Assembly: GCF_000723405.1 (NCBI RefSeq)
Contig: NZ_CCAE010000002.1
Span: forward strand, 62,001 to 126,000
Origin: Hydrogenophaga intermedia
Lineage (GTDB): Bacteria > Pseudomonadota > Gammaproteobacteria > Burkholderiales > Burkholderiaceae_C
DNA: 64,000 bases
Direction: 5' to 3'
Shown here piece by piece: positions 1 to 64,000 of the stretch (position 1 is its first letter; every line of letters starts with the position of its first letter). The notes under the pieces are model-generated. The model worked only from the letters and a program-made list of their open reading frames with translations. It searched no databases and had not been told where the DNA came from. A program made the translations under genes and the position numbers.

Positions 1-1449
1 CTGGCGAACGGCATTCACGCCGCGGTGTACGAGTCGCTCGTCTACTACAACAGCCGCACCTTCAAACCCGAGCCGCTGCTGGCCACGGGCTGGAATCAGG
101 TGTCGCCCACGCAGTTGCGCCTGACACTGCGCACCGGCGTGAAATTCCATGATGGCTCGGACTTCACCGCCGACGACGCGGTGTTCTCGCTGCAGCGCGC
201 GATGGCGCCCACCTCGAACTTCACGCCATACATCCAGGGCATCGACCGCGTCGTCAAGGTCAACAACAACACCATCGACATCTTCACCAAAGGCCCCAAC
301 CCGGTGCTGGTGAACCAGCTCACCGAGTTGCGAATGATGAGCAAGGCCTGGGCGGAGAAGAACAACTCCACCGCACCCAAAGACATCAAGACGCAGGACG
401 AAAACTTCGCGCACCGCAATGCGATGGGTACCGGTCCCTTTGTTTTGAAGGAGTGGGCGCAGGACCAGAAGATGGTGCTCACGCGCCACCCCAACTGGTG
501 GGGCAAGGGGAGTACCGAGACGAACGTAACCGAGGTTGTGTACACGCCCGTCAAGGCCACGGCCACACGCATGGCCGCGCTGCTGTCGGGCGAGGTCGAC
601 TTCGTGCTCGACCCGAGCCCGCAGGACTTGCCGCGCCTGCGCCAGGACGGCAACCTGAAGGTCATGGACGGTGTCGAGAACCGCACCATCTTTTTCGGCA
701 TGGACCAGCACCGCGACGAACTGGTCGGCAGCAACATCAAGGGCAAGAACCCGCTGAAGGACGTTCGCGTGCGCAAGGCGCTGTACCAGGCCATCGACAT
801 GAACGCGATCGCGCGCGTTACGCTGCGCGGCCTGGGCCAGCCCACGGGCGCCATCATCGCGCCGCAGGTGACGGGCTGGACGGAGGGCGTGCACCAGCGC
901 TACCCGTTCGACGTGGCCGCGGCGCAGAAGCTGCTGGCCGATGCCGGCTACAAGGACGGCTTCGAGGTCGACTTCGCCTGCCCGAACAACCGCTACATCA
1001 ATGACGAGGCGATCTGCCAGGCCGTGACAGCCATGTGGGCGCGTGTCGGCGTCAAGGCCAAGCTGCGCACGCTGCCGCTGTCCACCTATTTTCCGATGAT
1101 TCAACGCTACGAGGCGAGCATCTACATGCTGGGCTGGGGCGTGCCCACCTTTGACGCGATGTACAGCCTGCAGTCGCTGGTGCGCAGCGTAGGGCAGGGC
1201 GGTGACGGCAACTACAACGTGGGCCGCTACAGCAACCCCAAGATGGACCAGATCATCGACCGCGCGAAGGTCGAGACCGACCTGCTGATCCGCAATCGCC
1301 TGCTGACGGAGGCGCTTGAGCTGTCGAACGCCGACGTGTCGCACCTGCCGCTGCACAACCAGATCATTCCCTGGGCGATGAAGAAGAGCATCAACGTGGT
1401 TCACCGCGCCGACAACCGCCTCGATTGGCGGCTCATCACGGTAAACTGA
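1..1449 (+). CDS. ABC transporter substrate-binding protein, SBP family 5 (5' end outside window)
   Basis: Periplasmic solute-binding subunit of a peptide/nickel-type (Dpp/Opp/Gsi) ABC importer. The frame is open from base 1, reading LANGIHAAVYESLVYYNS, which aligns with the interior of the complete paralogue at 3868, so the signal peptide and about 60 residues are missing. Family 5 hallmarks are visible: the segment around GVKFHDGSDFTADD, MGTGPFVLKEW, RMAALLSGEVD, and a C-terminal HLPLHNQ. It shares long blocks with the second binding protein (CPNNRYINDEAICQAV here, CPNDRYVNDGNICQAV there), so the two arose by duplication. It precedes the permease at 1513 but is separated from it by a strong hairpin terminator. 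The ligand cannot be read from sequence; peptides or acylated amino acids are plausible given the M20 hydrolase nearby. Confidence 0.9.
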   Translation: MANGIHAAVYESLVYYNSRTFKPEPLLATGWNQVSPTQLRLTLRTGVKFHDGSDFTADDAVFSLQRAMAPTSNFTPYIQGIDRVVKVNNNTIDIFTKGPNPVLVNQLTELRMMSKAWAEKNNSTAPKDIKTQDENFAHRNAMGTGPFVLKEWAQDQKMVLTRHPNWWGKGSTETNVTEVVYTPVKATATRMAALLSGEVDFVLDPSPQDLPRLRQDGNLKVMDGVENRTIFFGMDQHRDELVGSNIKGKNPLKDVRVRKALYQAIDMNAIARVTLRGLGQPTGAIIAPQVTGWTEGVHQRYPFDVAAAQKLLADAGYKDGFEVDFACPNNRYINDEAICQAVTAMWARVGVKAKLRTLPLSTYFPMIQRYEASIYMLGWGVPTFDAMYSLQSLVRSVGQGGDGNYNVGRYSNPKMDQIIDRAKVETDLLIRNRLLTEALELSNADVSHLPLHNQIIPWAMKKSINVVHRADNRLDWRLITVN

Positions 1450-1465
1450 CCCGGGTATAGACCAA

Positions 1466-1506
1466 AGAGGGTCGCCTCCGTCCGGGCGCGACCCTCTCTT
1501 GCTTTT
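1466..1506 (+). terminator. Rho-independent terminator between binding protein and permease
   Basis: Perfect 10-bp stem AGAGGGTCGC (1466-1475) with GCGACCCTCT (1488-1497), 12-nt loop, followed by CTTGCTTTTT. It lies only 16 bases after the binding-protein stop and 7 bases before the permease start, so it probably trims transcription and leaves more mRNA for the binding protein than for the membrane subunits. Confidence 0.8.
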
Positions 1507-1512
1507 TCATCG

Positions 1513-2493
1513 ATGTTCGCTTTCATTCTCCGACGCCTCGCGCAGGCGGTGATCGTCATGGTCAGCGTGGCGCTGATCGCATTCATGCTGTTCCAGTACG
1601 TCGGGGATCCGGTGGTGTTCCTGCTGGGGCAGGACGCGACGCCGGAACAGGTGCGGGCCTTGCGCGCCGACCTGGGGCTCGACCAGCCGTTCTTCGTGCA
1701 GTTCTGGCACTTCCTCGTCAACGCCGCGCAGGGTGAGTTCGGGTTGAGCTTGCGCCAGGGTGCCAAGGTGTCGCGCCTGATCGCCGAGCGCTTCCCGGCG
1801 ACGCTTGAGTTGTCCATGGTGGCTGCCGTGCTGGCGCTGCTGGTGGGCATTCCCATGGGTGTGTATGCGGCCCTCAAGCGCGGCACCTTTCTCAGCCAGG
1901 TGTTCATGACAGTCTCGCTGCTGGGTGTGTCGTTGCCCACCTTCCTCATCGGCATCCTGCTGATCCTGGTGTTCGCAGTGCACCTGGGCTGGTTCCCCAG
2001 CTTCGGCCGTGGCGACGTGGTCAACCTGGGCTGGTGGAGCACGGGCCTGCTCACCACGAGGGGGTGGATCCACATCACGCTGCCGGCGGTCACACTGGCC
2101 ATCTTCCAGCTCACGCTCATCATGCGGCTGGTGCGCGCTGAGATGCTGGAGGTGCTGCGCACGGACTACATCAAGTTCGCTCGTGCGCGTGGTCTCACCA
2201 ACCGCGCCGTTCACTTCGGCCACGCGCTGAAGAACACGCTGGTGCCGGTGATGACCATCACCGGCCTGCAGCTTGGTGGCCTGATCGCCTTCGCCATCAT
2301 CACCGAGACGGTGTTCCAATGGCCGGGCATGGGTCTGCTGTTCATCCAGGCCGTGACCTTCGCCGACATCCCGGTGATGGCCGCCTACCTGTGTCTGATC
2401 GCGCTGATTTTCGTGGTGATCAACCTCGTCGTCGATCTGCTGTACTTTGCGGTCGATCCGCGCCTGCGCGTGGAAAAGTCCGGAGGACATTGA
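1513..2493 (+). CDS. ABC transporter permease, DppB/OppB type
   Basis: Inner-membrane permease of the peptide-type importer, 326 residues, the usual length. It begins MFAFILRRLAQAVIVM with a first transmembrane helix and about six helices in all. The cytoplasmic EAA-like coupling loop is near residues 215-240 (YIKFARARGLTNRAV), followed by the typical TETVFQWPGMG stretch. Its partner is the DppC-type permease at 5562, unusually separated from it by an amidohydrolase and a second binding protein. The stop is followed 2 bases later by the ATG of a mini-ORF repeat. Confidence 0.93.
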   Translation: MFAFILRRLAQAVIVMVSVALIAFMLFQYVGDPVVFLLGQDATPEQVRALRADLGLDQPFFVQFWHFLVNAAQGEFGLSLRQGAKVSRLIAERFPATLELSMVAAVLALLVGIPMGVYAALKRGTFLSQVFMTVSLLGVSLPTFLIGILLILVFAVHLGWFPSFGRGDVVNLGWWSTGLLTTRGWIHITLPAVTLAIFQLTLIMRLVRAEMLEVLRTDYIKFARARGLTNRAVHFGHALKNTLVPVMTITGLQLGGLIAFAIITETVFQWPGMGLLFIQAVTFADIPVMAAYLCLIALIFVVINLVVDLLYFAVDPRLRVEKSGGH

Positions 2494-2495
2494 TC

Positions 2496-2581
2496 ATGAA
2501 CCCCCACGCTCATCACTTCGTGTATTCGCTGCCCCCCGAGGGGGTGCAGGCCTCCCTTGGGGCGGCCCGGCGGGAGGCCTC
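2496..2581 (+). repeat. Mini-ORF/hairpin intergenic element, copy 1
   Basis: About 86 bases filling the whole gap between the permease and the M20 gene. It opens with ATGAACCCCCACGCT, carries a small CCCCC/GGGGG hairpin at 2533-2544, then a perfect 8-bp stem GGCCTCCC (2549-2556) with GGGAGGCC (2572-2579) around the 15-nt loop TTGGGGCGGCCCGGC. The stem ends exactly 2 nt (TC) before the ATG of the next gene and buries that gene's Shine-Dalgarno GGGAGG. Copy 2 at 24921 has the same spacing, a nearly identical loop and a different but fully paired stem. Confidence 0.75.
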
Positions 2582-2585
2582 ATGA
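2496..2585 (+). CDS. Putative 29-codon leader peptide inside repeat copy 1
   Basis: Short reading frame MNPHAHHFVYSLPPEG... ending ...LGAARREAS. A good Shine-Dalgarno, GGAGG at 2481-2485, lies 10 bases before its ATG. Its TGA overlaps the ATG of the M20 gene (ATGA at 2582-2585), the arrangement expected for translational coupling. A second frame with the same pattern (MNPHA...SLPP...LGAA.RR..S, stop on the next ATG) occurs at 24921. There is no recognisable domain; the peptide may matter only as a means of moving a ribosome through the downstream hairpin. Expression is unproven. Confidence 0.4.
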   Translation: MNPHAHHFVYSLPPEGVQASLGAARREAS

Positions 2586-3871
2586 ACAAGTCCCGCTACA
2601 AGGTGCATGGCCCGGCGTTTGCGCACATCGCGGCCTTCCACCCCGAACTCACCGCGCTGCGACGCGACCTGCACGCCCATCCCGAACTGGGCTTCGAAGA
2701 GATATACACCAGCAAGCGCGTGGCGGAGTCGCTCAAGGTGTGCGGCGTGGACGAGATCCACACCGGCATCGGAAAGACCGGCGTGGTGGCCATCATCCGC
2801 GGCCGCCAGAATGGCAGCGGCCGCATGATCGGGCTGCGCGCCGACATGGACGCGCTGCCCATGACCGAGCACAACGACTTCGCCTGGAAGTCGGCCAAGC
2901 CCGGGATGATGCACGGCTGTGGCCACGATGGGCACACCGCCATGCTGGTGGGCGCCGCGCGTTACCTGGCCGAAACGCGCCAATTCGATGGCACGGCCGT
3001 GCTCATCTTTCAGCCCGGCGAAGAAGGCTTCGCCGGCGCCAAGGCCATGATCGAAGACGGCCTGTTCGAGCGCTTTCCGGTGCAATCGGTCTTTGCGATG
3101 CACAACTGGCCGCAGATGCGCCCAGGCATGGTGGGCGTGAACCCGGGGCCGATGATGGCTTCGGCTGATCGCATCACCATCGAGATCACCGGCAAGGGCG
3201 GCCACGGCGCGCACCCTTACGCTGCGGTCGATCCGGTGCTGGTGGCGGCCCACATCATCACAGCCGTGCAGAGCATCGTCTCGCGCAACGTGCGCGCAAT
3301 CGACAGCGCCGTGATCAGCCTGTGTGCCATGCAGGCCGGCGACCCGGGCGCTTTCAGCGTGATTCCCGGCACGGCGCGGCTGATCGGCACGGTGCGCACC
3401 TTCAACCCGGAGGTCCAGGCCATGGTCGAGAAGCGCCTGCACGAGGTCTGCTCCGGCGTGGCGCTGGGGTTGGGGGCCTCGGCGCACCTGAACTACGAAC
3501 GCATCTACCCCGCCACCATCAATACGCGCGACGAAGCCCGCTTTGCGATGGAAGTGGCGCAAAAGCTCGTGGGCCACGAGCACGTGGACCGCAACATGGA
3601 CCCGAGCATGGGCGCGGAGGATTTCTCCTTCATGCTGCAGGTCAAGCCCGGCGCCTACCTGCGCCTGGGCCAGGGTGCCGAGAACGGGCAGGGAGCCTGT
3701 TTCCTGCACAACAGCCGCTACGACTTCAACGACGAGGTGCTGCCACTGGGCGCCGCCTTGCACGCCAGCCTGATCGAGCAGGGCATGCCGCTGGGCGAGC
3801 CTCACGCGGCGCTGCGCCAGTCCACCCCTCAGTCCACCCCTTCCCCCACCCCCGCAAGGAGCGAAGCATGA
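2582..3871 (+). CDS. M20 family amidohydrolase (hippurate/N-acyl-amino-acid hydrolase type)
   Basis: Metal-dependent amidase that removes an acyl group from an amino acid or small peptide; 429 residues, a typical length. The metal-binding signature MHGCGHDGHTAML is near residue 110, QPGEEGFAGA supplies the catalytic glutamates, and MHNWP follows. A dimerisation domain sits in the middle and a closing GAEDFSFML motif near the C-terminus. The start at 2582 is chosen because the mini-ORF stop overlaps it and a GGGAGG lies just upstream. Its stop overlaps the ATG of the next binding protein (ATGA at 3868). No signal peptide, so it probably acts in the cytoplasm on a product imported by this transporter. 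The true substrate is not deducible. Confidence 0.9.
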   Translation: MNKSRYKVHGPAFAHIAAFHPELTALRRDLHAHPELGFEEIYTSKRVAESLKVCGVDEIHTGIGKTGVVAIIRGRQNGSGRMIGLRADMDALPMTEHNDFAWKSAKPGMMHGCGHDGHTAMLVGAARYLAETRQFDGTAVLIFQPGEEGFAGAKAMIEDGLFERFPVQSVFAMHNWPQMRPGMVGVNPGPMMASADRITIEITGKGGHGAHPYAAVDPVLVAAHIITAVQSIVSRNVRAIDSAVISLCAMQAGDPGAFSVIPGTARLIGTVRTFNPEVQAMVEKRLHEVCSGVALGLGASAHLNYERIYPATINTRDEARFAMEVAQKLVGHEHVDRNMDPSMGAEDFSFMLQVKPGAYLRLGQGAENGQGACFLHNSRYDFNDEVLPLGAALHASLIEQGMPLGEPHAALRQSTPQSTPSPTPARSEA

Positions 3872-5442
3872 ACCTCAAGCAATCCTCGGCCGCCCTGCTA
3901 GTGGCCGCCGCCCTGGCCACCGGCGTCGCCAGCGCCCAGACGGTGCGCATCGGCAACCAGGGCGATGCCTTGTCGATGGACCCGCATTCGCTCAACGAGT
4001 CCCTACAGCTCACCGTGACGGGCAACGTCTACGAGCCGCTGGTGGCGCGCGACCGCAACCTCAAGCTGGTGCCCGGCCTGGCCACGAGCTGGAAGCAAAC
4101 CTCGCCCACCGTCTGGCGCTTCGAGTTGCGCAAAGGCGTGGAATTCCACGACGGCACGCCCTTCACTGCCGACGATGTGCTGTTTACCTTCGCGCGCGCC
4201 GCGGGTGAAGGCTCGGACATGAAGAGCTACGTGAACGACGTCAAGGACGTGCGCAAGGTGAACTCGCACACCGTCGACGTCGAAACCAGGGGCCCGTTCC
4301 CCATCCTGCCCGACGTGCTCTCGCTGCTCTACGTGATGAGCAAGAAGTGGTGCGAGGACAACCAGGCCACGCGCCCCGTGGACCGCCGCAAGGGCATCGA
4401 GAACGCGGCCTCGTTCCGCGCCAACGGCACCGGCCCCTTCCGCCTGCGCGAGCGCCAGCCCAACGTGAAGACGACCTTCCAGCGCAACGGCAACTACTGG
4501 GGCAAGATCGAAGGCAACGTGAGCACGGTGGAGTACACGCCCATCGGCAACGATTCCACGCGCGTCGCTGCCTTGCTGTCGGGTCAGGTCGATGTGATCG
4601 AACCCGTACCGCTGCAGGACGTCGCGCGCATCAACGGCAGCGGCAAGTCCAAGGTGATGCAGGGCCCCGAATTGCGCACCATTTTCCTGGGCATGGACCA
4701 GAAGCGCGACGAACTGCTCTACTCGAACGTGAAGGGCAAGAACCCCTTCAAGGACAAGCGCGTGCGCCAGGCCTTCTACCAGGCCATCGACATCCAGGGC
4801 ATCCAGCGCACTGTGATGCGCGGTGCGTCGGCGCCCACGGCGTTGATGGTCGGCCCCGGCATCAACGGCTTCGATGCCAGCCTGAACACCCGCCTGCCCT
4901 ACGACCCCGAGGCCTCGAAGAAGCTGCTGGCCGAGGCCGGCTATCCGAACGGTTTCGAGGTGGCGATGAATTGCCCGAACGACCGCTACGTCAACGATGG
5001 CAACATCTGCCAAGCCGTGGCCGCCAACCTGGCGCGAGTGGGCGTGAAGATCAACCTGCAGGCCGAGACCAAGGGCACCTACTTTCCGAAGATCTTGCGC
5101 CGCGACACCAGCTTCTACATGCTGGGCTGGACGCCGGGCACCTACGATTCGCACAACGCGCTCAACGCGCTCATGCGCTGCGTGGACGATTCGGGTTCGG
5201 GCCAGTTCAACCTGGGCTCCTACTGCAACCCCAAGGTGGATGAGCTGACCAAGCAGATCCAGTCCGAGACCGACAAGAGCAAGCGCGACGCCATGATCCG
5301 CGAAGCCTTCAAGATCCATTCGGACGATGTCGGTCACCTCCCTCTGCACCAGCAGGCCCTGGCCTGGGGCGTGGCCAATAACGTGAGCCTGGCCCAACTG
5401 GCTGACAACTTCATGCCGTTCCGCTACATGTCGGTGAAATAG
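3868..5442 (+). CDS. ABC transporter substrate-binding protein, SBP family 5
   Basis: Complete periplasmic binding protein of 524 residues. It starts MNLKQSSAALLVAAALATGV with a Sec signal peptide likely cleaved after ASA-Q near residue 25. Motifs match the truncated paralogue at the window start: GVEFHDGTPFTADD, NGTGPFRLRE, RVAALLSGQVD, FKDKRVRQAFYQAID, and HLPLHQQ at the C-terminus. The gene overlaps the M20 stop by four bases, so it is translated in the same operon. Two binding proteins serving one membrane complex suggests broadened ligand range, which is inference. Confidence 0.93.
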   Translation: MNLKQSSAALLVAAALATGVASAQTVRIGNQGDALSMDPHSLNESLQLTVTGNVYEPLVARDRNLKLVPGLATSWKQTSPTVWRFELRKGVEFHDGTPFTADDVLFTFARAAGEGSDMKSYVNDVKDVRKVNSHTVDVETRGPFPILPDVLSLLYVMSKKWCEDNQATRPVDRRKGIENAASFRANGTGPFRLRERQPNVKTTFQRNGNYWGKIEGNVSTVEYTPIGNDSTRVAALLSGQVDVIEPVPLQDVARINGSGKSKVMQGPELRTIFLGMDQKRDELLYSNVKGKNPFKDKRVRQAFYQAIDIQGIQRTVMRGASAPTALMVGPGINGFDASLNTRLPYDPEASKKLLAEAGYPNGFEVAMNCPNDRYVNDGNICQAVAANLARVGVKINLQAETKGTYFPKILRRDTSFYMLGWTPGTYDSHNALNALMRCVDDSGSGQFNLGSYCNPKVDELTKQIQSETDKSKRDAMIREAFKIHSDDVGHLPLHQQALAWGVANNVSLAQLADNFMPFRYMSVK

Positions 5443-5445
5443 GGC

Positions 5446-5530
5446 TATCCCCCGCGCCGCCTGCGGCGTCTCCCCCCCAAGGGGCGCCAGCAGCGGCCCG
5501 GCGGAGCCGGTTCCGCGCTGGCCCTGGGTC
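5446..5530 (+). repeat. Three-hairpin intergenic repeat, copy R1
   Basis: Sits between the binding protein and the DppC-type permease. Hairpin 1 is CGCCGC (5455-5460) with GCGGCG (5463-5468). Hairpin 2 is a C-run and G-run around CAAG. Hairpin 3 runs 5487-5521: CCAGC/GCTGG, GCGG/CCGC, then CCGGC-GGA-GCCGG, with fixed bulges C and TT. Copy R2 at 18622 has the same plan with compensatory base changes, so the structure is conserved rather than the stem sequence. Confidence 0.7.
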
Positions 5531-5561
5531 TGCGCATCGCTTCACTCTCCAGGACGTTTTC

Positions 5562-6473
5562 TTGATTGCCATCCTTCGCCGCGCGCTTGACAGCGATGTC
5601 GGGTACAGCTTTCGCACCTCGCCCACGGCCATCGTGGCGGCGGTGATCGCGCTCATCTGTGTGGTCTGCGCGCTCTTCGCCAACTGGATCGCTCCCCACA
5701 ACCCCTTTGATCTGGCCACGCTGGATCTGATGAACGCGCGCCTGCCGCCCGTGTGGCAGGAAGGCGGCAACCCCGAGTTCGTGCTGGGCACGGACGACCA
5801 GGGTCGCGACATCCTCTCCGCGCTGATGTACGGCGCGCGAATCTCGCTCGCGGTGGGCCTGGCCTCGGTGGTGCTGTCCGTGGTCATTGGCGTCACCTTC
5901 GGGCTGCTGGCCGGCTTTCTCGGTGGCTGGATCGACGCCTTCCTCATGCGCCTGTGCGATGTGATGTTGTCGTTCCCGCCCATCCTCATTGCGCTGCTGA
6001 TTGCCGGCGTGGGCCGCGCGCTGTTTCCCAACGCGCACGAGACGCTCGCCTTCGGCGTGCTCATCATCTCCATCACCCTGGCCGGCTGGGTGCAGTACGC
6101 GCGCACCGTGCGTGGCTCCACCCTGGTTGAGCGCAGCAAGGAATACGTGCAGGCCGCTCGCGTCACCGGCGTGGCGCCGCTGCGCATCATGGGCCGCCAT
6201 GTGCTGCCCAACGTCATGGGCCCGGTCCTGGTGCTGGCCACCATCCAGGTGGCCACGGCCATCATCACCGAGGCCACGCTGTCCTTCCTCGGCGTGGGCG
6301 CGCCGCCCACCTCGCCCTCGCTGGGCACGCTCATCCGCGTCGGTAACGACTACCTCTTCTCCGGCGAGTGGTGGATCACCATCTTCCCCGGCCTCATGCT
6401 CATCCTCATCGCGCTCAGCGTGAACCTGCTGGGCGACTGGCTGCGCGACGCCCTCAACCCAAGGCTGCGCTGA
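5562..6473 (+). CDS. ABC transporter permease, DppC/OppC type
   Basis: Second inner-membrane subunit of the peptide importer, 303 residues. The start is TTG at 5562 with AGGA 7 bases upstream. The N-terminus reads MIAILRRALDSDVGYSF, with the first helix around residues 25-47. The conserved LGTDDQGRDILS segment near residue 80 is a hallmark of DppC/OppC permeases. The EAA-like loop YVQAARVTGVAPLRIM is near residue 190, followed by ATLSFLGVGAPP. The two ATPase genes follow directly. Confidence 0.92.
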   Translation: MIAILRRALDSDVGYSFRTSPTAIVAAVIALICVVCALFANWIAPHNPFDLATLDLMNARLPPVWQEGGNPEFVLGTDDQGRDILSALMYGARISLAVGLASVVLSVVIGVTFGLLAGFLGGWIDAFLMRLCDVMLSFPPILIALLIAGVGRALFPNAHETLAFGVLIISITLAGWVQYARTVRGSTLVERSKEYVQAARVTGVAPLRIMGRHVLPNVMGPVLVLATIQVATAIITEATLSFLGVGAPPTSPSLGTLIRVGNDYLFSGEWWITIFPGLMLILIALSVNLLGDWLRDALNPRLR

Positions 6474-6475
6474 CC

Positions 6476-7444
6476 ATGAGCCTGTTGCAAGTCAAGAACC
6501 TCGTCGTTGAATTCCCCACGCGCCGCGGCACCCTTCGCGCGCTCGACGACATCTCATTCGACATCGCACCCGGCGAGATCCTGGGCGTGGTGGGCGAGTC
6601 CGGCGCGGGCAAATCGCTCACGGGCGCGTCCATCATCGGCCTGCTGGAGCCGCCGGGGCGCATCGCCTCGGGGCAGGTCCTGCTCGAAGGCCAGCGCGTC
6701 GACAATCTGCCGCACGAGAAAATGCGCCGTATCCGCGGCCGCAAGATCGGCGCCATCTTCCAGGACCCGCTGACCTCGCTGAACCCGCTGTACTCCGTGG
6801 GCCGCCAGCTCACCGAGACCATCACCACGCACCTGCCGGTGAACGCGGCCGAGGCGCGCGAACGCGCGATCCAGTTGCTGCGCGACACCGGCATCCCGGC
6901 GGCCGAGCAGCGCATCGACCACTACCCGCACCAGTTCAGCGGCGGCATGCGCCAGCGCGTGGTCATCGCGCTGGCCTTGGCAGCCGAGCCCCAGCTCATC
7001 GTGGCCGACGAGCCCACCACGGCACTGGACGTCTCCATCCAGGCGCAGATCATCACGCTGCTCAAGACCATCTGCAAACAGCGCGGGGCGGCCGTCATGC
7101 TCATCACGCACGACATGGGCGTGATCGCCGAGACCTGTGACCGCGTGGCCGTGATGTACGCCGGGCGCGTCGCCGAGATCGGCCCGGTGCACGAGGTGAT
7201 CAATCATCCGGCCCATCCCTACACCCGTGGCCTCATGGCCTGCATCCCCGATATGACGCAAGAGCGCGAGCGCCTGCACCAGATCGATGGCGCCATGCCG
7301 CGCCTCAACGCCATTCCCAAGGGCTGTGCCTACAACCCGCGCTGCGAGCACGTGTTCGACCGCTGCCATGTCGATCGCCCCGACTTGATGGACGCCGGCG
7401 CCACGCGCGCGGCCTGCTGGCTGCAGCAAGGAGCGGCGGCATGA
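6476..7444 (+). CDS. ABC transporter ATP-binding protein, DppD/OppD type
   Basis: Cytoplasmic ATPase of the importer, 322 residues. Walker A is GESGAGKS (about residue 40), the signature is FSGGMRQRV (about 155), and Walker B with its glutamate is [10 protein letters not shown]. The C-terminal oligopeptide-transporter extension is present, with its cysteine-rich CAYNPRC segment. ATG 6476 is two bases after the permease stop, and its own stop overlaps the next ATG (ATGA at 7441), so the two ATPases are translationally coupled. Confidence 0.94.
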
Positions 7445-8454
7445 GCGAGACCATCGCCGACGCCACCCCCCTGGTGCGCGCCACCGACCTGGCCAAGACC
7501 TTCGACGTCTCGCCGCCCTGGCTCAACCGCGTGCTCGAACGCAAGCCGCGTCAGTTGCTGCGCGCCGTGGACGGCGTGAGCTTCGACATCCCGCGCGGGC
7601 AGACGCTGGCGCTGGTGGGTGAATCGGGCTGTGGCAAGAGCACCGTGGCCCGCCTCCTGGTGGGCCTGTACGAGCCCACGCGTGGCGGCTTCCAGTTCGA
7701 CCAGCAGGACGCGCACGCGGCCTTCAAGACGCCGGCGGGGCGGGTGCTGCGTCGGCGCATCCAGATGATTTTCCAGGACCCCTACGCCAGCCTGAACCCG
7801 CGCTGGCGCGTGGAGGACATCATCGCCGAGCCGCTGCGCGAGCACGAGATCGAAACCGATCCCCTGAAGTTGCGCGAGCGCGTGGAAGACCTCCTGCGCT
7901 CGGTGGGCCTGAGCCCGCACGACAGCCTGAAGTACCCGCACCAGTTCAGCGGGGGCCAACGCCAGCGCATCTCCATCGCGCGCGCCCTGGCCACGCAGCC
8001 GGACTTCCTGGTCTGCGACGAGCCCACCAGCGCGCTGGACGTGTCGGTGCAGGCGCAGGTGCTCAACATCATGAAGGACCTGCAGCGCGAGCGCGGCCTG
8101 ACCTACCTGTTCATCAGCCACAACCTGGCCGTGGTGCGCCACGTGAGCGACCAGGTGGGCGTGATGTACCTGGGCCGCCTGGTGGAGCTGGCGCCCAAGC
8201 ACACGCTGTTCGACAGCCCGCGTCACCCCTACACGCGCATGCTGCTGGACGCGATTCCGAAGATGCACGACACCGGCAAGGCGCGCACGCCGGTGCAGGG
8301 CGAAGTGCCCAACCCCTTGAACCCGCCGAGTGGCTGCGCCTTCAACCCGCGATGCCCGCACGCCAACGACCGTTGCCGCAACGAGCGCCCGGCCTTGCTG
8401 GACCTGGGCGGCATCCGCATCGCCTGCCACGCGGTGGAGGAAGGGCGGATCTGA
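7441..8454 (+). CDS. ABC transporter ATP-binding protein, DppF/OppF type
   Basis: Partner ATPase, 337 residues. Walker A is GESGCGKST (about residue 60), the signature is [16 protein letters not shown], and Walker B is [12 protein letters not shown]. The C-terminal domain carries [14 protein letters not shown]. The N-terminus has the extra [13 protein letters not shown] insertion usual for OppF-type subunits. Last gene of the transporter cluster; the regulator behind it is on the opposite strand, with stops only 3 bases apart. Confidence 0.94.
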
Positions 8455-8457
8455 GCT

Positions 8458-9306
8458 TCAGGCGTAGCGCTTGTTCCGCAGGTTGTTCTTCATCTCGCGC
8501 AACAGCGGCTGCAGCTTGGCGCCACCGATGCGCAGCGCCAGGCAGGTGGCCATGATGTCGATCACCATCAGGTGCATCAGGCGCGAGGTCATGGGGCTGT
8601 AGCGGTCGTAGCCTTCGGGGTGGTCGGCAGACAGGTGGATGTGCCCCGCCTGCGCCAGCGGTGAGCCGCTGGTGGTGACGGTGATCACCGTCGCGCCGTG
8701 GCGACGCGCGATGTCGGCGGCGTCCATGAGGTCGCGCGTGCGGCCGGAGTTCGACACGATCACCAGGCAGTCGCCCGGGCTCAGCAGCGACGCGCCCATT
8801 ACCTGCATGTGACCGTCGCTGTAGGCCACGGCGTTGATGCCCAGTCGGAAGAACTTGTGCTGCGCGTCCTGCGCCACGATGCCGGAGTTGCCGGCGCCAT
8901 AGAACTCGATGCGGCCCTTGCCCTTCCACGTCGCCATGAGCGCGTCCACCGCGCGCTCGATCGCGTGGTGGGAGGCGTCGTTGCGGTACTTGAGGAAGGC
9001 GGCCACGGTGTTGTCGATCAGCTTGACCATCACGTCGCTGGTCTTGTCGTCGGCGTCCACGCTGCGGTGGATGAAGGGCACTCCCTCGCTCACCGTGCCC
9101 GCCAGCTTGAGCTTGAAGTCCGACAGCCCGTCGTAGCCCATGCTGCGGCAAAAGCGCACCACCGTGGGCTTGCTCACGTGAGCGCGCTCGGCGAGCTCGC
9201 TCACCGGCAGGCCCGCGAAGCTGCGCGGATCCTGCAGCACGAGCTTGGCCACGCGCTGTTCGGCCGGGGCGAGCGAGGGCAGCGAGGCCTTGATGCGGTC
9301 GAGCAT
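8458..9306 (-). CDS. MurR/RpiR family transcriptional regulator (HexR-like)
   Basis: 282-residue sugar-phosphate-responsive regulator. An N-terminal RpiR helix-turn-helix (about residues 1-77, including VSELAERAHVSKPTVVRFCRSMGY) is followed by a SIS domain (about 125-260, including GAGNSGIVAQDA and IVSNSGRT) that in this family binds phosphosugars. It is divergent from transaldolase, with a 63-base shared promoter region. That fits HexR, which controls central sugar metabolism, better than MurR, but the assignment is by context. It also ends next to the peptide importer, so a role there cannot be excluded. Confidence 0.88.
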   Translation of the reverse strand: MLDRIKASLPSLAPAEQRVAKLVLQDPRSFAGLPVSELAERAHVSKPTVVRFCRSMGYDGLSDFKLKLAGTVSEGVPFIHRSVDADDKTSDVMVKLIDNTVAAFLKYRNDASHHAIERAVDALMATWKGKGRIEFYGAGNSGIVAQDAQHKFFRLGINAVAYSDGHMQVMGASLLSPGDCLVIVSNSGRTRDLMDAADIARRHGATVITVTTSGSPLAQAGHIHLSADHPEGYDRYSPMTSRLMHLMVIDIMATCLALRIGGAKLQPLLREMKNNLRNKRYA

Positions 9307-9333
9307 GGCGTGTTACCCAGTGGTCCGAAGGAC

Positions 9334-9348
9334 TGAAATTTTATTGCC
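9334..9348. promoter_or_regulatory. Possible HexR-type operator between regulator and tal
   Basis: TGAAATTTTATTGCC is the only AT-rich stretch in the 63-base divergent region. It matches the published gammaproteobacterial HexR consensus TGTAATWAAATTACA at about 10 of 15 positions. The dyad symmetry is imperfect (4 of 7), so this is a candidate only. Confidence 0.28.
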
Positions 9349-9369
9349 ACCGGAGGCGATAATCCGGCC

Positions 9370-10311
9370 ATGAACCAGCTCGACGCCCTCAAACAGTTCA
9401 CCACCGTGGTCGCCGACACCGGCGACTTCAAGCAACTGGCGGCCTACGCCCCCCAGGATGCCACCACCAATCCCTCGCTCATCCTGAAAGCGGTGCAGAA
9501 GCCCGAGTACGCGCCGCTGCTGGCCGAGGCCATCGCGCAGCATGGGGTGGCCGACAAGGTGGAGCTGATGAACCGACTGCTGGTGCGCTTCGGGGTCGAG
9601 ATCCTGCAACTCATCCCCGGGCGCGTGTCCACCGAGGTCGATGCGCGCCTGAGCTTCGACACAGAGGCCACGCTGGCGCGCGCGCGCCGGCTGATCGCGC
9701 TGTACCGGGCCGAGGGCGTGGACAGCGACCGAGTCCTGATCAAGATCGCGGCCACGTGGGAGGGCATCCGCGCGGCCGAGCAACTGGAGCGCGAGGGCGT
9801 CCACTGCAACCTCACCCTGCTGTTCTCCTTTCCCCAGGCCGTGGCCTGCGGCCAGGCCGGCGTGCGCCTCATCTCCCCCTTCGTGGGCCGCATCTACGAC
9901 TGGTACAAGAAGCAGGCCGGCGCTCAATGGGACGAGACCGCCAACGCCGAGGCCAATGATCCTGGCGTGCGTTCCGTGCGGCGGATCTTCGAGTTCTACA
10001 AGCGCCATGGCATCGCCACCGAGGTGATGGGTGCGAGCTTCCGCAACGTGGGCCAGATCACCGCGCTCGCGGGCTGCGACCTGCTCACCATCAGTCCCGA
10101 GCTGCTGGCCCAATTGGCGGCGAGCGAGGCGCCGCTGTCGCGTGCGCTTGATGCCCAGGCCGCCAAAGGCCTGGACATTGCGCCGGTGCGGTACGACGAG
10201 GCGGGGTTCCGCTACGCGCTGAACGAGGACGCCATGGCCACCGAGAAGCTCGCCGAAGGCATCCGTGCCTTTGCGGCCGACACGGTCAAGCTTGAAGCGC
10301 TGATGGTTTGA
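9370..10311 (+). CDS. tal: Transaldolase
   Basis: Transfers a dihydroxyacetone unit from sedoheptulose 7-phosphate to glyceraldehyde 3-phosphate in the non-oxidative pentose phosphate pathway. 313 residues, the TalB-type length. Visible motifs: DATTNPSLI near residue 35 and the Schiff-base lysine in [12 protein letters not shown] near 130; [14 protein letters not shown] and [10 protein letters not shown] follow. It is alone on its strand, ending at a strong terminator shared with groEL. The divergent RpiR-type regulator suggests control by sugar phosphates. Confidence 0.96.
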
Positions 10312-10340
10312 AGCCTGCGGGCGGCGAACGCCATAAATTA

Positions 10341-10372
10341 AAAAGCCCCGCGATTGCTCGCGGGGCTTTTTT
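10341..10372. terminator. Bidirectional terminator between tal and groEL
   Basis: AAAAGCCCCGCGA (10341-10353) and TCGCGGGGCTTTT (10358-10370) pair perfectly around a TTGC loop. There is a T-run on either strand, so it can end both the tal and groESL transcripts. Confidence 0.92.
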
Positions 10373-10417
10373 GTTGGCGCGCGGGAAGCGCCGGAGCGCT
10401 TCCACAGGCCAAGGGTT

Positions 10418-12085
<1,668 letters not shown>

Positions 12086-12096
12086 TCAGGGGGGAT

Positions 12097-12387
12097 TTAC
12101 TTCACGACGACCGCGAACAGGTCGTCTTCCTTCATGACGAGCAACTCGTCGCCATCGACCTTGACGGTCTGGCCGCTGTACTTGCCGAACAGGACGCGGT
12201 CGCCGACCTTGACGGTCAGTGCCTTGATCTCGCCCTTGTCGTTGGTCTTGCCCGGGCCCACGGCCAGGACTTCGCCCTGGTCGGGTTTCTCGGCAGCGGC
12301 ATCGGGGATGACGATGCCCGAGGCGGTTTTGGTTTCGCTGTCCACGCGCTTGACGATCACGCGGTCGCCGAGAGGCTGAAGTTTCAT
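12097..12387 (-). CDS. groS: Co-chaperonin GroES
   Basis: 10-kDa cap of the GroEL chamber, 96 residues, beginning [16 protein letters not shown]. The mobile loop is [11 protein letters not shown] (about residues 20-32) and [10 protein letters not shown] closes the barrel. First gene of the groESL operon; its leader contains the CIRCE operator. Confidence 0.98.
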
Positions 12388-12459
12388 TGCATCTCCTGAA
12401 TGGAAAAGGGGCTAGGAAAAGGGGGGCCACGGCACTGAGCCGGGGCACGGGCGCGGATG

Positions 12460-12486
12460 TTAGCACTCAGCGCCAGCGAGTGCTAA
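12460..12486. promoter_or_regulatory. CIRCE operator (HrcA binding site)
   Basis: TTAGCACTC (12460-12468), nine-base spacer, GAGTGCTAA (12478-12486): an exact match to the CIRCE consensus. It is 73 bases upstream of groES and overlaps the edge of the predicted -10, so HrcA would block transcription when stress is absent. Confidence 0.97.
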
Positions 12487-12515
12487 TGGTGGAGGCCGGG
12501 TCCGGGGTTTTCAAG
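12486..12515 (-). promoter_or_regulatory. groESL promoter, possibly sigma-32 and sigma-70 overlapping
   Basis: On the minus strand CTTGAAA (12509-12515) is followed after 17 bases by CACCAT (12486-12491), inside CCACCATTA. CTTGAAA matches the sigma-32 -35 element, and the spacing also suits the housekeeping factor. It is placed directly in front of CIRCE. Confidence 0.6.
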
Positions 12516-12536
12516 GCGGCGCCACATGGACGCCTC

Positions 12537-13301
12537 TCAAAAATGCGCCAGGTAGCCGCCGTCCACCGCCACCACCTGGCCGGTGACGTAGCTGGCGGCG
12601 TCCGAGGCCAGGAACACCGCGGCAGCGGCGATTTCCTCGGGTCGGCCCCAGCGGCCGATGGACGTGCGCCGCTGCAGCCAGTCGGCCACGCCGGGGTCGT
12701 CCACCATGGCCGCGTTGGTTTCCGTGGCGAAGTAGCCCGGCGCAATGGCGTTGACCGTGATGCCGTGCGGCCCCAGCTCGGCCGCCAGCGCGCGGGTCAT
12801 GGCCTCCAGGCCGCCCTTGCTGGTGGTGTAGGCCGCATCGCCGGCCCGCGCCAGCGGGCCGGCGATGGAGGTGATGTTGATCAGCCGGCCGTGGCCCTGA
12901 CGCCGCATGGGCTCGCTGGCCTCGCGGCAGAGGTGCCAGGCGGCCACCAGGTTGGTTTCCAGCATCTCGCGCAGCGCCTGGGCGGGCAGGGCCTGCAGCG
13001 GTTCACGGCGGCGCTGGCCCACGGTGTTGACCACGATGTCGAGTCGGCTGCCCTCGGCCAGCACGCGGGTGATGGCGGCGCTGGTGGCGGCATGGTCGGT
13101 CACGTCGAAAGGCAGCGGGCGGGCATTCGGGCCGATGGTCTCGGCCACGGCTTGCAGGGCGGCTTCGTCGCGGCCACCGAGCCAGACGCGCGCACCGTGA
13201 GCGGCCAGGCCCTGGGCGATGGCCCGGCCCAGGCCGCGCGCCGCGCCGGTGACGAGGGCGGTGCGCGCCCCGAGATCGAACAGGGTGGCGGGGGAGGGCA
13301 T
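12537..13301 (-). CDS. SDR family NAD(P)-dependent oxidoreductase
   Basis: Classical short-chain dehydrogenase/reductase, 254 residues. The cofactor motif TGAARGLG is near residue 20, NTVG in place of NNAG near 91, a catalytic Ser in NITSIAG near 145, the YTTSK tetrad segment near 157, and the C-terminal YVTGQVVAVDGGY. The layout resembles gluconate 5-dehydrogenase and 3-oxoacyl-ACP reductase-like SDRs, and the substrate is not deducible. It lies 44 bases behind the histidine kinase on the same strand, so they may share a transcript. Confidence 0.88.
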   Translation of the reverse strand: MPSPATLFDLGARTALVTGAARGLGRAIAQGLAAHGARVWLGGRDEAALQAVAETIGPNARPLPFDVTDHAATSAAITRVLAEGSRLDIVVNTVGQRRREPLQALPAQALREMLETNLVAAWHLCREASEPMRRQGHGRLINITSIAGPLARAGDAAYTTSKGGLEAMTRALAAELGPHGITVNAIAPGYFATETNAAMVDDPGVADWLQRRTSIGRWGRPEEIAAAAVFLASDAASYVTGQVVAVDGGYLAHF

Positions 13302-13345
13302 GGCCGGGGATTATCCCGGCCCACCACGGTGGGCCAGTGCCGCGC

Positions 13346-15364
13346 TCAGGCCGCCAGCGCGGCCATGGCCGAGGCGGTGAACTCGGGCGCGTGCTCCGGG
13401 CCGTCAAAGGGCAGCGTGAAATAGAAGGTGCAGCCGCGGCCCGGCGCGGTTTCGCACCAGATACGGCCTTCGTGGCGTTCGATGATGCGCTGCGTCAGTG
13501 CCAGGCCGGTGCCGTTGCCCTCGAAATCCATCGAATGGTGCTGGCGCTGGAACATGACGAACAGGTTGTGTGCCTTCTCCAGGTCGAAGCCCGCGCCGTT
13601 GTCGCTGACGTAGAACATGTGCCCACCCACCGGGTTGACCTTGCACCCCACCTCGATGCGCGCCTTGGGGTGCTTGCGCGTGTACTTCACGGCGTTGTCG
13701 AGCAGGTTGCCCCACGCCTGGGCCAGCAGCATGGCGTCGCCGCGCACCATAGGCAGATCGGGCTCGATGACCCACTCGATCTGGCGCTGCGCGTTTTCCT
13801 GGCGCAGGTGGGCGATGACGCCATGCAGCAGCGGGCTCAGCGGCACGGGCTGCGACTCCACCGATACGCGGCCAAGCCGCGCGTACTCCAGCAGGCCCTC
13901 GATCATCTGGCTCATGCGCTTGGTCGATTTGCCGATGGACTGCAAGCACTGCTGGACCATGGCGTCCTCCGACTCACCGAGCTGCTCGTTGAGCAGGCCG
14001 GTGAAGCTGGAGATGTGGCGCAGCGGCGCGCGCAGGTCGTGCGAGACCATGTGCGAGAAGACGTCCAGGTCCTTGTTCGCGGCCACCAACTGGCGCGTGC
14101 GCTCGGCCACGCGCTTTTCCAACTCCCGATTGAGGTCGTTCATCACGTCTTCAAGGTTCTTGGCCGCGGTCATGTCGCGCGTGATGCACGAGAGGCCGCG
14201 CAGCTCGCCCTGCTCGTTGCGCAGCGCGGTCACCACCGAGTGGGCCCAGAAGCGCGAGCCGTCCTCGCGCAGTCGCCAGCCGCGCGATTCCCACTGGCCG
14301 TGCGACTTGGCCAGGCGCAGCACCTGGGCGGGATCGACCTCGTCCTCGCCAGCGTTGTCACTGCTCATCAGCGCGGCAAAGCTCTGGCCCAGGATCTGTG
14401 GGCGCGCGTGGCCGTGCAGACGCTGCGCGCTTTCGGTCCATTCGGTGATGCGGCCGCCATCGTCGACGAAATAAATGCAGTAGTCCTGCAGCGCATCGAC
14501 CATGAGTCGATAGCGCTGCTCGCTGTCGTAGAGCTCGCTGGTGCGTTCGCGCACGCGGTCCTCGAGGTCGCGGTTGGCGTTGAGCACCAGTTCTTCGGTG
14601 CGGCGCCGCTCGCTGATGTCGTGCAGTTCGATGAAGATGCCCCGGACCTCCTCACCCTGCTGGTCGGGGATGTAGTGGATCTCGAAATAGCAGCGCTGCC
14701 CCCCGGCGTCCAGGCGCTCGGCTTCGAAGGTCTGGCGCTGGCCACTGAGAGCGGCCGCCACGCGCGGGAGGATCTCGGGCAGCACGTCGGGTCGGACCAC
14801 ATCGCTCAGGTGCGAGCCCACCATCTGATCGGGCCGCTTGCCGTAGCGTGCGGCGTGCGCCAGGTTGGCAAAGCGGCACACCAGGTCTTTGTCGTAGTAA
14901 GCGAGGCGCGCGGGGATGCGGTCGGTCACGCCGCGCAGCAAGGCTTCGGTGGGCGAGGCGACGGTGTCCGTGGGGGGCGAGGGTTCGGGGGCGGGCACCA
15001 CCAGGCTGCTGCTGTGCAGGAAATGGCCATCGGTGTCGAGTCTGGCCGACGAGGTCATGCGCGCCCGGAACACTCTGCCATCGGCACGGCGCAGGCTCAG
15101 GTCGAGTGTCTGGGTTTCACCGGTCTGGCGCAGCAGGTCCAGGTGCAGGCGAACCTGCTGCTGGCTGCCATGGTCGGCGGGCTCGAACACGTCCGCCAGG
15201 GCGTGGGCCGGTGCGTCGGCGTGGCCGAGCCAGTGCAGCAGCGTGCCATTGGCGCGCAGGCAGTGCAGCTCGGCGTCCAGTGCGATCAAGCCGCAGGGGG
15301 CATGGTCGAACAGGCCGTCAGCGCTGTCGCAGGCGGGGCCGGTGAGGGGCAGGTCGATCTCCAT
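13346..15364 (-). CDS. PAS domain-containing sensor histidine kinase
   Basis: 672-residue kinase with no receiver domain and no obvious transmembrane segments, so probably a cytoplasmic sensor. Three PAS-like domains are visible: about residues 15-125 (FDHAPCGLIALDAEL), 146-260 (LAYYDKDLVCRFANLAHAARYG) and 285-415 (YCIYFVDDGGRITEWTESAQRLHG). A short coiled coil leads to the HisKA box FSHMVSHDLRAPLRHI, whose His takes the phosphate. The ATPase domain has NLLDNAVKYT, DNGAGF and GNGTGLAL. The start at 15364 (MEIDLPLTG, GGAG upstream) is preferred over a longer open frame that runs back into metK. No response regulator is adjacent. Confidence 0.88.
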   Translation of the reverse strand: MEIDLPLTGPACDSADGLFDHAPCGLIALDAELHCLRANGTLLHWLGHADAPAHALADVFEPADHGSQQQVRLHLDLLRQTGETQTLDLSLRRADGRVFRARMTSSARLDTDGHFLHSSSLVVPAPEPSPPTDTVASPTEALLRGVTDRIPARLAYYDKDLVCRFANLAHAARYGKRPDQMVGSHLSDVVRPDVLPEILPRVAAALSGQRQTFEAERLDAGGQRCYFEIHYIPDQQGEEVRGIFIELHDISERRRTEELVLNANRDLEDRVRERTSELYDSEQRYRLMVDALQDYCIYFVDDGGRITEWTESAQRLHGHARPQILGQSFAALMSSDNAGEDEVDPAQVLRLAKSHGQWESRGWRLREDGSRFWAHSVVTALRNEQGELRGLSCITRDMTAAKNLEDVMNDLNRELEKRVAERTRQLVAANKDLDVFSHMVSHDLRAPLRHISSFTGLLNEQLGESEDAMVQQCLQSIGKSTKRMSQMIEGLLEYARLGRVSVESQPVPLSPLLHGVIAHLRQENAQRQIEWVIEPDLPMVRGDAMLLAQAWGNLLDNAVKYTRKHPKARIEVGCKVNPVGGHMFYVSDNGAGFDLEKAHNLFVMFQRQHHSMDFEGNGTGLALTQRIIERHEGRIWCETAPGRGCTFYFTLPFDGPEHAPEFTASAMAALAA

Positions 15365-15485
15365 GGAGGCTCCGATACGGTTGACTCGGCGAAAGGGGTC
15401 CTTGCCGGTAGATATCGGATGCCAAACGGAAAAATTCAGCCAGTCCGCCCAGCAATAGCGGGGTGTTTCCAGCGCATTTCTCCAC

Positions 15486-15519
15486 GAAAAAGCCCCGCGG
15501 GCTCTCGCCGGCGGGGCTT
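15486..15519 (-). terminator. metK terminator
   Basis: On the minus strand AAGCCCCGC and GCGGGGCTT (15511-15519 and 15490-15498) form a 9-bp stem with a 12-nt loop followed by TTT. It lies 19 bases after the metK stop. Confidence 0.88.
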
Positions 15520-15537
15520 GGTGTGAAGCGTTTCGGC

Positions 15538-16722
15538 TTACTTCAGGCCGGCGGCGGCTCGCAGCGTGGCTGCCTTGTCGGTTTTTTCCCAGCTGAACTC
15601 CGGCTCTTCCCGGCCGAAGTGACCGTAGGCGGCGGTCTTGCCGTAGATCGGGCGCAGCAGGTCCAGCATCTGGATGATGCCTTTCGGGCGCAGGTCGAAA
15701 TGTTCCTGCACGAGTTGGGCGATTTGCTCGTCGGGGATGACGCCCGTGCCTTCGGTGTAGACCGTGATGTTCATGGGGCGCGCCACGCCGATGGCGTAGG
15801 CGACCTGGATCTGGCACTGACGAGCCAGGCCGGCCTTGACGATGTTCTTGGCCACGTAGCGCGCGGCGTAGGCGGCTGATCGGTCCACCTTGGACGGGTC
15901 CTTGCCGGAGAATGCGCCGCCGCCGTGCGGGCAGGCACCGCCGTAGGTGTCCACGATGATCTTGCGGCCGGTCAGGCCGCAGTCGCCCTGAGGACCGCCG
16001 ATGACGAAGCGGCCGGTGGGGTTGATCAGGTATTTGGTGTCCTTGAGCCACTCCTTGGGCAGCACCGGCTTGATGATCTCTTCGATGATGGCCTCGTTGA
16101 AGCTGGCCTTCATCTTGGTGGGCGACTCGCTCTGGTCGGGCGAGTGCTGGGTGGAGAGCACCACGGTGTCGATGCTGTGCGGCTTGCCATCGACGTAGCG
16201 CATGGTCACCTGGCTCTTGGCATCCGGGCGCAGGAAGGGCAGGCGGCCGTCCTTGCGCAACTGCGCCTGGCGCTCGACCAGACGGTGCGCGTAGTAGATG
16301 GGCGCCGGCATCAGCTCGGGCGTCTCGTCGCAGGCGTAGCCGAACATCAGGCCCTGGTCGCCGGCGCCGGTGTTCAGGTGGTCGTCGGAGGCGTGATCCA
16401 CGCCCTGGGCGATGTCGTTGGACTGCTTGTCGTAGCAGACCATGACCGCGCAGCCCTTGTAGTCGATGCCGTAGTCGGTGTTGTCGTAGCCGATGCGCTT
16501 GATGGTGTCGCGCGCGACCTGGATGTAGTCGACGTGGGCGTTGGTGGTGATCTCGCCGGCCAGCACCACGAGACCGGTGTTGGTCAGGGTCTCCGCGGCC
16601 ACGCGGCTGCGCGGGTCCTGTTCGAAGATCGCATCGAGGATGGCGTCGGAAATCTGGTCCGCCACCTTGTCGGGGTGGCCTTCGGACACGGATTCGGACG
16701 TGAAGAGGAAATCGCTCGCCAT
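15538..16722 (-). CDS. metK: S-adenosylmethionine synthetase
   Basis: Makes S-adenosylmethionine from methionine and ATP in the cytoplasm. 394 residues. Hallmarks: [20 protein letters not shown] at the N-terminus, the ATP-binding [12 protein letters not shown] near residue 125, and the glycine-rich loop [19 protein letters not shown] near 265. It is a single-gene unit with its own terminator; an upstream TAGAAT about 115 bases before the start may be the -10. No known SAM riboswitch class was recognised in the leader. Confidence 0.97.
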
Positions 16723-16836
16723 TTAAACTCCTGAGGTTTGTCGGATCGGCGTTGCCGGTCTGTCAGAAGTCGGCGAACGCTTTAGCGGTATTTGTGAATC
16801 GCCCCGCAATCAGTTCATCAACTCGGCGATCCGGCG

Positions 16837-16842
16837 ATTCTA
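16837..16842 (-). promoter_or_regulatory. Candidate -10 element of metK
   Basis: TAGAAT on the minus strand, in the 148-base divergent gap between metK and the acyltransferase. No good -35 is visible at 17 bases. The same hexamer occurs before cyaY, the YadG-type gene and tatA. Confidence 0.4.
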
Positions 16843-16870
16843 GTGCAGCCGGTCGCGCTGGCACCCCTCC

Positions 16871-17701
16871 TTGGCCACGCTGATCCGTCTTTTCTTCACA
16901 CTCGGCAGCCGCTTGCCACTGCCCGTGCTGCACGGCGCGGGGCTGCTGCTGGGCTGGCTGAGCTTCCTGCTGTCGCCGCGCTACCGGCGGCGCCTGATGG
17001 CCAACGCCCGCCAGGCCGGTATGCCGGCCGGCGTGGCCTGGCGGTCGGTGGCCGAGGCGGGCAAACTCGTGACCGAACTGCCGCGACTCTGGCTGGGCGC
17101 GCCGGTACCGGTGCGCTGGAACGGCGTCGAGCACATCGAGATCGCGATGGCCGCCGGGCGCGGGCTGCTGTTCCTCACGCCGCACCTGGGCTGTTTCGAG
17201 ATCACCGCCCAGGCCTATGCCGCCCGCTTCGGCGCCGATCGACCCATGACAGTGCTGTTCCGCCCCGCGCGACAGCCCTGGCTGCGCGAGCTGGTGGACC
17301 ATTCGCGCGAGCGGCCAGGCCTGCGCACGGCACCCACCACGCTGTCGGGCGTGCGCCAACTGGTGCAGGCGCTCAAGTCGGGCGAAGCCGTGGGGCTGCT
17401 GCCCGATCAGGTGCCGCCCAGGGGCCTGGGCGTCTGGGCGCCGTTCTTCGGGCGCGACGCCTACACCATGACCCTGTCGGCCCGCCTGGCGCGCTCGGCC
17501 GACACCCAGGTGCTGCTGAGCTGGGGCGAGCGCCTGCCCTGGGGCCAGGGCTACGTGGTGCACGTGCGCCCGCTGGCCGAACCGCTGCCGGCCGATCCCC
17601 TGGCGGCGGCTTGCGCCGTCAACGCGGCCATGGAATCCCTGGTGCGAGAATCGCCCGCCCAGTACCTGTGGTCGTACGACCGCTACAAGCAGCCGCGCTG
17701 A
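16871..17701 (+). CDS. LpxL/HtrB-type lysophospholipid or lipid A acyltransferase, first paralogue
   Basis: 276-residue inner-membrane-associated acyltransferase starting at TTG 16871 (MATLIRLFFTLGSRLPL), with an N-terminal hydrophobic anchor at about residues 5-35. The family active-site motif is TPHLGCFE, His105 and Glu110, so HX4E rather than HX4D. LLPDQVPPRGLGVWAPFFGRDAY matches the downstream conserved block of lauroyl/myristoyl transferases. Its stop overlaps the start of a second paralogue (TGATG). The exact acceptor, Kdo2-lipid IVA or another lysophospholipid, is not determined. Confidence 0.87.
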   Translation: MATLIRLFFTLGSRLPLPVLHGAGLLLGWLSFLLSPRYRRRLMANARQAGMPAGVAWRSVAEAGKLVTELPRLWLGAPVPVRWNGVEHIEIAMAAGRGLLFLTPHLGCFEITAQAYAARFGADRPMTVLFRPARQPWLRELVDHSRERPGLRTAPTTLSGVRQLVQALKSGEAVGLLPDQVPPRGLGVWAPFFGRDAYTMTLSARLARSADTQVLLSWGERLPWGQGYVVHVRPLAEPLPADPLAAACAVNAAMESLVRESPAQYLWSYDRYKQPR

Positions 17702-18624
17702 TGCCGTCTTCCACCCCGTCCCCCGCGCCAGACACCGCGCCGCAGGCCCGCCTGAGCAACCGGCTGGGGTTGGGCGTCATGCGCCTGCTGGCGCGCCTGC
17801 CCCTGTCGTGGGTACGCGCCCTGGGCTGGGCGCTGGGCAGCGTGCTGCATGCGGTCGCCGCGCGCCGCCGCCGGATCGCGCGCACCAACTGGGCGGCCTG
17901 CTTCCCCGATCACTCCGAGGCCGAGCGCGACGCCGCCATCCGGCGCCATTTCGTCTATTTCGCCCAGGCCTGGCTGGACCGCAGCTGGCTCTGGGAGGCG
18001 CCGGGCCATGTGGTCAGGCACCGCCTGTTGCTGCGCGGCGACCTGGACGCCCTGGAAGGCCAGTCACCCACGGTGATCTTCGCGCCGCATTTCGTGGGCA
18101 TGGACGCCGGCTGGACGGCGCTGACCGCGCACCTTTCGCGCCGCTTCTGCGGCCTGTACGCCGAGCAGCTCAACGCCGACGTGGACCGCTGGATGGCCGA
18201 GGGCCGACAGCGCTTCGGCAACCCGCACGTGGTGGGCAAGCGCCAGGGCCTGCGCGCACTGGCCACCGCCCTGCGCGAGGGCCTGCCGCTGTACCTGCTG
18301 CCCGACATGGACCATGGCGAGCGCGACGCGGTCTTCGTGCCGTTTTTCGGTGTGCCGGCGGCCACGCTCACGTCGCTGCCGCGGCTGGCGCGTCTGGGTG
18401 GCGCCCAGGTGGTGCCGGTGACGGCGCGGCTGGTGCCCGACGGCTACGAGGTCACGGTGCACTCCCCCTGGCTGGACTACCCCACGGGCGACGTGACCGC
18501 CGATACCGCCGAGATGAACCGCCGGCTGGAGGCATTCATCGCCGACATGCCCGAGCAGTACTACTGGGTGCACAAGCGCTTCAAGACGCGCCCGCCGGGG
18601 GCGCCGCCTTTTTATTTGATGTGA
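17701..18624 (+). CDS. LpxL/HtrB-type acyltransferase, second paralogue
   Basis: 307 residues. The catalytic motif is APHFVGMD (His130, Asp135, HX4D), followed by the conserved LYLLPDMDHGERDAVFVPFFG, where transferases of this family bind the acyl donor. A hydrophobic stretch at about 22-50 would anchor it to the membrane. Overlap with the upstream paralogue shows they are co-translated, so they likely add the two secondary acyl chains of lipid A in succession (inference). The C-terminal HKRFKTRPPG resembles the final block of LpxL and LpxM. Confidence 0.88.
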   Translation: MPSSTPSPAPDTAPQARLSNRLGLGVMRLLARLPLSWVRALGWALGSVLHAVAARRRRIARTNWAACFPDHSEAERDAAIRRHFVYFAQAWLDRSWLWEAPGHVVRHRLLLRGDLDALEGQSPTVIFAPHFVGMDAGWTALTAHLSRRFCGLYAEQLNADVDRWMAEGRQRFGNPHVVGKRQGLRALATALREGLPLYLLPDMDHGERDAVFVPFFGVPAATLTSLPRLARLGGAQVVPVTARLVPDGYEVTVHSPWLDYPTGDVTADTAEMNRRLEAFIADMPEQYYWVHKRFKTRPPGAPPFYLM

Positions 18625-18707
18625 CCACCCCCGCCGCGCTTTGCGCGACCCCCTCAAGGGGGCGACACCTGCGGCCCGGCAAAGCCGGTTCCGCGGTGTC
18701 TCCGGGT
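18622..18707 (+). repeat. Three-hairpin intergenic repeat, copy R2
   Basis: Fills the gap between the convergent acyltransferase and engB genes. Hairpin 1 is CGCGC-TTT-GCGCG (18635-18647), hairpin 2 CCCCC-TCAA-GGGGG (18649-18662), hairpin 3 ACACC/GGTGT, GCGG/CCGC and CCGGC-AAA-GCCGG (18665-18699). Bulges C and TT are at the same places as in R1, while hairpin 1 and the outer part of hairpin 3 differ in sequence and remain paired. It may serve as the terminator here. Confidence 0.72.
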
Positions 18708-19408
18708 CAGTCCACTGCGTCCGGCTCGTCGTTGTCGGTCCCGTCGGCCGTGGCAGCCGGCTCGTGAGACCAGCGCCACAGCAGCGTCGCCACCTCGTCC
18801 AGCCCTTGCTTCTTCAGCGCTGAGAACAGCCGCGCCTCGCCACCGGCCGACTGCAGCTTGGCGATGGCCAGCGCCTTGTTGGCTTCGGTGCGGGTGAGCT
18901 TGTCGGCCTTGGTGAGCAGCAGCAGGAACTTCAGCCCCTGCTCAACGCGCGGGCGGATGGCTTCCAGAAGGGTCTCGTCGAGCTCGGTCAGCCCCAGGCG
19001 CGGGTCCACCAGCAGCACCACCGCCGCCAGATTGGGCCGCGTGAGCAGGTAGTTGCCCATCACGCGCTGCCAGCGCAGCTTGGCCTCGCGGGGTACCGCG
19101 GCGTAGCCGTAGCCCGGCAGGTCGGCAAGCACCGCGTCGGTGACGCCCTGCTTGCCCAGCGAGAACAGGTTGATGGCTTGTGTGCGCCCGGGCGTCTTGG
19201 AGGCGAAGGCCAGGCGCTTTTGCTGAGTGAGCGTGTTGATCGCCGTGGATTTGCCCGCGTTCGAGCGCCCGACAAAGGCGATCTCGGGCACCTCCAAGGC
19301 CGGGAGGTGCTCCAGTTGCGGGGCGGTGGTGAGGAAGCGGGCGGTGTGCAGCCAGCCATGGGCCAGGCGCGGGTCTCGGCCGGGGTCTGCAGCAGGGTTG
19401 TGGGTCAT
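18707..19408 (-). CDS. engB: Ribosome biogenesis GTP-binding protein YihA/EngB
   Basis: GTPase needed for assembly of the large ribosomal subunit. 233 residues from MTHNPAADPG. G1 is GRSNAGKST near residue 48, the G2-region GRTQAINLF, G3 DLPGYGYA, and G4 TKADKL. The start is uncertain: ATG 19432 (eight codons earlier) is open too, and neither has a clear Shine-Dalgarno. The negative C-terminal tail (TADGTDNDEPDAVD) is variable in this family. It is divergent from cytochrome c4. Confidence 0.93.
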   Translation of the reverse strand: MTHNPAADPGRDPRLAHGWLHTARFLTTAPQLEHLPALEVPEIAFVGRSNAGKSTAINTLTQQKRLAFASKTPGRTQAINLFSLGKQGVTDAVLADLPGYGYAAVPREAKLRWQRVMGNYLLTRPNLAAVVLLVDPRLGLTELDETLLEAIRPRVEQGLKFLLLLTKADKLTRTEANKALAIAKLQSAGGEARLFSALKKQGLDEVATLLWRWSHEPAATADGTDNDEPDAVD

Positions 19409-19434
19409 TGGGGAACCGGGTTGGGGGTGCATTG

Positions 19435-19440
19435 TAAAAT
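19435..19440 (+). promoter_or_regulatory. Candidate -10 element of the cytochrome c4 gene
   Basis: TAAAAT, 70 bases before the cytochrome ATG and inside the divergent engB/cytochrome region. No convincing -35 is seen. Confidence 0.35.
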
Positions 19441-19509
19441 CCGGCGGTTTTGTCCAGCCGAACATCGATTCGGCCCCCACGTATCCGTCGACCGCAACGA
19501 CAGCCCGAC

Positions 19510-20124
19510 ATGAAATTGCATGCCTCCCTCCTGGTCGCTGCCGCGGCCGCCGCCCTGTCCCTGAGCGCAAACGCGCAGTCGGCCAAGCCCGACCTGGCCA
19601 AGGGCGCAGCTTCCTACGGCGCCGTGTGCGTGGCCTGCCACGCTGCCGACGGCAACTCGACCACGCCGGCCAACCCCAAGCTGGCGCAGCAGCACCCCGA
19701 GTACCTCGTCAAGCAATTGCAGGAATACAAGTCTGGCAAGCGCAAGAACGCCATCATGCAAGGCATGGCGGCTTCGCTGTCCGATGACGACATGCGCAAC
19801 ATCGCTTACTGGCTCGCTTCGCAGAAAGCCAAGGAGGGCTTCGCCTCCGACGCCGAACTCGTGAAGCTGGGCGAGCGCATCTACCGCGGCGGCCTGGCCG
19901 ACCGCGGCATCGCCGCCTGCGCGGGCTGCCACAGCCCCAACGGCGCCGGCATCCCCTCGCAGTTCCCGCACATCGCCGGTCAGCACGCCGAATACACCGA
20001 CACGCAGCTGCGCCACTTCCGCGACGGCACGCGCGCCAACAACGCCCAGATGATGGGCATTGCCGCCAAGATGACCGACCGCGAAATCAAGGCGGTGTCC
20101 GACTACATTGCCGGGCTGCGCTGA
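19510..20124 (+). CDS. Dihaem cytochrome c4
   Basis: Periplasmic electron carrier, 204 residues. It has a Sec signal peptide (MKLHASLLVAAAAAALSLSA, cleavage after NAQ near residue 23) and two haem-attachment motifs, CVACH (40-44) and CAGCH (137-141), one per domain. Probable axial methionines are in IMQGMA and MMGIAAKM. The duplicated fold and length match cytochrome c4 proteins that feed terminal oxidases. The genes for its maturation (resB, ccsB) follow immediately. Confidence 0.92.
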   Translation: MKLHASLLVAAAAAALSLSANAQSAKPDLAKGAASYGAVCVACHAADGNSTTPANPKLAQQHPEYLVKQLQEYKSGKRKNAIMQGMAASLSDDDMRNIAYWLASQKAKEGFASDAELVKLGERIYRGGLADRGIAACAGCHSPNGAGIPSQFPHIAGQHAEYTDTQLRHFRDGTRANNAQMMGIAAKMTDREIKAVSDYIAGLR

Positions 20125-20249
20125 GCGTCGCGCGGCCTGTCCGCGCCCCCTCGGCCCGTCCGGGATATAAGCACCAGTTGATGTTTGGCCCCACAATGCG
20201 GCCCGCCCTCTGGTGAATTGAACCGCCGGCCTCGAATCCCATCTGAACA

Positions 20250-20282
20250 GGGCGCTTTCCGTTTCGGGACGCGCCTTTTTTT
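20250..20282 (+). terminator. Terminator or attenuator just upstream of resB
   Basis: GGCGC (20251-20255) pairs with GCGCC (20271-20275), extended by an inner TTCC/GGGA stem around a GTTTC loop, followed by seven T residues (20276-20282). It ends 20 bases before the resB ATG and 126 bases after the cytochrome c4 stop. It could end the cytochrome mRNA, end a small RNA, or attenuate resB. Confidence 0.82.
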
Positions 20283-20302
20283 CTGCCCCCCACGCTTTCG
20301 TC

Positions 20303-22462
20303 ATGACCGTCTCCACCCAAGGCCTGCAATTGCGCTCCGTTTCGCGGCGGCTGAGCGAATGGGTCGAGTTGCTGTCGTCGATGCGCTTCGCCATCTCGCT
20401 GCTGACGGTGATTTGCATCGCCTCGGTCATCGGCACGGTGGTCAAGCAGAACGAGCCCTTCAATAACTACGTCAACCAGTTCGGGCCGTTCTGGGCCGAC
20501 GTGTTCGCGGCGGCGAACCTCTACACCGTCTACAGCGCCTGGTGGTTCCTGCTGATCCTGGCCTTCCTGGTGATCAGCACCAGCCTTTGCATCGCGCGCA
20601 ACACGCCCAAAATCCTGGTCGACCTCAAGGCCTACAAGGAAAACATCCGCGAGCAGAGCCTCAAGGCCTTCCCGCACAAGGCGCAGGCCGAATTGTCCGA
20701 AGCGCCCGAAGCCGCCGCGAACCGGATGGGGCAGGCCCTGCTCGGCGCGGGCTGGAAGGTCAAGCTGCAGTCGCGCGAGACGCCGCAGGGCATGGGCTGG
20801 ATGGTGGCCGCCAAAACCGGCGCGGCCAACAAGTGGGGCTACATCGCGGCGCACAGCGCCATCGTGCTGGTGTGCGTGGGCGGCCTGCTCGATGGCGACC
20901 TCATGGTGCGTGCCCAAACCTGGTTCAATGGCAAGCAGATCTATGAGGGCGGCGGGATGATCGCCGACGTGCCGGCGCAGCACCGCCTGTCCACCAGCAA
21001 CCCCACGTTCCGCGGCAACCTGCTGGTCACCGAAGGCACGGCCTCCAGCACGGCCATCCTCACTCAGCCCGGCGGCGTGCTGCTGCAGGAGCTGCCGTTC
21101 TCCGTCGAACTCAAGAAATTCATTGTCGAGTACTACGACACCGGCATGCCGCGCCTCTTCGCCAGCGAGATCGTGATCCACGACCGCGAGACCGGCGAGA
21201 CAAAGGAAGCCCGTGTGGAGGTGAACCACCCGGCCTTCCATCGCGGCGTCGCCATCTACCAGTCCAGCTTCGACGACGGCGGCTCGCGGGTGAAGCTCAA
21301 GGCCGTGCCCATCAACGGCCACGCCCGGTCGTTCGAGGTGGAAGGCAATATCGGTGGCTCCACCGAGCTCAGCAACGGCGATGAGAAGCTGGGCCTGGAA
21401 TTCACCAGCCTGCGCGTCATCAATGTGGAGAACTTCTCGGCCACGGGCGGCGGGGCCGACGTGCGCAAGGTCGATCTGCGCGAGTCCATCGAAAGCCGCC
21501 TGGGCGCCGCGCACAAGACCGTGACCGAGAAAACCCTGCGCAACGTGGGCCCCAGCGTGACCTACAAGCTGCGCGATGCGGCGGGCCAGGCGGTGGAGTA
21601 CCACAACTACATGCTGCCTGTCGAACTCGACGGCCAGCGCGTGTACCTGCTGGGCCTGCGCGACACGCCGCAGGAAAGCTTCCGTTACCTGCGCGTGCCG
21701 GCCGACGAGAACGACAGCCTGGATGGCTTCGTGCGGCTGCGCGCCGCGCTCGACGACCCGGCCATGCGCGCGGAGGCTGTGCGCCGCTACGCCGCTCAGT
21801 CGGTGGAGCCGGGGCGTGCCGACCTGGAACAGGCCCTGGTGGCCTCGGCCTCGCGGGCGCTGGCGCTCTTCGCGGGCGCGGAGCGCGTTACCGCGGTGGC
21901 CGATGCGGCCACCGGCGTGAATGGTGCGAATGGTGCGAACGGCGCCGCCGGCAGCGACCCCAAGGGCGGACTGCAGGCCGTGGCCGCCTTCCTGCAGTCC
22001 AACGTGCCCGACGCGGAGCGCGAGCGCGCCGGCGACGTGCTGGTGCGCATTCTCAACGGCACCCTGTTCGAGTTGCTGCAGCTCTGCCGCGAGAAGGCCG
22101 GCCTGGCGCCGCTGCCGCGCGACGAACCCGCCCAGCGCTTCATGACGCAGGCCGTCATCAGCCTGTCCGACACCTTCTTCTACCCGGCGCCCATGGCCTT
22201 CCAGCTCGCGGACTTCACGCACGTGCAGGCCAGCGTGTTCCAGGTGGCGCGCGCACCGGGCAAGACCGTCGTTTACCTTGGCTGCCTGTTGCTCATCATC
22301 GGCGTCTTTGCCATGCTCTACGTCCGTGAGCGCCGCCTGTGGGTCTGGCTGGCGCCGGCCGGGCAGGGCGCTCAGGCAGCCATGGCCTTGTCCACCAACC
22401 GCAAGACGCTGGACGCCGACCGCGAGTTCGACCAGCTCAAGACCCGATTGCTCTCCAGGTGA
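20303..22462 (+). CDS. resB: System II cytochrome c biogenesis protein ResB (Ccs1-type)
   Basis: Membrane component of the system II machine that carries haem outward and attaches it to CXXCH motifs. 719 residues. Helices sit near 30-55 (MRFAISLLTVICIASVIGTV) and 78-100, with another near 180-200 after the cytoplasmic loop. A large periplasmic domain follows, and a last helix near 655-678 (TVVYLGCLLLIIGVFAMLYV). A Gly-Asn-Ala repeat (GVNGANGANGAAGS) near residues 538-551 comes from a 9-bp tandem repeat. Only four bases separate it from ccsB. No Shine-Dalgarno is evident before its ATG. Confidence 0.93.
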   Translation: MTVSTQGLQLRSVSRRLSEWVELLSSMRFAISLLTVICIASVIGTVVKQNEPFNNYVNQFGPFWADVFAAANLYTVYSAWWFLLILAFLVISTSLCIARNTPKILVDLKAYKENIREQSLKAFPHKAQAELSEAPEAAANRMGQALLGAGWKVKLQSRETPQGMGWMVAAKTGAANKWGYIAAHSAIVLVCVGGLLDGDLMVRAQTWFNGKQIYEGGGMIADVPAQHRLSTSNPTFRGNLLVTEGTASSTAILTQPGGVLLQELPFSVELKKFIVEYYDTGMPRLFASEIVIHDRETGETKEARVEVNHPAFHRGVAIYQSSFDDGGSRVKLKAVPINGHARSFEVEGNIGGSTELSNGDEKLGLEFTSLRVINVENFSATGGGADVRKVDLRESIESRLGAAHKTVTEKTLRNVGPSVTYKLRDAAGQAVEYHNYMLPVELDGQRVYLLGLRDTPQESFRYLRVPADENDSLDGFVRLRAALDDPAMRAEAVRRYAAQSVEPGRADLEQALVASASRALALFAGAERVTAVADAATGVNGANGANGAAGSDPKGGLQAVAAFLQSNVPDAERERAGDVLVRILNGTLFELLQLCREKAGLAPLPRDEPAQRFMTQAVISLSDTFFYPAPMAFQLADFTHVQASVFQVARAPGKTVVYLGCLLLIIGVFAMLYVRERRLWVWLAPAGQGAQAAMALSTNRKTLDADREFDQLKTRLLSR
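21914..21940 (+). repeat. 9-bp tandem repeat within resB
   Basis: Three near-identical units GGCGTGAAT, GGTGCGAAT, GGTGCGAAC encode Gly-Val/Ala-Asn repeats in the periplasmic domain; a degenerate fourth unit follows. Confidence 0.8.
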
Positions 22463-22466
22463 CCGC

Positions 22467-23834
22467 ATGAACACCACCACCGCTTCCCAGACCATCGAGC
22501 TCAAGAAGGCGTCCGGCGGCGCCGCACTGGCCCCGGGCTATTTCGCGCGCCGCGACCGCTGGGACTGGCTGTTCGCCGCGCTCGTGCTGGCCGGCGGCCT
22601 GCTGGCCTTCCAGCGCTACGGCGGCGCCATGGACATCTACGAGAAGTGGATCCTCGCCGGCGCCGTGCCCAGCCTGGCCTGCCTGGGCTGGTTCTGGCGC
22701 CCGCTGCGCCTGTTGTCGGTGGTGGTGGCGGCTTTCGCCCTGCTGGCCATCTGGCTTTATCAGGCGCCCGGCGGCGGGGCCGACCTGGCGCGCGGCGACC
22801 AGGTCTTCCTACTCAAGTACTTCATCTCCAGCCAGTCGGCCATCCTGTGGATGAGCGTGCTGTTCTTCATGAGCACGGCCTTCTACTGGCTGGGTATGTT
22901 CACCCGCGCGGGCGACACCTTCGAGGCCCTGGGCTCGCGCCTGGCCTGGGTGGCGGTGGGCCTGGCGCTCATCGGCTCGCTGGTGCGCTGGTACGAAAGC
23001 CATCAGATCGGCCCGGGCATCGGCCACATCCCGGTCAGCAACCTCTATGAGGTGTTCGTGCTGTTCTGCTGGCTGACGGCGGCCTTCTACCTGTATTACG
23101 AAGATCAGTACGACACGCGCCGCATGGGCGCCTTTGCCATGCTCATCGTGAGCGCAGCCGTGGGCTTTCTGCTCTGGTACACGGTGGTTCGCGAGGCGCA
23201 CGAGATCCAGCCCCTGGTGCCTGCGCTGCAGAGCTGGTGGATGAAGCTGCACGTGCCGGCCAACTTCATCGGCTACGGCACCTTCGCCATCGCGGCCATG
23301 CTGGCCTTCGCCTACCTCATCAAGCAGAGCGCTGGTGAGACGCGCTGGTACAAGCTGGCGCCGCTGTGGCTGCTGGGCGTGGTTCTGTGCTTCGAGCCGC
23401 TGGTGTTCCGCCAGGGCGCCACGGACAAGGGCGGTGTCTACTGGTTCGTCTACTTCGGCGTGTCGGCCCTCATCGTCGGGGGCATCCTGTCGGTGCGCGG
23501 GCGCATCGCGGCGCGTCTGCCCGCCTTCGAGGTGCTCGACGACGTGATGTACAAGGCCATCGCGGTCGGTTTCGCCTTCTTCACCATCGCCACCGTGCTA
23601 GGCGCTCTCTGGGCCGCTGAGGCCTGGGGCGGCTACTGGAGCTGGGACCCGAAGGAGACCTGGGCGTTGATCGTCTGGCTGAACTACGCGGCCTGGCTGC
23701 ACATGCGGTTGATGAAGGGCCTGCGCGGCACCGTGGCCGCCTGGTGGGCGCTGGTGGGCCTGGTCATCACCACCTTCGCCTTCCTGGGCGTCAACATGTT
23801 CCTGTCGGGTTTGCACAGCTACGGCGAACTCTGA
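22467..23834 (+). CDS. ccsB: System II cytochrome c biogenesis protein CcsB (CcsA/ResC family)
   Basis: Haem-handling membrane partner of ResB, 455 residues, with about eight or more helices. The tryptophan-rich haem motif WGGYWSWDPKETWALIVWL is near residues 389-407 and is diagnostic of the family. Conserved histidines flank it (HEIQPLVPAL near 250, WLHMRLMKG near 412). The start at ATG 22467 is four bases after resB, so the pair is co-translated. The family is named CcsA, ResC or CcsB in different organisms. Confidence 0.93.
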   Translation: MNTTTASQTIELKKASGGAALAPGYFARRDRWDWLFAALVLAGGLLAFQRYGGAMDIYEKWILAGAVPSLACLGWFWRPLRLLSVVVAAFALLAIWLYQAPGGGADLARGDQVFLLKYFISSQSAILWMSVLFFMSTAFYWLGMFTRAGDTFEALGSRLAWVAVGLALIGSLVRWYESHQIGPGIGHIPVSNLYEVFVLFCWLTAAFYLYYEDQYDTRRMGAFAMLIVSAAVGFLLWYTVVREAHEIQPLVPALQSWWMKLHVPANFIGYGTFAIAAMLAFAYLIKQSAGETRWYKLAPLWLLGVVLCFEPLVFRQGATDKGGVYWFVYFGVSALIVGGILSVRGRIAARLPAFEVLDDVMYKAIAVGFAFFTIATVLGALWAAEAWGGYWSWDPKETWALIVWLNYAAWLHMRLMKGLRGTVAAWWALVGLVITTFAFLGVNMFLSGLHSYGEL

Positions 23835-23881
23835 TTCCGGAACCGCGTAAGGTTTCGACGGATCAGACGACTGATGGGTCA

Positions 23882-23913
23882 GCGGGCGCGGCATCCTTCG
23901 CGCCCGCGCTCTT
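23882..23913 (+). terminator. GC-rich hairpin after ccsB, possible terminator
   Basis: GCGGGCGCG (23882-23890) and CGCGCCCGC (23899-23907) form a perfect 9-bp stem with an 8-nt loop, followed by GCTCTTT rather than a clean T-run. It lies between ccsB and msrP. Confidence 0.45.
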
Positions 23914-23928
23914 TCGGGGAACACTGCC

Positions 23929-24915
<987 letters not shown>

Positions 24916-24920
24916 GCATC

Positions 24921-25003
24921 ATGAACCCACACGCTGAGCCGCTGCGCGGGTCGCTGCCCCCGAGGGAGCTGATCCGGCTTGGGGCCGCCCTGCGCCGGAT
25001 CTC
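24921..25003 (+). repeat. Mini-ORF/hairpin intergenic element, copy 2
   Basis: Fills the msrP-msrQ gap. It opens with ATGAACCCACACGCT and has TCGCTGCCCC exactly 30 bases after its ATG, as in copy 1. A perfect 8-bp stem GATCCGGC (24971-24978) with GCCGGATC (24994-25001) encloses the 15-nt loop TTGGGGCCGCCCTGC. The stem again ends 2 nt (TC) before the next gene's ATG. Confidence 0.75.
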
Positions 25004-25007
25004 ATGA
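24921..25007 (+). CDS. Putative 28-codon leader peptide inside repeat copy 2
   Basis: Reads MNPHAEPLRGSLPPREL... and ends ...LGAALRRIS, with its TGA on the msrQ ATG (ATGA at 25004-25007). It shares MNPHA, SLPP and LGAA with the leader at 2496 while the intervening residues differ. No strong Shine-Dalgarno is visible before it. It may couple msrQ translation to ribosomes arriving from upstream. Not demonstrated. Confidence 0.38.
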   Translation: MNPHAEPLRGSLPPRELIRLGAALRRIS

Positions 25008-25645
25008 GCCGAGCCGAGGTCCAGCGGGCCTTGTTGCACCCACTGGCCAAGCCGCTGGTGTTCACGGTCTGGCTGCTGCCCTTCGCCTGGCTGGTCTGGG
25101 CCGCAGTGGCCGATCGCCTGGGCGCGAACCCCGCCGAGGCGCTGATCCGCGCCCTGGGTGACTGGACCTTGCGCGCCCTGGTGCTGGTGCTGCTGGTGAC
25201 GCCGCTGCGCGTGGCGCTGGGTTGGCCGGCGCTGGCACGCTTTCGGCGCATGCTGGGCCTGTTCGTGTTCTTCTACGCCACGCTGCACTGGCTGGCCTAC
25301 GTCTGGTTCGACATGGGTTTCGACTGGGCCGAGGTGGTCGCCGACATCCCCAAGCGGCCCTTCATCCTGGTGGGCACGCTGGCCTGGTTGATGTTGCTGG
25401 CCTTGGCAGCCACCTCCTTCAACCGCGCCATCCGTGCCCTGGGGGCCCCGCGTTGGCAGCGGCTGCACCGCCTGGTGTATGCAGTGGCCGGGCTCGCGGT
25501 CCTGCATTTCTTCTGGATGCGGGCAGGCAAGAACGACTTCAACGAGGTCGCGGTGTACGCGGCCATCCTGGGCACGCTGCTGGGTTGGCGCGCCTGGCGG
25601 CGCTGGCGCGCGCATCAGGGCAGGGGCGTCTCCAGCCGCATCTGA
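25004..25645 (+). CDS. msrQ: Haem-binding membrane subunit MsrQ of the methionine-sulfoxide reductase system
   Basis: Passes electrons from the quinone pool to MsrP. 213 residues, about six helices, YedZ/ferric reductase-like fold. Histidine ligands are visible in FVFFYATLHWLAYV (about residues 85-98) and in RLHRLVYAVAGLAVLHFFW (about 155-173). The start overlaps the leader-peptide stop. Its last 31 bases overlap the convergent lysA gene. Confidence 0.93.
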   Translation: MSRAEVQRALLHPLAKPLVFTVWLLPFAWLVWAAVADRLGANPAEALIRALGDWTLRALVLVLLVTPLRVALGWPALARFRRMLGLFVFFYATLHWLAYVWFDMGFDWAEVVADIPKRPFILVGTLAWLMLLALAATSFNRAIRALGAPRWQRLHRLVYAVAGLAVLHFFWMRAGKNDFNEVAVYAAILGTLLGWRAWRRWRAHQGRGVSSRI

Positions 25646-26880
25646 TCGGCAGCCGTTTCGCGCTGGCGGATCACCGTGGCCTGGGCGCCGTCGACCAGCA
25701 CCTCGGCCGCGCGGCCGCGCGTGTTGTAGTTGCTGGCCATGCTCATGCAGTAGGCGCCAGCCGACAGCACGGCGAGCACGTCGCCCGGCTGCACGGCCAG
25801 CTCGCGATCGCGTCCCAGCCAGTCGCCGCTTTCGCAGACCGGGCCCACCACGTCCCAGGTGAGCGCGGTGGTATCGGTCCGCGATCGAACTGGTTCGATG
25901 CGGTGGTAGGCCTGGTACATCGCGGGGCGCGGCAGATCGTTCATGGCCGCATCCACGATCAGGAAGTTCTTGTGCTCGCCGGGCTTTTGGTAAAGCACCT
26001 CGGTGAGGCACACGCCGGCGTTGCCCACGATAGAGCGGCCCGGCTCGATCATGATCTGGCGATCGCCAAAGCCACGCACATCCAGACGCTGCAGCAGCTT
26101 CGCCCACAGTTCATCGGCAGCAGGCGGCGTGTCGCCGTGATAGTCGATGCCCAGACCACCGCCGAAGTCGATGTGATGAAGGCGGGTGCCCGTGAGCTCG
26201 ATCGCTTCGACCAGGTCAAGCACGCGCTCGAGCGCGTCCAGGTACGGCCCGGCCTGCGTGATCTGCGAGCCGATGTGGCAGTCGATGCCGACCACGTCGA
26301 GGCTTTCACAGGCTGCGGCCTGGCGGTAGGTGTCGATCACCTCGTCGTGCGCGATGCCGAACTTGTTGTCCTTCAGGCCGGTGGAGATGTAGGGGTGCGT
26401 TCGCGCGTCCACATCGGGGTTGACGCGGATGCTCACGCGGGCGCGTCGGCCGGCGGCGCGCGCGACTTCGTCGAGTACGGCCAGCTCGGCGCGGCTTTCC
26501 ACGTTGAAGCAGCCGATGCCGACTGCCAGTGCGCGGCGCATCTCGGCACGGGTCTTGCCCACGCCCGAGAAGATGATGCGCTCCGGCGCGCAGCCAGCCG
26601 CGAGCGCGCGCTCCAGCTCACCGCCCGAGACGATGTCGAGCCCGCAGCCCGCGCGCACCAGCGTCTGCAGAATGGCCAGCGACGAATTGGCCTTCATGGC
26701 GTAGCAGATGAGGTGAGCTCGCCCTGCGAGGCCGCGCTGGTAAGCACCCAGGGCCTGCAGCATGGCGGCCTTGCTGTACACGAAGAGCGGGGTGCCGTGG
26801 GCCCGGGCCAGGGCGTCGAGGCTCACGTCCTCGACGTGCAGTTCACCGTGGCGTTGTGTCAGGAAGGCGGGCAGGGGCAT
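25615..26880 (-). CDS. lysA: Diaminopimelate decarboxylase
   Basis: Last step of lysine synthesis: decarboxylates meso-diaminopimelate using PLP. 421 residues. The PLP lysine is Lys63 in [29 protein letters not shown]-like DCHIGSQI, the phosphate-binding [21 protein letters not shown] and the catalytic CESGD block all match fold-type III decarboxylases. It overlaps lptM by 38 bases upstream and msrQ by 31 bases at its end. Confidence 0.96.
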
Positions 26881-26983
26881 TGGCGGGCTTGGGTGTGGAC
26901 TCGGGGGTTTTGGCGGGCGGCAGGTACAGCGGGCCCCTTTGTCCGCACGCCACCAAGCCCGACAGCACCAGCGACAAGGCCAT
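26843..26983 (-). CDS. lptM: LPS translocon maturation chaperone LptM-like small lipoprotein
   Basis: Only 46 codons: a hydrophobic N-terminus ([13 protein letters not shown]) with a lipobox ending at Cys13, then [10 protein letters not shown], the signature of the LptM/YifL family, and a Pro/Thr-rich tail. In Enterobacteria the family member helps assemble LptD at the outer membrane. It precedes and overlaps lysA, as its E. coli homologue precedes dapF. The start is uncertain because upstream in-frame ATGs are open and this one lacks a positively charged N-region. Confidence 0.78.
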
Positions 26984-27010
26984 GACCCGAGCGGGGCCGG
27001 AGCAGGAACC

Positions 27011-27016
27011 TAGAAT
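27011..27016 (+). promoter_or_regulatory. Candidate -10 element of cyaY
   Basis: TAGAAT, 32 bases before the cyaY ATG, in the 64-base divergent gap with lptM. No clear -35. Confidence 0.4.
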
Positions 27017-27047
27017 GCGCAGCCACCCAAACATCCTGCGCATTGTA

Positions 27048-27377
27048 ATGACCGACCTCGAATACCAGGATCGCGCCGAGGCCCTGTTGCGCGCCATCGA
27101 GCTGAACTGCGATCGCATCAACGAAGACACCGACGCGGACATCGACAACCAGCGCGTGGGCGGCATGATCACCCTGACCTTCGCCAACCGAAGCCAGATC
27201 GTCATCAACCTGCAGAAGCCGCTGCACGAGGTGTGGATGGCCGCGCGGGCCGGGGGCTTCCACTACAAACACGACGGGCGCGCCTGGATGGACACGAAGG
27301 GCAATGGCGAATTCTTCGCCAATCTCTCGCGCTACGCGAGCGAGCAATCGGGCGAGCCGCTGAACTTCAGTTTCTGA
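27048..27377 (+). CDS. cyaY: Iron donor protein CyaY (frataxin homologue)
   Basis: Small cytoplasmic iron-binding protein that modulates iron-sulphur cluster assembly. 109 residues, the usual size. The acidic first helix ([27 protein letters not shown]) offers iron sites. [22 protein letters not shown] and [13 protein letters not shown] form the conserved sheet. A longer start at 27015 is open but would exceed the family length. The mrcA gene overlaps its 3' end by 11 bases from the other strand. Confidence 0.95.
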
Positions 27378-29787
27378 ACAGGTCGAGGATGCTGCGCCGG
27401 TTCTCCACCGGTGGCAGCGGTGCCGGAACGGGCACGCCATTGGGATCGACCGTAGTGCCGTTGGGCGCCCCCGGCCAAGGGTCCGCCAGGCCCAAGCCGT
27501 GTACCCCGTTGCCCGGACCGTACTCTTCGTAGTACCACTCGCCACCGATGTTGACCACACCCGGCGGTGCGCTGTAGGTGGTCACGGGCACGTCCTTGAG
27601 CATCTCCTGCATGAAGGAAATCCACATCGGCAATGCGAGGCCGCCACCGGTTTCGCGGCTGCCCAGGTTGCGTGGCGTGTCGTAGCCCACCCAGGCTGCG
27701 GCGGCGAGCGTGGGCTGGTAGCCGACGAACCAGGCGTCTACCGCGTCGTTCGTGGTACCGGTCTTGCCGTACAGATCGGGCCGCTTGAGGATGGCCTGCG
27801 CGCGAGCGGCCGTGCCCGACCGGGTGATTTCTTGCAGCAGGCTGTTCATGATGAATGCGTTGCGCGGCTCTATCGCGCGCGGCGCGTTGTCCAGTGTGGT
27901 CTGCGGTGCCTCGAACAGCACGCGGCCCCGTGCGTCGGTCACCCGCGTGATGAGTACGGGTGAGACGCGATGCCCGCCGTTGGCGAACACTGAATAGGCC
28001 GAGACCATCTGCAGCGGCGTTACTGCGCCCGCGCCCAGGGCCATCGTGAGGAAGGGTGGATGCTTTTCCGCATCAAAGCCGAAGCGCGTCACCCAGCTCT
28101 GGGCGTTCTGTGTGCCCACCAACTGCAGGACGCGAATCGATACCATGTTCTTCGACTTCGCCAGCGCGCGGCGCACCGACATCGGACCATCGAACTGCCC
28201 ATCGTAGTTCTTCGGCTCCCAGGGCTTGCCACCGGTTTCCGCTGCGGAATAGAACAATGGCGCGTCGTTGACCACCGTCATCGGCGTGAGGCCTTTTTCC
28301 AGCGCGGCGGAGTAGATGAAAGGCTTGAAGCTCGACCCCGGTTGACGCCAGGCCTGGGTGGCGTGGTTGAACTTGTTCTTGTTGAAATCGAAGCCGCCGA
28401 TGACTGCTGCGATTCGGCCGTTGCGCGGATCCAGCGCCACGAAAGCGGATTCCACCTCGGGCAGTTGCGTCACGCGCCAGGATTTGTCGCCGACCCTGAC
28501 GATGCGCACCACCGCACCCGGGCGCAGCTTGATGTTGGGCCCTGCCTTGTCCGACAGGCCGCTTTGCACCGGCTTGAGGCCTTCGCCGGTGATCTCGATC
28601 GGCTCACCGTCCTGGCGCATCACCACGACTTTGCGCGCACTCGCTTCCAGTACCACCGCCGACAGCAGATCGCCGTTGTCGGGGCGCTCGGCGAGGGCCT
28701 CGTCGATGGCCGTGTCGCGCTCCTGCGGGTCTTCCGGCAGATTGATGAACAGCTCGGGGCCGCGGTAGAACTGCCGACGCTCGTAGTCCAGAACGCCCTG
28801 GCGCACCGCACGGTACGCAGCCTCCTGTGCTCGGGGATCGATGGTCGTCGACACCACGAGTCCTCGCGTGTACGCGGCCTCGCCATACTGGGCCACGATT
28901 GCCTGGCGAACCATTTCGGCGGCGAACTCCGCGTGCAGGCCTTCTTCCTGCGCGCCACGATGCAGCTTGATCTCCTGCGCCTTGGCTTGCTCGGCCTGGT
29001 CGGGCGTGATGAAGCCGTTCTCCACCATGCGATCGATGATGTACAGCTGGCGCGCGCGGGCGCGCTTGGGATTGCGCACCGGGTTGTAGGCCGAGGGTGC
29101 CTGCGGCAGGCCCGCCAGCATCGCGGCTTCGGCGATGGTCACGTTCTGCAGCGGCTTGCCGAAGTAGATCTGCGATGCCGAGGCGAAGCCATAGGCCCGC
29201 CGGCCCAGAAAGATCTGGTTCATGTAGATCTCGAGAATCTGCTCCTTGGTGAGCATGTGCTCCAGCTTGAACGTAAGCAGCACCTCGTAGATCTTGCGCG
29301 TGTAGCTCTTCTCTGCGGACAGGTACACGTTGCGTGCCACCTGCATCGTGATGGTGGAGGCCCCCTGGCTTTTGGCTTCACGCAGGTTGGCCAACGCAGC
29401 CCGCACCATGCCGCGGTAGTCCACACCGCTGTGCTCGAAGAAGCGCGCATCCTCGATGGCCAGCACCGCGTTCTTCATCACATCGGGGATCTGGTCGATC
29501 GTCAGCAGGTTGCGTCGCTCTTCGCCGAATTCGCCGATGAGTTGCCCATCCACCGCGAGCACACGCAAGGGAAGTTTGGGGCGGTAGTCGGCCAGGCCGG
29601 TGACGTCGGGCAGGTTGGGATAGGCCACCGCCAGAGCGATTCCAACGGCCACCAACAAAGCTGCAACACCCGCCGCCGCCAGTCCGGCTACAGCCACCAC
29701 CAAGCGACCGATCCAGATGAGTGTGCGAGGGGCCGCAGATACTGCCTTCGCAGTGCCTGCTTGAGAGGACTTGGATTCTTGGGGCAT
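27367..29787 (-). CDS. mrcA: Penicillin-binding protein 1A (bifunctional transglycosylase/transpeptidase)
   Basis: Polymerises and cross-links peptidoglycan at the inner membrane. 806 residues from MPQESKSSQ. One N-terminal helix at about 25-55. The glycosyltransferase domain has the catalytic [15 protein letters not shown] and [12 protein letters not shown]. The transpeptidase domain has SSFK (QPGSSFKPF), SKN (AKSKNMVS) and KTG (YGKTGTTND). The ATG at 29787 is favoured because TAAAAT lies just upstream; ATGs 9 and 18 codons earlier are open. Divergent from pilM, as in many proteobacteria. Confidence 0.95.
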
Positions 29788-29812
29788 GCGAACTGAAACT
29801 GAAACGTCCCGC

Positions 29813-29818
29813 ATTTTA
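29813..29818 (-). promoter_or_regulatory. Candidate -10 element of mrcA
   Basis: TAAAAT on the minus strand, 25 bases before the chosen mrcA ATG. The rest of the 266-base gap to pilM is AT-richer than its surroundings and contains a consensus TTGACA at 29932-29937, with no well-spaced -10 seen. Confidence 0.35.
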
Positions 29819-30053
29819 GAAGTCGGCCTGGACGCCGACATTGAATCACCGGAACGGGTGGATGTGGGTGTCGGATCAGGTTTGTCGAAGGGCGTTCAGT
29901 CCGTCATGTCGGGCGCTTGTCCCGTCGGCTTTTGACAACGTTTCGAATTGTGCGTTTGGCAATAAATCTTTGCCGCTCAATGGGCTTACTGCTAGCATTG
30001 AAGTGATTTCTTAAGTCTGGTGTGGTAACGCGCCACGCGATTTGGGGGCCATC

Positions 30054-31133
30054 TTGATCTCAATGGGATCGCTTTTCAGCCGAGAACCGGCGCCCTTGCT
30101 GGGCATTGACGTGAGCACGTCGAGCGTCAAGCTCGTGGAACTCAGTCGCAACCGCGCGGGCGAGTTCGTGCTGGAGCGGTGTGCCATGGAGCCGCTGGAA
30201 CGCGGTTGGATCACCGATGGCAACATCGAAAAGTTCGATGAGGTCGCCGATGCCGTGCGGCGTGTGGTCCGCAAGAGCGGCAGCAAGACCAGGAACGTGG
30301 CACTGGCCCTTCCCGCCTCGGCCGTGATCACCAAAAAAATCGTCCTCCCTGGTGGCATGAGCGACAAGGAGCTTGAGGCCCAGGTCGAGTCGGAAGCGAA
30401 CCAGTACATCCCGTTCTCACTTGATGAGGTGAGCCTCGATTTCTGCGTGGTCGGTCCCAGCGCCACTTCCGTGGGCGACGTCGAAGTGTTGATCGCTGCC
30501 TCTCGCAAGGAGAAGGTCTCCGATCGCCAAGGTCTGGCTGAGGCGGCCGGGCTCAAGCCGGTGGTGATGGATGTGGAGTCCTACGCTTCCCGCTTGGCCG
30601 CTGGCCGGGTCATCGAGACATTGCCGAACCAGGGCGTTGACGCACTGGTGGCATTGTTCGAAATCGGCTCGATGACCACCAGCCTTCAGGTCATTCGCAA
30701 CGATGAGGTGCTCTACGAGCGTGACCAAGCCTTCGGCGGCGGGCAACTGACTCAGCTCATCATCCGCCAGTACGGGTTTTCCCCTGATGAGGCGGAAGCC
30801 AAGAAGCGGTCGGGGGATCTGCCCGAGGATTATCAGAGCGCCGTGCTCGAACCCTTCATCGAGAGCATGTCCCAGGAGGTCGGACGTGCCCTGCAGTTTT
30901 TCTTCACGAGCACGCCATACAACAAGATCGATCACATCCTGCTGGCGGGCGGCAGTGCCGCCTTGCTGGGGTTGACCGAAGCGGTGACGCATCAGACCTC
31001 GTTCGCGTGCATGCTGATCAATCCGTTTGATGCCATGGAACTGGGTTCCTCGATTCAGGCGCGAAAGATCTCTCGCGAAGCGCCAGCCTATCTGACGTCC
31101 ACCGGCCTGGCGCTGCGGAGGTTCTACCAATGA
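30054..31133 (+). CDS. pilM: Type IV pilus assembly protein PilM
   Basis: Actin-like cytoplasmic ATPase of the pilus alignment complex, binding the PilN N-terminus. 359 residues from TTG 30054 (MISMGSLFSREPAPLLGIDVS), preceded by a G-run; ATG 30063 is an alternative. Nucleotide-binding landmarks: LLGIDVSTSSVKLVEL near the N-terminus, ALFEIGSMTTSLQV near 205, and LLAGGSAALLGL near 302. First gene of pilMNOPQ, with every junction overlapping or close. Confidence 0.93.
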   Translation: MISMGSLFSREPAPLLGIDVSTSSVKLVELSRNRAGEFVLERCAMEPLERGWITDGNIEKFDEVADAVRRVVRKSGSKTRNVALALPASAVITKKIVLPGGMSDKELEAQVESEANQYIPFSLDEVSLDFCVVGPSATSVGDVEVLIAASRKEKVSDRQGLAEAAGLKPVVMDVESYASRLAAGRVIETLPNQGVDALVALFEIGSMTTSLQVIRNDEVLYERDQAFGGGQLTQLIIRQYGFSPDEAEAKKRSGDLPEDYQSAVLEPFIESMSQEVGRALQFFFTSTPYNKIDHILLAGGSAALLGLTEAVTHQTSFACMLINPFDAMELGSSIQARKISREAPAYLTSTGLALRRFYQ

Positions 31134-31747
31134 TCCTCATCAACCTGCTGCCTCACCGTGAGGCAGCGCGCAAGCGACAGAAAGAGCAGTTCTACACGCA
31201 ACTGGGCCTGTCGGCCTTGCTGGGCGGCATCATTGGTGGCGCCATCTTCACGTGGTATCAGGGGCAGATCTCCTCGCAGCAGGAACGCAACCTGTTTCTT
31301 ACCCAGGAGATCGCCAAGCTGGACGCGGAGATCAAGGACATCGCGACCTTGCAGCAGCAGATTGCGTCCTTGCGTGCGCGCCAGACAGCAGTGGAGGACC
31401 TGCAGGCCGGGCGAAACCTGCCTGTGTACTTGTTGGAAGAACTCGTCAGTCAGTTGCCCGAAGGTGTTTTTCTGCGCTCGATGAAGCAGGAGAACATGAG
31501 CGTGCTCATGACTGGAACTGCACAGTCCCAGGAGCGCGTTTCCGAACTCCTGCGGAACCTCTCGAACAACAGCCCGGCCTTGACTCGCCCCGAGTTGGTG
31601 GAAATCGTATCGGCCAATGCCGCCATCAGTGGCGCCGATGCGCGCCGCGTGGCCAACTTCACCATGCGCGTGACATTGCGCAAACCAGCGGCAGCGCCGG
31701 CGACGCCCGCAACGCCAGCCACGGCGCCTGCCGCAGGCAAAGTCTGA
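31130..31747 (+). CDS. pilN: Type IV pilus assembly protein PilN
   Basis: 205-residue bitopic inner-membrane protein. The short cytoplasmic INLLPHREA peptide (residues 3-11) that docks into PilM is present, followed by a helix at about 25-45 and a periplasmic coiled coil plus ferredoxin-like domain. Its ATG overlaps the pilM stop. An Ala/Pro-rich tail (AAAPATPATPATAPAA) closes it. Confidence 0.94.
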   Translation: MILINLLPHREAARKRQKEQFYTQLGLSALLGGIIGGAIFTWYQGQISSQQERNLFLTQEIAKLDAEIKDIATLQQQIASLRARQTAVEDLQAGRNLPVYLLEELVSQLPEGVFLRSMKQENMSVLMTGTAQSQERVSELLRNLSNNSPALTRPELVEIVSANAAISGADARRVANFTMRVTLRKPAAAPATPATPATAPAAGKV

Positions 31748-31761
31748 TCCAGGGTGGCGTA

Positions 31762-32433
31762 ATGGCGAAGAAACCGAACATAAATATTGACCTGAAGGGC
31801 GTGCAGGACAGGCTGCGCGCCCAGTTCACGGGGCTTGATCCGAACGACCCGTCCATGTGGCCAGCGCTGCCACGCAATCTGCTGTTCGTGGCGGTCTGCG
31901 TGGGCGTTGTGGCGGCACTCTGGTTCTTCTGGCTCAAAGGGGTTGACGAGGAGCTGGTCGCGGAGAAGGCGCGGGAGGAACAGCTGCGCACCTCCTATCG
32001 AAGCAAGCTGGTGCAAGCGGTCAACCTGGACGCCCTGCGCAAGCAACTGGAGCAGGTGCAGCAGTACGTGACGCAGTTGGAAAAGCAACTGCCCAGCAAA
32101 GCCGAAATGGATGCCTTGCTCTCCGATATCAACCAGGCTGGCCTTGGCCGCAGCCTGCAGTTCGAGTTGTTCCGTCCGGGGCAGATCGTGGTGCGGGAGT
32201 ACTACGCCGAACTCCCCATTGCCATTCGCGTTACCGGGAGCTACCACGACATCGGCCTCTTTGCTGCGGATATCGCCAATCTGTCTCGAATCGTCACCTT
32301 GAACAACCTCAGCCTCGCGCCCATTGCCAATCGCGAGGGGTATCTGACGATGGATGGCGTGGCCAAGACCTTCCGGTATCTCGATCCCGAGGAAGTGGCC
32401 GCGCAGCAAAAAGCGAAAGGGGCGAAGAAGTGA
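31762..32433 (+). CDS. pilO: Type IV pilus assembly protein PilO
   Basis: 223-residue partner of PilN in the alignment complex: cytoplasmic N-terminus MAKKPNINIDLKGVQ, one helix at about 38-57, then a periplasmic coiled coil (EQVQQYVTQLEKQLPSKAEM) and a globular domain with YYAELPIAIRVTGSYHDIGLF. The stop overlaps the GTG of pilP. Confidence 0.94.
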   Translation: MAKKPNINIDLKGVQDRLRAQFTGLDPNDPSMWPALPRNLLFVAVCVGVVAALWFFWLKGVDEELVAEKAREEQLRTSYRSKLVQAVNLDALRKQLEQVQQYVTQLEKQLPSKAEMDALLSDINQAGLGRSLQFELFRPGQIVVREYYAELPIAIRVTGSYHDIGLFAADIANLSRIVTLNNLSLAPIANREGYLTMDGVAKTFRYLDPEEVAAQQKAKGAKK

Positions 32434-32972
32434 AGCGCCTCGCACCGTACTTCCTGTGTGCTTCGGTCGTTGTTCTTGCCGGATGCACGTCGTCCGGTCA
32501 GGACGAGTTGCGGTCCTGGATGCAGGCTGAGCGCAATTCAATCAAACCTTCGGTAAAACCCATTCCCGAGCCCACGCGCTTCGAGCCCCAGCCGTATAGT
32601 GTTGAACGTGAGACCCCGCCGTTCAGCACGGAGAAGCTGGCCAGCTTGCTGCGCGGTACACAAACGGCAACCGCAGCGAACGCCGCGCTGATCGAACCGG
32701 AACTGGCACGCCGGCGGCAACCGCTTGAAGCATTTCCCCTGGACTCCATGACCATGGTCGGCAGCCTGGACCGCTCTGGCCAGTTGGTGGCGCTCATCAA
32801 AGTGGATCGTTTGCTGTACCAAGTTCGTCAGGGGCAGTACCTTGGACAGAACTTCGGGCGCGTGACCCGCATCACCGAAACCGAGATTGCCTTGCGCGAA
32901 ATCGTTCAAGACCCGTCGGGTGAATGGATCGAGCGCCCCACGGCGCTGCAGTTAGTAGAGGACGCTAAATGA
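32430..32972 (+). CDS. pilP: Type IV pilus assembly lipoprotein PilP
   Basis: 180-residue inner-membrane lipoprotein linking PilNO to the secretin. It starts at GTG 32430, overlapping the pilO stop. The lipobox is VVLAGC (Cys19). The C-terminal beta-domain carries GQLVALIKVDRLLYQVRQGQYLGQNFGRV, conserved in PilP. The start of pilQ overlaps its stop. Confidence 0.94.
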   Translation: MKRLAPYFLCASVVVLAGCTSSGQDELRSWMQAERNSIKPSVKPIPEPTRFEPQPYSVERETPPFSTEKLASLLRGTQTATAANAALIEPELARRRQPLEAFPLDSMTMVGSLDRSGQLVALIKVDRLLYQVRQGQYLGQNFGRVTRITETEIALREIVQDPSGEWIERPTALQLVEDAK

Positions 32973-35098
32973 ACAAGCCAGAACAGGCGACCGCTGGAAC
33001 AGCGTGGGGGCGGAGGATGGTCAAGGGGGGGCTGGTTCTCGGTCTCGTCTTGTCGGCGTGCTGGGCTCAGGCGCAAACCGCCATCCAGTCCGTGACCGGT
33101 GGCATCCAGAGTGGTGCCGAGGTGATCCGGATCAATCTGTCGGAACCACTGAAGGCGACGCCGTCGAGTTTTTCGGTGCAATCACCAGCCCGCATTGCGC
33201 TTGATTTCCCGGGCGTCGCCAATGCCATGGGGCGCAGCACGGTGGACATCAACGAGGGCAATCTCCGCTCTGCCACGGTGGTCCAGGCCGGTGACCGCAC
33301 GCGCGTGGTGATCAACCTCAAGCAACCCGCGCAGTTCCAGACGCGCGTGGAAGGCAGCAGTCTGCTCGTGGTGATGGAGCGTCCGGAGGCGGTTACGGCG
33401 CAAACCAATCCGCCGACCCATTTTGCGGAGAGCCGCAATCTGGACGTTAGCGCCTTGCGCGACATCGACTTCCGTCGCGGTACCGGCAACACCGGCCGCG
33501 TGGTGGTCGAGTTGCCGAACAACCAGGTGGGCGTTGACATTCGGCAACAAGGTACTGGATTGGTCGTGGAGTTCCTGAAGAGCTCCCTGCCTGAGGGTTT
33601 GCGTCGTCGGCTGGACGTGACCGACTTCGGTACGCCGGTGCAATCGGTGACGACCACGCAGACCGGTGATCGTGTGCGCATGGTGGTGTCGTCGGTGGGT
33701 AATTGGGAGCACTCAGCGTACCAAAGCGACAACCAGTTCGTGCTCGAGGTGCGCGAGCAGCGGGTCGATCCGAACAAGCTCAGCCAGGGTCCCGGTTACA
33801 CAGGCGAGAAGCTGTCGCTGAATTTCCAGAACATCGAGGTTCGCGCCTTGTTGCAGGTCATCGCCGATTTCACGAACTTCAATATCGTGACGTCCGACTC
33901 CGTCTCTGGTTCGGTGACCTTGCGCCTGAAGGACGTGCCCTGGGATCAGGCGCTTGACATCATCATGCAGGCCAAAGGTCTGGGTCTTCGCAAGTCGGGC
34001 AACGTGCTATGGATTGCACCGCGCGACGAGATCGCGGCGAGAGAGAAGCAAGAACTTGAGGCGCGCGCCACGGTGGAGAGCCTGGAGCAAGTCCGTACGC
34101 AGTCGTTCCAGATGAACTACGCCAAGGCGGCTGATATCGCCACGCAACTGACCTCAGGGACGGGGTCCGCCAGTGGTTCATCGAGCGGCTCTGGCAATGC
34201 GCGCATTCTGTCTCCTCGGGGCAGTGTGATCGCCGAACCGCGCACCAATCAGTTGTTTGTGACGGACATCCCTTCGCGCTTGGAGCAGGTACAGGGGCTG
34301 ATTACCAAACTTGACATCCCGATTCGCCAGGTGCTGATCGAGGCGCGCATCGTGGAGGCCGACGACGACTTCAGCAAGTCCATCGGTGTGCGCCTGGGCG
34401 GCGGCGTCCGAGATTTCAGCGCCGGCTCCGCCAATGGCAATCCCGTGCGGGGCAACTTCGGCAGCAACTACTCGGCCGTGACAACCGGCCCAGCGCTGAC
34501 GTCCTCGCCCTTTGTGAATCTGCCTGCTCTGCCGCCGTCCGGCCAAGCCGCGTCCTATGCCCTGTCGCTGTTCAGCCCGAACGCGTCGCGCTTCCTGGCC
34601 CTGGAGATCTCGGCCCTCGAATCCGACGGCAAGGGGCGAGTGGTGTCCAGCCCCCGCGTAGTCACGGCCGATCAGGTCAAGGCGCTCATCGAGCAGGGCA
34701 CGGAATTCCCGTACCAGACGGCCACCTCCAGTGGCGCGACGGCCATCGCGTTCCGCAAGGCCAACCTCAAGCTCGAAGTGACGCCGCAGATCACCCCTGA
34801 AGGCAACATCATTCTCGACCTCGACGTGAACAAGGACACCCGAGGCGAGACCACGGCGGAAGGTATTGCGATCGATACCAAACATGTGCAAACGCAAGTG
34901 CTGGTCGAGAATGGCGGTACGGTAGTGATCGGCGGCATCTTCGAGCGTACCGAGCGCAACGAGATCCAGAAGGTGCCGCTGCTGGGCGACCTCCCTGGCG
35001 TGGGCAACCTGTTCAAGTCGCGCAACCAGCTGGATCAGCGCTCCGAGTTGCTGATCTTCATCACCCCGCGCGTTCTGGGGCGCACCGCCATCAACTAA
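32969..35098 (+). CDS. pilQ: Type IV pilus secretin PilQ
   Basis: Outer-membrane secretin through which the pilus passes. 709 residues. An export signal ends near QAQ (about residue 36), two AMIN peptidoglycan-binding regions fill about 40-260, then the N0 and N1 domains (LSLNFQNIEVRALLQVIADF) lead to the secretin core with VSSPRVVTADQ, TPQITPEGNI and VPLLGDLPGVGNLF. A Ser/Gly linker (TSGTGSASGSSSGSGN) separates N-domains from the core. The gene is followed with no gap by aroK. Confidence 0.95.
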   Translation: MNKPEQATAGTAWGRRMVKGGLVLGLVLSACWAQAQTAIQSVTGGIQSGAEVIRINLSEPLKATPSSFSVQSPARIALDFPGVANAMGRSTVDINEGNLRSATVVQAGDRTRVVINLKQPAQFQTRVEGSSLLVVMERPEAVTAQTNPPTHFAESRNLDVSALRDIDFRRGTGNTGRVVVELPNNQVGVDIRQQGTGLVVEFLKSSLPEGLRRRLDVTDFGTPVQSVTTTQTGDRVRMVVSSVGNWEHSAYQSDNQFVLEVREQRVDPNKLSQGPGYTGEKLSLNFQNIEVRALLQVIADFTNFNIVTSDSVSGSVTLRLKDVPWDQALDIIMQAKGLGLRKSGNVLWIAPRDEIAAREKQELEARATVESLEQVRTQSFQMNYAKAADIATQLTSGTGSASGSSSGSGNARILSPRGSVIAEPRTNQLFVTDIPSRLEQVQGLITKLDIPIRQVLIEARIVEADDDFSKSIGVRLGGGVRDFSAGSANGNPVRGNFGSNYSAVTTGPALTSSPFVNLPALPPSGQAASYALSLFSPNASRFLALEISALESDGKGRVVSSPRVVTADQVKALIEQGTEFPYQTATSSGATAIAFRKANLKLEVTPQITPEGNIILDLDVNKDTRGETTAEGIAIDTKHVQTQVLVENGGTVVIGGIFERTERNEIQKVPLLGDLPGVGNLFKSRNQLDQRSELLIFITPRVLGRTAIN

Positions 35099-35662
35099 TT
35101 GAACGCCTCGCAGTCGGTTTTTCTGGTCGGGCTGCCAGGATCAGGCAAATCCACCGTCGGGCGCCAACTGGCCCGTCGACTGGGTTTGCCCTTCATCGAC
35201 TCCGATCAGGTGATCGAACAGCGCATCGGATCGAGCATCCGGGCGTATTTCGATCGTGAAGGGGAGGCGGCGTTCCGGGACCTTGAAGCTCAGGTCATTG
35301 ACGAAGTCACCGGTGGCCCCCAGGCGGTGGTGGCCACTGGCGGCGGTGCCGTATTGCGTCCGGAAAACCGTGCCTGTCTGCACGACCGCGGTCGTGTGGT
35401 GTACTTGCGCTCAACGCCGGAAGATCTCTTCCGCCGCTTGCGCAATGATCGTCACCGCCCCCTGCTGCAAGTGGCCGATCCTCTGGTCAGGCTCAAGGAT
35501 CTGTACACCCTGCGGCATCCTCTGTATGCCGAGACGTCGCACTTTGCCATCGACACGGGTCGCCCTTCCGTGGCGACACTGGTCAACATGATCCTGATGC
35601 AGCTGGAATTGGCCGGATGGGTGTCCAACGGCTCACACAGCGGCCAGCCGCCGGCTCCTTGA
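35099..35662 (+). CDS. aroK: Shikimate kinase
   Basis: Phosphorylates shikimate in the aromatic amino-acid pathway. 187 residues. The start is TTG at 35099, directly after the pilQ stop. Walker [10 protein letters not shown] is at about residue 12, substrate-binding DSDQVIE near 35, the GGG loop ATGGGAVLR near 80, and the lid region RNDRHRPLL near 115. Confidence 0.95.
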
Positions 35663-35707
35663 ACGTCTCGCATCGGGGCACGACGAGGGCCGGCATACAC
35701 TCGGAAC

Positions 35708-36832
35708 ATGCTGCCCGCTGCTCCGATCACCAAGACACAACGCGTTCGCATCGACCTGGGCGATCGCAGCTACGACATTGACATCGGTGCCGACCTGATC
35801 GGTCGGAGCGAAACCTTCGCCGATGTGCCCCGCGCGAGTACGGGTGTGATCGTTACCAATGAGGTGGTGGCGCCCTTGTACCTGTCGACCCTGCGTGGGG
35901 CACTTCAGTCGCGCCACGAGCGCGTGCTGAACGTGGTACTGCCCGATGGCGAGTCTCACAAGCAGTGGCTCACCTTGCAGACCATATTTGATCACCTGCT
36001 TGAGGCCGGTTGCGACCGCAAGACCGTGCTCTACGCGCTCGGCGGCGGCGTGGTGGGCGACATGACCGGGTTCGCAGCTGCCTGCTACATGCGTGGCGTG
36101 TCCTTCGTTCAGGTGCCCACCACCTTGCTGGCGCAGGTGGATTCGTCGGTGGGAGGCAAGACGGGCATCAACCACCCCATGGGCAAGAACATGATCGGCG
36201 CCTTCCACCAACCCTTGAAGGTGGTGTGCGACCTGGACGTGCTGCGTTCGCTACCCGATCGCGAGTTCAGTGCCGGCATGGCCGAGATCATCAAGTACGG
36301 GCCGATCGCTGATATGGCCTTCCTCGACTGGATCGAAGACAACATCGATGCGCTCATGTTGCGCGATCCGATGAGCCTGGCGCACGCCGTGCGGCGAAGC
36401 TGTGAGATCAAGGCCCAGGTGGTGGGGGCCGATGAGCGTGAGTCAGGTGTGCGCGCCGTCCTGAACTTCGGCCACACCTTCGGCCATGCGATCGAGGCCG
36501 GCATGGGGTATGGCGCCTGGTTGCATGGTGAGGCCGTGGGCTGTGGCATGGTGATGGCCGCGCGGCTGTCGCAGGCCCTGGGCCTGGTCGATGCGGCCTT
36601 CGTGACGCGGCTGAACACCCTGGTCAAGCGGGCCGGGCTTCCGGTGGTCGCACCGGTGCTCGACCCTTCGCGCAACGCCGATCGCTACCTGGAACTCATG
36701 CGCGTCGACAAGAAGGCCGAGGCAGGCGAGATCCGCTTCGTACTGATCGACCCGCCGGGTCATGCTTCGCTCAGGCCGGCCAGCGACGCAGTGGTGGCCG
36801 ACGTGATTGCGCGCAGTTGCCAGCCAGCATGA
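35708..36832 (+). CDS. aroB: 3-dehydroquinate synthase
   Basis: Second step of the shikimate pathway; NAD- and metal-dependent cyclisation of DAHP. 374 residues. DGESHKQW near 80, [20 protein letters not shown] near 115, [16 protein letters not shown] near 155, and metal ligands in ADERESG and [11 protein letters not shown] near 250-262. Operonic with aroK, 45 bases downstream. Confidence 0.96.
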
Positions 36833-36892
36833 GTGCCGCCGGGCCGTTCCCAGGGCGCTCAGCTCCGCAGTGCGCAGCACGGAGGTCTTTCG

Positions 36893-38056
36893 GTGAACTT
36901 TGACCTCGCGCCGTACGCGAGCGACCCGGCGCGCAGCCGCGGACGGCGTCACCCGGAGCCGCCTGCGCCCACGCGCACCGACTACCAGCGCGACCGTGAC
37001 CGGGTCATCCATTCCACCGCCTTTCGCCGGCTGGTCTACAAGACGCAGGTTTTCCTCAACCACGAGGGTGATCTGTTTCGCACCCGCCTCACGCACTCGT
37101 TGGAAGTCGCCCAACTCGGCCGCAGCATTGCCCGATCGCTGCGTCTCAACGAAGACCTGGTCGAGGCGGTGGCGCTGGCGCACGACCTCGGGCACACACC
37201 GTTCGGCCACGCGGGCCAGGACGCGCTGCATGAGGCCCTGCAGGCGCTGAGCCCTGATGGTCGCGCTCCCGATGGCTGGGGTTTCGAGCACAACCTGCAG
37301 AGCCTGCGCGTGGTAGATGAACTCGAGGAGCGATACCCCGCGTTCGATGGCTTGAACCTGTCCTTTGAAACGCGCGAGGGCATCCTCAAACACTGTTCGC
37401 GCCGCAACGCCGAGCGGCTGGAGCGTCTGGAGCCAGGCGGCGTCGCCACGCGCTTTCTGCGCGGTGGCTCGCCCTCGCTGGAAGCGCAGTTGTGCAACCT
37501 GGCCGACGAGATCGCCTACAACGCGCACGACATTGACGACGGCGTGCGCTCCGGCCTCCTCACGCTGGAGCAGCTCGAGACCGTGGAGCTGTTCGACCAC
37601 TACCGGCGCCAGGCTCTGCAGGAACACCCTCACCTGCAGGGACGGCGGTTGCTGTTCGAAAGCATCCGGCGCATGCTCAGCGATCAGGTGTACGACGTAA
37701 TCGCGGCGACGCGCGATCGGCTGGAGTGCTCGGGCGTGCACAGCGCCGACGAAGCGCGTGCCTTGCCAGCGCTCGTGGCGTTCTCGGATTCGATGCGTGA
37801 GCGCAGCCAGGCGCTCAAAACCTTCCTTTTCCGCAACCTCTACCGCCATCCTCAGGTGGTCGAAACCACCGGCCGCGCGCGCCGGGTGATCCAGGACCTG
37901 TTCGACCGCTACCTCGTCGACCCCGGCGAGATGCCCGACGCTCACGGCCAGCGCCGCCACCTGGAGCGCGCGGTGGCGGACTACATCGCTGGCATGACCG
38001 ACCGATTCGCCATCCGCGAGCACGAGCGCCTGTTCGGCGCGGTTCTCTTCCCATGA
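36893..38056 (+). CDS. dgt: Deoxyguanosinetriphosphate triphosphohydrolase-like protein
   Basis: HD-domain dNTPase that splits dNTP into nucleoside and tripolyphosphate. 387 residues from GTG 36893, chosen because GGAGG lies 7 bases upstream and the protein then starts MNFDLAPYASDP; an in-frame GTG 20 codons earlier is less likely. The HD motif is split as RTRLTHSLEVAQ (about residue 65) and ALAHDLGHTPFGHAGQD (about 100), with NLADEIAYNAHDIDD near 205. The family name is well supported; substrate preference is not. Confidence 0.92.
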   Translation: MNFDLAPYASDPARSRGRRHPEPPAPTRTDYQRDRDRVIHSTAFRRLVYKTQVFLNHEGDLFRTRLTHSLEVAQLGRSIARSLRLNEDLVEAVALAHDLGHTPFGHAGQDALHEALQALSPDGRAPDGWGFEHNLQSLRVVDELEERYPAFDGLNLSFETREGILKHCSRRNAERLERLEPGGVATRFLRGGSPSLEAQLCNLADEIAYNAHDIDDGVRSGLLTLEQLETVELFDHYRRQALQEHPHLQGRRLLFESIRRMLSDQVYDVIAATRDRLECSGVHSADEARALPALVAFSDSMRERSQALKTFLFRNLYRHPQVVETTGRARRVIQDLFDRYLVDPGEMPDAHGQRRHLERAVADYIAGMTDRFAIREHERLFGAVLFP

Positions 38057-39246
38057 CATCCCTGCCCCCGTCTTCGCCCGCCGCCGTCCGCGCCGCCGCC
38101 CTGGTGGTGGCCGTGGGCGTCACCTGCGCCTTGCACATCGGCAAGCTGCCCGTCGCCATTCCCGCCCTGCAATCCGGCCTGGGCGTGAGTCTGGTGCAGG
38201 CGGGGTTCCTGCTGTCGCTGGTGCAACTGGCGGGCATGGCCCTGGGCCTCTTCGTGGGCCTGGCTGCCGACCGCCTCGGGCCGCGTCGGGTGATGTTGTT
38301 CGGATTGATGGGGCTGGCCGTGGGGAGTGCCTGGGGCGCGATGGCGTTGTCACCCACCGACCTGTTGGCGTCGCGGGCCCTGGAGGGCCTGGGCTTCCTG
38401 CTAGCCGTGCTGCCGGCGCCGGGCCTGATTCGCCGCCACGTGGCCGATCAGCGCCTGCTGGCCAAAGCCCTGGGCTGGTGGGGGGCCTACATGCCCCTGG
38501 GTACCGCGCTGGCGCTGCTGCTGGGGGCGCCAGTGATCGAATGGCTGGGGTGGCGCGCCGTGTGGCTGGGCCTGACCGCGTGCTCGCTGCTGGCGCTCGT
38601 CGCACTGTGGCGCGGCCTGCCACCCGACATGGCGCTGGCAGGGCAGGGCGCGCCCCTGGGCCCCCGGGTGCGCCGCACGCTCGCAGCGCCCGGCCCCTGG
38701 CTCGTCGCCCTGGCGTTCTTCCTGTATTCGGGACAGTGGCTGGCCGTCGTGGGATTTCTGCCCACCATCCTGTCACAGGCGGGCTTTGGGGGCCTGGCGG
38801 CCGGCGTGCTCAGCGCGGGCGCCGCCGCAGTTAACATGGCTGGCAACATCGGTGCCGGCCGATGGATCGCGCGCGGTGGGCGTCCCCGCTTCGTCATGGG
38901 GTTCGCCTACCTCGCCATGGGGTTCGGCGCGATGCTGGCCTTCGGTCTGCGGGACGTGCCGGTGGTGCAGTACCTCGCCATCCTCGCGTTCTCCGGTCTG
39001 GGCGGTCTCATCCCGGGCACGCTGTTCGGCTTGGCGATCCGTTTGGCGCCGGGCGAGGACACCATCTCCACCACCGTGGGCTGGATGCAGCAGTTCTCCG
39101 CCCTCGGTCAGTTCGTCGGGCCGCCCTTCGTGGCCTGGGTGGCCACGCAGATGGGCGGCTGGCAACTCACCTGGGTCGTCACCGGCGCCGCTTCGTTGCT
39201 CGGCCTCTGGGTCGCGCACCGCATCCAACGCACCCTGCCGGCCTGA
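38053..39246 (+). CDS. MFS transporter (CynX/NimT-like)
   Basis: 397 residues with about twelve hydrophobic helices. The motif after helix 2 reads GLAADRLGPRRVM, the MFS A-motif. Helix 5 region GWWGAYMPLGTALALLLG resembles the CynX group of anion/drug transporters. The ATG overlaps the dgt stop, so it is likely co-transcribed. The substrate is unknown. The RAYT unit begins within 5 bases of its stop. Confidence 0.87.
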   Translation: MTSLPPSSPAAVRAAALVVAVGVTCALHIGKLPVAIPALQSGLGVSLVQAGFLLSLVQLAGMALGLFVGLAADRLGPRRVMLFGLMGLAVGSAWGAMALSPTDLLASRALEGLGFLLAVLPAPGLIRRHVADQRLLAKALGWWGAYMPLGTALALLLGAPVIEWLGWRAVWLGLTACSLLALVALWRGLPPDMALAGQGAPLGPRVRRTLAAPGPWLVALAFFLYSGQWLAVVGFLPTILSQAGFGGLAAGVLSAGAAAVNMAGNIGAGRWIARGGRPRFVMGFAYLAMGFGAMLAFGLRDVPVVQYLAILAFSGLGGLIPGTLFGLAIRLAPGEDTISTTVGWMQQFSALGQFVGPPFVAWVATQMGGWQLTWVVTGAASLLGLWVAHRIQRTLPA

Positions 39247-39256
39247 TGCTTTAATT

Positions 39257-39270
39257 GGGGTCAGATTCCA
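39257..39270 (+). repeat. Left terminal repeat of the RAYT unit
   Basis: GGGGTCAGATTCCA, preceded by TTTAATT. Thirteen bases match the inverse complement of the right end exactly. Confidence 0.8.
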
Positions 39271-39283
39271 GGTTTCTTGCCCC

Positions 39284-39991
39284 ATGGCCCGACTGCCGCG
39301 CCTGACCGTCGCCGGTTACCCGCACCACATCATCCAGCGCGGCAACAACCGCCAGGCCATCGTTCGCGACGACGAAGACCGTGAGGCCCTGCTGGAGCTG
39401 ATCACGACCCGGGCGCGCCAACACGGCGTGGCGCTGCACGCCTGGGTGCTGATGGACAACCACTTCCACCTGCTGGCCACGCCCGAGACGGCCGAGGGCG
39501 TGCCGCGGTGGATGCAGGACGTTGGCCGCAGCTACGTGCGCCGCTTCAACGACCGCCACCAGCGCTCCGGCACCCTGTGGGAAGGCCGCTACAAGTCCAC
39601 CTTGATCCAGACCGAGCGCTACTTCCTGGCCTGTATGGCCTACATCGAGCTCAATCCGGTGCGCGCCGGCATGGTGGCCGAGCCGCGCCAGTACCCCTGG
39701 TCGAGCCACCTGCACCACATTGGTCAGCGCGTGGACCGCTACCTCAGCGCCCACCCCGTGTACTGGGCCCTGGGCAACACCCCTTTCGCCCGCGAAGCCG
39801 CCTACGCTGAGTGGGTGCGCTCGGGCCTCAGCGCGCAGCAGCAGAAGGCCATCACGGACGCCGCGCTGCATGGCTGGGCCCTGGGCGACGAGGGTTTTGC
39901 GGGGGAACTGCAGAAGCAGACCAGCCGTCGGGTGTCGCGTGCTGCTAAGGGGCGCCCAGCCGCAGTGCCCGTGGACAAAGCCGGTACCTGA
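39284..39991 (+). CDS. REP-associated tyrosine transposase (TnpA_REP family)
   Basis: 235-residue HUH nuclease. The catalytic HFH is at residues 60-62 in VLMDNHFHLLATP, and the likely catalytic tyrosine region is YFLACMAYIELNPVRAGM (113-130). Family blocks RLTVAGYPHHIIQRGNN at the N-terminus and SGTLWEGRYKSTLI are intact, so it may be active. ATG 39284 is the first start inside the element. Related domesticated transposases are associated with spread of short palindromic repeats in other genomes; whether this one acts on any repeat here is unknown. Confidence 0.92.
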   Translation: MARLPRLTVAGYPHHIIQRGNNRQAIVRDDEDREALLELITTRARQHGVALHAWVLMDNHFHLLATPETAEGVPRWMQDVGRSYVRRFNDRHQRSGTLWEGRYKSTLIQTERYFLACMAYIELNPVRAGMVAEPRQYPWSSHLHHIGQRVDRYLSAHPVYWALGNTPFAREAAYAEWVRSGLSAQQQKAITDAALHGWALGDEGFAGELQKQTSRRVSRAAKGRPAAVPVDKAGT

Positions 39992-40077
39992 GGCGGCCAC
40001 GAGCTTGCTCTTGCGACGCTGCGCCTGCTTTTAATATGTCCCCATTTAAATGTTGGTCAAACGAATCAGAAAATAAA

Positions 40078-40090
40078 TGGAATCTGACCC
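40078..40090 (-). repeat. Right terminal repeat of the RAYT unit
   Basis: TGGAATCTGACCC, the exact inverse of the left end. It is followed by CTATTTAAAAT... or, read on the plus strand, TATTTAAAAT, 14 bases before the -24 GG of the predicted gltB promoter. Confidence 0.8.
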
Positions 40091-40102
40091 TATTTAAAAT
40101 GC

Positions 40103-40120
40103 TTGGCACGCATGGTGCAA
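40103..40120 (+). promoter_or_regulatory. Predicted sigma-54 promoter of gltBD
   Basis: TTGGCACG-N4-GTGCAA with GG (40105-40106) and GC (40117-40118) separated by exactly 10 bases, as required for a -24/-12 promoter. It differs from the consensus core at one base (G for T before TGC). The distance to the gltB ATG (57 bases from the -12) is suitable, and nitrogen control of glutamate synthase makes sense. No enhancer site was identified. Confidence 0.55.
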
Positions 40121-40176
40121 TGCAATAAGCTCCCGATCCCGACGGATTTGCCCCACAGACGAGAAGGACGAGCGCC

Positions 40177-44955
<4,779 letters not shown>

Positions 44956-44994
44956 GCCCACGAGATACAGCCCCACGAGATACAGGACAGCACC

Positions 44995-46461
44995 ATGGGA
45001 AAAGTCACCGGCTTCATGGAATACGAGCGCATCGAGGAGGGCTACGCGCCCGTGCCCGATCGCCTGAAGCACTACAAGGAATTCGTCGTCGGGCTCGATG
45101 ACCAGCAGGCCAAGGTCCAGGGCGCGCGCTGCATGGACTGCGGCACGCCGTTCTGCAACAGCGGTTGCCCGGTGAACAACATCATCCCGGACTTCAACGA
45201 CCTCGTGTACCAGGGCGACTGGAAGAATGCCATCACGGTGCTGCACAGCACCAACAACTTCCCCGAGTTCACCGGCCGCATCTGCCCGGCGCCCTGTGAG
45301 GCGGCCTGCGTGCTCAACGTGAACGACGATCCGGTGGGCATCAAGTCCATCGAGCACGCCATCATCGACCGCGCCTGGGCCGAAGGCTGGGTGCCGGCGC
45401 AAGCGCCCAAGCACAAGACCGGCAAGAAGGTGGCCGTGGTGGGCTCCGGTCCGGCTGGCATGGCCGCCGCGCAGCAACTGGCGCGCGCCGGCCACGACGT
45501 GACCGTGTTCGAGAAGAACGACCGCATCGGTGGCCTGCTGCGCTACGGCATTCCCGACTTCAAGATGGAGAAGTCGCACATCGACCGCCGCGTGGCGCAG
45601 ATGGAGGCCGAAGGCGTGGTGTTCCGCACCGGCGTGCTGGTGGGCGCTCTGCCCGCCGGCAGCAAGGTCACCAACTGGGCCAAGGAAACCGTCAGCGCCG
45701 AGGAGCTCAAGGCCGAGTTCGATGCCGTGCTGCTCACCGGCGGTTCGGAGCAGAGCCGCGACCTGCCCGTGCCTGGCCGTGACCTCGACGGCATCCACTT
45801 CGCCATGGAGTTCCTGCCGCAGCAGAACAAGGTGAACGCGGGCGACAAGCTCAAGGGCCAACTGCGCGCCGACGGCAAACACGTCATCGTCATCGGCGGC
45901 GGCGACACCGGATCCGACTGCGTGGGCACCAGCAACCGCCACGGCGCGCTCAGCGTCACTCAGTTCGAGGTGATGCCCCAGCCGCCCGAGCAGGAGAACA
46001 AGCCCCTGGTGTGGCCCTACTGGCCGCTCAAGCTGCGCACCAGCTCCAGCCATGAAGAAGGTTGCGTGCGTGAGTTCGCGGTGTCCACCAAGGAATTCGT
46101 CGGCAAGAACGGCAAGGTCACCGGCCTGAAGACCGTGCACGTGGAGTTCAAGGACGGTAAGTTCGTCGAGGTGCCTGGCACCGAGAAGGAGTACCAGGCC
46201 GATCTGGTGCTGCTCGCCATGGGCTTCACCAACCCCGTGGCCACCGTGCTCGAGGCCTTCGGTGTCGACAAGAACGCTCGCGGCAACGCCAAGGCCACGA
46301 CCGATTTCACCGGTGGTTACGCGACCAACGTGTCCAAGGTCTTCGCCGCCGGCGACATGCGCCGGGGCCAGTCGCTGGTGGTCTGGGCCATCCGCGAAGG
46401 CCGTCAGGCGGCCCGCTCGGTGGATGAATTCCTCATGGGGTATTCGGACCTGCCGCGCTGA
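44995..46461 (+). CDS. gltD: Glutamate synthase (NADPH) small subunit
   Basis: Supplies electrons from NADPH through FAD and iron-sulphur centres to GltB. 488 residues. N-terminal cysteines [17 protein letters not shown] and [12 protein letters not shown] bind 4Fe-4S clusters. FAD site [20 protein letters not shown] is near residue 145, and the NADPH site [11 protein letters not shown] near 300. The C-terminal block with [20 protein letters not shown] matches the flavoprotein family. Confidence 0.97.
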
Positions 46462-46509
46462 ACACTCCATTACCAAAACGTAAGGGTGCGACGGGATTCC
46501 GGTAAGTCG

Positions 46510-46551
46510 GGATCCCGTATCATGCGGCGGCCGGGTCCATGCCCGGCTTTT
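46510..46551 (+). promoter_or_regulatory. Possible mla promoter and leader hairpin
   Basis: TATCAT at 46518-46523 resembles a -10 element, without a clear -35. A GCCGGG/CCCGGC hairpin (46530-46547) with a TTTT tail ends 6 bases before the mlaF start and could act as a gltD terminator or as a leader structure. Weak evidence. Confidence 0.3.
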
Positions 46552-46556
46552 GCTTG

Positions 46557-47372
46557 ATGAGCACCACACCGTCCACCCCCCTCGTCGAACTGCGCAACCT
46601 GACTTTCGGGTACGGCGCGCGGGTCATCCTCGACGACATTTCGCTGACCGTGCCGCGCGGCAAGGTCACGGCGCTCATGGGCGCCTCGGGCGGCGGCAAA
46701 ACCACGGTGCTGCGCCTCATCGGCGGCCAGATCCGCGCCCAGCGCGGTCAGACCCTGTTCGACGGTGCCGACGTCACCACCATGGACCAGCGCGCGCTCT
46801 ACGCCGCACGCCGCCGCATGGGCATGCTGTTCCAGTTCGGTGCGCTGTTCACCGACATGAGCGTGTTCGACAACGTGGCCTTTCCGCTGCGCGAGCACAC
46901 GAAACTGCCTGAGGCGCTGGTGCGTGACATCGTGCTGCTCAAGCTCAACGCCGTGGGCTTGCGCGGCGCGCGCAACCTGATGCCCAGCGAACTCTCTGGC
47001 GGCATGGCGCGACGGGTGGCGCTGGCGCGTGCCATCGCGCTCGACCCCGATCTCGTCATGTACGACGAGCCCTTCGCTGGCCTGGACCCGATCTCGCTCG
47101 GCACGGCCGCGCGCCTGATCCGCGAACTCAACGGCGCCCTGGGCCTCACCAGCATCGTGGTGTCGCACGACCTGGACGAGACCTTCGGCATCGCCGACCA
47201 GGTGATCGTGCTGGCCAACGGCAAGATCGCCGCGCAGGGCACGCCCGACGAGGTGCGCCACAGCACCGATCCGCTGGTGTCGCAGTTCGTCAACGCCCGG
47301 CCCGACGGCCCGGTGCACTTCCACCACCCAGCCCCCACGCTGGCCGAGGACTTCGGCAAGGACGGCGTCTGA
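46557..47372 (+). CDS. mlaF: Phospholipid-transport ABC ATP-binding protein MlaF
   Basis: ATPase of the Mla complex that keeps outer-membrane lipid asymmetry. 271 residues. Walker [11 protein letters not shown] near residue 42, signature [15 protein letters not shown] near 145, Walker [15 protein letters not shown] near 165. ATG 46557 ([12 protein letters not shown]) is preferred to the ATG six codons earlier because of family length. The next start overlaps its stop (TGATG). Confidence 0.94.
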
Positions 47373-48157
47373 TGTTCAAGGCCCTGTACCCCGCCAACGT
47401 CGGCCGCGCCGTGCGCCAGCAGATCACTGCGCTGGGGTATGGCGCTCGCCTGTTCCTGCGCTTGCTCGCCTTGGGTGGGAGCGCAATGCGCCGTTTCGGC
47501 CTGGTGCGTGACCAGATCCATTTCCTGGGCAACCACTCTCTGTCCATCATCGGCGTCTCGGGCCTCTTCGTGGGCTTCGTGCTGGGACTGCAGGGCTACT
47601 ACACGCTGCGCATCTACGGCGCCACCGAGGCGCTGGGCCTGCTGGTGGCACTCTCGCTGGTGCGCGAACTGGGCCCCGTGGTCAGCGCCTTGCTGTTCGC
47701 CGGCCGCGCGGGCACCTCGCTTACCGCCGAGATCGGTCTCATGAAGGCCGGGGAGCAGCTCAGCGCCATGGAGATGATGGCCGTGGACCCGGTGCGCCGC
47801 GTGCTGGCTCCGCGCTTCTGGGCCGGCGTCATCGCCATGCCCTTGCTGGCCGCCGTGTTCAGCGCGGTCGGCGTCATCGGCGGCTGGGTCGTCGGTGTCG
47901 GTCTCATCGGCCTGGACGGCGGCGCCTTCTGGAGCCAGATGCAGGGCGGCGTCGATGTCTGGGCCGACGTCGGCAACGGCGTCATCAAAAGCGTTGTGTT
48001 CGGCTTCGCCGTCACCTTCATCGCCCTGCTGCAGGGCTACCTGGCGCAACCCACGCCCGAGGGCGTGTCGCGCGCCACCACCCGCACGGTGGTGATGGCC
48101 TCGCTCACCGTGCTGGGCCTCGATTTCGTGCTCACCGCCATGATGTTCAGCATCTGA
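47372..48157 (+). CDS. mlaE: Phospholipid-transport permease MlaE
   Basis: Inner-membrane permease, 261 residues, with the MlaE family core: [41 protein letters not shown] near 95-122, and [26 protein letters not shown]. Five to six helices. It is coupled to mlaF at the start. Confidence 0.95.
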
Positions 48158-48177
48158 GGGTTCACCGGAGAACCACC

Positions 48178-48666
48178 ATGACTTCTTCCAAAAACGATTT
48201 CTGGGTCGGCCTGTTCGTGCTCATCGGCGGCGCGGCCATTCTGTTCCTCGCGCTGCAGTCGGCCAACCTGCTGCAGATCAGCTTCGAGCCCACCTACCGT
48301 GTGGTCGCGCGCTTCGACAACGCGGGCGGCCTCAAGGCCGGTGCCGCGGTGCGCTCGGCGGGTGTGGTGGTGGGCCGGGTCGAAACCATCGGCTTCGACG
48401 ACAAGACCTTCCAGGCCAGTGTCGCGCTCACGCTCGAGAAGCGCTACGCCTTCCCGCGCGACAGCTCCATGAAGATACTCACCAGCGGCCTGCTCGGCGA
48501 GCAGTACGTGGGTATCGAGCCGGGTGGTGACCCGGAGAACCTGGCCGATGGCGCGCTGGTGACGCAGACGCAGTCGGCGCTGGTGCTGGAAAACCTGATC
48601 GGCCAGTTCCTGTTCAACCGCGCGGCCGAAGGCGCCGAAAAGAAACCCGAAGCGGGCACCCAATAA
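48178..48666 (+). CDS. mlaD: Phospholipid-transport MCE protein MlaD
   Basis: Anchored periplasmic ring subunit, 162 residues. N-terminal helix at about 8-27 (FWVGLFVLIGGAAILFLAL), then a single MCE domain with FDNAGGLKAGAAVRSAGVVVGRV and the pore-loop region GLLGEQYVGIEPGG. The C-terminal helix region is followed by a charged tail. Confidence 0.95.
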   Translation: MTSSKNDFWVGLFVLIGGAAILFLALQSANLLQISFEPTYRVVARFDNAGGLKAGAAVRSAGVVVGRVETIGFDDKTFQASVALTLEKRYAFPRDSSMKILTSGLLGEQYVGIEPGGDPENLADGALVTQTQSALVLENLIGQFLFNRAAEGAEKKPEAGTQ

Positions 48667-48695
48667 GCCCCTCGTCCCCCCCGGGAGTTCGCCCC

Positions 48696-49430
48696 ATGAC
48701 CACCCCACGATTCACCCCCCGCCCCGCGCTGGCGGCGGCCGCGGCCCTGGCGCTGCTGGCCGGCTGCGCCACCGGCCCCGACGCCAACCCCAAGGACCCG
48801 CTGGAGCCCTTCAACCGCGGCGTCTACCGTTTCAACGACGCGGTCGACACGGCGGTCCTCAAGCCCGTGGCCACGGCCTACGTCGACATCACGCCCAGTC
48901 CCGTGCGCACCGGGGTCAACAATTTCTTCGGTAACCTGGGGGACCTGTGGTCCGCCGTCAACGCCGGCCTGCAGTTGCGCCCCCGCGAAACCGCCGACAA
49001 CCTGCTGCGCTTCGGCGTCAACACCGTGCTGGGCTTCGGTGGCCTGCTCGACATCGCCAGCGAGGCCGGCATCGAGCGAACCCGTATCGACTTCGGCCAG
49101 ACCCTGGGCCGCTGGGGCGTACCCTCGGGCGCCTACCTGGTGCTGCCATTCTTCGGTCCGTCCACCGTGCGCGACACGGGTGGCCTGGTGGCCGACAGCG
49201 CCGCCGATCCGGTGGGCCACGTCGACCACATTCCCAGCCGAAACTCGCTCTACGCCCTGCGCGTGGTGGACACGCGCGCCGGTCTGCTGCGCGCGGGCGA
49301 ACTGTTCAATGACGCCGCGCTCGATCCGTACAGCTTCATGCGCGACTTCTACCTGAACCGTCGCCAGCGGCAGATCGACGACATGATCGACAAGGGCATC
49401 GGGCTGGGCGATGGGGATGACACCGAATAG
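48696..49430 (+). CDS. mlaA: Outer-membrane lipoprotein MlaA (VacJ)
   Basis: Extracts mislocalised phospholipid from the outer leaflet and passes it to MlaC. 244 residues. Signal peptide with lipobox LLAGC (Cys24). The conserved DPLEPFNRGVYRFNDAVD, RTGVNNFFGNLGDLWSAVN, and QTLGRWGVPSGAYLVLPFFGPSTVRD blocks are all present. In E. coli this gene lies elsewhere; here it sits between mlaD and mlaC. Confidence 0.95.
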   Translation: MTTPRFTPRPALAAAAALALLAGCATGPDANPKDPLEPFNRGVYRFNDAVDTAVLKPVATAYVDITPSPVRTGVNNFFGNLGDLWSAVNAGLQLRPRETADNLLRFGVNTVLGFGGLLDIASEAGIERTRIDFGQTLGRWGVPSGAYLVLPFFGPSTVRDTGGLVADSAADPVGHVDHIPSRNSLYALRVVDTRAGLLRAGELFNDAALDPYSFMRDFYLNRRQRQIDDMIDKGIGLGDGDDTE

Positions 49431-49552
49431 GGCGATAGTGGGCACTCGCTGCTGATACGCCTCGTCACCATCCGCCGGGAACCCGTCACATGGGGCGCCC
49501 GTCCCACCGCCACAATGCCGTCACACAGGCCACGGGCCCCGAAAGGACTTTC

Positions 49553-50185
49553 ATGATCACCCTGCAACGACGTTCCTGGCTGGCCGGCATGGCGCTGGCC
49601 CTGACCGCCTTCAACCTGCCCGCCAGCGCGGCCGAAGCCCCCGACGCCATGGTCAAGCGCCTGTCCACCGAGGTGCTGGACCTGATCAAGGCCGACCCGG
49701 CCATCAAGGCCGGCAACATCGACCGCATCATGGCCGTGGTGGACGAGAAGATCATGCCCAACGTGAACTTCACGCGCATGACGTCCTCGGCCGTGGGCCG
49801 CCACTGGCGCCAGGCCACGCCCGAGCAGCAGCAGCGCCTGCAGGCCGAATTCAAGGCCTTGCTGGTGCGCACCTACTCCGGTGCCCTGGGCGAGGTCCGC
49901 GATCAGACGCTGAGCTTCAAGCCCCTGCGCATGCAGCCCACCGACACGGAAGTGGTGGTGCGCTCTGAGGTGCGTGGCCGTGGCGAGCCCATCCAGCTCG
50001 ACTACCGCATGGAGAAATCCAACGACAGCTGGAAGATCTACGACCTCAACGTGCTGGGCCTGTGGCTGGTGGAAACCTACCGCACCCAGTTCGCACAGGA
50101 AATCAATGCCAAGGGCATCGACGGCCTGATCGAGTCCCTGGCCCAGCGCAACAAGAGTGGCGGCGGCACCGCCAAGACCAACTGA
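49553..50185 (+). CDS. mlaC: Periplasmic phospholipid-binding protein MlaC
   Basis: Soluble lipid shuttle between MlaA and MlaFEDB. 210 residues from MITLQRRSWLAGMALALTAF, with a signal peptide cleaved near SAA-E (about 27). Conserved blocks: NVNFTRMTSSAVGRHWRQATPEQQQRL, FKALLVRTYSGAL and SWKIYDLNVLGLWLVETYRTQF. The upstream 122 bases hold no other gene. Its stop is followed at once by mlaB (TGATG). Confidence 0.94.
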   Translation: MITLQRRSWLAGMALALTAFNLPASAAEAPDAMVKRLSTEVLDLIKADPAIKAGNIDRIMAVVDEKIMPNVNFTRMTSSAVGRHWRQATPEQQQRLQAEFKALLVRTYSGALGEVRDQTLSFKPLRMQPTDTEVVVRSEVRGRGEPIQLDYRMEKSNDSWKIYDLNVLGLWLVETYRTQFAQEINAKGIDGLIESLAQRNKSGGGTAKTN

Positions 50186-50457
50186 TGAGCGACGCCCGGC
50201 TGCCCGCGCGCCTGACCACGGCCGAGGCCGCTTCCGTCCTTCAAGAGTTGCGCAGCGCTCTGGCGGCCGAGCCGGGAGACGCCGTCACGCTCGACGCGGG
50301 CGGCCTGCGCAGCTTCGATTCGGCCGCCGTGGCCCTGCTGCTGGAGCTGCAGCGCGAACTGCGGCGCACCGGTCGCACGCTGCGGGTGACGCAATGGCCG
50401 CCCCGCCTGCGCGACTTGGTCACCGCCTACGGCGTGCAGGAATTGCTGCCCGCCTGA
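50185..50457 (+). CDS. mlaB: STAS-domain protein MlaB
   Basis: Small cytoplasmic subunit that binds MlaF; 90 residues. STAS fold with LDAGGLRSFDSAAVALLLELQRELRRTG containing the conserved serine region (DSA). It is coupled to mlaC and completes the mlaFEDACB set. Confidence 0.88.
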   Translation: MSDARLPARLTTAEAASVLQELRSALAAEPGDAVTLDAGGLRSFDSAAVALLLELQRELRRTGRTLRVTQWPPRLRDLVTAYGVQELLPA

Positions 50458-50504
50458 GTCCGTCCGCGTCTGCCCCCAGGCCAGCGCGGGCTAGGCCCCA
50501 GCCG

Positions 50505-50510
50505 TAGAAT
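50505..50510 (+). promoter_or_regulatory. Candidate -10 element before the YadG-type gene
   Basis: TAGAAT in the 116-base gap after mlaB, 64 bases before the ATG. No clear -35. Confidence 0.38.
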
Positions 50511-50573
50511 CCCCGGTTCCCTGCCCGCCACGGATGTCCCGTGTCACGGGCCAGCCCCGCGGTGTTGCTGCGC

Positions 50574-51521
50574 ATGTCAGCTGTCTCATTCCAGAACGTC
50601 TCCAAGACCTACGCCACCTCGCGTGGCGACCTGCACGCCCTTCGTTCGGTCAGTTTCGACATCGAACCGGGTGAATTCTTCGGCCTGCTCGGTCCCAACG
50701 GGGCGGGCAAGACCACGCTCATCAGCATCCTGGCCGGCCTGGCCCGCGCCACCGAGGGCCGCATCACCGTGCACGGCCACGACGTGCACGACGACTACCA
50801 GGCCGCACGGCGGCAATTGGGCGTGGTGCCGCAGGAACTGGTGTTCGACCCGTTCTTCAACGTGCGCGAGGCCCTGCGCATCCAGTCGGGCTACTTCGGC
50901 ATCCGCCGCAACGACGACTGGATCGATGAGTTGCTCACCGGCCTGGGACTGGCCGACAAGGCCACGGCCAACATGCGCCAGCTCTCCGGCGGCATGAAGC
51001 GGCGCGTGCTGATCGCCCAGGCCCTGGTACACAAGCCACCGGTCATCGTGCTCGACGAACCCACCGCTGGCGTGGACGTGGAGCTGCGCCAGACCCTGTG
51101 GCAGTTCGTCTCGGGCCTGAACAAGCGCCTGGGCAGTACCGTGCTGCTCACCACCCACTACCTGGAAGAGGCCGAGGCCCTGTGCAGCCGCATCGCCATG
51201 CTCAAGCTGGGGCAGGTGGTCGCGCTCGAATCCACCTCGGCCCTGTTGGCGCGCGCGGCGGCCAATGTGTTGCGCTTCAAGACCGACGCGCCTCTGCCGG
51301 CGGACATCGCGGCGCAGGCGCGCATCACCGGCCGCGTGGTGCAGTTGCCCGCGCTCGACGCCCGAGCGGTGGAGCATGTGCTCTCCCTTTTGCGCGAGGC
51401 CGGCGTGATGCCGGAAGACATCGAGGTTCGAAAGGCCGACCTGGAGGACGTCTTCCTCGACCTCACCGGCAGCGGCGCGCCGGGTGTGCCCTCGGCCCCG
51501 TCCAACAAGGTATCGGCATGA
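50574..51521 (+). CDS. ABC transporter ATP-binding protein (YadG-like)
   Basis: ATPase of an ABC-2 type exporter, 315 residues. Walker A GPNGAGKTT near residue 42, signature LSGGMKRRVLIAQAL near 138, Walker B VIVLDEPTAGVDVE near 160, H-loop TTHYLEEAE. ATG 50574 starts the conserved MSAVSFQNVSKTY; an ATG 11 codons upstream is open. Coupled to the permease (ATGA at 51518). The substrate of this exporter group is not established. Confidence 0.92.
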   Translation: MSAVSFQNVSKTYATSRGDLHALRSVSFDIEPGEFFGLLGPNGAGKTTLISILAGLARATEGRITVHGHDVHDDYQAARRQLGVVPQELVFDPFFNVREALRIQSGYFGIRRNDDWIDELLTGLGLADKATANMRQLSGGMKRRVLIAQALVHKPPVIVLDEPTAGVDVELRQTLWQFVSGLNKRLGSTVLLTTHYLEEAEALCSRIAMLKLGQVVALESTSALLARAAANVLRFKTDAPLPADIAAQARITGRVVQLPALDARAVEHVLSLLREAGVMPEDIEVRKADLEDVFLDLTGSGAPGVPSAPSNKVSA

Positions 51522-52273
51522 CCGGCTGGCAAACCCTGTTCTACAAAGAGGTGCTGCGCTTCTGGAAGGTGGGCTTCCAGACCGTGGCCGCGCCCGTCAT
51601 CACCGCGCTGCTGTACCTGGCCGTGTTCGCCCACGTGCTCGAAGGCCGCGCCCAGGTGTACGGTGACGTGAGCTACACCGCCTTCCTGGTGCCCGGCCTG
51701 GTGATGATGAGCGTGCTGCAGAACGCCTTCGCCAACAGCAGTTCCTCGCTCATCCAGAGCAAGATCATGGGCAACCTGGTGTTCCTGCTGCTCACGCCGC
51801 TGTCGCACCGCGCCTGGTTCGTGGCCTACGTGGGCTCGTCCATCGTGCGTGGCGTCGCGGTGGGCATGGGGGTGCTGGTCGTGGCCTGGCTGTTCGCGCA
51901 GCCCAGCGTCGTGGCGCCGCTGTGGATCCTGGTGTTCGGCGTGCTGGGCGCGGCTCTGCTGGGGGCGCTGGGGCTCATCGCCGGGCTGTGGGCCGAGAAG
52001 TTCGACCAGATGGCTGCGTTCCAGAACTTCATCATCATGCCCATGACCTTCCTGTCGGGCGTGTTCTATTCCATCCATTCGCTGCCCGAGTTCTGGCAGC
52101 GCGTGAGCCACCTCAACCCCTTCTTCTACATGATCGACGGCTTTCGCTACGGCTTCTTCGGCCAGAGCGACGTCTCGCCCTGGTTGAGCCTGGCCCTGGT
52201 CGGCGGTGCGCTGGCGGTGGTGAGCGCCCTGGCCCTGCACCTGCTCAAGATCGGCTACAAGGTCCGCCACTGA
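51518..52273 (+). CDS. ABC-2 type transporter permease (YadH-like)
   Basis: 251 residues, six helices, beginning MTGWQTLFYKEVLRFWKVGF. The ABC-2 signature region is near residues 170-195 (FIIMPMTFLSGVFYSIHSLPEFWQ), followed by LNPFFYMIDGFRYGFFG, typical of YadH and polysaccharide/drug export permeases. It lies between mla and ibaG-murA, as related exporters do in several Burkholderiales. Confidence 0.92.
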   Translation: MTGWQTLFYKEVLRFWKVGFQTVAAPVITALLYLAVFAHVLEGRAQVYGDVSYTAFLVPGLVMMSVLQNAFANSSSSLIQSKIMGNLVFLLLTPLSHRAWFVAYVGSSIVRGVAVGMGVLVVAWLFAQPSVVAPLWILVFGVLGAALLGALGLIAGLWAEKFDQMAAFQNFIIMPMTFLSGVFYSIHSLPEFWQRVSHLNPFFYMIDGFRYGFFGQSDVSPWLSLALVGGALAVVSALALHLLKIGYKVRH

Positions 52274-52277
52274 ACCC

Positions 52278-52517
52278 ATGACCGCCGAACAACTGCAATC
52301 CCTCATCGCCGCCGGCCTGACCTGCGAACACATCGAGGTGACAGGCGATGGCCGCCACTGGTCCGCCGTCATCGTGTCGCCAGCCTTCGAAGGCAAGCGC
52401 CGCATCCAGCGCCACCAGGCCGTCTATGCCACGCTGGGCAACCGCATGCAGACCGACGAGGTGCACGCTCTGTCGATGCAGACCCTGACCCCCGCCGAAT
52501 GGGCGGCTCAACACTGA
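52278..52517 (+). CDS. ibaG: BolA family protein (IbaG/YrbA type)
   Basis: 79-residue BolA-like protein, which in this family partners with monothiol glutaredoxins in iron-sulphur handling. It reads [21 protein letters not shown], then [32 protein letters not shown] with the conserved FxGxxxxxRHQ-like segment. It stands 4 bases before murA, the same neighbour as in E. coli. Confidence 0.92.
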
Positions 52518-52521
52518 CACC

Positions 52522-53798
<1,277 letters not shown>

Positions 53799-53802
<4 letters not shown>

Positions 53803-54446
53803 TCACGCTTGCCCTGTCCAAAGGCCGCATCTTCGATGAGACCCTGCCGCTGCTGCGAGCGGCCGGCATCGAGGTGCTCGAGGACCCGGAGAAGTCGCGC
53901 AAGCTCATCCTGCCGACCAACCAGAGCGACGTGCGCGTGGTGCTGGTGCGCGCCACCGACGTGCCCACCTACGTCGAAAACGGCGGCGCCGACCTTGGCG
54001 TCACTGGCAAGGACACGCTCATCGAACACGGCGGCCAGGGCCTGTACCAGCCGCTGGACCTCAACATCGCCCGATGCCGCGTCAGCGTGGCCGTGCGCGC
54101 CGACTTCGACTATGCCTCGGCTGTGCGCCAGGGCTCGCGCCTGCGCGTGGCCACCAAGTACACCACCATCGCGCGCGAGTTCTTCGCCAGCAAGGGCGTG
54201 CACGTGGACCTGATCAAGCTCTACGGCAGCATGGAACTCGCGCCGCTCACCGGCCTGGCCGACGCCATCGTCGACCTGGTGTCCACCGGCAACACGCTCA
54301 AGGCCAACCACCTCGTCGAGGTCGAGCGCATCATGGACATCAGCTCGCGCCTGGTGGTGAACCAGGCGGCCCTCAAACTCAAACAGGCGCGCCTGCGCCC
54401 GCTCATCGACGCCTTCGCCGGCGCCATTGTTCCCACCCCCGCATGA
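53799..54446 (+). CDS. hisG: ATP phosphoribosyltransferase, short form
   Basis: First step of histidine synthesis. 215 residues, the short HisG_S type that lacks the C-terminal regulatory domain and requires HisZ, which is not in this window. [27 protein letters not shown] and the PRPP site [16 protein letters not shown] are present. GTG start overlapping murA; the stop overlaps the hisD ATG. Confidence 0.96.
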
Positions 54447-55843
54447 ACGCCCAGCCCCTTCGCCTGTCCACCGCCCAGCCCGATTTCGAGGCGCGCTTCG
54501 CGCAGCGCCTGCATTGGTCGAGCGAGACGGATCACGCGATCGAGCAACGGGTGGCCGACATCCTGGCCGACGTGCAGAAGCGCGGCGACGCGGCGGTGCT
54601 GGCGTACACCGCGCGCTTCGATGGCCTGCAGGCCGCCAGCGTGAGCGAACTTGAACTCACCCAGGCCGACTTCAAGGCCGCCTTCGACGCCTTGCCCGTC
54701 GCCCAGCGCGAGGCCCTGCAGGCAGCCACTGCACGCGTGCGCCGCTACCACGAAGCGCAGAAGAAGGCCAACGGCGAGAGCTGGAGCTACCGCGACGAGG
54801 ACGGCACCCTGCTGGGCCAGAAAGTCACGCCGCTGGACCGCGTGGGCATCTACGTGCCGGGCGGCAAGGCGGCCTACCCGTCCAGCCTGATCATGAACGC
54901 CGTGCCCGCGCACGTGGCCGGCGTGCCCGAGATCGTGATGGTGGTGCCCACGCCCGTGCGCGGCAGCGTGGCCACCGGTGGCGTGGAAGGCGGCAACGGC
55001 GCCGCCACCGCCACCCGCGGCGAACGCAACGAACTCGTGCTCGCGGCGGCTTACGTGGCCGGCGTCACGCGCGCCTTCACCATCGGCGGCGCCCAGGCCG
55101 TGGCCGCGCTGGCCTACGGCACGGCCACCGTGCCCAAGGTCGACAAGATCACCGGCCCCGGCAACGCCTATGTGGCCAGCGCCAAGAAGCGCGTGTTCGG
55201 CACCGTGGGCATCGACATGATCGCGGGCCCGAGCGAGATCCTGGTGCTGGCCGATGGCAGCACGCCGGCCGACTGGGTGGCCATGGACCTGTTCAGCCAG
55301 GCCGAGCACGACGAGCTGGCGCAGAGCATCCTGCTGTGCCCCGACGCCGCCTACATCGACGCCGTGCAGGCCGCGATCGACCGCCTGCTGCCCACCATGC
55401 CGCGCGCGGCCATCATCGCCAAGAGCCTCAACGACCGCGGCGCGCTCATTCTCACGCGCGACATGGACGAGGCTTGCGCCATCAGCAACCGCATCGCGCC
55501 CGAGCACCTGGAGGTGTCCAGCGCCGAGCCGCACCGCTGGGAGCCGCTGCTCAAGCATGCCGGCGCCATCTTCCTGGGCGCCTACACCAGCGAAAGCCTG
55601 GGCGACTACTGCGCCGGCCCCAACCACGTCCTGCCCACCAGCGGCACCGCGCGCTTTTCCTCGCCGCTGGGTGTCTACGACTTCCAGAAGCGCAGCAGCC
55701 TGATCGAGGTGAGCGAGCGGGGCGCGCAGACCCTGGGCACCGTGGCCGCCGAGCTGGCCTACGGTGAGGGCCTGCAGGCGCACGCGCGCGCGGCCGAGTT
55801 GCGCCTGCCCACCATCCCGCCGATGCGAGGCACGCCGCGATGA
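54443..55843 (+). CDS. hisD: Histidinol dehydrogenase
   Basis: Oxidises histidinol to histidine in two NAD-dependent steps with Zn. 466 residues. [19 protein letters not shown] near 140, [16 protein letters not shown] near 212, [15 protein letters not shown] near 235, [15 protein letters not shown], the Zn/His region PEHLEV near 352, and [28 protein letters not shown]. An unusual 20-residue Gly/Ala/Thr-rich insert ([20 protein letters not shown]) interrupts the segment between VPTP and RGERNE, near residues 172-191. Confidence 0.95.
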
Positions 55844-56940
55844 ACAGCGCCCTCAAACCCCAGCCGCTGGCGCGCATCCGCCAGGACATCCAGTCCATGC
55901 AGGCCTACGCCATCCAGGACTCGGCCGGCATGCTCAAGCTCGACGCGATGGAGAACCCCTTCGCGCTGCCGCCCGCGTTGCAGGCCGAGTTGGGCCGGCG
56001 CCTGGGCGCCGTCGCCATCAACCGCTACCCCGGCGCGCGTGTCGATGAACTCAAGCATGCGCTGGAGCGTTTTGTCGACCTGCCCGCCGGCCACGCGCTG
56101 ATGCTGGGCAACGGCTCCGACGAACTCATCTCGCTGCTGGCCATGGGCTGCGACCTGCCTGGCGCCAGCGTGCTCGCGCCCGTGCCCGGCTTCGTGATGT
56201 ACGCCATGAGCGCGCAGTTGCAGGGCCTGGCCTTCCATGGCGTGCCGCTCACCGCCCATTTCGAGCTCGACGAGCCCGCCCTGCTGGCCGCGATGCGCGC
56301 GCACCGCCCGGCCATCACCTACCTGGCTTACCCGAACAACCCCACGGCCAACCGCTTCGACCCGGCCGTCATGCGCCGCCTCATCGCCGAGGCCGCCACC
56401 TTCGGCGGCCTGGTGGTGGTGGACGAGGCCTACCAGCCCTTCTCCAGCCACACCTGGCTTGACGAGATGCGCGCCCGGCCCGAGGCCAACGCGCACGTGC
56501 TGCTCATGCGCACGCTCTCCAAGTTCGGCCTGGCGGGCGTGCGCATCGGCTATCTGGTGGGCCCGGCGGCGCTGGTTCACGAGGTGGACAAGCTGCGCCC
56601 GCCGTACAACGTGAGCGCGCTCAACGCCGAGTGCGCGCTGTTCGCGCTGGAACACGCCGAGGTGTTCGCGCAACAGGCGGCCGTGATCTGCGAGCAGCGA
56701 GAGGCCCTGTTGGCCGCGCTGGCGCGGCTGCCAGGCGTCATGCCCTTCCCGAGCGAGGCCAACATGGTGCTCGCGCGCGTGCCCGACGCGCAGCGCGCCT
56801 TCGACGGCCTCAAGGCCCAGGGCGTGCTCGTGAAGAATGTTTCTAAAATGCACCCGCTGCTGGCCCAATGCCTGCGGCTCACCGTGGGCACGCCCGACGA
56901 GAACGCCCGGCTCATCCAGGCCCTGCAAACCGCCCTATGA
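55840..56940 (+). CDS. hisC: Histidinol-phosphate aminotransferase
   Basis: PLP-dependent class I/II aminotransferase of histidine synthesis. 366 residues. [16 protein letters not shown] near 87, substrate-binding [11 protein letters not shown] near 165, [10 protein letters not shown] near 193, and the PLP lysine in [15 protein letters not shown] near 230. ATGA overlaps on both sides tie it into the his operon. Confidence 0.95.
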
Positions 56941-57566
56941 CCTCGACCACGCCCGTTTTCCCCGTCCCGGGCCCCAATGACCGCGCCGCCCAGGTGCAGC
57001 GCAACACCAACGAGACCCAGATCGGTGTGCGCATCAACCTCGACGGCGCCGGCGTGGCCGTGCTGTCCACCGGCATCGGGTTCTTCGACCACATGCTTGA
57101 CCAGATCGCCCGCCACGGGCTGATCGACCTGGAGATCATCGCCAAGGGCGACCTGCACATCGACGGCCACCACACCGTGGAAGACGTGGGCATCACCCTG
57201 GGCCAGGCGTTCGCGCAGGCCGTGGGCGACAAGAAAGGCATCCGCCGCTACGGCCACGCCTACGTGCCGCTCGACGAGGCGCTCTCGCGCGTGGTGATCG
57301 ACTTCTCCGGCCGCCCCGGCCTGCACATGCGCGTGCCCTTCAAGGCCGGCATGATCGGCGCCTTCGACACCCAGCTCACTTACGAATTTTTCCAGGGATT
57401 CGTCAACCACGCGGGCGTCACGCTGCACGTGGACAACCTGCACGGCGAGAACGCGCACCACCAGGCCGAGACGGTGTTCAAGGCCTTCGCGCGCGCCGTG
57501 CGTTTTGCCCTTGAGCGCGACCCGCGCCTGGGCGACGCGATCCCCTCCACCAAAGGTTCGCTCTGA
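56937..57566 (+). CDS. hisB: Imidazoleglycerol-phosphate dehydratase
   Basis: 209-residue monofunctional dehydratase without the phosphatase domain of E. coli HisB. Metal-binding motifs [14 protein letters not shown] near 80 and [12 protein letters not shown] near 170, with [16 protein letters not shown] near 42. The start overlaps the hisC stop. Confidence 0.96.
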
Positions 57567-57585
57567 ACCCCTCGTTTCCCGCGTG

Positions 57586-58245
57586 ATGAAAGCCAGGACG
57601 GTCGCCGTCGTCGACTACGAGAGCGGAAACCTGCGCTCGGTTTCCCAGGCGGTGCTGCACGCCGCGCAGGGCAGTGGGGTGGACGTCATCGTGACCCAGC
57701 GCGCCGATGAGGTGATGGCCGCCGAGCGCGTGGTCTTGCCCGGTCAGGGGCATATGGGGGACTGCATGCGCGCGCTGGCCGCCTCTGGCCTGAAGGACGC
57801 GGTGATGCACGCCTGTGCGAACAAGCCCCTGTTCGGCGTCTGCGTGGGCATGCAGATGCTGCTCGACCGCAGCGACGAAGGCCCCACCGAGGGCCTGGGC
57901 CTCATCCCCGGGCAGGTGAAACGCTTCGAACTCGAGGGCCGGCATCAGCCCGACGGCAGCCGCTACAAGGTGCCGCAGATGGGCTGGAACCGCGTGTTCC
58001 ACGAGCTGGGGCGCGCCGTGCACCCTTTGTGGGCGGGCATCGATGACGGTGCGTACTTCTATTTCGTGCACAGTTACTACGCGCGGCCCGAACGGCCCGA
58101 GCATGTGGTTGGCGAAGCGGACTACGGTGGCCGCTTTGCAGCCGCGGTGGCGCGCGATAACATTTTTGCGACCCAGTTCCACCCCGAGAAGAGCGCGGAC
58201 CAAGGTCTCGCGCTCTACCGCAACTTCCTCCACTGGACCCCCTGA
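57586..58245 (+). CDS. hisH: Imidazole glycerol phosphate synthase, glutaminase subunit HisH
   Basis: 219 residues. Triad glutaminase: Cys in [12 protein letters not shown] near 87, His and Glu in [13 protein letters not shown] near 198. [18 protein letters not shown] at the N-terminus is diagnostic. It supplies ammonia to HisF. ATG 57586 follows hisB by 19 bases; a longer open frame inside hisB is ignored. Confidence 0.95.
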
Positions 58246-58272
58246 GCCGCGCCTTCGCGCCCGCCCACGACC

Positions 58273-59013
58273 ATGCTGCTGATTCCCGCCATCGACCTCA
58301 AGGACGGCCACTGCGTTCGCCTCAAACAGGGCGACATGGACCAATCCACTGTGTTCAGTGAGGACCCGGCCGCCATGGCGCGCAACTGGGTCGACAAGGG
58401 CGCGCGCCGCGTGCATCTGGTCGATCTGAACGGCGCATTCGCGGGCAAGCCCAAGAACGAGCAAGCCATCCGCGCCATCCTCAAGGAAATCGGCAGTGAG
58501 GTGGACGTGCAGCTCGGCGGCGGCATCCGCGACCTCGACACCATCGAGCGCTACCTCGACGCCGGCCTGCGCTACGTGATCATCGGCACCGCGGCCGTGA
58601 AGAACCCCGGCTTCCTGCAGGACGCCTGCACGGCCTTCGGCGGCCACATCATCGTGGGCCTGGATGCCAAGGACGGCAAAGTTGCCACCGATGGCTGGAG
58701 CAAACTCACCGGACACGAGGTGGTCGATCTCGGCAAGAAATTCGAGGACTACGGCGTCGAGTCCATTGTCTACACCGACATCGGTCGCGACGGCATGCTC
58801 AGCGGCATCAACATCGAGGCCACGGTCAAGCTCGCGCAGTCGCTGTCCATTCCCGTCATCGCCTCGGGTGGCCTGTCCAACCTCGACGACATCCGCAAGC
58901 TCTGCGCGGTCGAGGACGAGGGCGTGGAGGGCGTGATCTGCGGACGCTCCATCTACAGCGGCGACCTGGATTTCGAGGCCGCGCAGAAGCTCGCGGACGA
59001 ACTGAACGGATAA
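58273..59013 (+). CDS. hisA: Phosphoribosylformimino-5-aminoimidazole carboxamide ribotide isomerase
   Basis: 246-residue TIM barrel. [22 protein letters not shown] has the catalytic Asp8; [33 protein letters not shown], and [15 protein letters not shown] with the second catalytic Asp are present. Followed by hisF after 3 bases. Confidence 0.96.
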
Positions 59014-59016
59014 GGC

Positions 59017-59778
59017 ATGCTCGCCAAACGGATCATTCCCTGCCTCGATGTCACCGGTGGCCGTGTCGTCAAGGGCGTCAACTTCGTCGAACTGCGCGAC
59101 GCGGGTGATCCGGTGGAAATTGCGGCCCGCTACAACGAGCAGGGGGCCGACGAACTCACCTTCCTCGACATCACGGCCACCAGCGATGGCCGCGACCTGA
59201 TCCTGCCCATCATCGAGGCCGTGGCCTCGCAGGTGTTCATCCCCCTCACCGTGGGCGGCGGCGTGCGCACGGTGGACGACGTGCGCCGCCTGCTCAACGC
59301 GGGCGCCGACAAGACGAGTTTCAACTCCGCCGCCATCGCCAACCCGCAGGTCATCCGCGAGGCATCCGACAAGTACGGCGCGCAGTGCATCGTGGTGGCC
59401 ATCGACGCCAAGCGCCGCGCCGACGGTGAGGGTTGGGATGTCTACAGCCACGGCGGGCGAAAGAACACCGGCCTGGACGCCGTGGCATGGGCGAAGCAGA
59501 TGGCCGATTTCGGCGCCGGCGAGATCCTGCTTACCAGCATGGACCGCGACGGCACCAAGTCGGGCTTCGATCTGGCGCTCACGCGCGCGGTGAGCGATGC
59601 GGTGAACGTGCCCGTGATCGCCTCGGGTGGCGTGGGCAATCTGGACCACCTGGCTGACGGTGTGCAACAGGGCGGTGCCGATGCGGTGCTGGCCGCCAGC
59701 ATCTTCCACTATGGCGAATACACGGTCGCGCAGGCCAAGGCCCGCATGGCCGCGCGCGGCATTCCGGTGAGGTTGTGA
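59017..59778 (+). CDS. hisF: Imidazole glycerol phosphate synthase, cyclase subunit HisF
   Basis: 253-residue TIM barrel paralogous to HisA. Catalytic Asp in [19 protein letters not shown] and in [36 protein letters not shown] binds phosphate. Its stop overlaps the hisI start. Confidence 0.97.
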
Positions 59779-60167
59779 TGGACTGGCTCGACGCTGTGAA
59801 ATGGGACGACCAGGGACTGGTGCCCGTGATCGCGCAAGAAGCCGCCACGGGCGACGTGCTGATGTTCGCGTGGATGAACCGCGAGGCGCTGCAGAAGACG
59901 GCCGAGCTGGGGCGTGCCGTGTATTTCAGCCGTTCGCGTGGCAAGCTCTGGTTCAAGGGTGAAGAGTCCGGCCACGTGCAGACCGTGCACGACATCCGCC
60001 TGGACTGCGACAACGACGTGGTGCTGCTGAAGGTGACGCAACTTGGGCACGACCCCAGCATCGCCTGTCACACGGGCCGACACAGTTGCTTCTTCCAACG
60101 CCACGAGAATGGCCAATGGGTCACCGTGGAACCGGTCTTGAAAGACCCTGAATCCATCTACAGATAG
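59778..60167 (+). CDS. hisI: Phosphoribosyl-AMP cyclohydrolase
   Basis: 129 residues; stand-alone cyclohydrolase domain. Zn/Mg ligands in [15 protein letters not shown] (about 76-90) and [10 protein letters not shown] (about 100-109). ATG 59778 overlaps the hisF stop (GTGATG); a GTG one codon earlier is possible. Confidence 0.95.
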
Positions 60168-60171
60168 TTTT

Positions 60172-60540
60172 ATGAGCAGCACCGACGACCTGGCCAGGCT
60201 GGCCGCCGTGATCGAGAGCCGCAAGCCGGCGAACGGCGGCGATCCAGAGAAGAGCTACGTCGCGCGCCTGCTGCACAAGGGCCCAGAGGCCTTTCTCAAG
60301 AAGATTGGTGAGGAGGCCACCGAGGCCGTGATGGCCGCCAAGGACCTGGAGCACGGCGGCGCCGACCGGCAGAAGCTGGTGAACGAGACCGCCGATCTGT
60401 GGTTCCACAGCATGATCGCCCTGGCCCACTTCGGCCTGACGCCGGCCGATGTGGTGGCCGAGTTGGTGCGCCGCGAGGGTCTGAGTGGTCTGGAAGAGAA
60501 GGCCTTGCGCAAGGTGCGCGAACGCGAAGCGAAGGAGTGA
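60172..60540 (+). CDS. hisE: Phosphoribosyl-ATP pyrophosphatase
   Basis: 122 residues; MazG-like all-alpha domain with [16 protein letters not shown] near 45 holding the metal-binding Glu residues, and [14 protein letters not shown] near 74. Separate from hisI, unlike the fused E. coli protein. Last his gene of the operon. Confidence 0.95.
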
Positions 60541-60544
60541 GACC

Positions 60545-60934
60545 ATGAGCGACGTGATCGATGTGGAAACCACCGACAACGAGAAAGCCCAGTCGCTCAA
60601 GAGCGTGGGCTGGCTCAGTTACATCCTGCACCTCATCGTCGCGGTGGGCGCGGTGTTGCCGTCGGCGCAGCCAGGCATCGCGCTGCTCATCGTGGCGCTG
60701 ATCATCGATCTGGTGAAACGGGACGAGGCTGTTGGCACCTGGCAGGCCAGCCACTTCTCCTGGCGCATCCGCTCGGTCATCTGGGCGGCCATCCTGTACG
60801 TGGTCACCATTCCGCTGTGGCTGCTGCTTTTCGTGCCGGGCTGGATCGCCTGGTGCCTGATCTCGATCTGGTTCCTCTACCGCATCGTCCGGGGCATGGT
60901 GAACATGAACGCCAACCGCCCCATGCCGCAATAA
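60545..60934 (+). CDS. Conserved membrane protein, DUF4870-like
   Basis: 129 residues starting MSDVIDVETTDNEKAQSLKS. Three hydrophobic segments: about 20-55, 78-100 and 102-115 (SVIWAAILYVVTIPLWLLLF, then PGWIAWCLISIWFLYRIV). GTWQASHFSWRIRSV between them resembles DUF4870 family proteins. Four bases after hisE and 7 before the HIT gene, so transcribed with them. Function unknown. Confidence 0.8.
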   Translation: MSDVIDVETTDNEKAQSLKSVGWLSYILHLIVAVGAVLPSAQPGIALLIVALIIDLVKRDEAVGTWQASHFSWRIRSVIWAAILYVVTIPLWLLLFVPGWIAWCLISIWFLYRIVRGMVNMNANRPMPQ

Positions 60935-60941
60935 GACCTCC

Positions 60942-61307
60942 ATGAGCGCTCAGCACGACCCCAACTGCATCTTTTGCAAGATCGTTGCCGGCCAGATCCC
61001 GTCCCGCAAGGTGTACGAGGACGAGGACCTGTTCGCCTTCCACGACATCCACCCCTGGGCGCCCGTGCACTTCCTCATGGTGCCCAAGGTCCACATTCCG
61101 TCCATGGCACAGGTCGGCCCCGAGCACGAGCGCCTGATGGGCCGCCTGCTCACCCTCGCCCCGAAACTGGCGATGGAGCAGGGCTGCAACCCCTATCCCG
61201 AGGGCGGATTTCGCATCGTGTGCAACACGGGGCAAGAGGGCGGGCAGGAGGTCCACCACCTGCACATTCACGTGATCGGCGGTCCCCGCCCCTGGGCCAA
61301 GGGCTGA
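60942..61307 (+). CDS. Histidine triad (HIT) nucleotide-binding protein, HinT type
   Basis: 121-residue purine nucleoside phosphoramidase-type protein. CIFCKIVAGQIPSRKVYEDED at the N-terminus and the triad HHLHIHVIGG near residue 106 are typical of HinT. Downstream of hisE in this lineage, where its role is unexplained. Confidence 0.93.
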   Translation: MSAQHDPNCIFCKIVAGQIPSRKVYEDEDLFAFHDIHPWAPVHFLMVPKVHIPSMAQVGPEHERLMGRLLTLAPKLAMEQGCNPYPEGGFRIVCNTGQEGGQEVHHLHIHVIGGPRPWAKG

Positions 61308-61329
61308 TCCATCCGGCCCTTGGCGTCAT

Positions 61330-61370
61330 AACCGGGACAACCGGTTGAACCCAGGCCCGCGGCTTAGAAT
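61330..61370 (+). promoter_or_regulatory. Candidate tatABC promoter region
   Basis: TAGAAT at 61365-61370 is a likely -10; TTGAAC at 61345-61350 is only 14 bases away, so the -35 is uncertain. An inverted repeat AACCGG-GACAA-CCGGTT (61330-61346) lies just upstream and could be a weak hairpin after hinT or an operator. Confidence 0.4.
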
Positions 61371-61414
61371 CCCAGCATTGCGCGTGCGCTCACCCCACCT
61401 CTCTGGAGATTGAC

Positions 61415-61660
61415 ATGGGTACGTTTTCCATCTGGCACTGGCTCATCGTGCTGCTCATCGTGGTCATGGTGTTCGGCACCAAGAAACTCAAGAACATCGG
61501 CTCCGACCTGGGCGGCGCCGTCAAGGGTTTCAAGGACGGCATGAAGGAGGGTGGTCAGAACGCGCCCTCTGATGCCACCGCCACCCCCGCTCCCCAGGTC
61601 GCGCAGAACAGCGCGGCCGACAAGGGCACGATCGACGTTGAAGCCAAGCAGAAAAGCTGA
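61415..61660 (+). CDS. tatA: Sec-independent translocase protein TatA
   Basis: 81 residues: one N-terminal helix ([18 protein letters not shown], about 4-21), the FGTKKL hinge, an amphipathic helix [19 protein letters not shown], and an Ala/Pro-rich tail. Forms the Tat pore that would export MsrP, encoded at 23929. Confidence 0.95.
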
Positions 61661-61661
61661 C

Positions 61662-61700
61662 GTGAATCACCCCCGCGGCGCTGCGTGCGACCCGCGCGCG
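61662..61700 (+). repeat. Fragment of the three-hairpin repeat, copy R3
   Basis: The first about 33 bases match the 5' end of copy R2 at roughly 27 positions (both start GTGA, then ACCCCCGC...GCGCT...TGCGACCC), but the C-run/G-run and the third hairpin are absent. It lies between tatA and tatB. Confidence 0.5.
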
Positions 61701-61721
61701 ACTGGTGACCTTGGCTGATCC

Positions 61722-62225
61722 ATGATCGATCTCGGCATATCCAAGTTGGCCCTTATCGGGGCGGTGGCACTCGTCGTCATCGGCCCCGAGAAACTGCCGC
61801 GCGTAGCGCGCACGGTGGGTGCCTTGCTGGGCAAGGCCCAGCGCTACGTGGCCGACGTCAAGGCCGAGGTCAATCGGTCCATGGAGCTCGAAGAGCTTAA
61901 GAAGATGAAGGACTCGGTGGAGACCGCCGCGCGCGACGTGCAGTCGTCGGTGCAGGACACCACCAATGAGTTCGAGAAGTCCTGGTCCGACGCCACGGCC
62001 GGACTCGAGGGCGACACGCTGCGCGAGCCGACCGAGGCGGACGTGATGCGGTCCATCGGGCAGCCGGTGTATCCGGTCTACACGCGCCCCAAGAAGAACT
62101 TCCGCCTCAAGCAGAAGGCGGTGCCGCAGTGGTTCAAGGCGCGCACGGGTGTGCGCACCCGCACCCAGTCGGGGGCCGCGCGCGTGGCCCGATTCCGCCC
62201 GCGCCCGTCCAACCCGTCTCGCTGA
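61722..62225 (+). CDS. tatB: Sec-independent translocase protein TatB
   Basis: 167 residues: [30 protein letters not shown] is the diagnostic TatB N-terminus, followed by a long amphipathic region with many Glu/Lys residues. The C-terminal third is Arg/Pro-rich. Its stop overlaps the tatC ATG (TGATG). Confidence 0.95.
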
Positions 62226-63022
62226 TGTCCAACAAGCCCGACTCCGACGACGAGCTCGCCGGTACCGAACAGCCCTTCGTGCAGCACCTGATGGAGCTGC
62301 GCGACCGCCTGCTCTACAGCGTGATCGGCCTGGCGGTGTGCATGGCCATCCTGGCCTTCTGGCCCGGCCCCAGTGGCCTGATCGACCTGATCGCCATCCC
62401 CATTCGCGCCCACATGCCGCCCGACGCGCGGCTGATCGCCGTGGGCGTGTTCTCGCCCTTCTTCGTGCCGCTGAAGGTCTTGGCCATGGCCGCGGTGCTG
62501 CTGTCGCTGCCGTGGTGGATGTACCAGCTGTGGTCGTTCATCGCGCCGGGGCTCTACAGCCACGAGAAGCGCTTCGCCGTGCCGCTCATCTTCCTCGGCA
62601 GCCTGCTGGCCTATGCGGGCATTGCGTTCGTGCAGTTCTTCGTGCTCGACAAGATGTTCGGCTTCATCCAGAAGTTCACGCCCGCCAGCGTGGCCGCCAC
62701 GCCCGACATAGCGTCCTATGTGGAGGCCATCCTGGGCCTGTACCTGGCCTTCGGCCTGGCCTTCCAGGTGCCCATCGTGGTCGTGCTGCTGGTCAAGATG
62801 GGCATGGTGTCGGTGCAGAAGCTCAAGGATTTCCGTGGCTACTTCATCGTCATCTCGTTCATCATCGCGGCCGTCATTACGCCGCCCGACGTGATCTCGC
62901 AGCTGGCGCTGGCGGTGCCGATGTGCGTGCTCTACGAGGCCGGTATCTGGGGTGCCCAGGTCTTCATCAAGCGCACGCGGTCCGAGGACGAAGAGGGCGA
63001 AGGCGAAAAGACCGCCTCCTGA
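62225..63022 (+). CDS. tatC: Sec-independent translocase protein TatC
   Basis: 265 residues, six helices. FVQHLMELRDRLLYSV carries the conserved Glu of the signal-binding site; PWWMYQLWSFIAPGLYSHEKR and the periplasmic segment are typical. Acidic C-terminal tail. ATG 62225 is chosen for the family-like [18 protein letters not shown] start. Confidence 0.96.
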   Translation: MSNKPDSDDELAGTEQPFVQHLMELRDRLLYSVIGLAVCMAILAFWPGPSGLIDLIAIPIRAHMPPDARLIAVGVFSPFFVPLKVLAMAAVLLSLPWWMYQLWSFIAPGLYSHEKRFAVPLIFLGSLLAYAGIAFVQFFVLDKMFGFIQKFTPASVAATPDIASYVEAILGLYLAFGLAFQVPIVVVLLVKMGMVSVQKLKDFRGYFIVISFIIAAVITPPDVISQLALAVPMCVLYEAGIWGAQVFIKRTRSEDEEGEGEKTAS

Positions 63023-63045
63023 ACCTGCCCGCCGGGGGGGCAAGT

Positions 63046-63047
<2 letters not shown>
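63021..63047. terminator. Hairpin spanning the tatC and protease stop codons
   Basis: GAACCTGCCC (63021-63030) can pair with GGGCAAGTTC (63038-63047) with one C-A mismatch. No T-run follows on either strand, so any terminator role is weakly supported. Confidence 0.3.

Positions 63048-64000
<953 letters not shown>

Follow-up and report, generated by a model that had tools for sequence, protein, structure and literature searches.

In a 64,000-nucleotide stretch of Hydrogenophaga intermedia DNA, hereafter the window, the gap between an ABC-type permease gene and an M20-type peptidase gene is filled by a short open frame that runs across one copy of a dispersed repeat. Taking our comparisons together, we consider it very probable that this element is a hairpin-rich (REP/MITE-like) repeat of the Burkholderiaceae, once or still mobile, and that inside a coupled gene pair it survives mostly where it can be read through, the downstream gene then starting by termination-reinitiation.

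The insert upstream of the M20 gene

The features of this junction are the following, with their basis in brackets.

1513..2493, forward strand: ABC-type permease gene (open reading frame list and sequence; named by reading)
2482..2486, forward strand: GGAGG Shine-Dalgarno before the mini-ORF ATG, 9 nt spacing (sequence)
2496..2585, forward strand: bridge mini-ORF of 29 codons, MNPHAHHFVYSLPPEGVQASLGAARREAS (sequence; phase tests)
2501..2579, forward strand: dispersed-repeat copy 1, 79 nt, family consensus 77 nt (BLAST, covariance model)
2549..2556, forward strand: 5' arm of the terminal stem, GGCCTCCC (covariation)
2572..2579, forward strand: 3' arm of the terminal stem, GGGAGGCC, with the presumed M20 Shine-Dalgarno (sequence, Shine-Dalgarno enrichment)
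2582..3871, forward strand: M20-type peptidase/amidohydrolase gene, putative family name, its start overlapping the mini-ORF stop (open reading frame list, homologs)

The permease TGA lies at 2491-2493 and the mini-ORF ATG begins 2 nt further on, at 2496. At the other end, the mini-ORF TGA (2583-2585) shares bases with the M20 ATG (2582) in an ATGA. The two arms, GGCCTCCC and GGGAGGCC, make a perfect 8-bp stem with a 15-nt loop that ends 2 nt short of the M20 ATG; the GGGAGG in the 3' arm stands 4 nt from that ATG, and folding predicts this Shine-Dalgarno to be mostly paired. An earlier note, made from the letters of the window, had described both the 29-codon mini-ORF with its Shine-Dalgarno and its TGA on the M20 ATG, and the stem with GGGAGG inside, and direct reading bears out each of these coordinates.

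Comparison with empty sites shows an insertion, and presence or absence against a native start is seen at the M20 junction as well as at two further junctions discussed below (ptsHI and lol). Among 80 loci of M20 relatives, the element lies between permease and M20 gene in H. borbori (L042) only, where the terminal stem carries a C-G to U-A exchange. An empty site in another relative (L043) is a TGA-C-ATG with no insert and reads GGAGGACACTGACATG. Because such empty sites place the M20 start at this position, the GGAGG at 2482-2486 can be read as the former M20 ribosome-binding site; together with the native start, it most likely belonged originally to the M20 gene and became that of the mini-ORF. 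At one locus among the 80 (L067) and one from a separate set (L135), tandem copies stop about 26-29 nt short of the M20 start and lack the coupled arrangement.

Folding energy was unremarkable: with its flanks (131 nt) the element has z = -1.39, with 18 of 200 shuffles equally stable, and the minimum free energy structure uses a competing helix in place of the 8-bp stem, which does form when the element is folded by itself (-41.2 kcal/mol). The thermodynamic argument by itself was dropped on this z-score, and the non-chance support for the copy 1 structure is comparative, not energetic. Aligned copies show that the hairpins of the family covary. For the whole structure in the copies of the same genome, 57 cells show changes on both sides of a pair against 10.3 +/- 2.8 in shuffles (0/500), and in the terminal stem, whose sequence varies among copies, seven of the eight pairs show such changes. 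For 97 copies from six other genomes, in an alignment that is itself fitted to the covariance model, the count of such cells is 190 against 50 in shuffles (0/500). The number of pairs with a both-side change, one of five measures, is not above shuffles in the same 97 copies (8 against 7.3, 186/500).

A dispersed repeat of the Burkholderiaceae

A 97-base query gave 37 BLAST matches in the same genome, itself counted, and a covariance model built from 41 copies found 40 there at E <= 0.01. The consensus of 77 nt has a small 5' hairpin, a CCCCC/GGGGG hairpin and the terminal 8-bp stem. The copies in this genome are 76-80 nt long in 38 of 40 cases (the remaining two are 65 and 72 nt), and their G+C runs from 0.72 to 0.86, being at most 0.78 in eight, 0.79 in three and at least 0.80 in 29. 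All 24 genomes of the genus carry the repeat, with 3 to 118 matches each (no more than 119 candidates were scored in any genome), and the nearest relatives by name are Hydrogenophaga. At E <= 1e-4 it occurs in 160 of 200 genomes of the family, covering 118 of 141 genera. None of 16 genomes sampled from other families of the order has it; a plasmid of Azoarcus, which belongs to another order, also has copies. Some copies are in tandem (L028 and L029), with arrays in G001 and G007 and at the ptsHI junction in G018 and G020.

Rfam gave no match at gathering score in the window, and positions 2400-2700 gave three sub-threshold matches, the best at E = 0.21. A known RNA family was rejected on these grounds, and a reverse-strand HDV-like score (E 1.5) was taken as chance.

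The window holds a second copy, opening with the same ATG.

24921..25007, forward strand: bridge mini-ORF 2, 28 codons, MNPHAEPLRGSLPPRELIRLGAALRRIS (TGA 25005-25007 overlaps ATG 25004)
24926..25001, forward strand: repeat copy 2, 76 nt, its stem without a Shine-Dalgarno (covariance-model match)

Its stem differs in sequence (GATCCGGC/GCCGGATC), and its end reads TCATGA. A further GC-rich palindromic stretch (CCCCCCAAGGGG ... GGAGCCGGTTCCGC) lies in the window at 5443-5561, from a substrate-binding protein gene to the next permease. Ends of the form AGCCGGTTCC were found also 3' of some repeat matches in the wider family (L348, L350).

The repeat is probably the same as the Beta-proteobacterial repeat element, BRE (Hot et al., 2011; PMC3110155), to which we liken it by description, not by sequence. 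As far as the accessible text of that paper goes, BRE is 75-91 bp long, lies mostly between genes or reaches a few bases into ORFs, is sometimes inside genes, and forms tandem arrays with no or few nucleotides between units in Comamonadaceae, Bordetella and Azoarcus (PMC3110155). The repeat described here is thus alike in length, intergenic setting, overlap of a few nucleotides with ORFs, tandem habit and hosts. However, 29 of the 40 copies in the H. intermedia genome have at least 80% G+C against 63.7-78.9% for BRE in Bordetella, and the portion of the BRE description available mentions no function, ORF or coupling (PMC3110155). A literature search by BRE's full name returned only PMC3110155.

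Reading frames across inserts

Where copies sit was analyzed in two sets. The first comprised 137 matches from the genome of the window and six more genomes, which were picked for having few enough copies for full listing. For the second, the pattern ATGRRCCCCCACGCT was run over 299 genomes of the family and matched in 65 of them, from 46 of 141 genera; places in the H. intermedia genome were assigned to the first sample, and 7 of 106 loci without a model match (L295, L297, L308, L309, L317, L322, L324) were dropped. Neighbors and starts came from a purpose-written codon-usage caller rather than from curated annotation, with L402 and L407 excepted.

In the first sample, 75 of 137 copies have an adjacent co-oriented stop upstream, which in 72 of the 75 lies 0-11 nt before the repeat. 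By context, 49 of the 137 copies are flanked by co-directional genes and 18 by convergent ones, the other 70 lying elsewhere (antisense, inside genes or unassigned). Of the 49 co-directional copies, 33 have an ATG in the 13 nt that precede the repeat, against 4 of the 18 convergent ones (p = 0.0018). From this ATG, 25 of the 33 bridge to the next gene, with a stop -5 to +4 nt of its start, six fuse with it and two do neither; the stop minus start distance is +1 (ATGA-type) in 18 of the 25 bridges. The 16 co-directional copies without ATG give three bridges and two fusions from GTG or TTG, two frames that do neither and nine loci with no start. In the family-wide set, the frame test covered 98 of 114 matches, the 16 that lack an ATG at -5 being set aside, and 70 of the 98 were co-directional: 49 bridge (-8 to +5), eight fuse, five come near, four do otherwise and four have no start found. 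These 49 bridges, 29 of them with the exact +1 overlap, span 41 genomes and 31 genera.

An open frame is no proof by itself here, because GC-rich DNA has few stops (five of the six frames of the repeat consensus are open). Since frame openness is uninformative, the evidence for bridging is the phase together with the stop/start overlap. All 25 bridgeable loci of the first sample bridge in their actual phase where 8.7 were expected (0/200,000 randomizations), and family-wide 49 of 56 bridgeable loci use the bridging phase where 20.3 were expected (0/100,000); both randomizations take loci as independent, and homologous loci (ptsHI, lol, maf) enter repeatedly. Read across these junctions, the phase of inserts is conserved, and mini-ORFs are not broken as often as chance would have it.

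The earlier note had seen in this element a portable translational-coupling cassette and had proposed a covariance-model search for where its copies end. The coupling half of that idea holds well: mini-ORF and stop/start overlap at co-directional junctions are far from chance in two samples and at two orthologous junctions. The cassette half fares less well, as gaps between co-directional genes hold only 49 of the 137 copies and are not the main setting of the repeat; the 88 others lie elsewhere. The note had named homologous elements found mostly away from gene starts as a ground for refutation, and these counts bear that ground out in part.

Seven named plasmid loci were read as well. Six of them bridge (Variovorax sp. 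PBL-E5, B. arboris, P. caribensis, B. cenocepacia, B. stagnalis and Azoarcus sp. KH32C), and the locus on a plasmid of Paraburkholderia sp. 22B1P (L408) is non-bridging; L403-L406 and L408 were read without gene tables, and three more records (H1, H2, H5) gave no useful junction. In L402 (1581) and L407 (1279), both in records with gene tables, the annotated downstream start is the overlap start.

Translations show copies fused in frame at L012, L020, L040, L221, L227 and L244. The downstream proteins presumably are a prenyl transferase (L012), an AMP-ligase (L020) and Maf (L227, L244), by resemblance, and their N-termini would be repeat-derived.

Two operon junctions were followed across the genus, between genes that we take, from motifs known to us, to encode HPr and PtsI (ptsH-ptsI) and LolC/E and LolD. 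For ptsH-ptsI, 30 loci were read among 38 genomes with a ptsH match: 13 have a -4 overlap, three have short gaps (1, 3 and 15 nt) and 14 carry 61-301 nt extra. By eye, the long inserts are eight sense repeats (two of these being tandem arrays), three inverted repeats (G338, G008, G337) and three other sequences (G004, G023, G002). In all 14, a start codon lies within 5 nt of the old junction, the TGA of the frame falls one base into the ptsI start, and the gap is 1 mod 3. Some of these inserts were probably inherited jointly, leaving fewer than 14 independent events. The tandem arrays consist of two copies and a piece in G018 and of four copies, two incomplete, in G020; a single open frame crosses each of the arrays, over gaps of 226 and 301 nt (L422, L425). 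The inserts without recognizable repeat (L428, L430, L436), 61-97 nt long, are likewise bridged, with the stop on the ptsI start.

At lolC/E-lolD, 30 loci were read among 35 genomes with a lolD match, four of the 30 being not callable: 12 have a -8 overlap, four have short gaps, six carry the repeat and four another repeat. All six repeat inserts (84, 87, 84, 90, 90 and 90 nt) bridge at +1 from the native ATG. The four inserts of the other repeat are all in frame with LolD and keep the native start, as an N-terminal extension; this other repeat (L444, L449, L451, L455) has palindromes of the GAGCCTGTCGA/GACAGGCTC type.

Because inverted copies, tandem arrays and unrelated inserts also bridge, what the operon demands seems to be the bridge and not the peptide. 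For the cassette proposed earlier, this means that coupling is imposed by the operon rather than brought by the element.

An enzyme that duplicates the stop/start junction, with a fixed insert length setting the phase and no selection, could produce the same layout. Flanks give this idea some substance: shared words are longer than in shuffled pairs for co-directional copies (3.84 vs 3.50, 0/300) and for copies in other contexts (3.56 vs 3.25, 0/300), and H. borbori has the stop/start junction on both sides of its copy (TGATCATG on the left, TGACATG on the right). However, convergent copies show no flank similarity (3.11 vs 3.26), and the ptsH-ptsI inserts vary in length (61-301 nt), orientation, copy number and sequence while all 14 gaps stay 1 mod 3. 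We therefore regard this explanation as very unlikely, and a purely mechanical phase was rejected on the ptsH-ptsI series. Target-site duplication as a family-wide rule is unproven, the flank similarity holding for co-directional and other copies and not for convergent ones.

Selection for a small protein is the least probable of the explanations that we weighed. The peptides are alike across several genera, but different loci use different frames of the repeat (SLPPEGA..., CPPRGR..., AAPRGG...), leaving the peptide unconserved. A selected peptide was rejected on two grounds: of the seven substitutions that separate the window copy from that of H. borbori, six alter the encoded residue, and four peptides tested gave no Pfam match.

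The frame might instead be kept so that ribosomes cover a C-rich insert and guard it against Rho, with exact coupling secondary. The repeat is indeed C-rich, untranslated RNA invites Rho according to the available part of a recent review (PMC12548453), and in-frame fusions would satisfy such a guard too. Nevertheless, the stops fall on the start itself (+1 in 18 of 25, 29 of 49 and, at ptsHI, 14 of 14), which is tighter than polarity needs, and we consider a polarity guard somewhat unlikely as the explanation of the bridges. Avoidance of Rho polarity may still add selective pressure to the survival of bridged inserts, the reading that we prefer.

The terminal stem, mechanism and known systems

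Counted row by row in the family-wide set, GGAG or GAGG is present in the 3' arm of 24 of the 54 copies that bridge and of 11 of the 60 remaining ones (p = 0.004), a moderate enrichment, and is absent from the arm in the other 30 of the 54. In the first sample, scored with a slightly different motif set, a 3'-arm Shine-Dalgarno occurs in 7 of 49 co-directional, 0 of 18 convergent and 1 of 70 other copies (7/49 vs 1/88, p = 0.003). At 20 bridging loci with such an arm, the distance from Shine-Dalgarno to start is 5-7 nt in 16, and the mean probability of the Shine-Dalgarno being unpaired is 0.10. The masking of the ribosome-binding site by the stem, which the earlier note had put forward, hence applies to a subset only, and copy 2 has no Shine-Dalgarno in its stem.

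These same values, with a like-built bridge in six of seven named records (Burkholderia, Paraburkholderia, Variovorax, Azoarcus), are what a purpose-built regulatory cassette would lead one to expect, that is, a repeat spread through useful coupled control by mini-ORF and masking stem. We consider this unlikely: of the 137 copies, 88 sit away from starts, the arm lacks a Shine-Dalgarno in over half of the bridging ones in the family-wide set (30/54), inverted copies and inserts without recognizable repeat keep the bridge, and the peptide is unconserved.

The preferred reading, survival of readable inserts in coupled pairs, can be put as a series of steps. The repeat would often settle 0-11 nt 3' of a stop codon; where it lands in a translationally coupled pair, it would persist mostly when readable across, in a mini-ORF frame that closes on another stop/start overlap, either ATGA or a TGA lying a few nucleotides ahead of ATG. 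The downstream gene would then start by termination-reinitiation at this second overlap. In a subset that includes copy 1, the 3' stem arm may have become, or may already have been, the Shine-Dalgarno of the downstream start; a ribosome passing along the mini-ORF would open the stem and uncover this Shine-Dalgarno. Translation of the mini-ORF, reinitiation, unmasking of the Shine-Dalgarno and selection as the cause are all inferred. In reporter work, gaps of about 20 nt nearly abolish reinitiation, going by the accessible text of the study (PMC10666635); because of this, a 77-bp insert should cripple the second gene unless bridged, and such a loss of coupling would explain why inserts must be bridged. 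Bridging is made easy because the repeat is stop-poor and GC-rich. The phase data fit the survival of bridged inserts.

A possible extension, which we offer tentatively, is that the repeat itself evolved to be operon-friendly: five of its six frames are open, and one class has a Shine-Dalgarno in a covarying stem before a duplicated start, so that insertion would restore the coupling of both neighbors and the downstream gene would depend on translation of the mini-gene. If this were true, the insertions would be natural experiments revealing operons that depend on coupling.

Of special interest for comparison are the mycobacterial interspersed repetitive units (MIRUs), reportedly described by Supply and colleagues in 1997. 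In the part of a review that was accessible, they appear as apparently mobile repeats at start codons whose internal ORF is coupled at -4, an arrangement seen as limiting the cost of insertion (PMC12548453). The repeat studied here similarly has an internal ORF with its stop on the next start (25 of 33 and 49 of 70 bridge, with +1 in 18 of 25 and 29 of 49). MIRUs, however, belong to another phylum and are likened by description, not sequence; here, moreover, most copies lie elsewhere, some bridging copies carry a covarying stem with a Shine-Dalgarno, and inverted copies and other inserts bridge as well. Termination-reinitiation at -4 overlaps has the identical ATGA geometry, but the available account concerns a native arrangement with no inserted repeat (PMC10666635). 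The RNA-unfolding model of coupling, in which upstream translation opens a hairpin-held ribosome-binding site, shares the masked site as far as it is set out in the text at hand (PMC12548453), whereas here the stem is part of the repeat and masks in some copies only.

The view of the earlier note, that this is not a described regulatory family, is thus doubtful, with BRE similar in size, tandem habit and range and MIRU a described parallel, both judged from the accessible parts of those sources. In a literature search mostly outside subscription journals, we found no account of the repeat as a coupling element. The kind of phenomenon is already known through MIRU; as far as that search reaches, the bridging of operon genes by a Burkholderiaceae repeat, the stem-borne Shine-Dalgarno and the series of junctions appear to be new.

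Reporters are the usual means of showing translational coupling, and dozens of natural insertions amount to tests in place, making it directly testable which operons require coupling in nature. With them, the view drawn from MIRUs, that mobile repeats persist in operons through being translated, gains a second lineage that is apparently unrelated. They give a likely fate and cost for a very common Burkholderiaceae repeat for which we found no reported function in the literature. They also call for caution: some ORFs of 25-40 amino acids and some N-terminal extensions in such genomes derive from the repeat.

REP/REPIN and ERIC elements are, like the repeat described here, hairpin-rich and dispersed between genes; to our knowledge, no comparable bridging by ORFs exists for either. 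REP/REPIN elements with RAYT are GTAG-type palindromes moved by a Y1 transposase. The stretch at 39284-39991 of the window carries the sole Y1_Tnp (REP-associated transposase-like) domain found in the genome, at 39320-39649.
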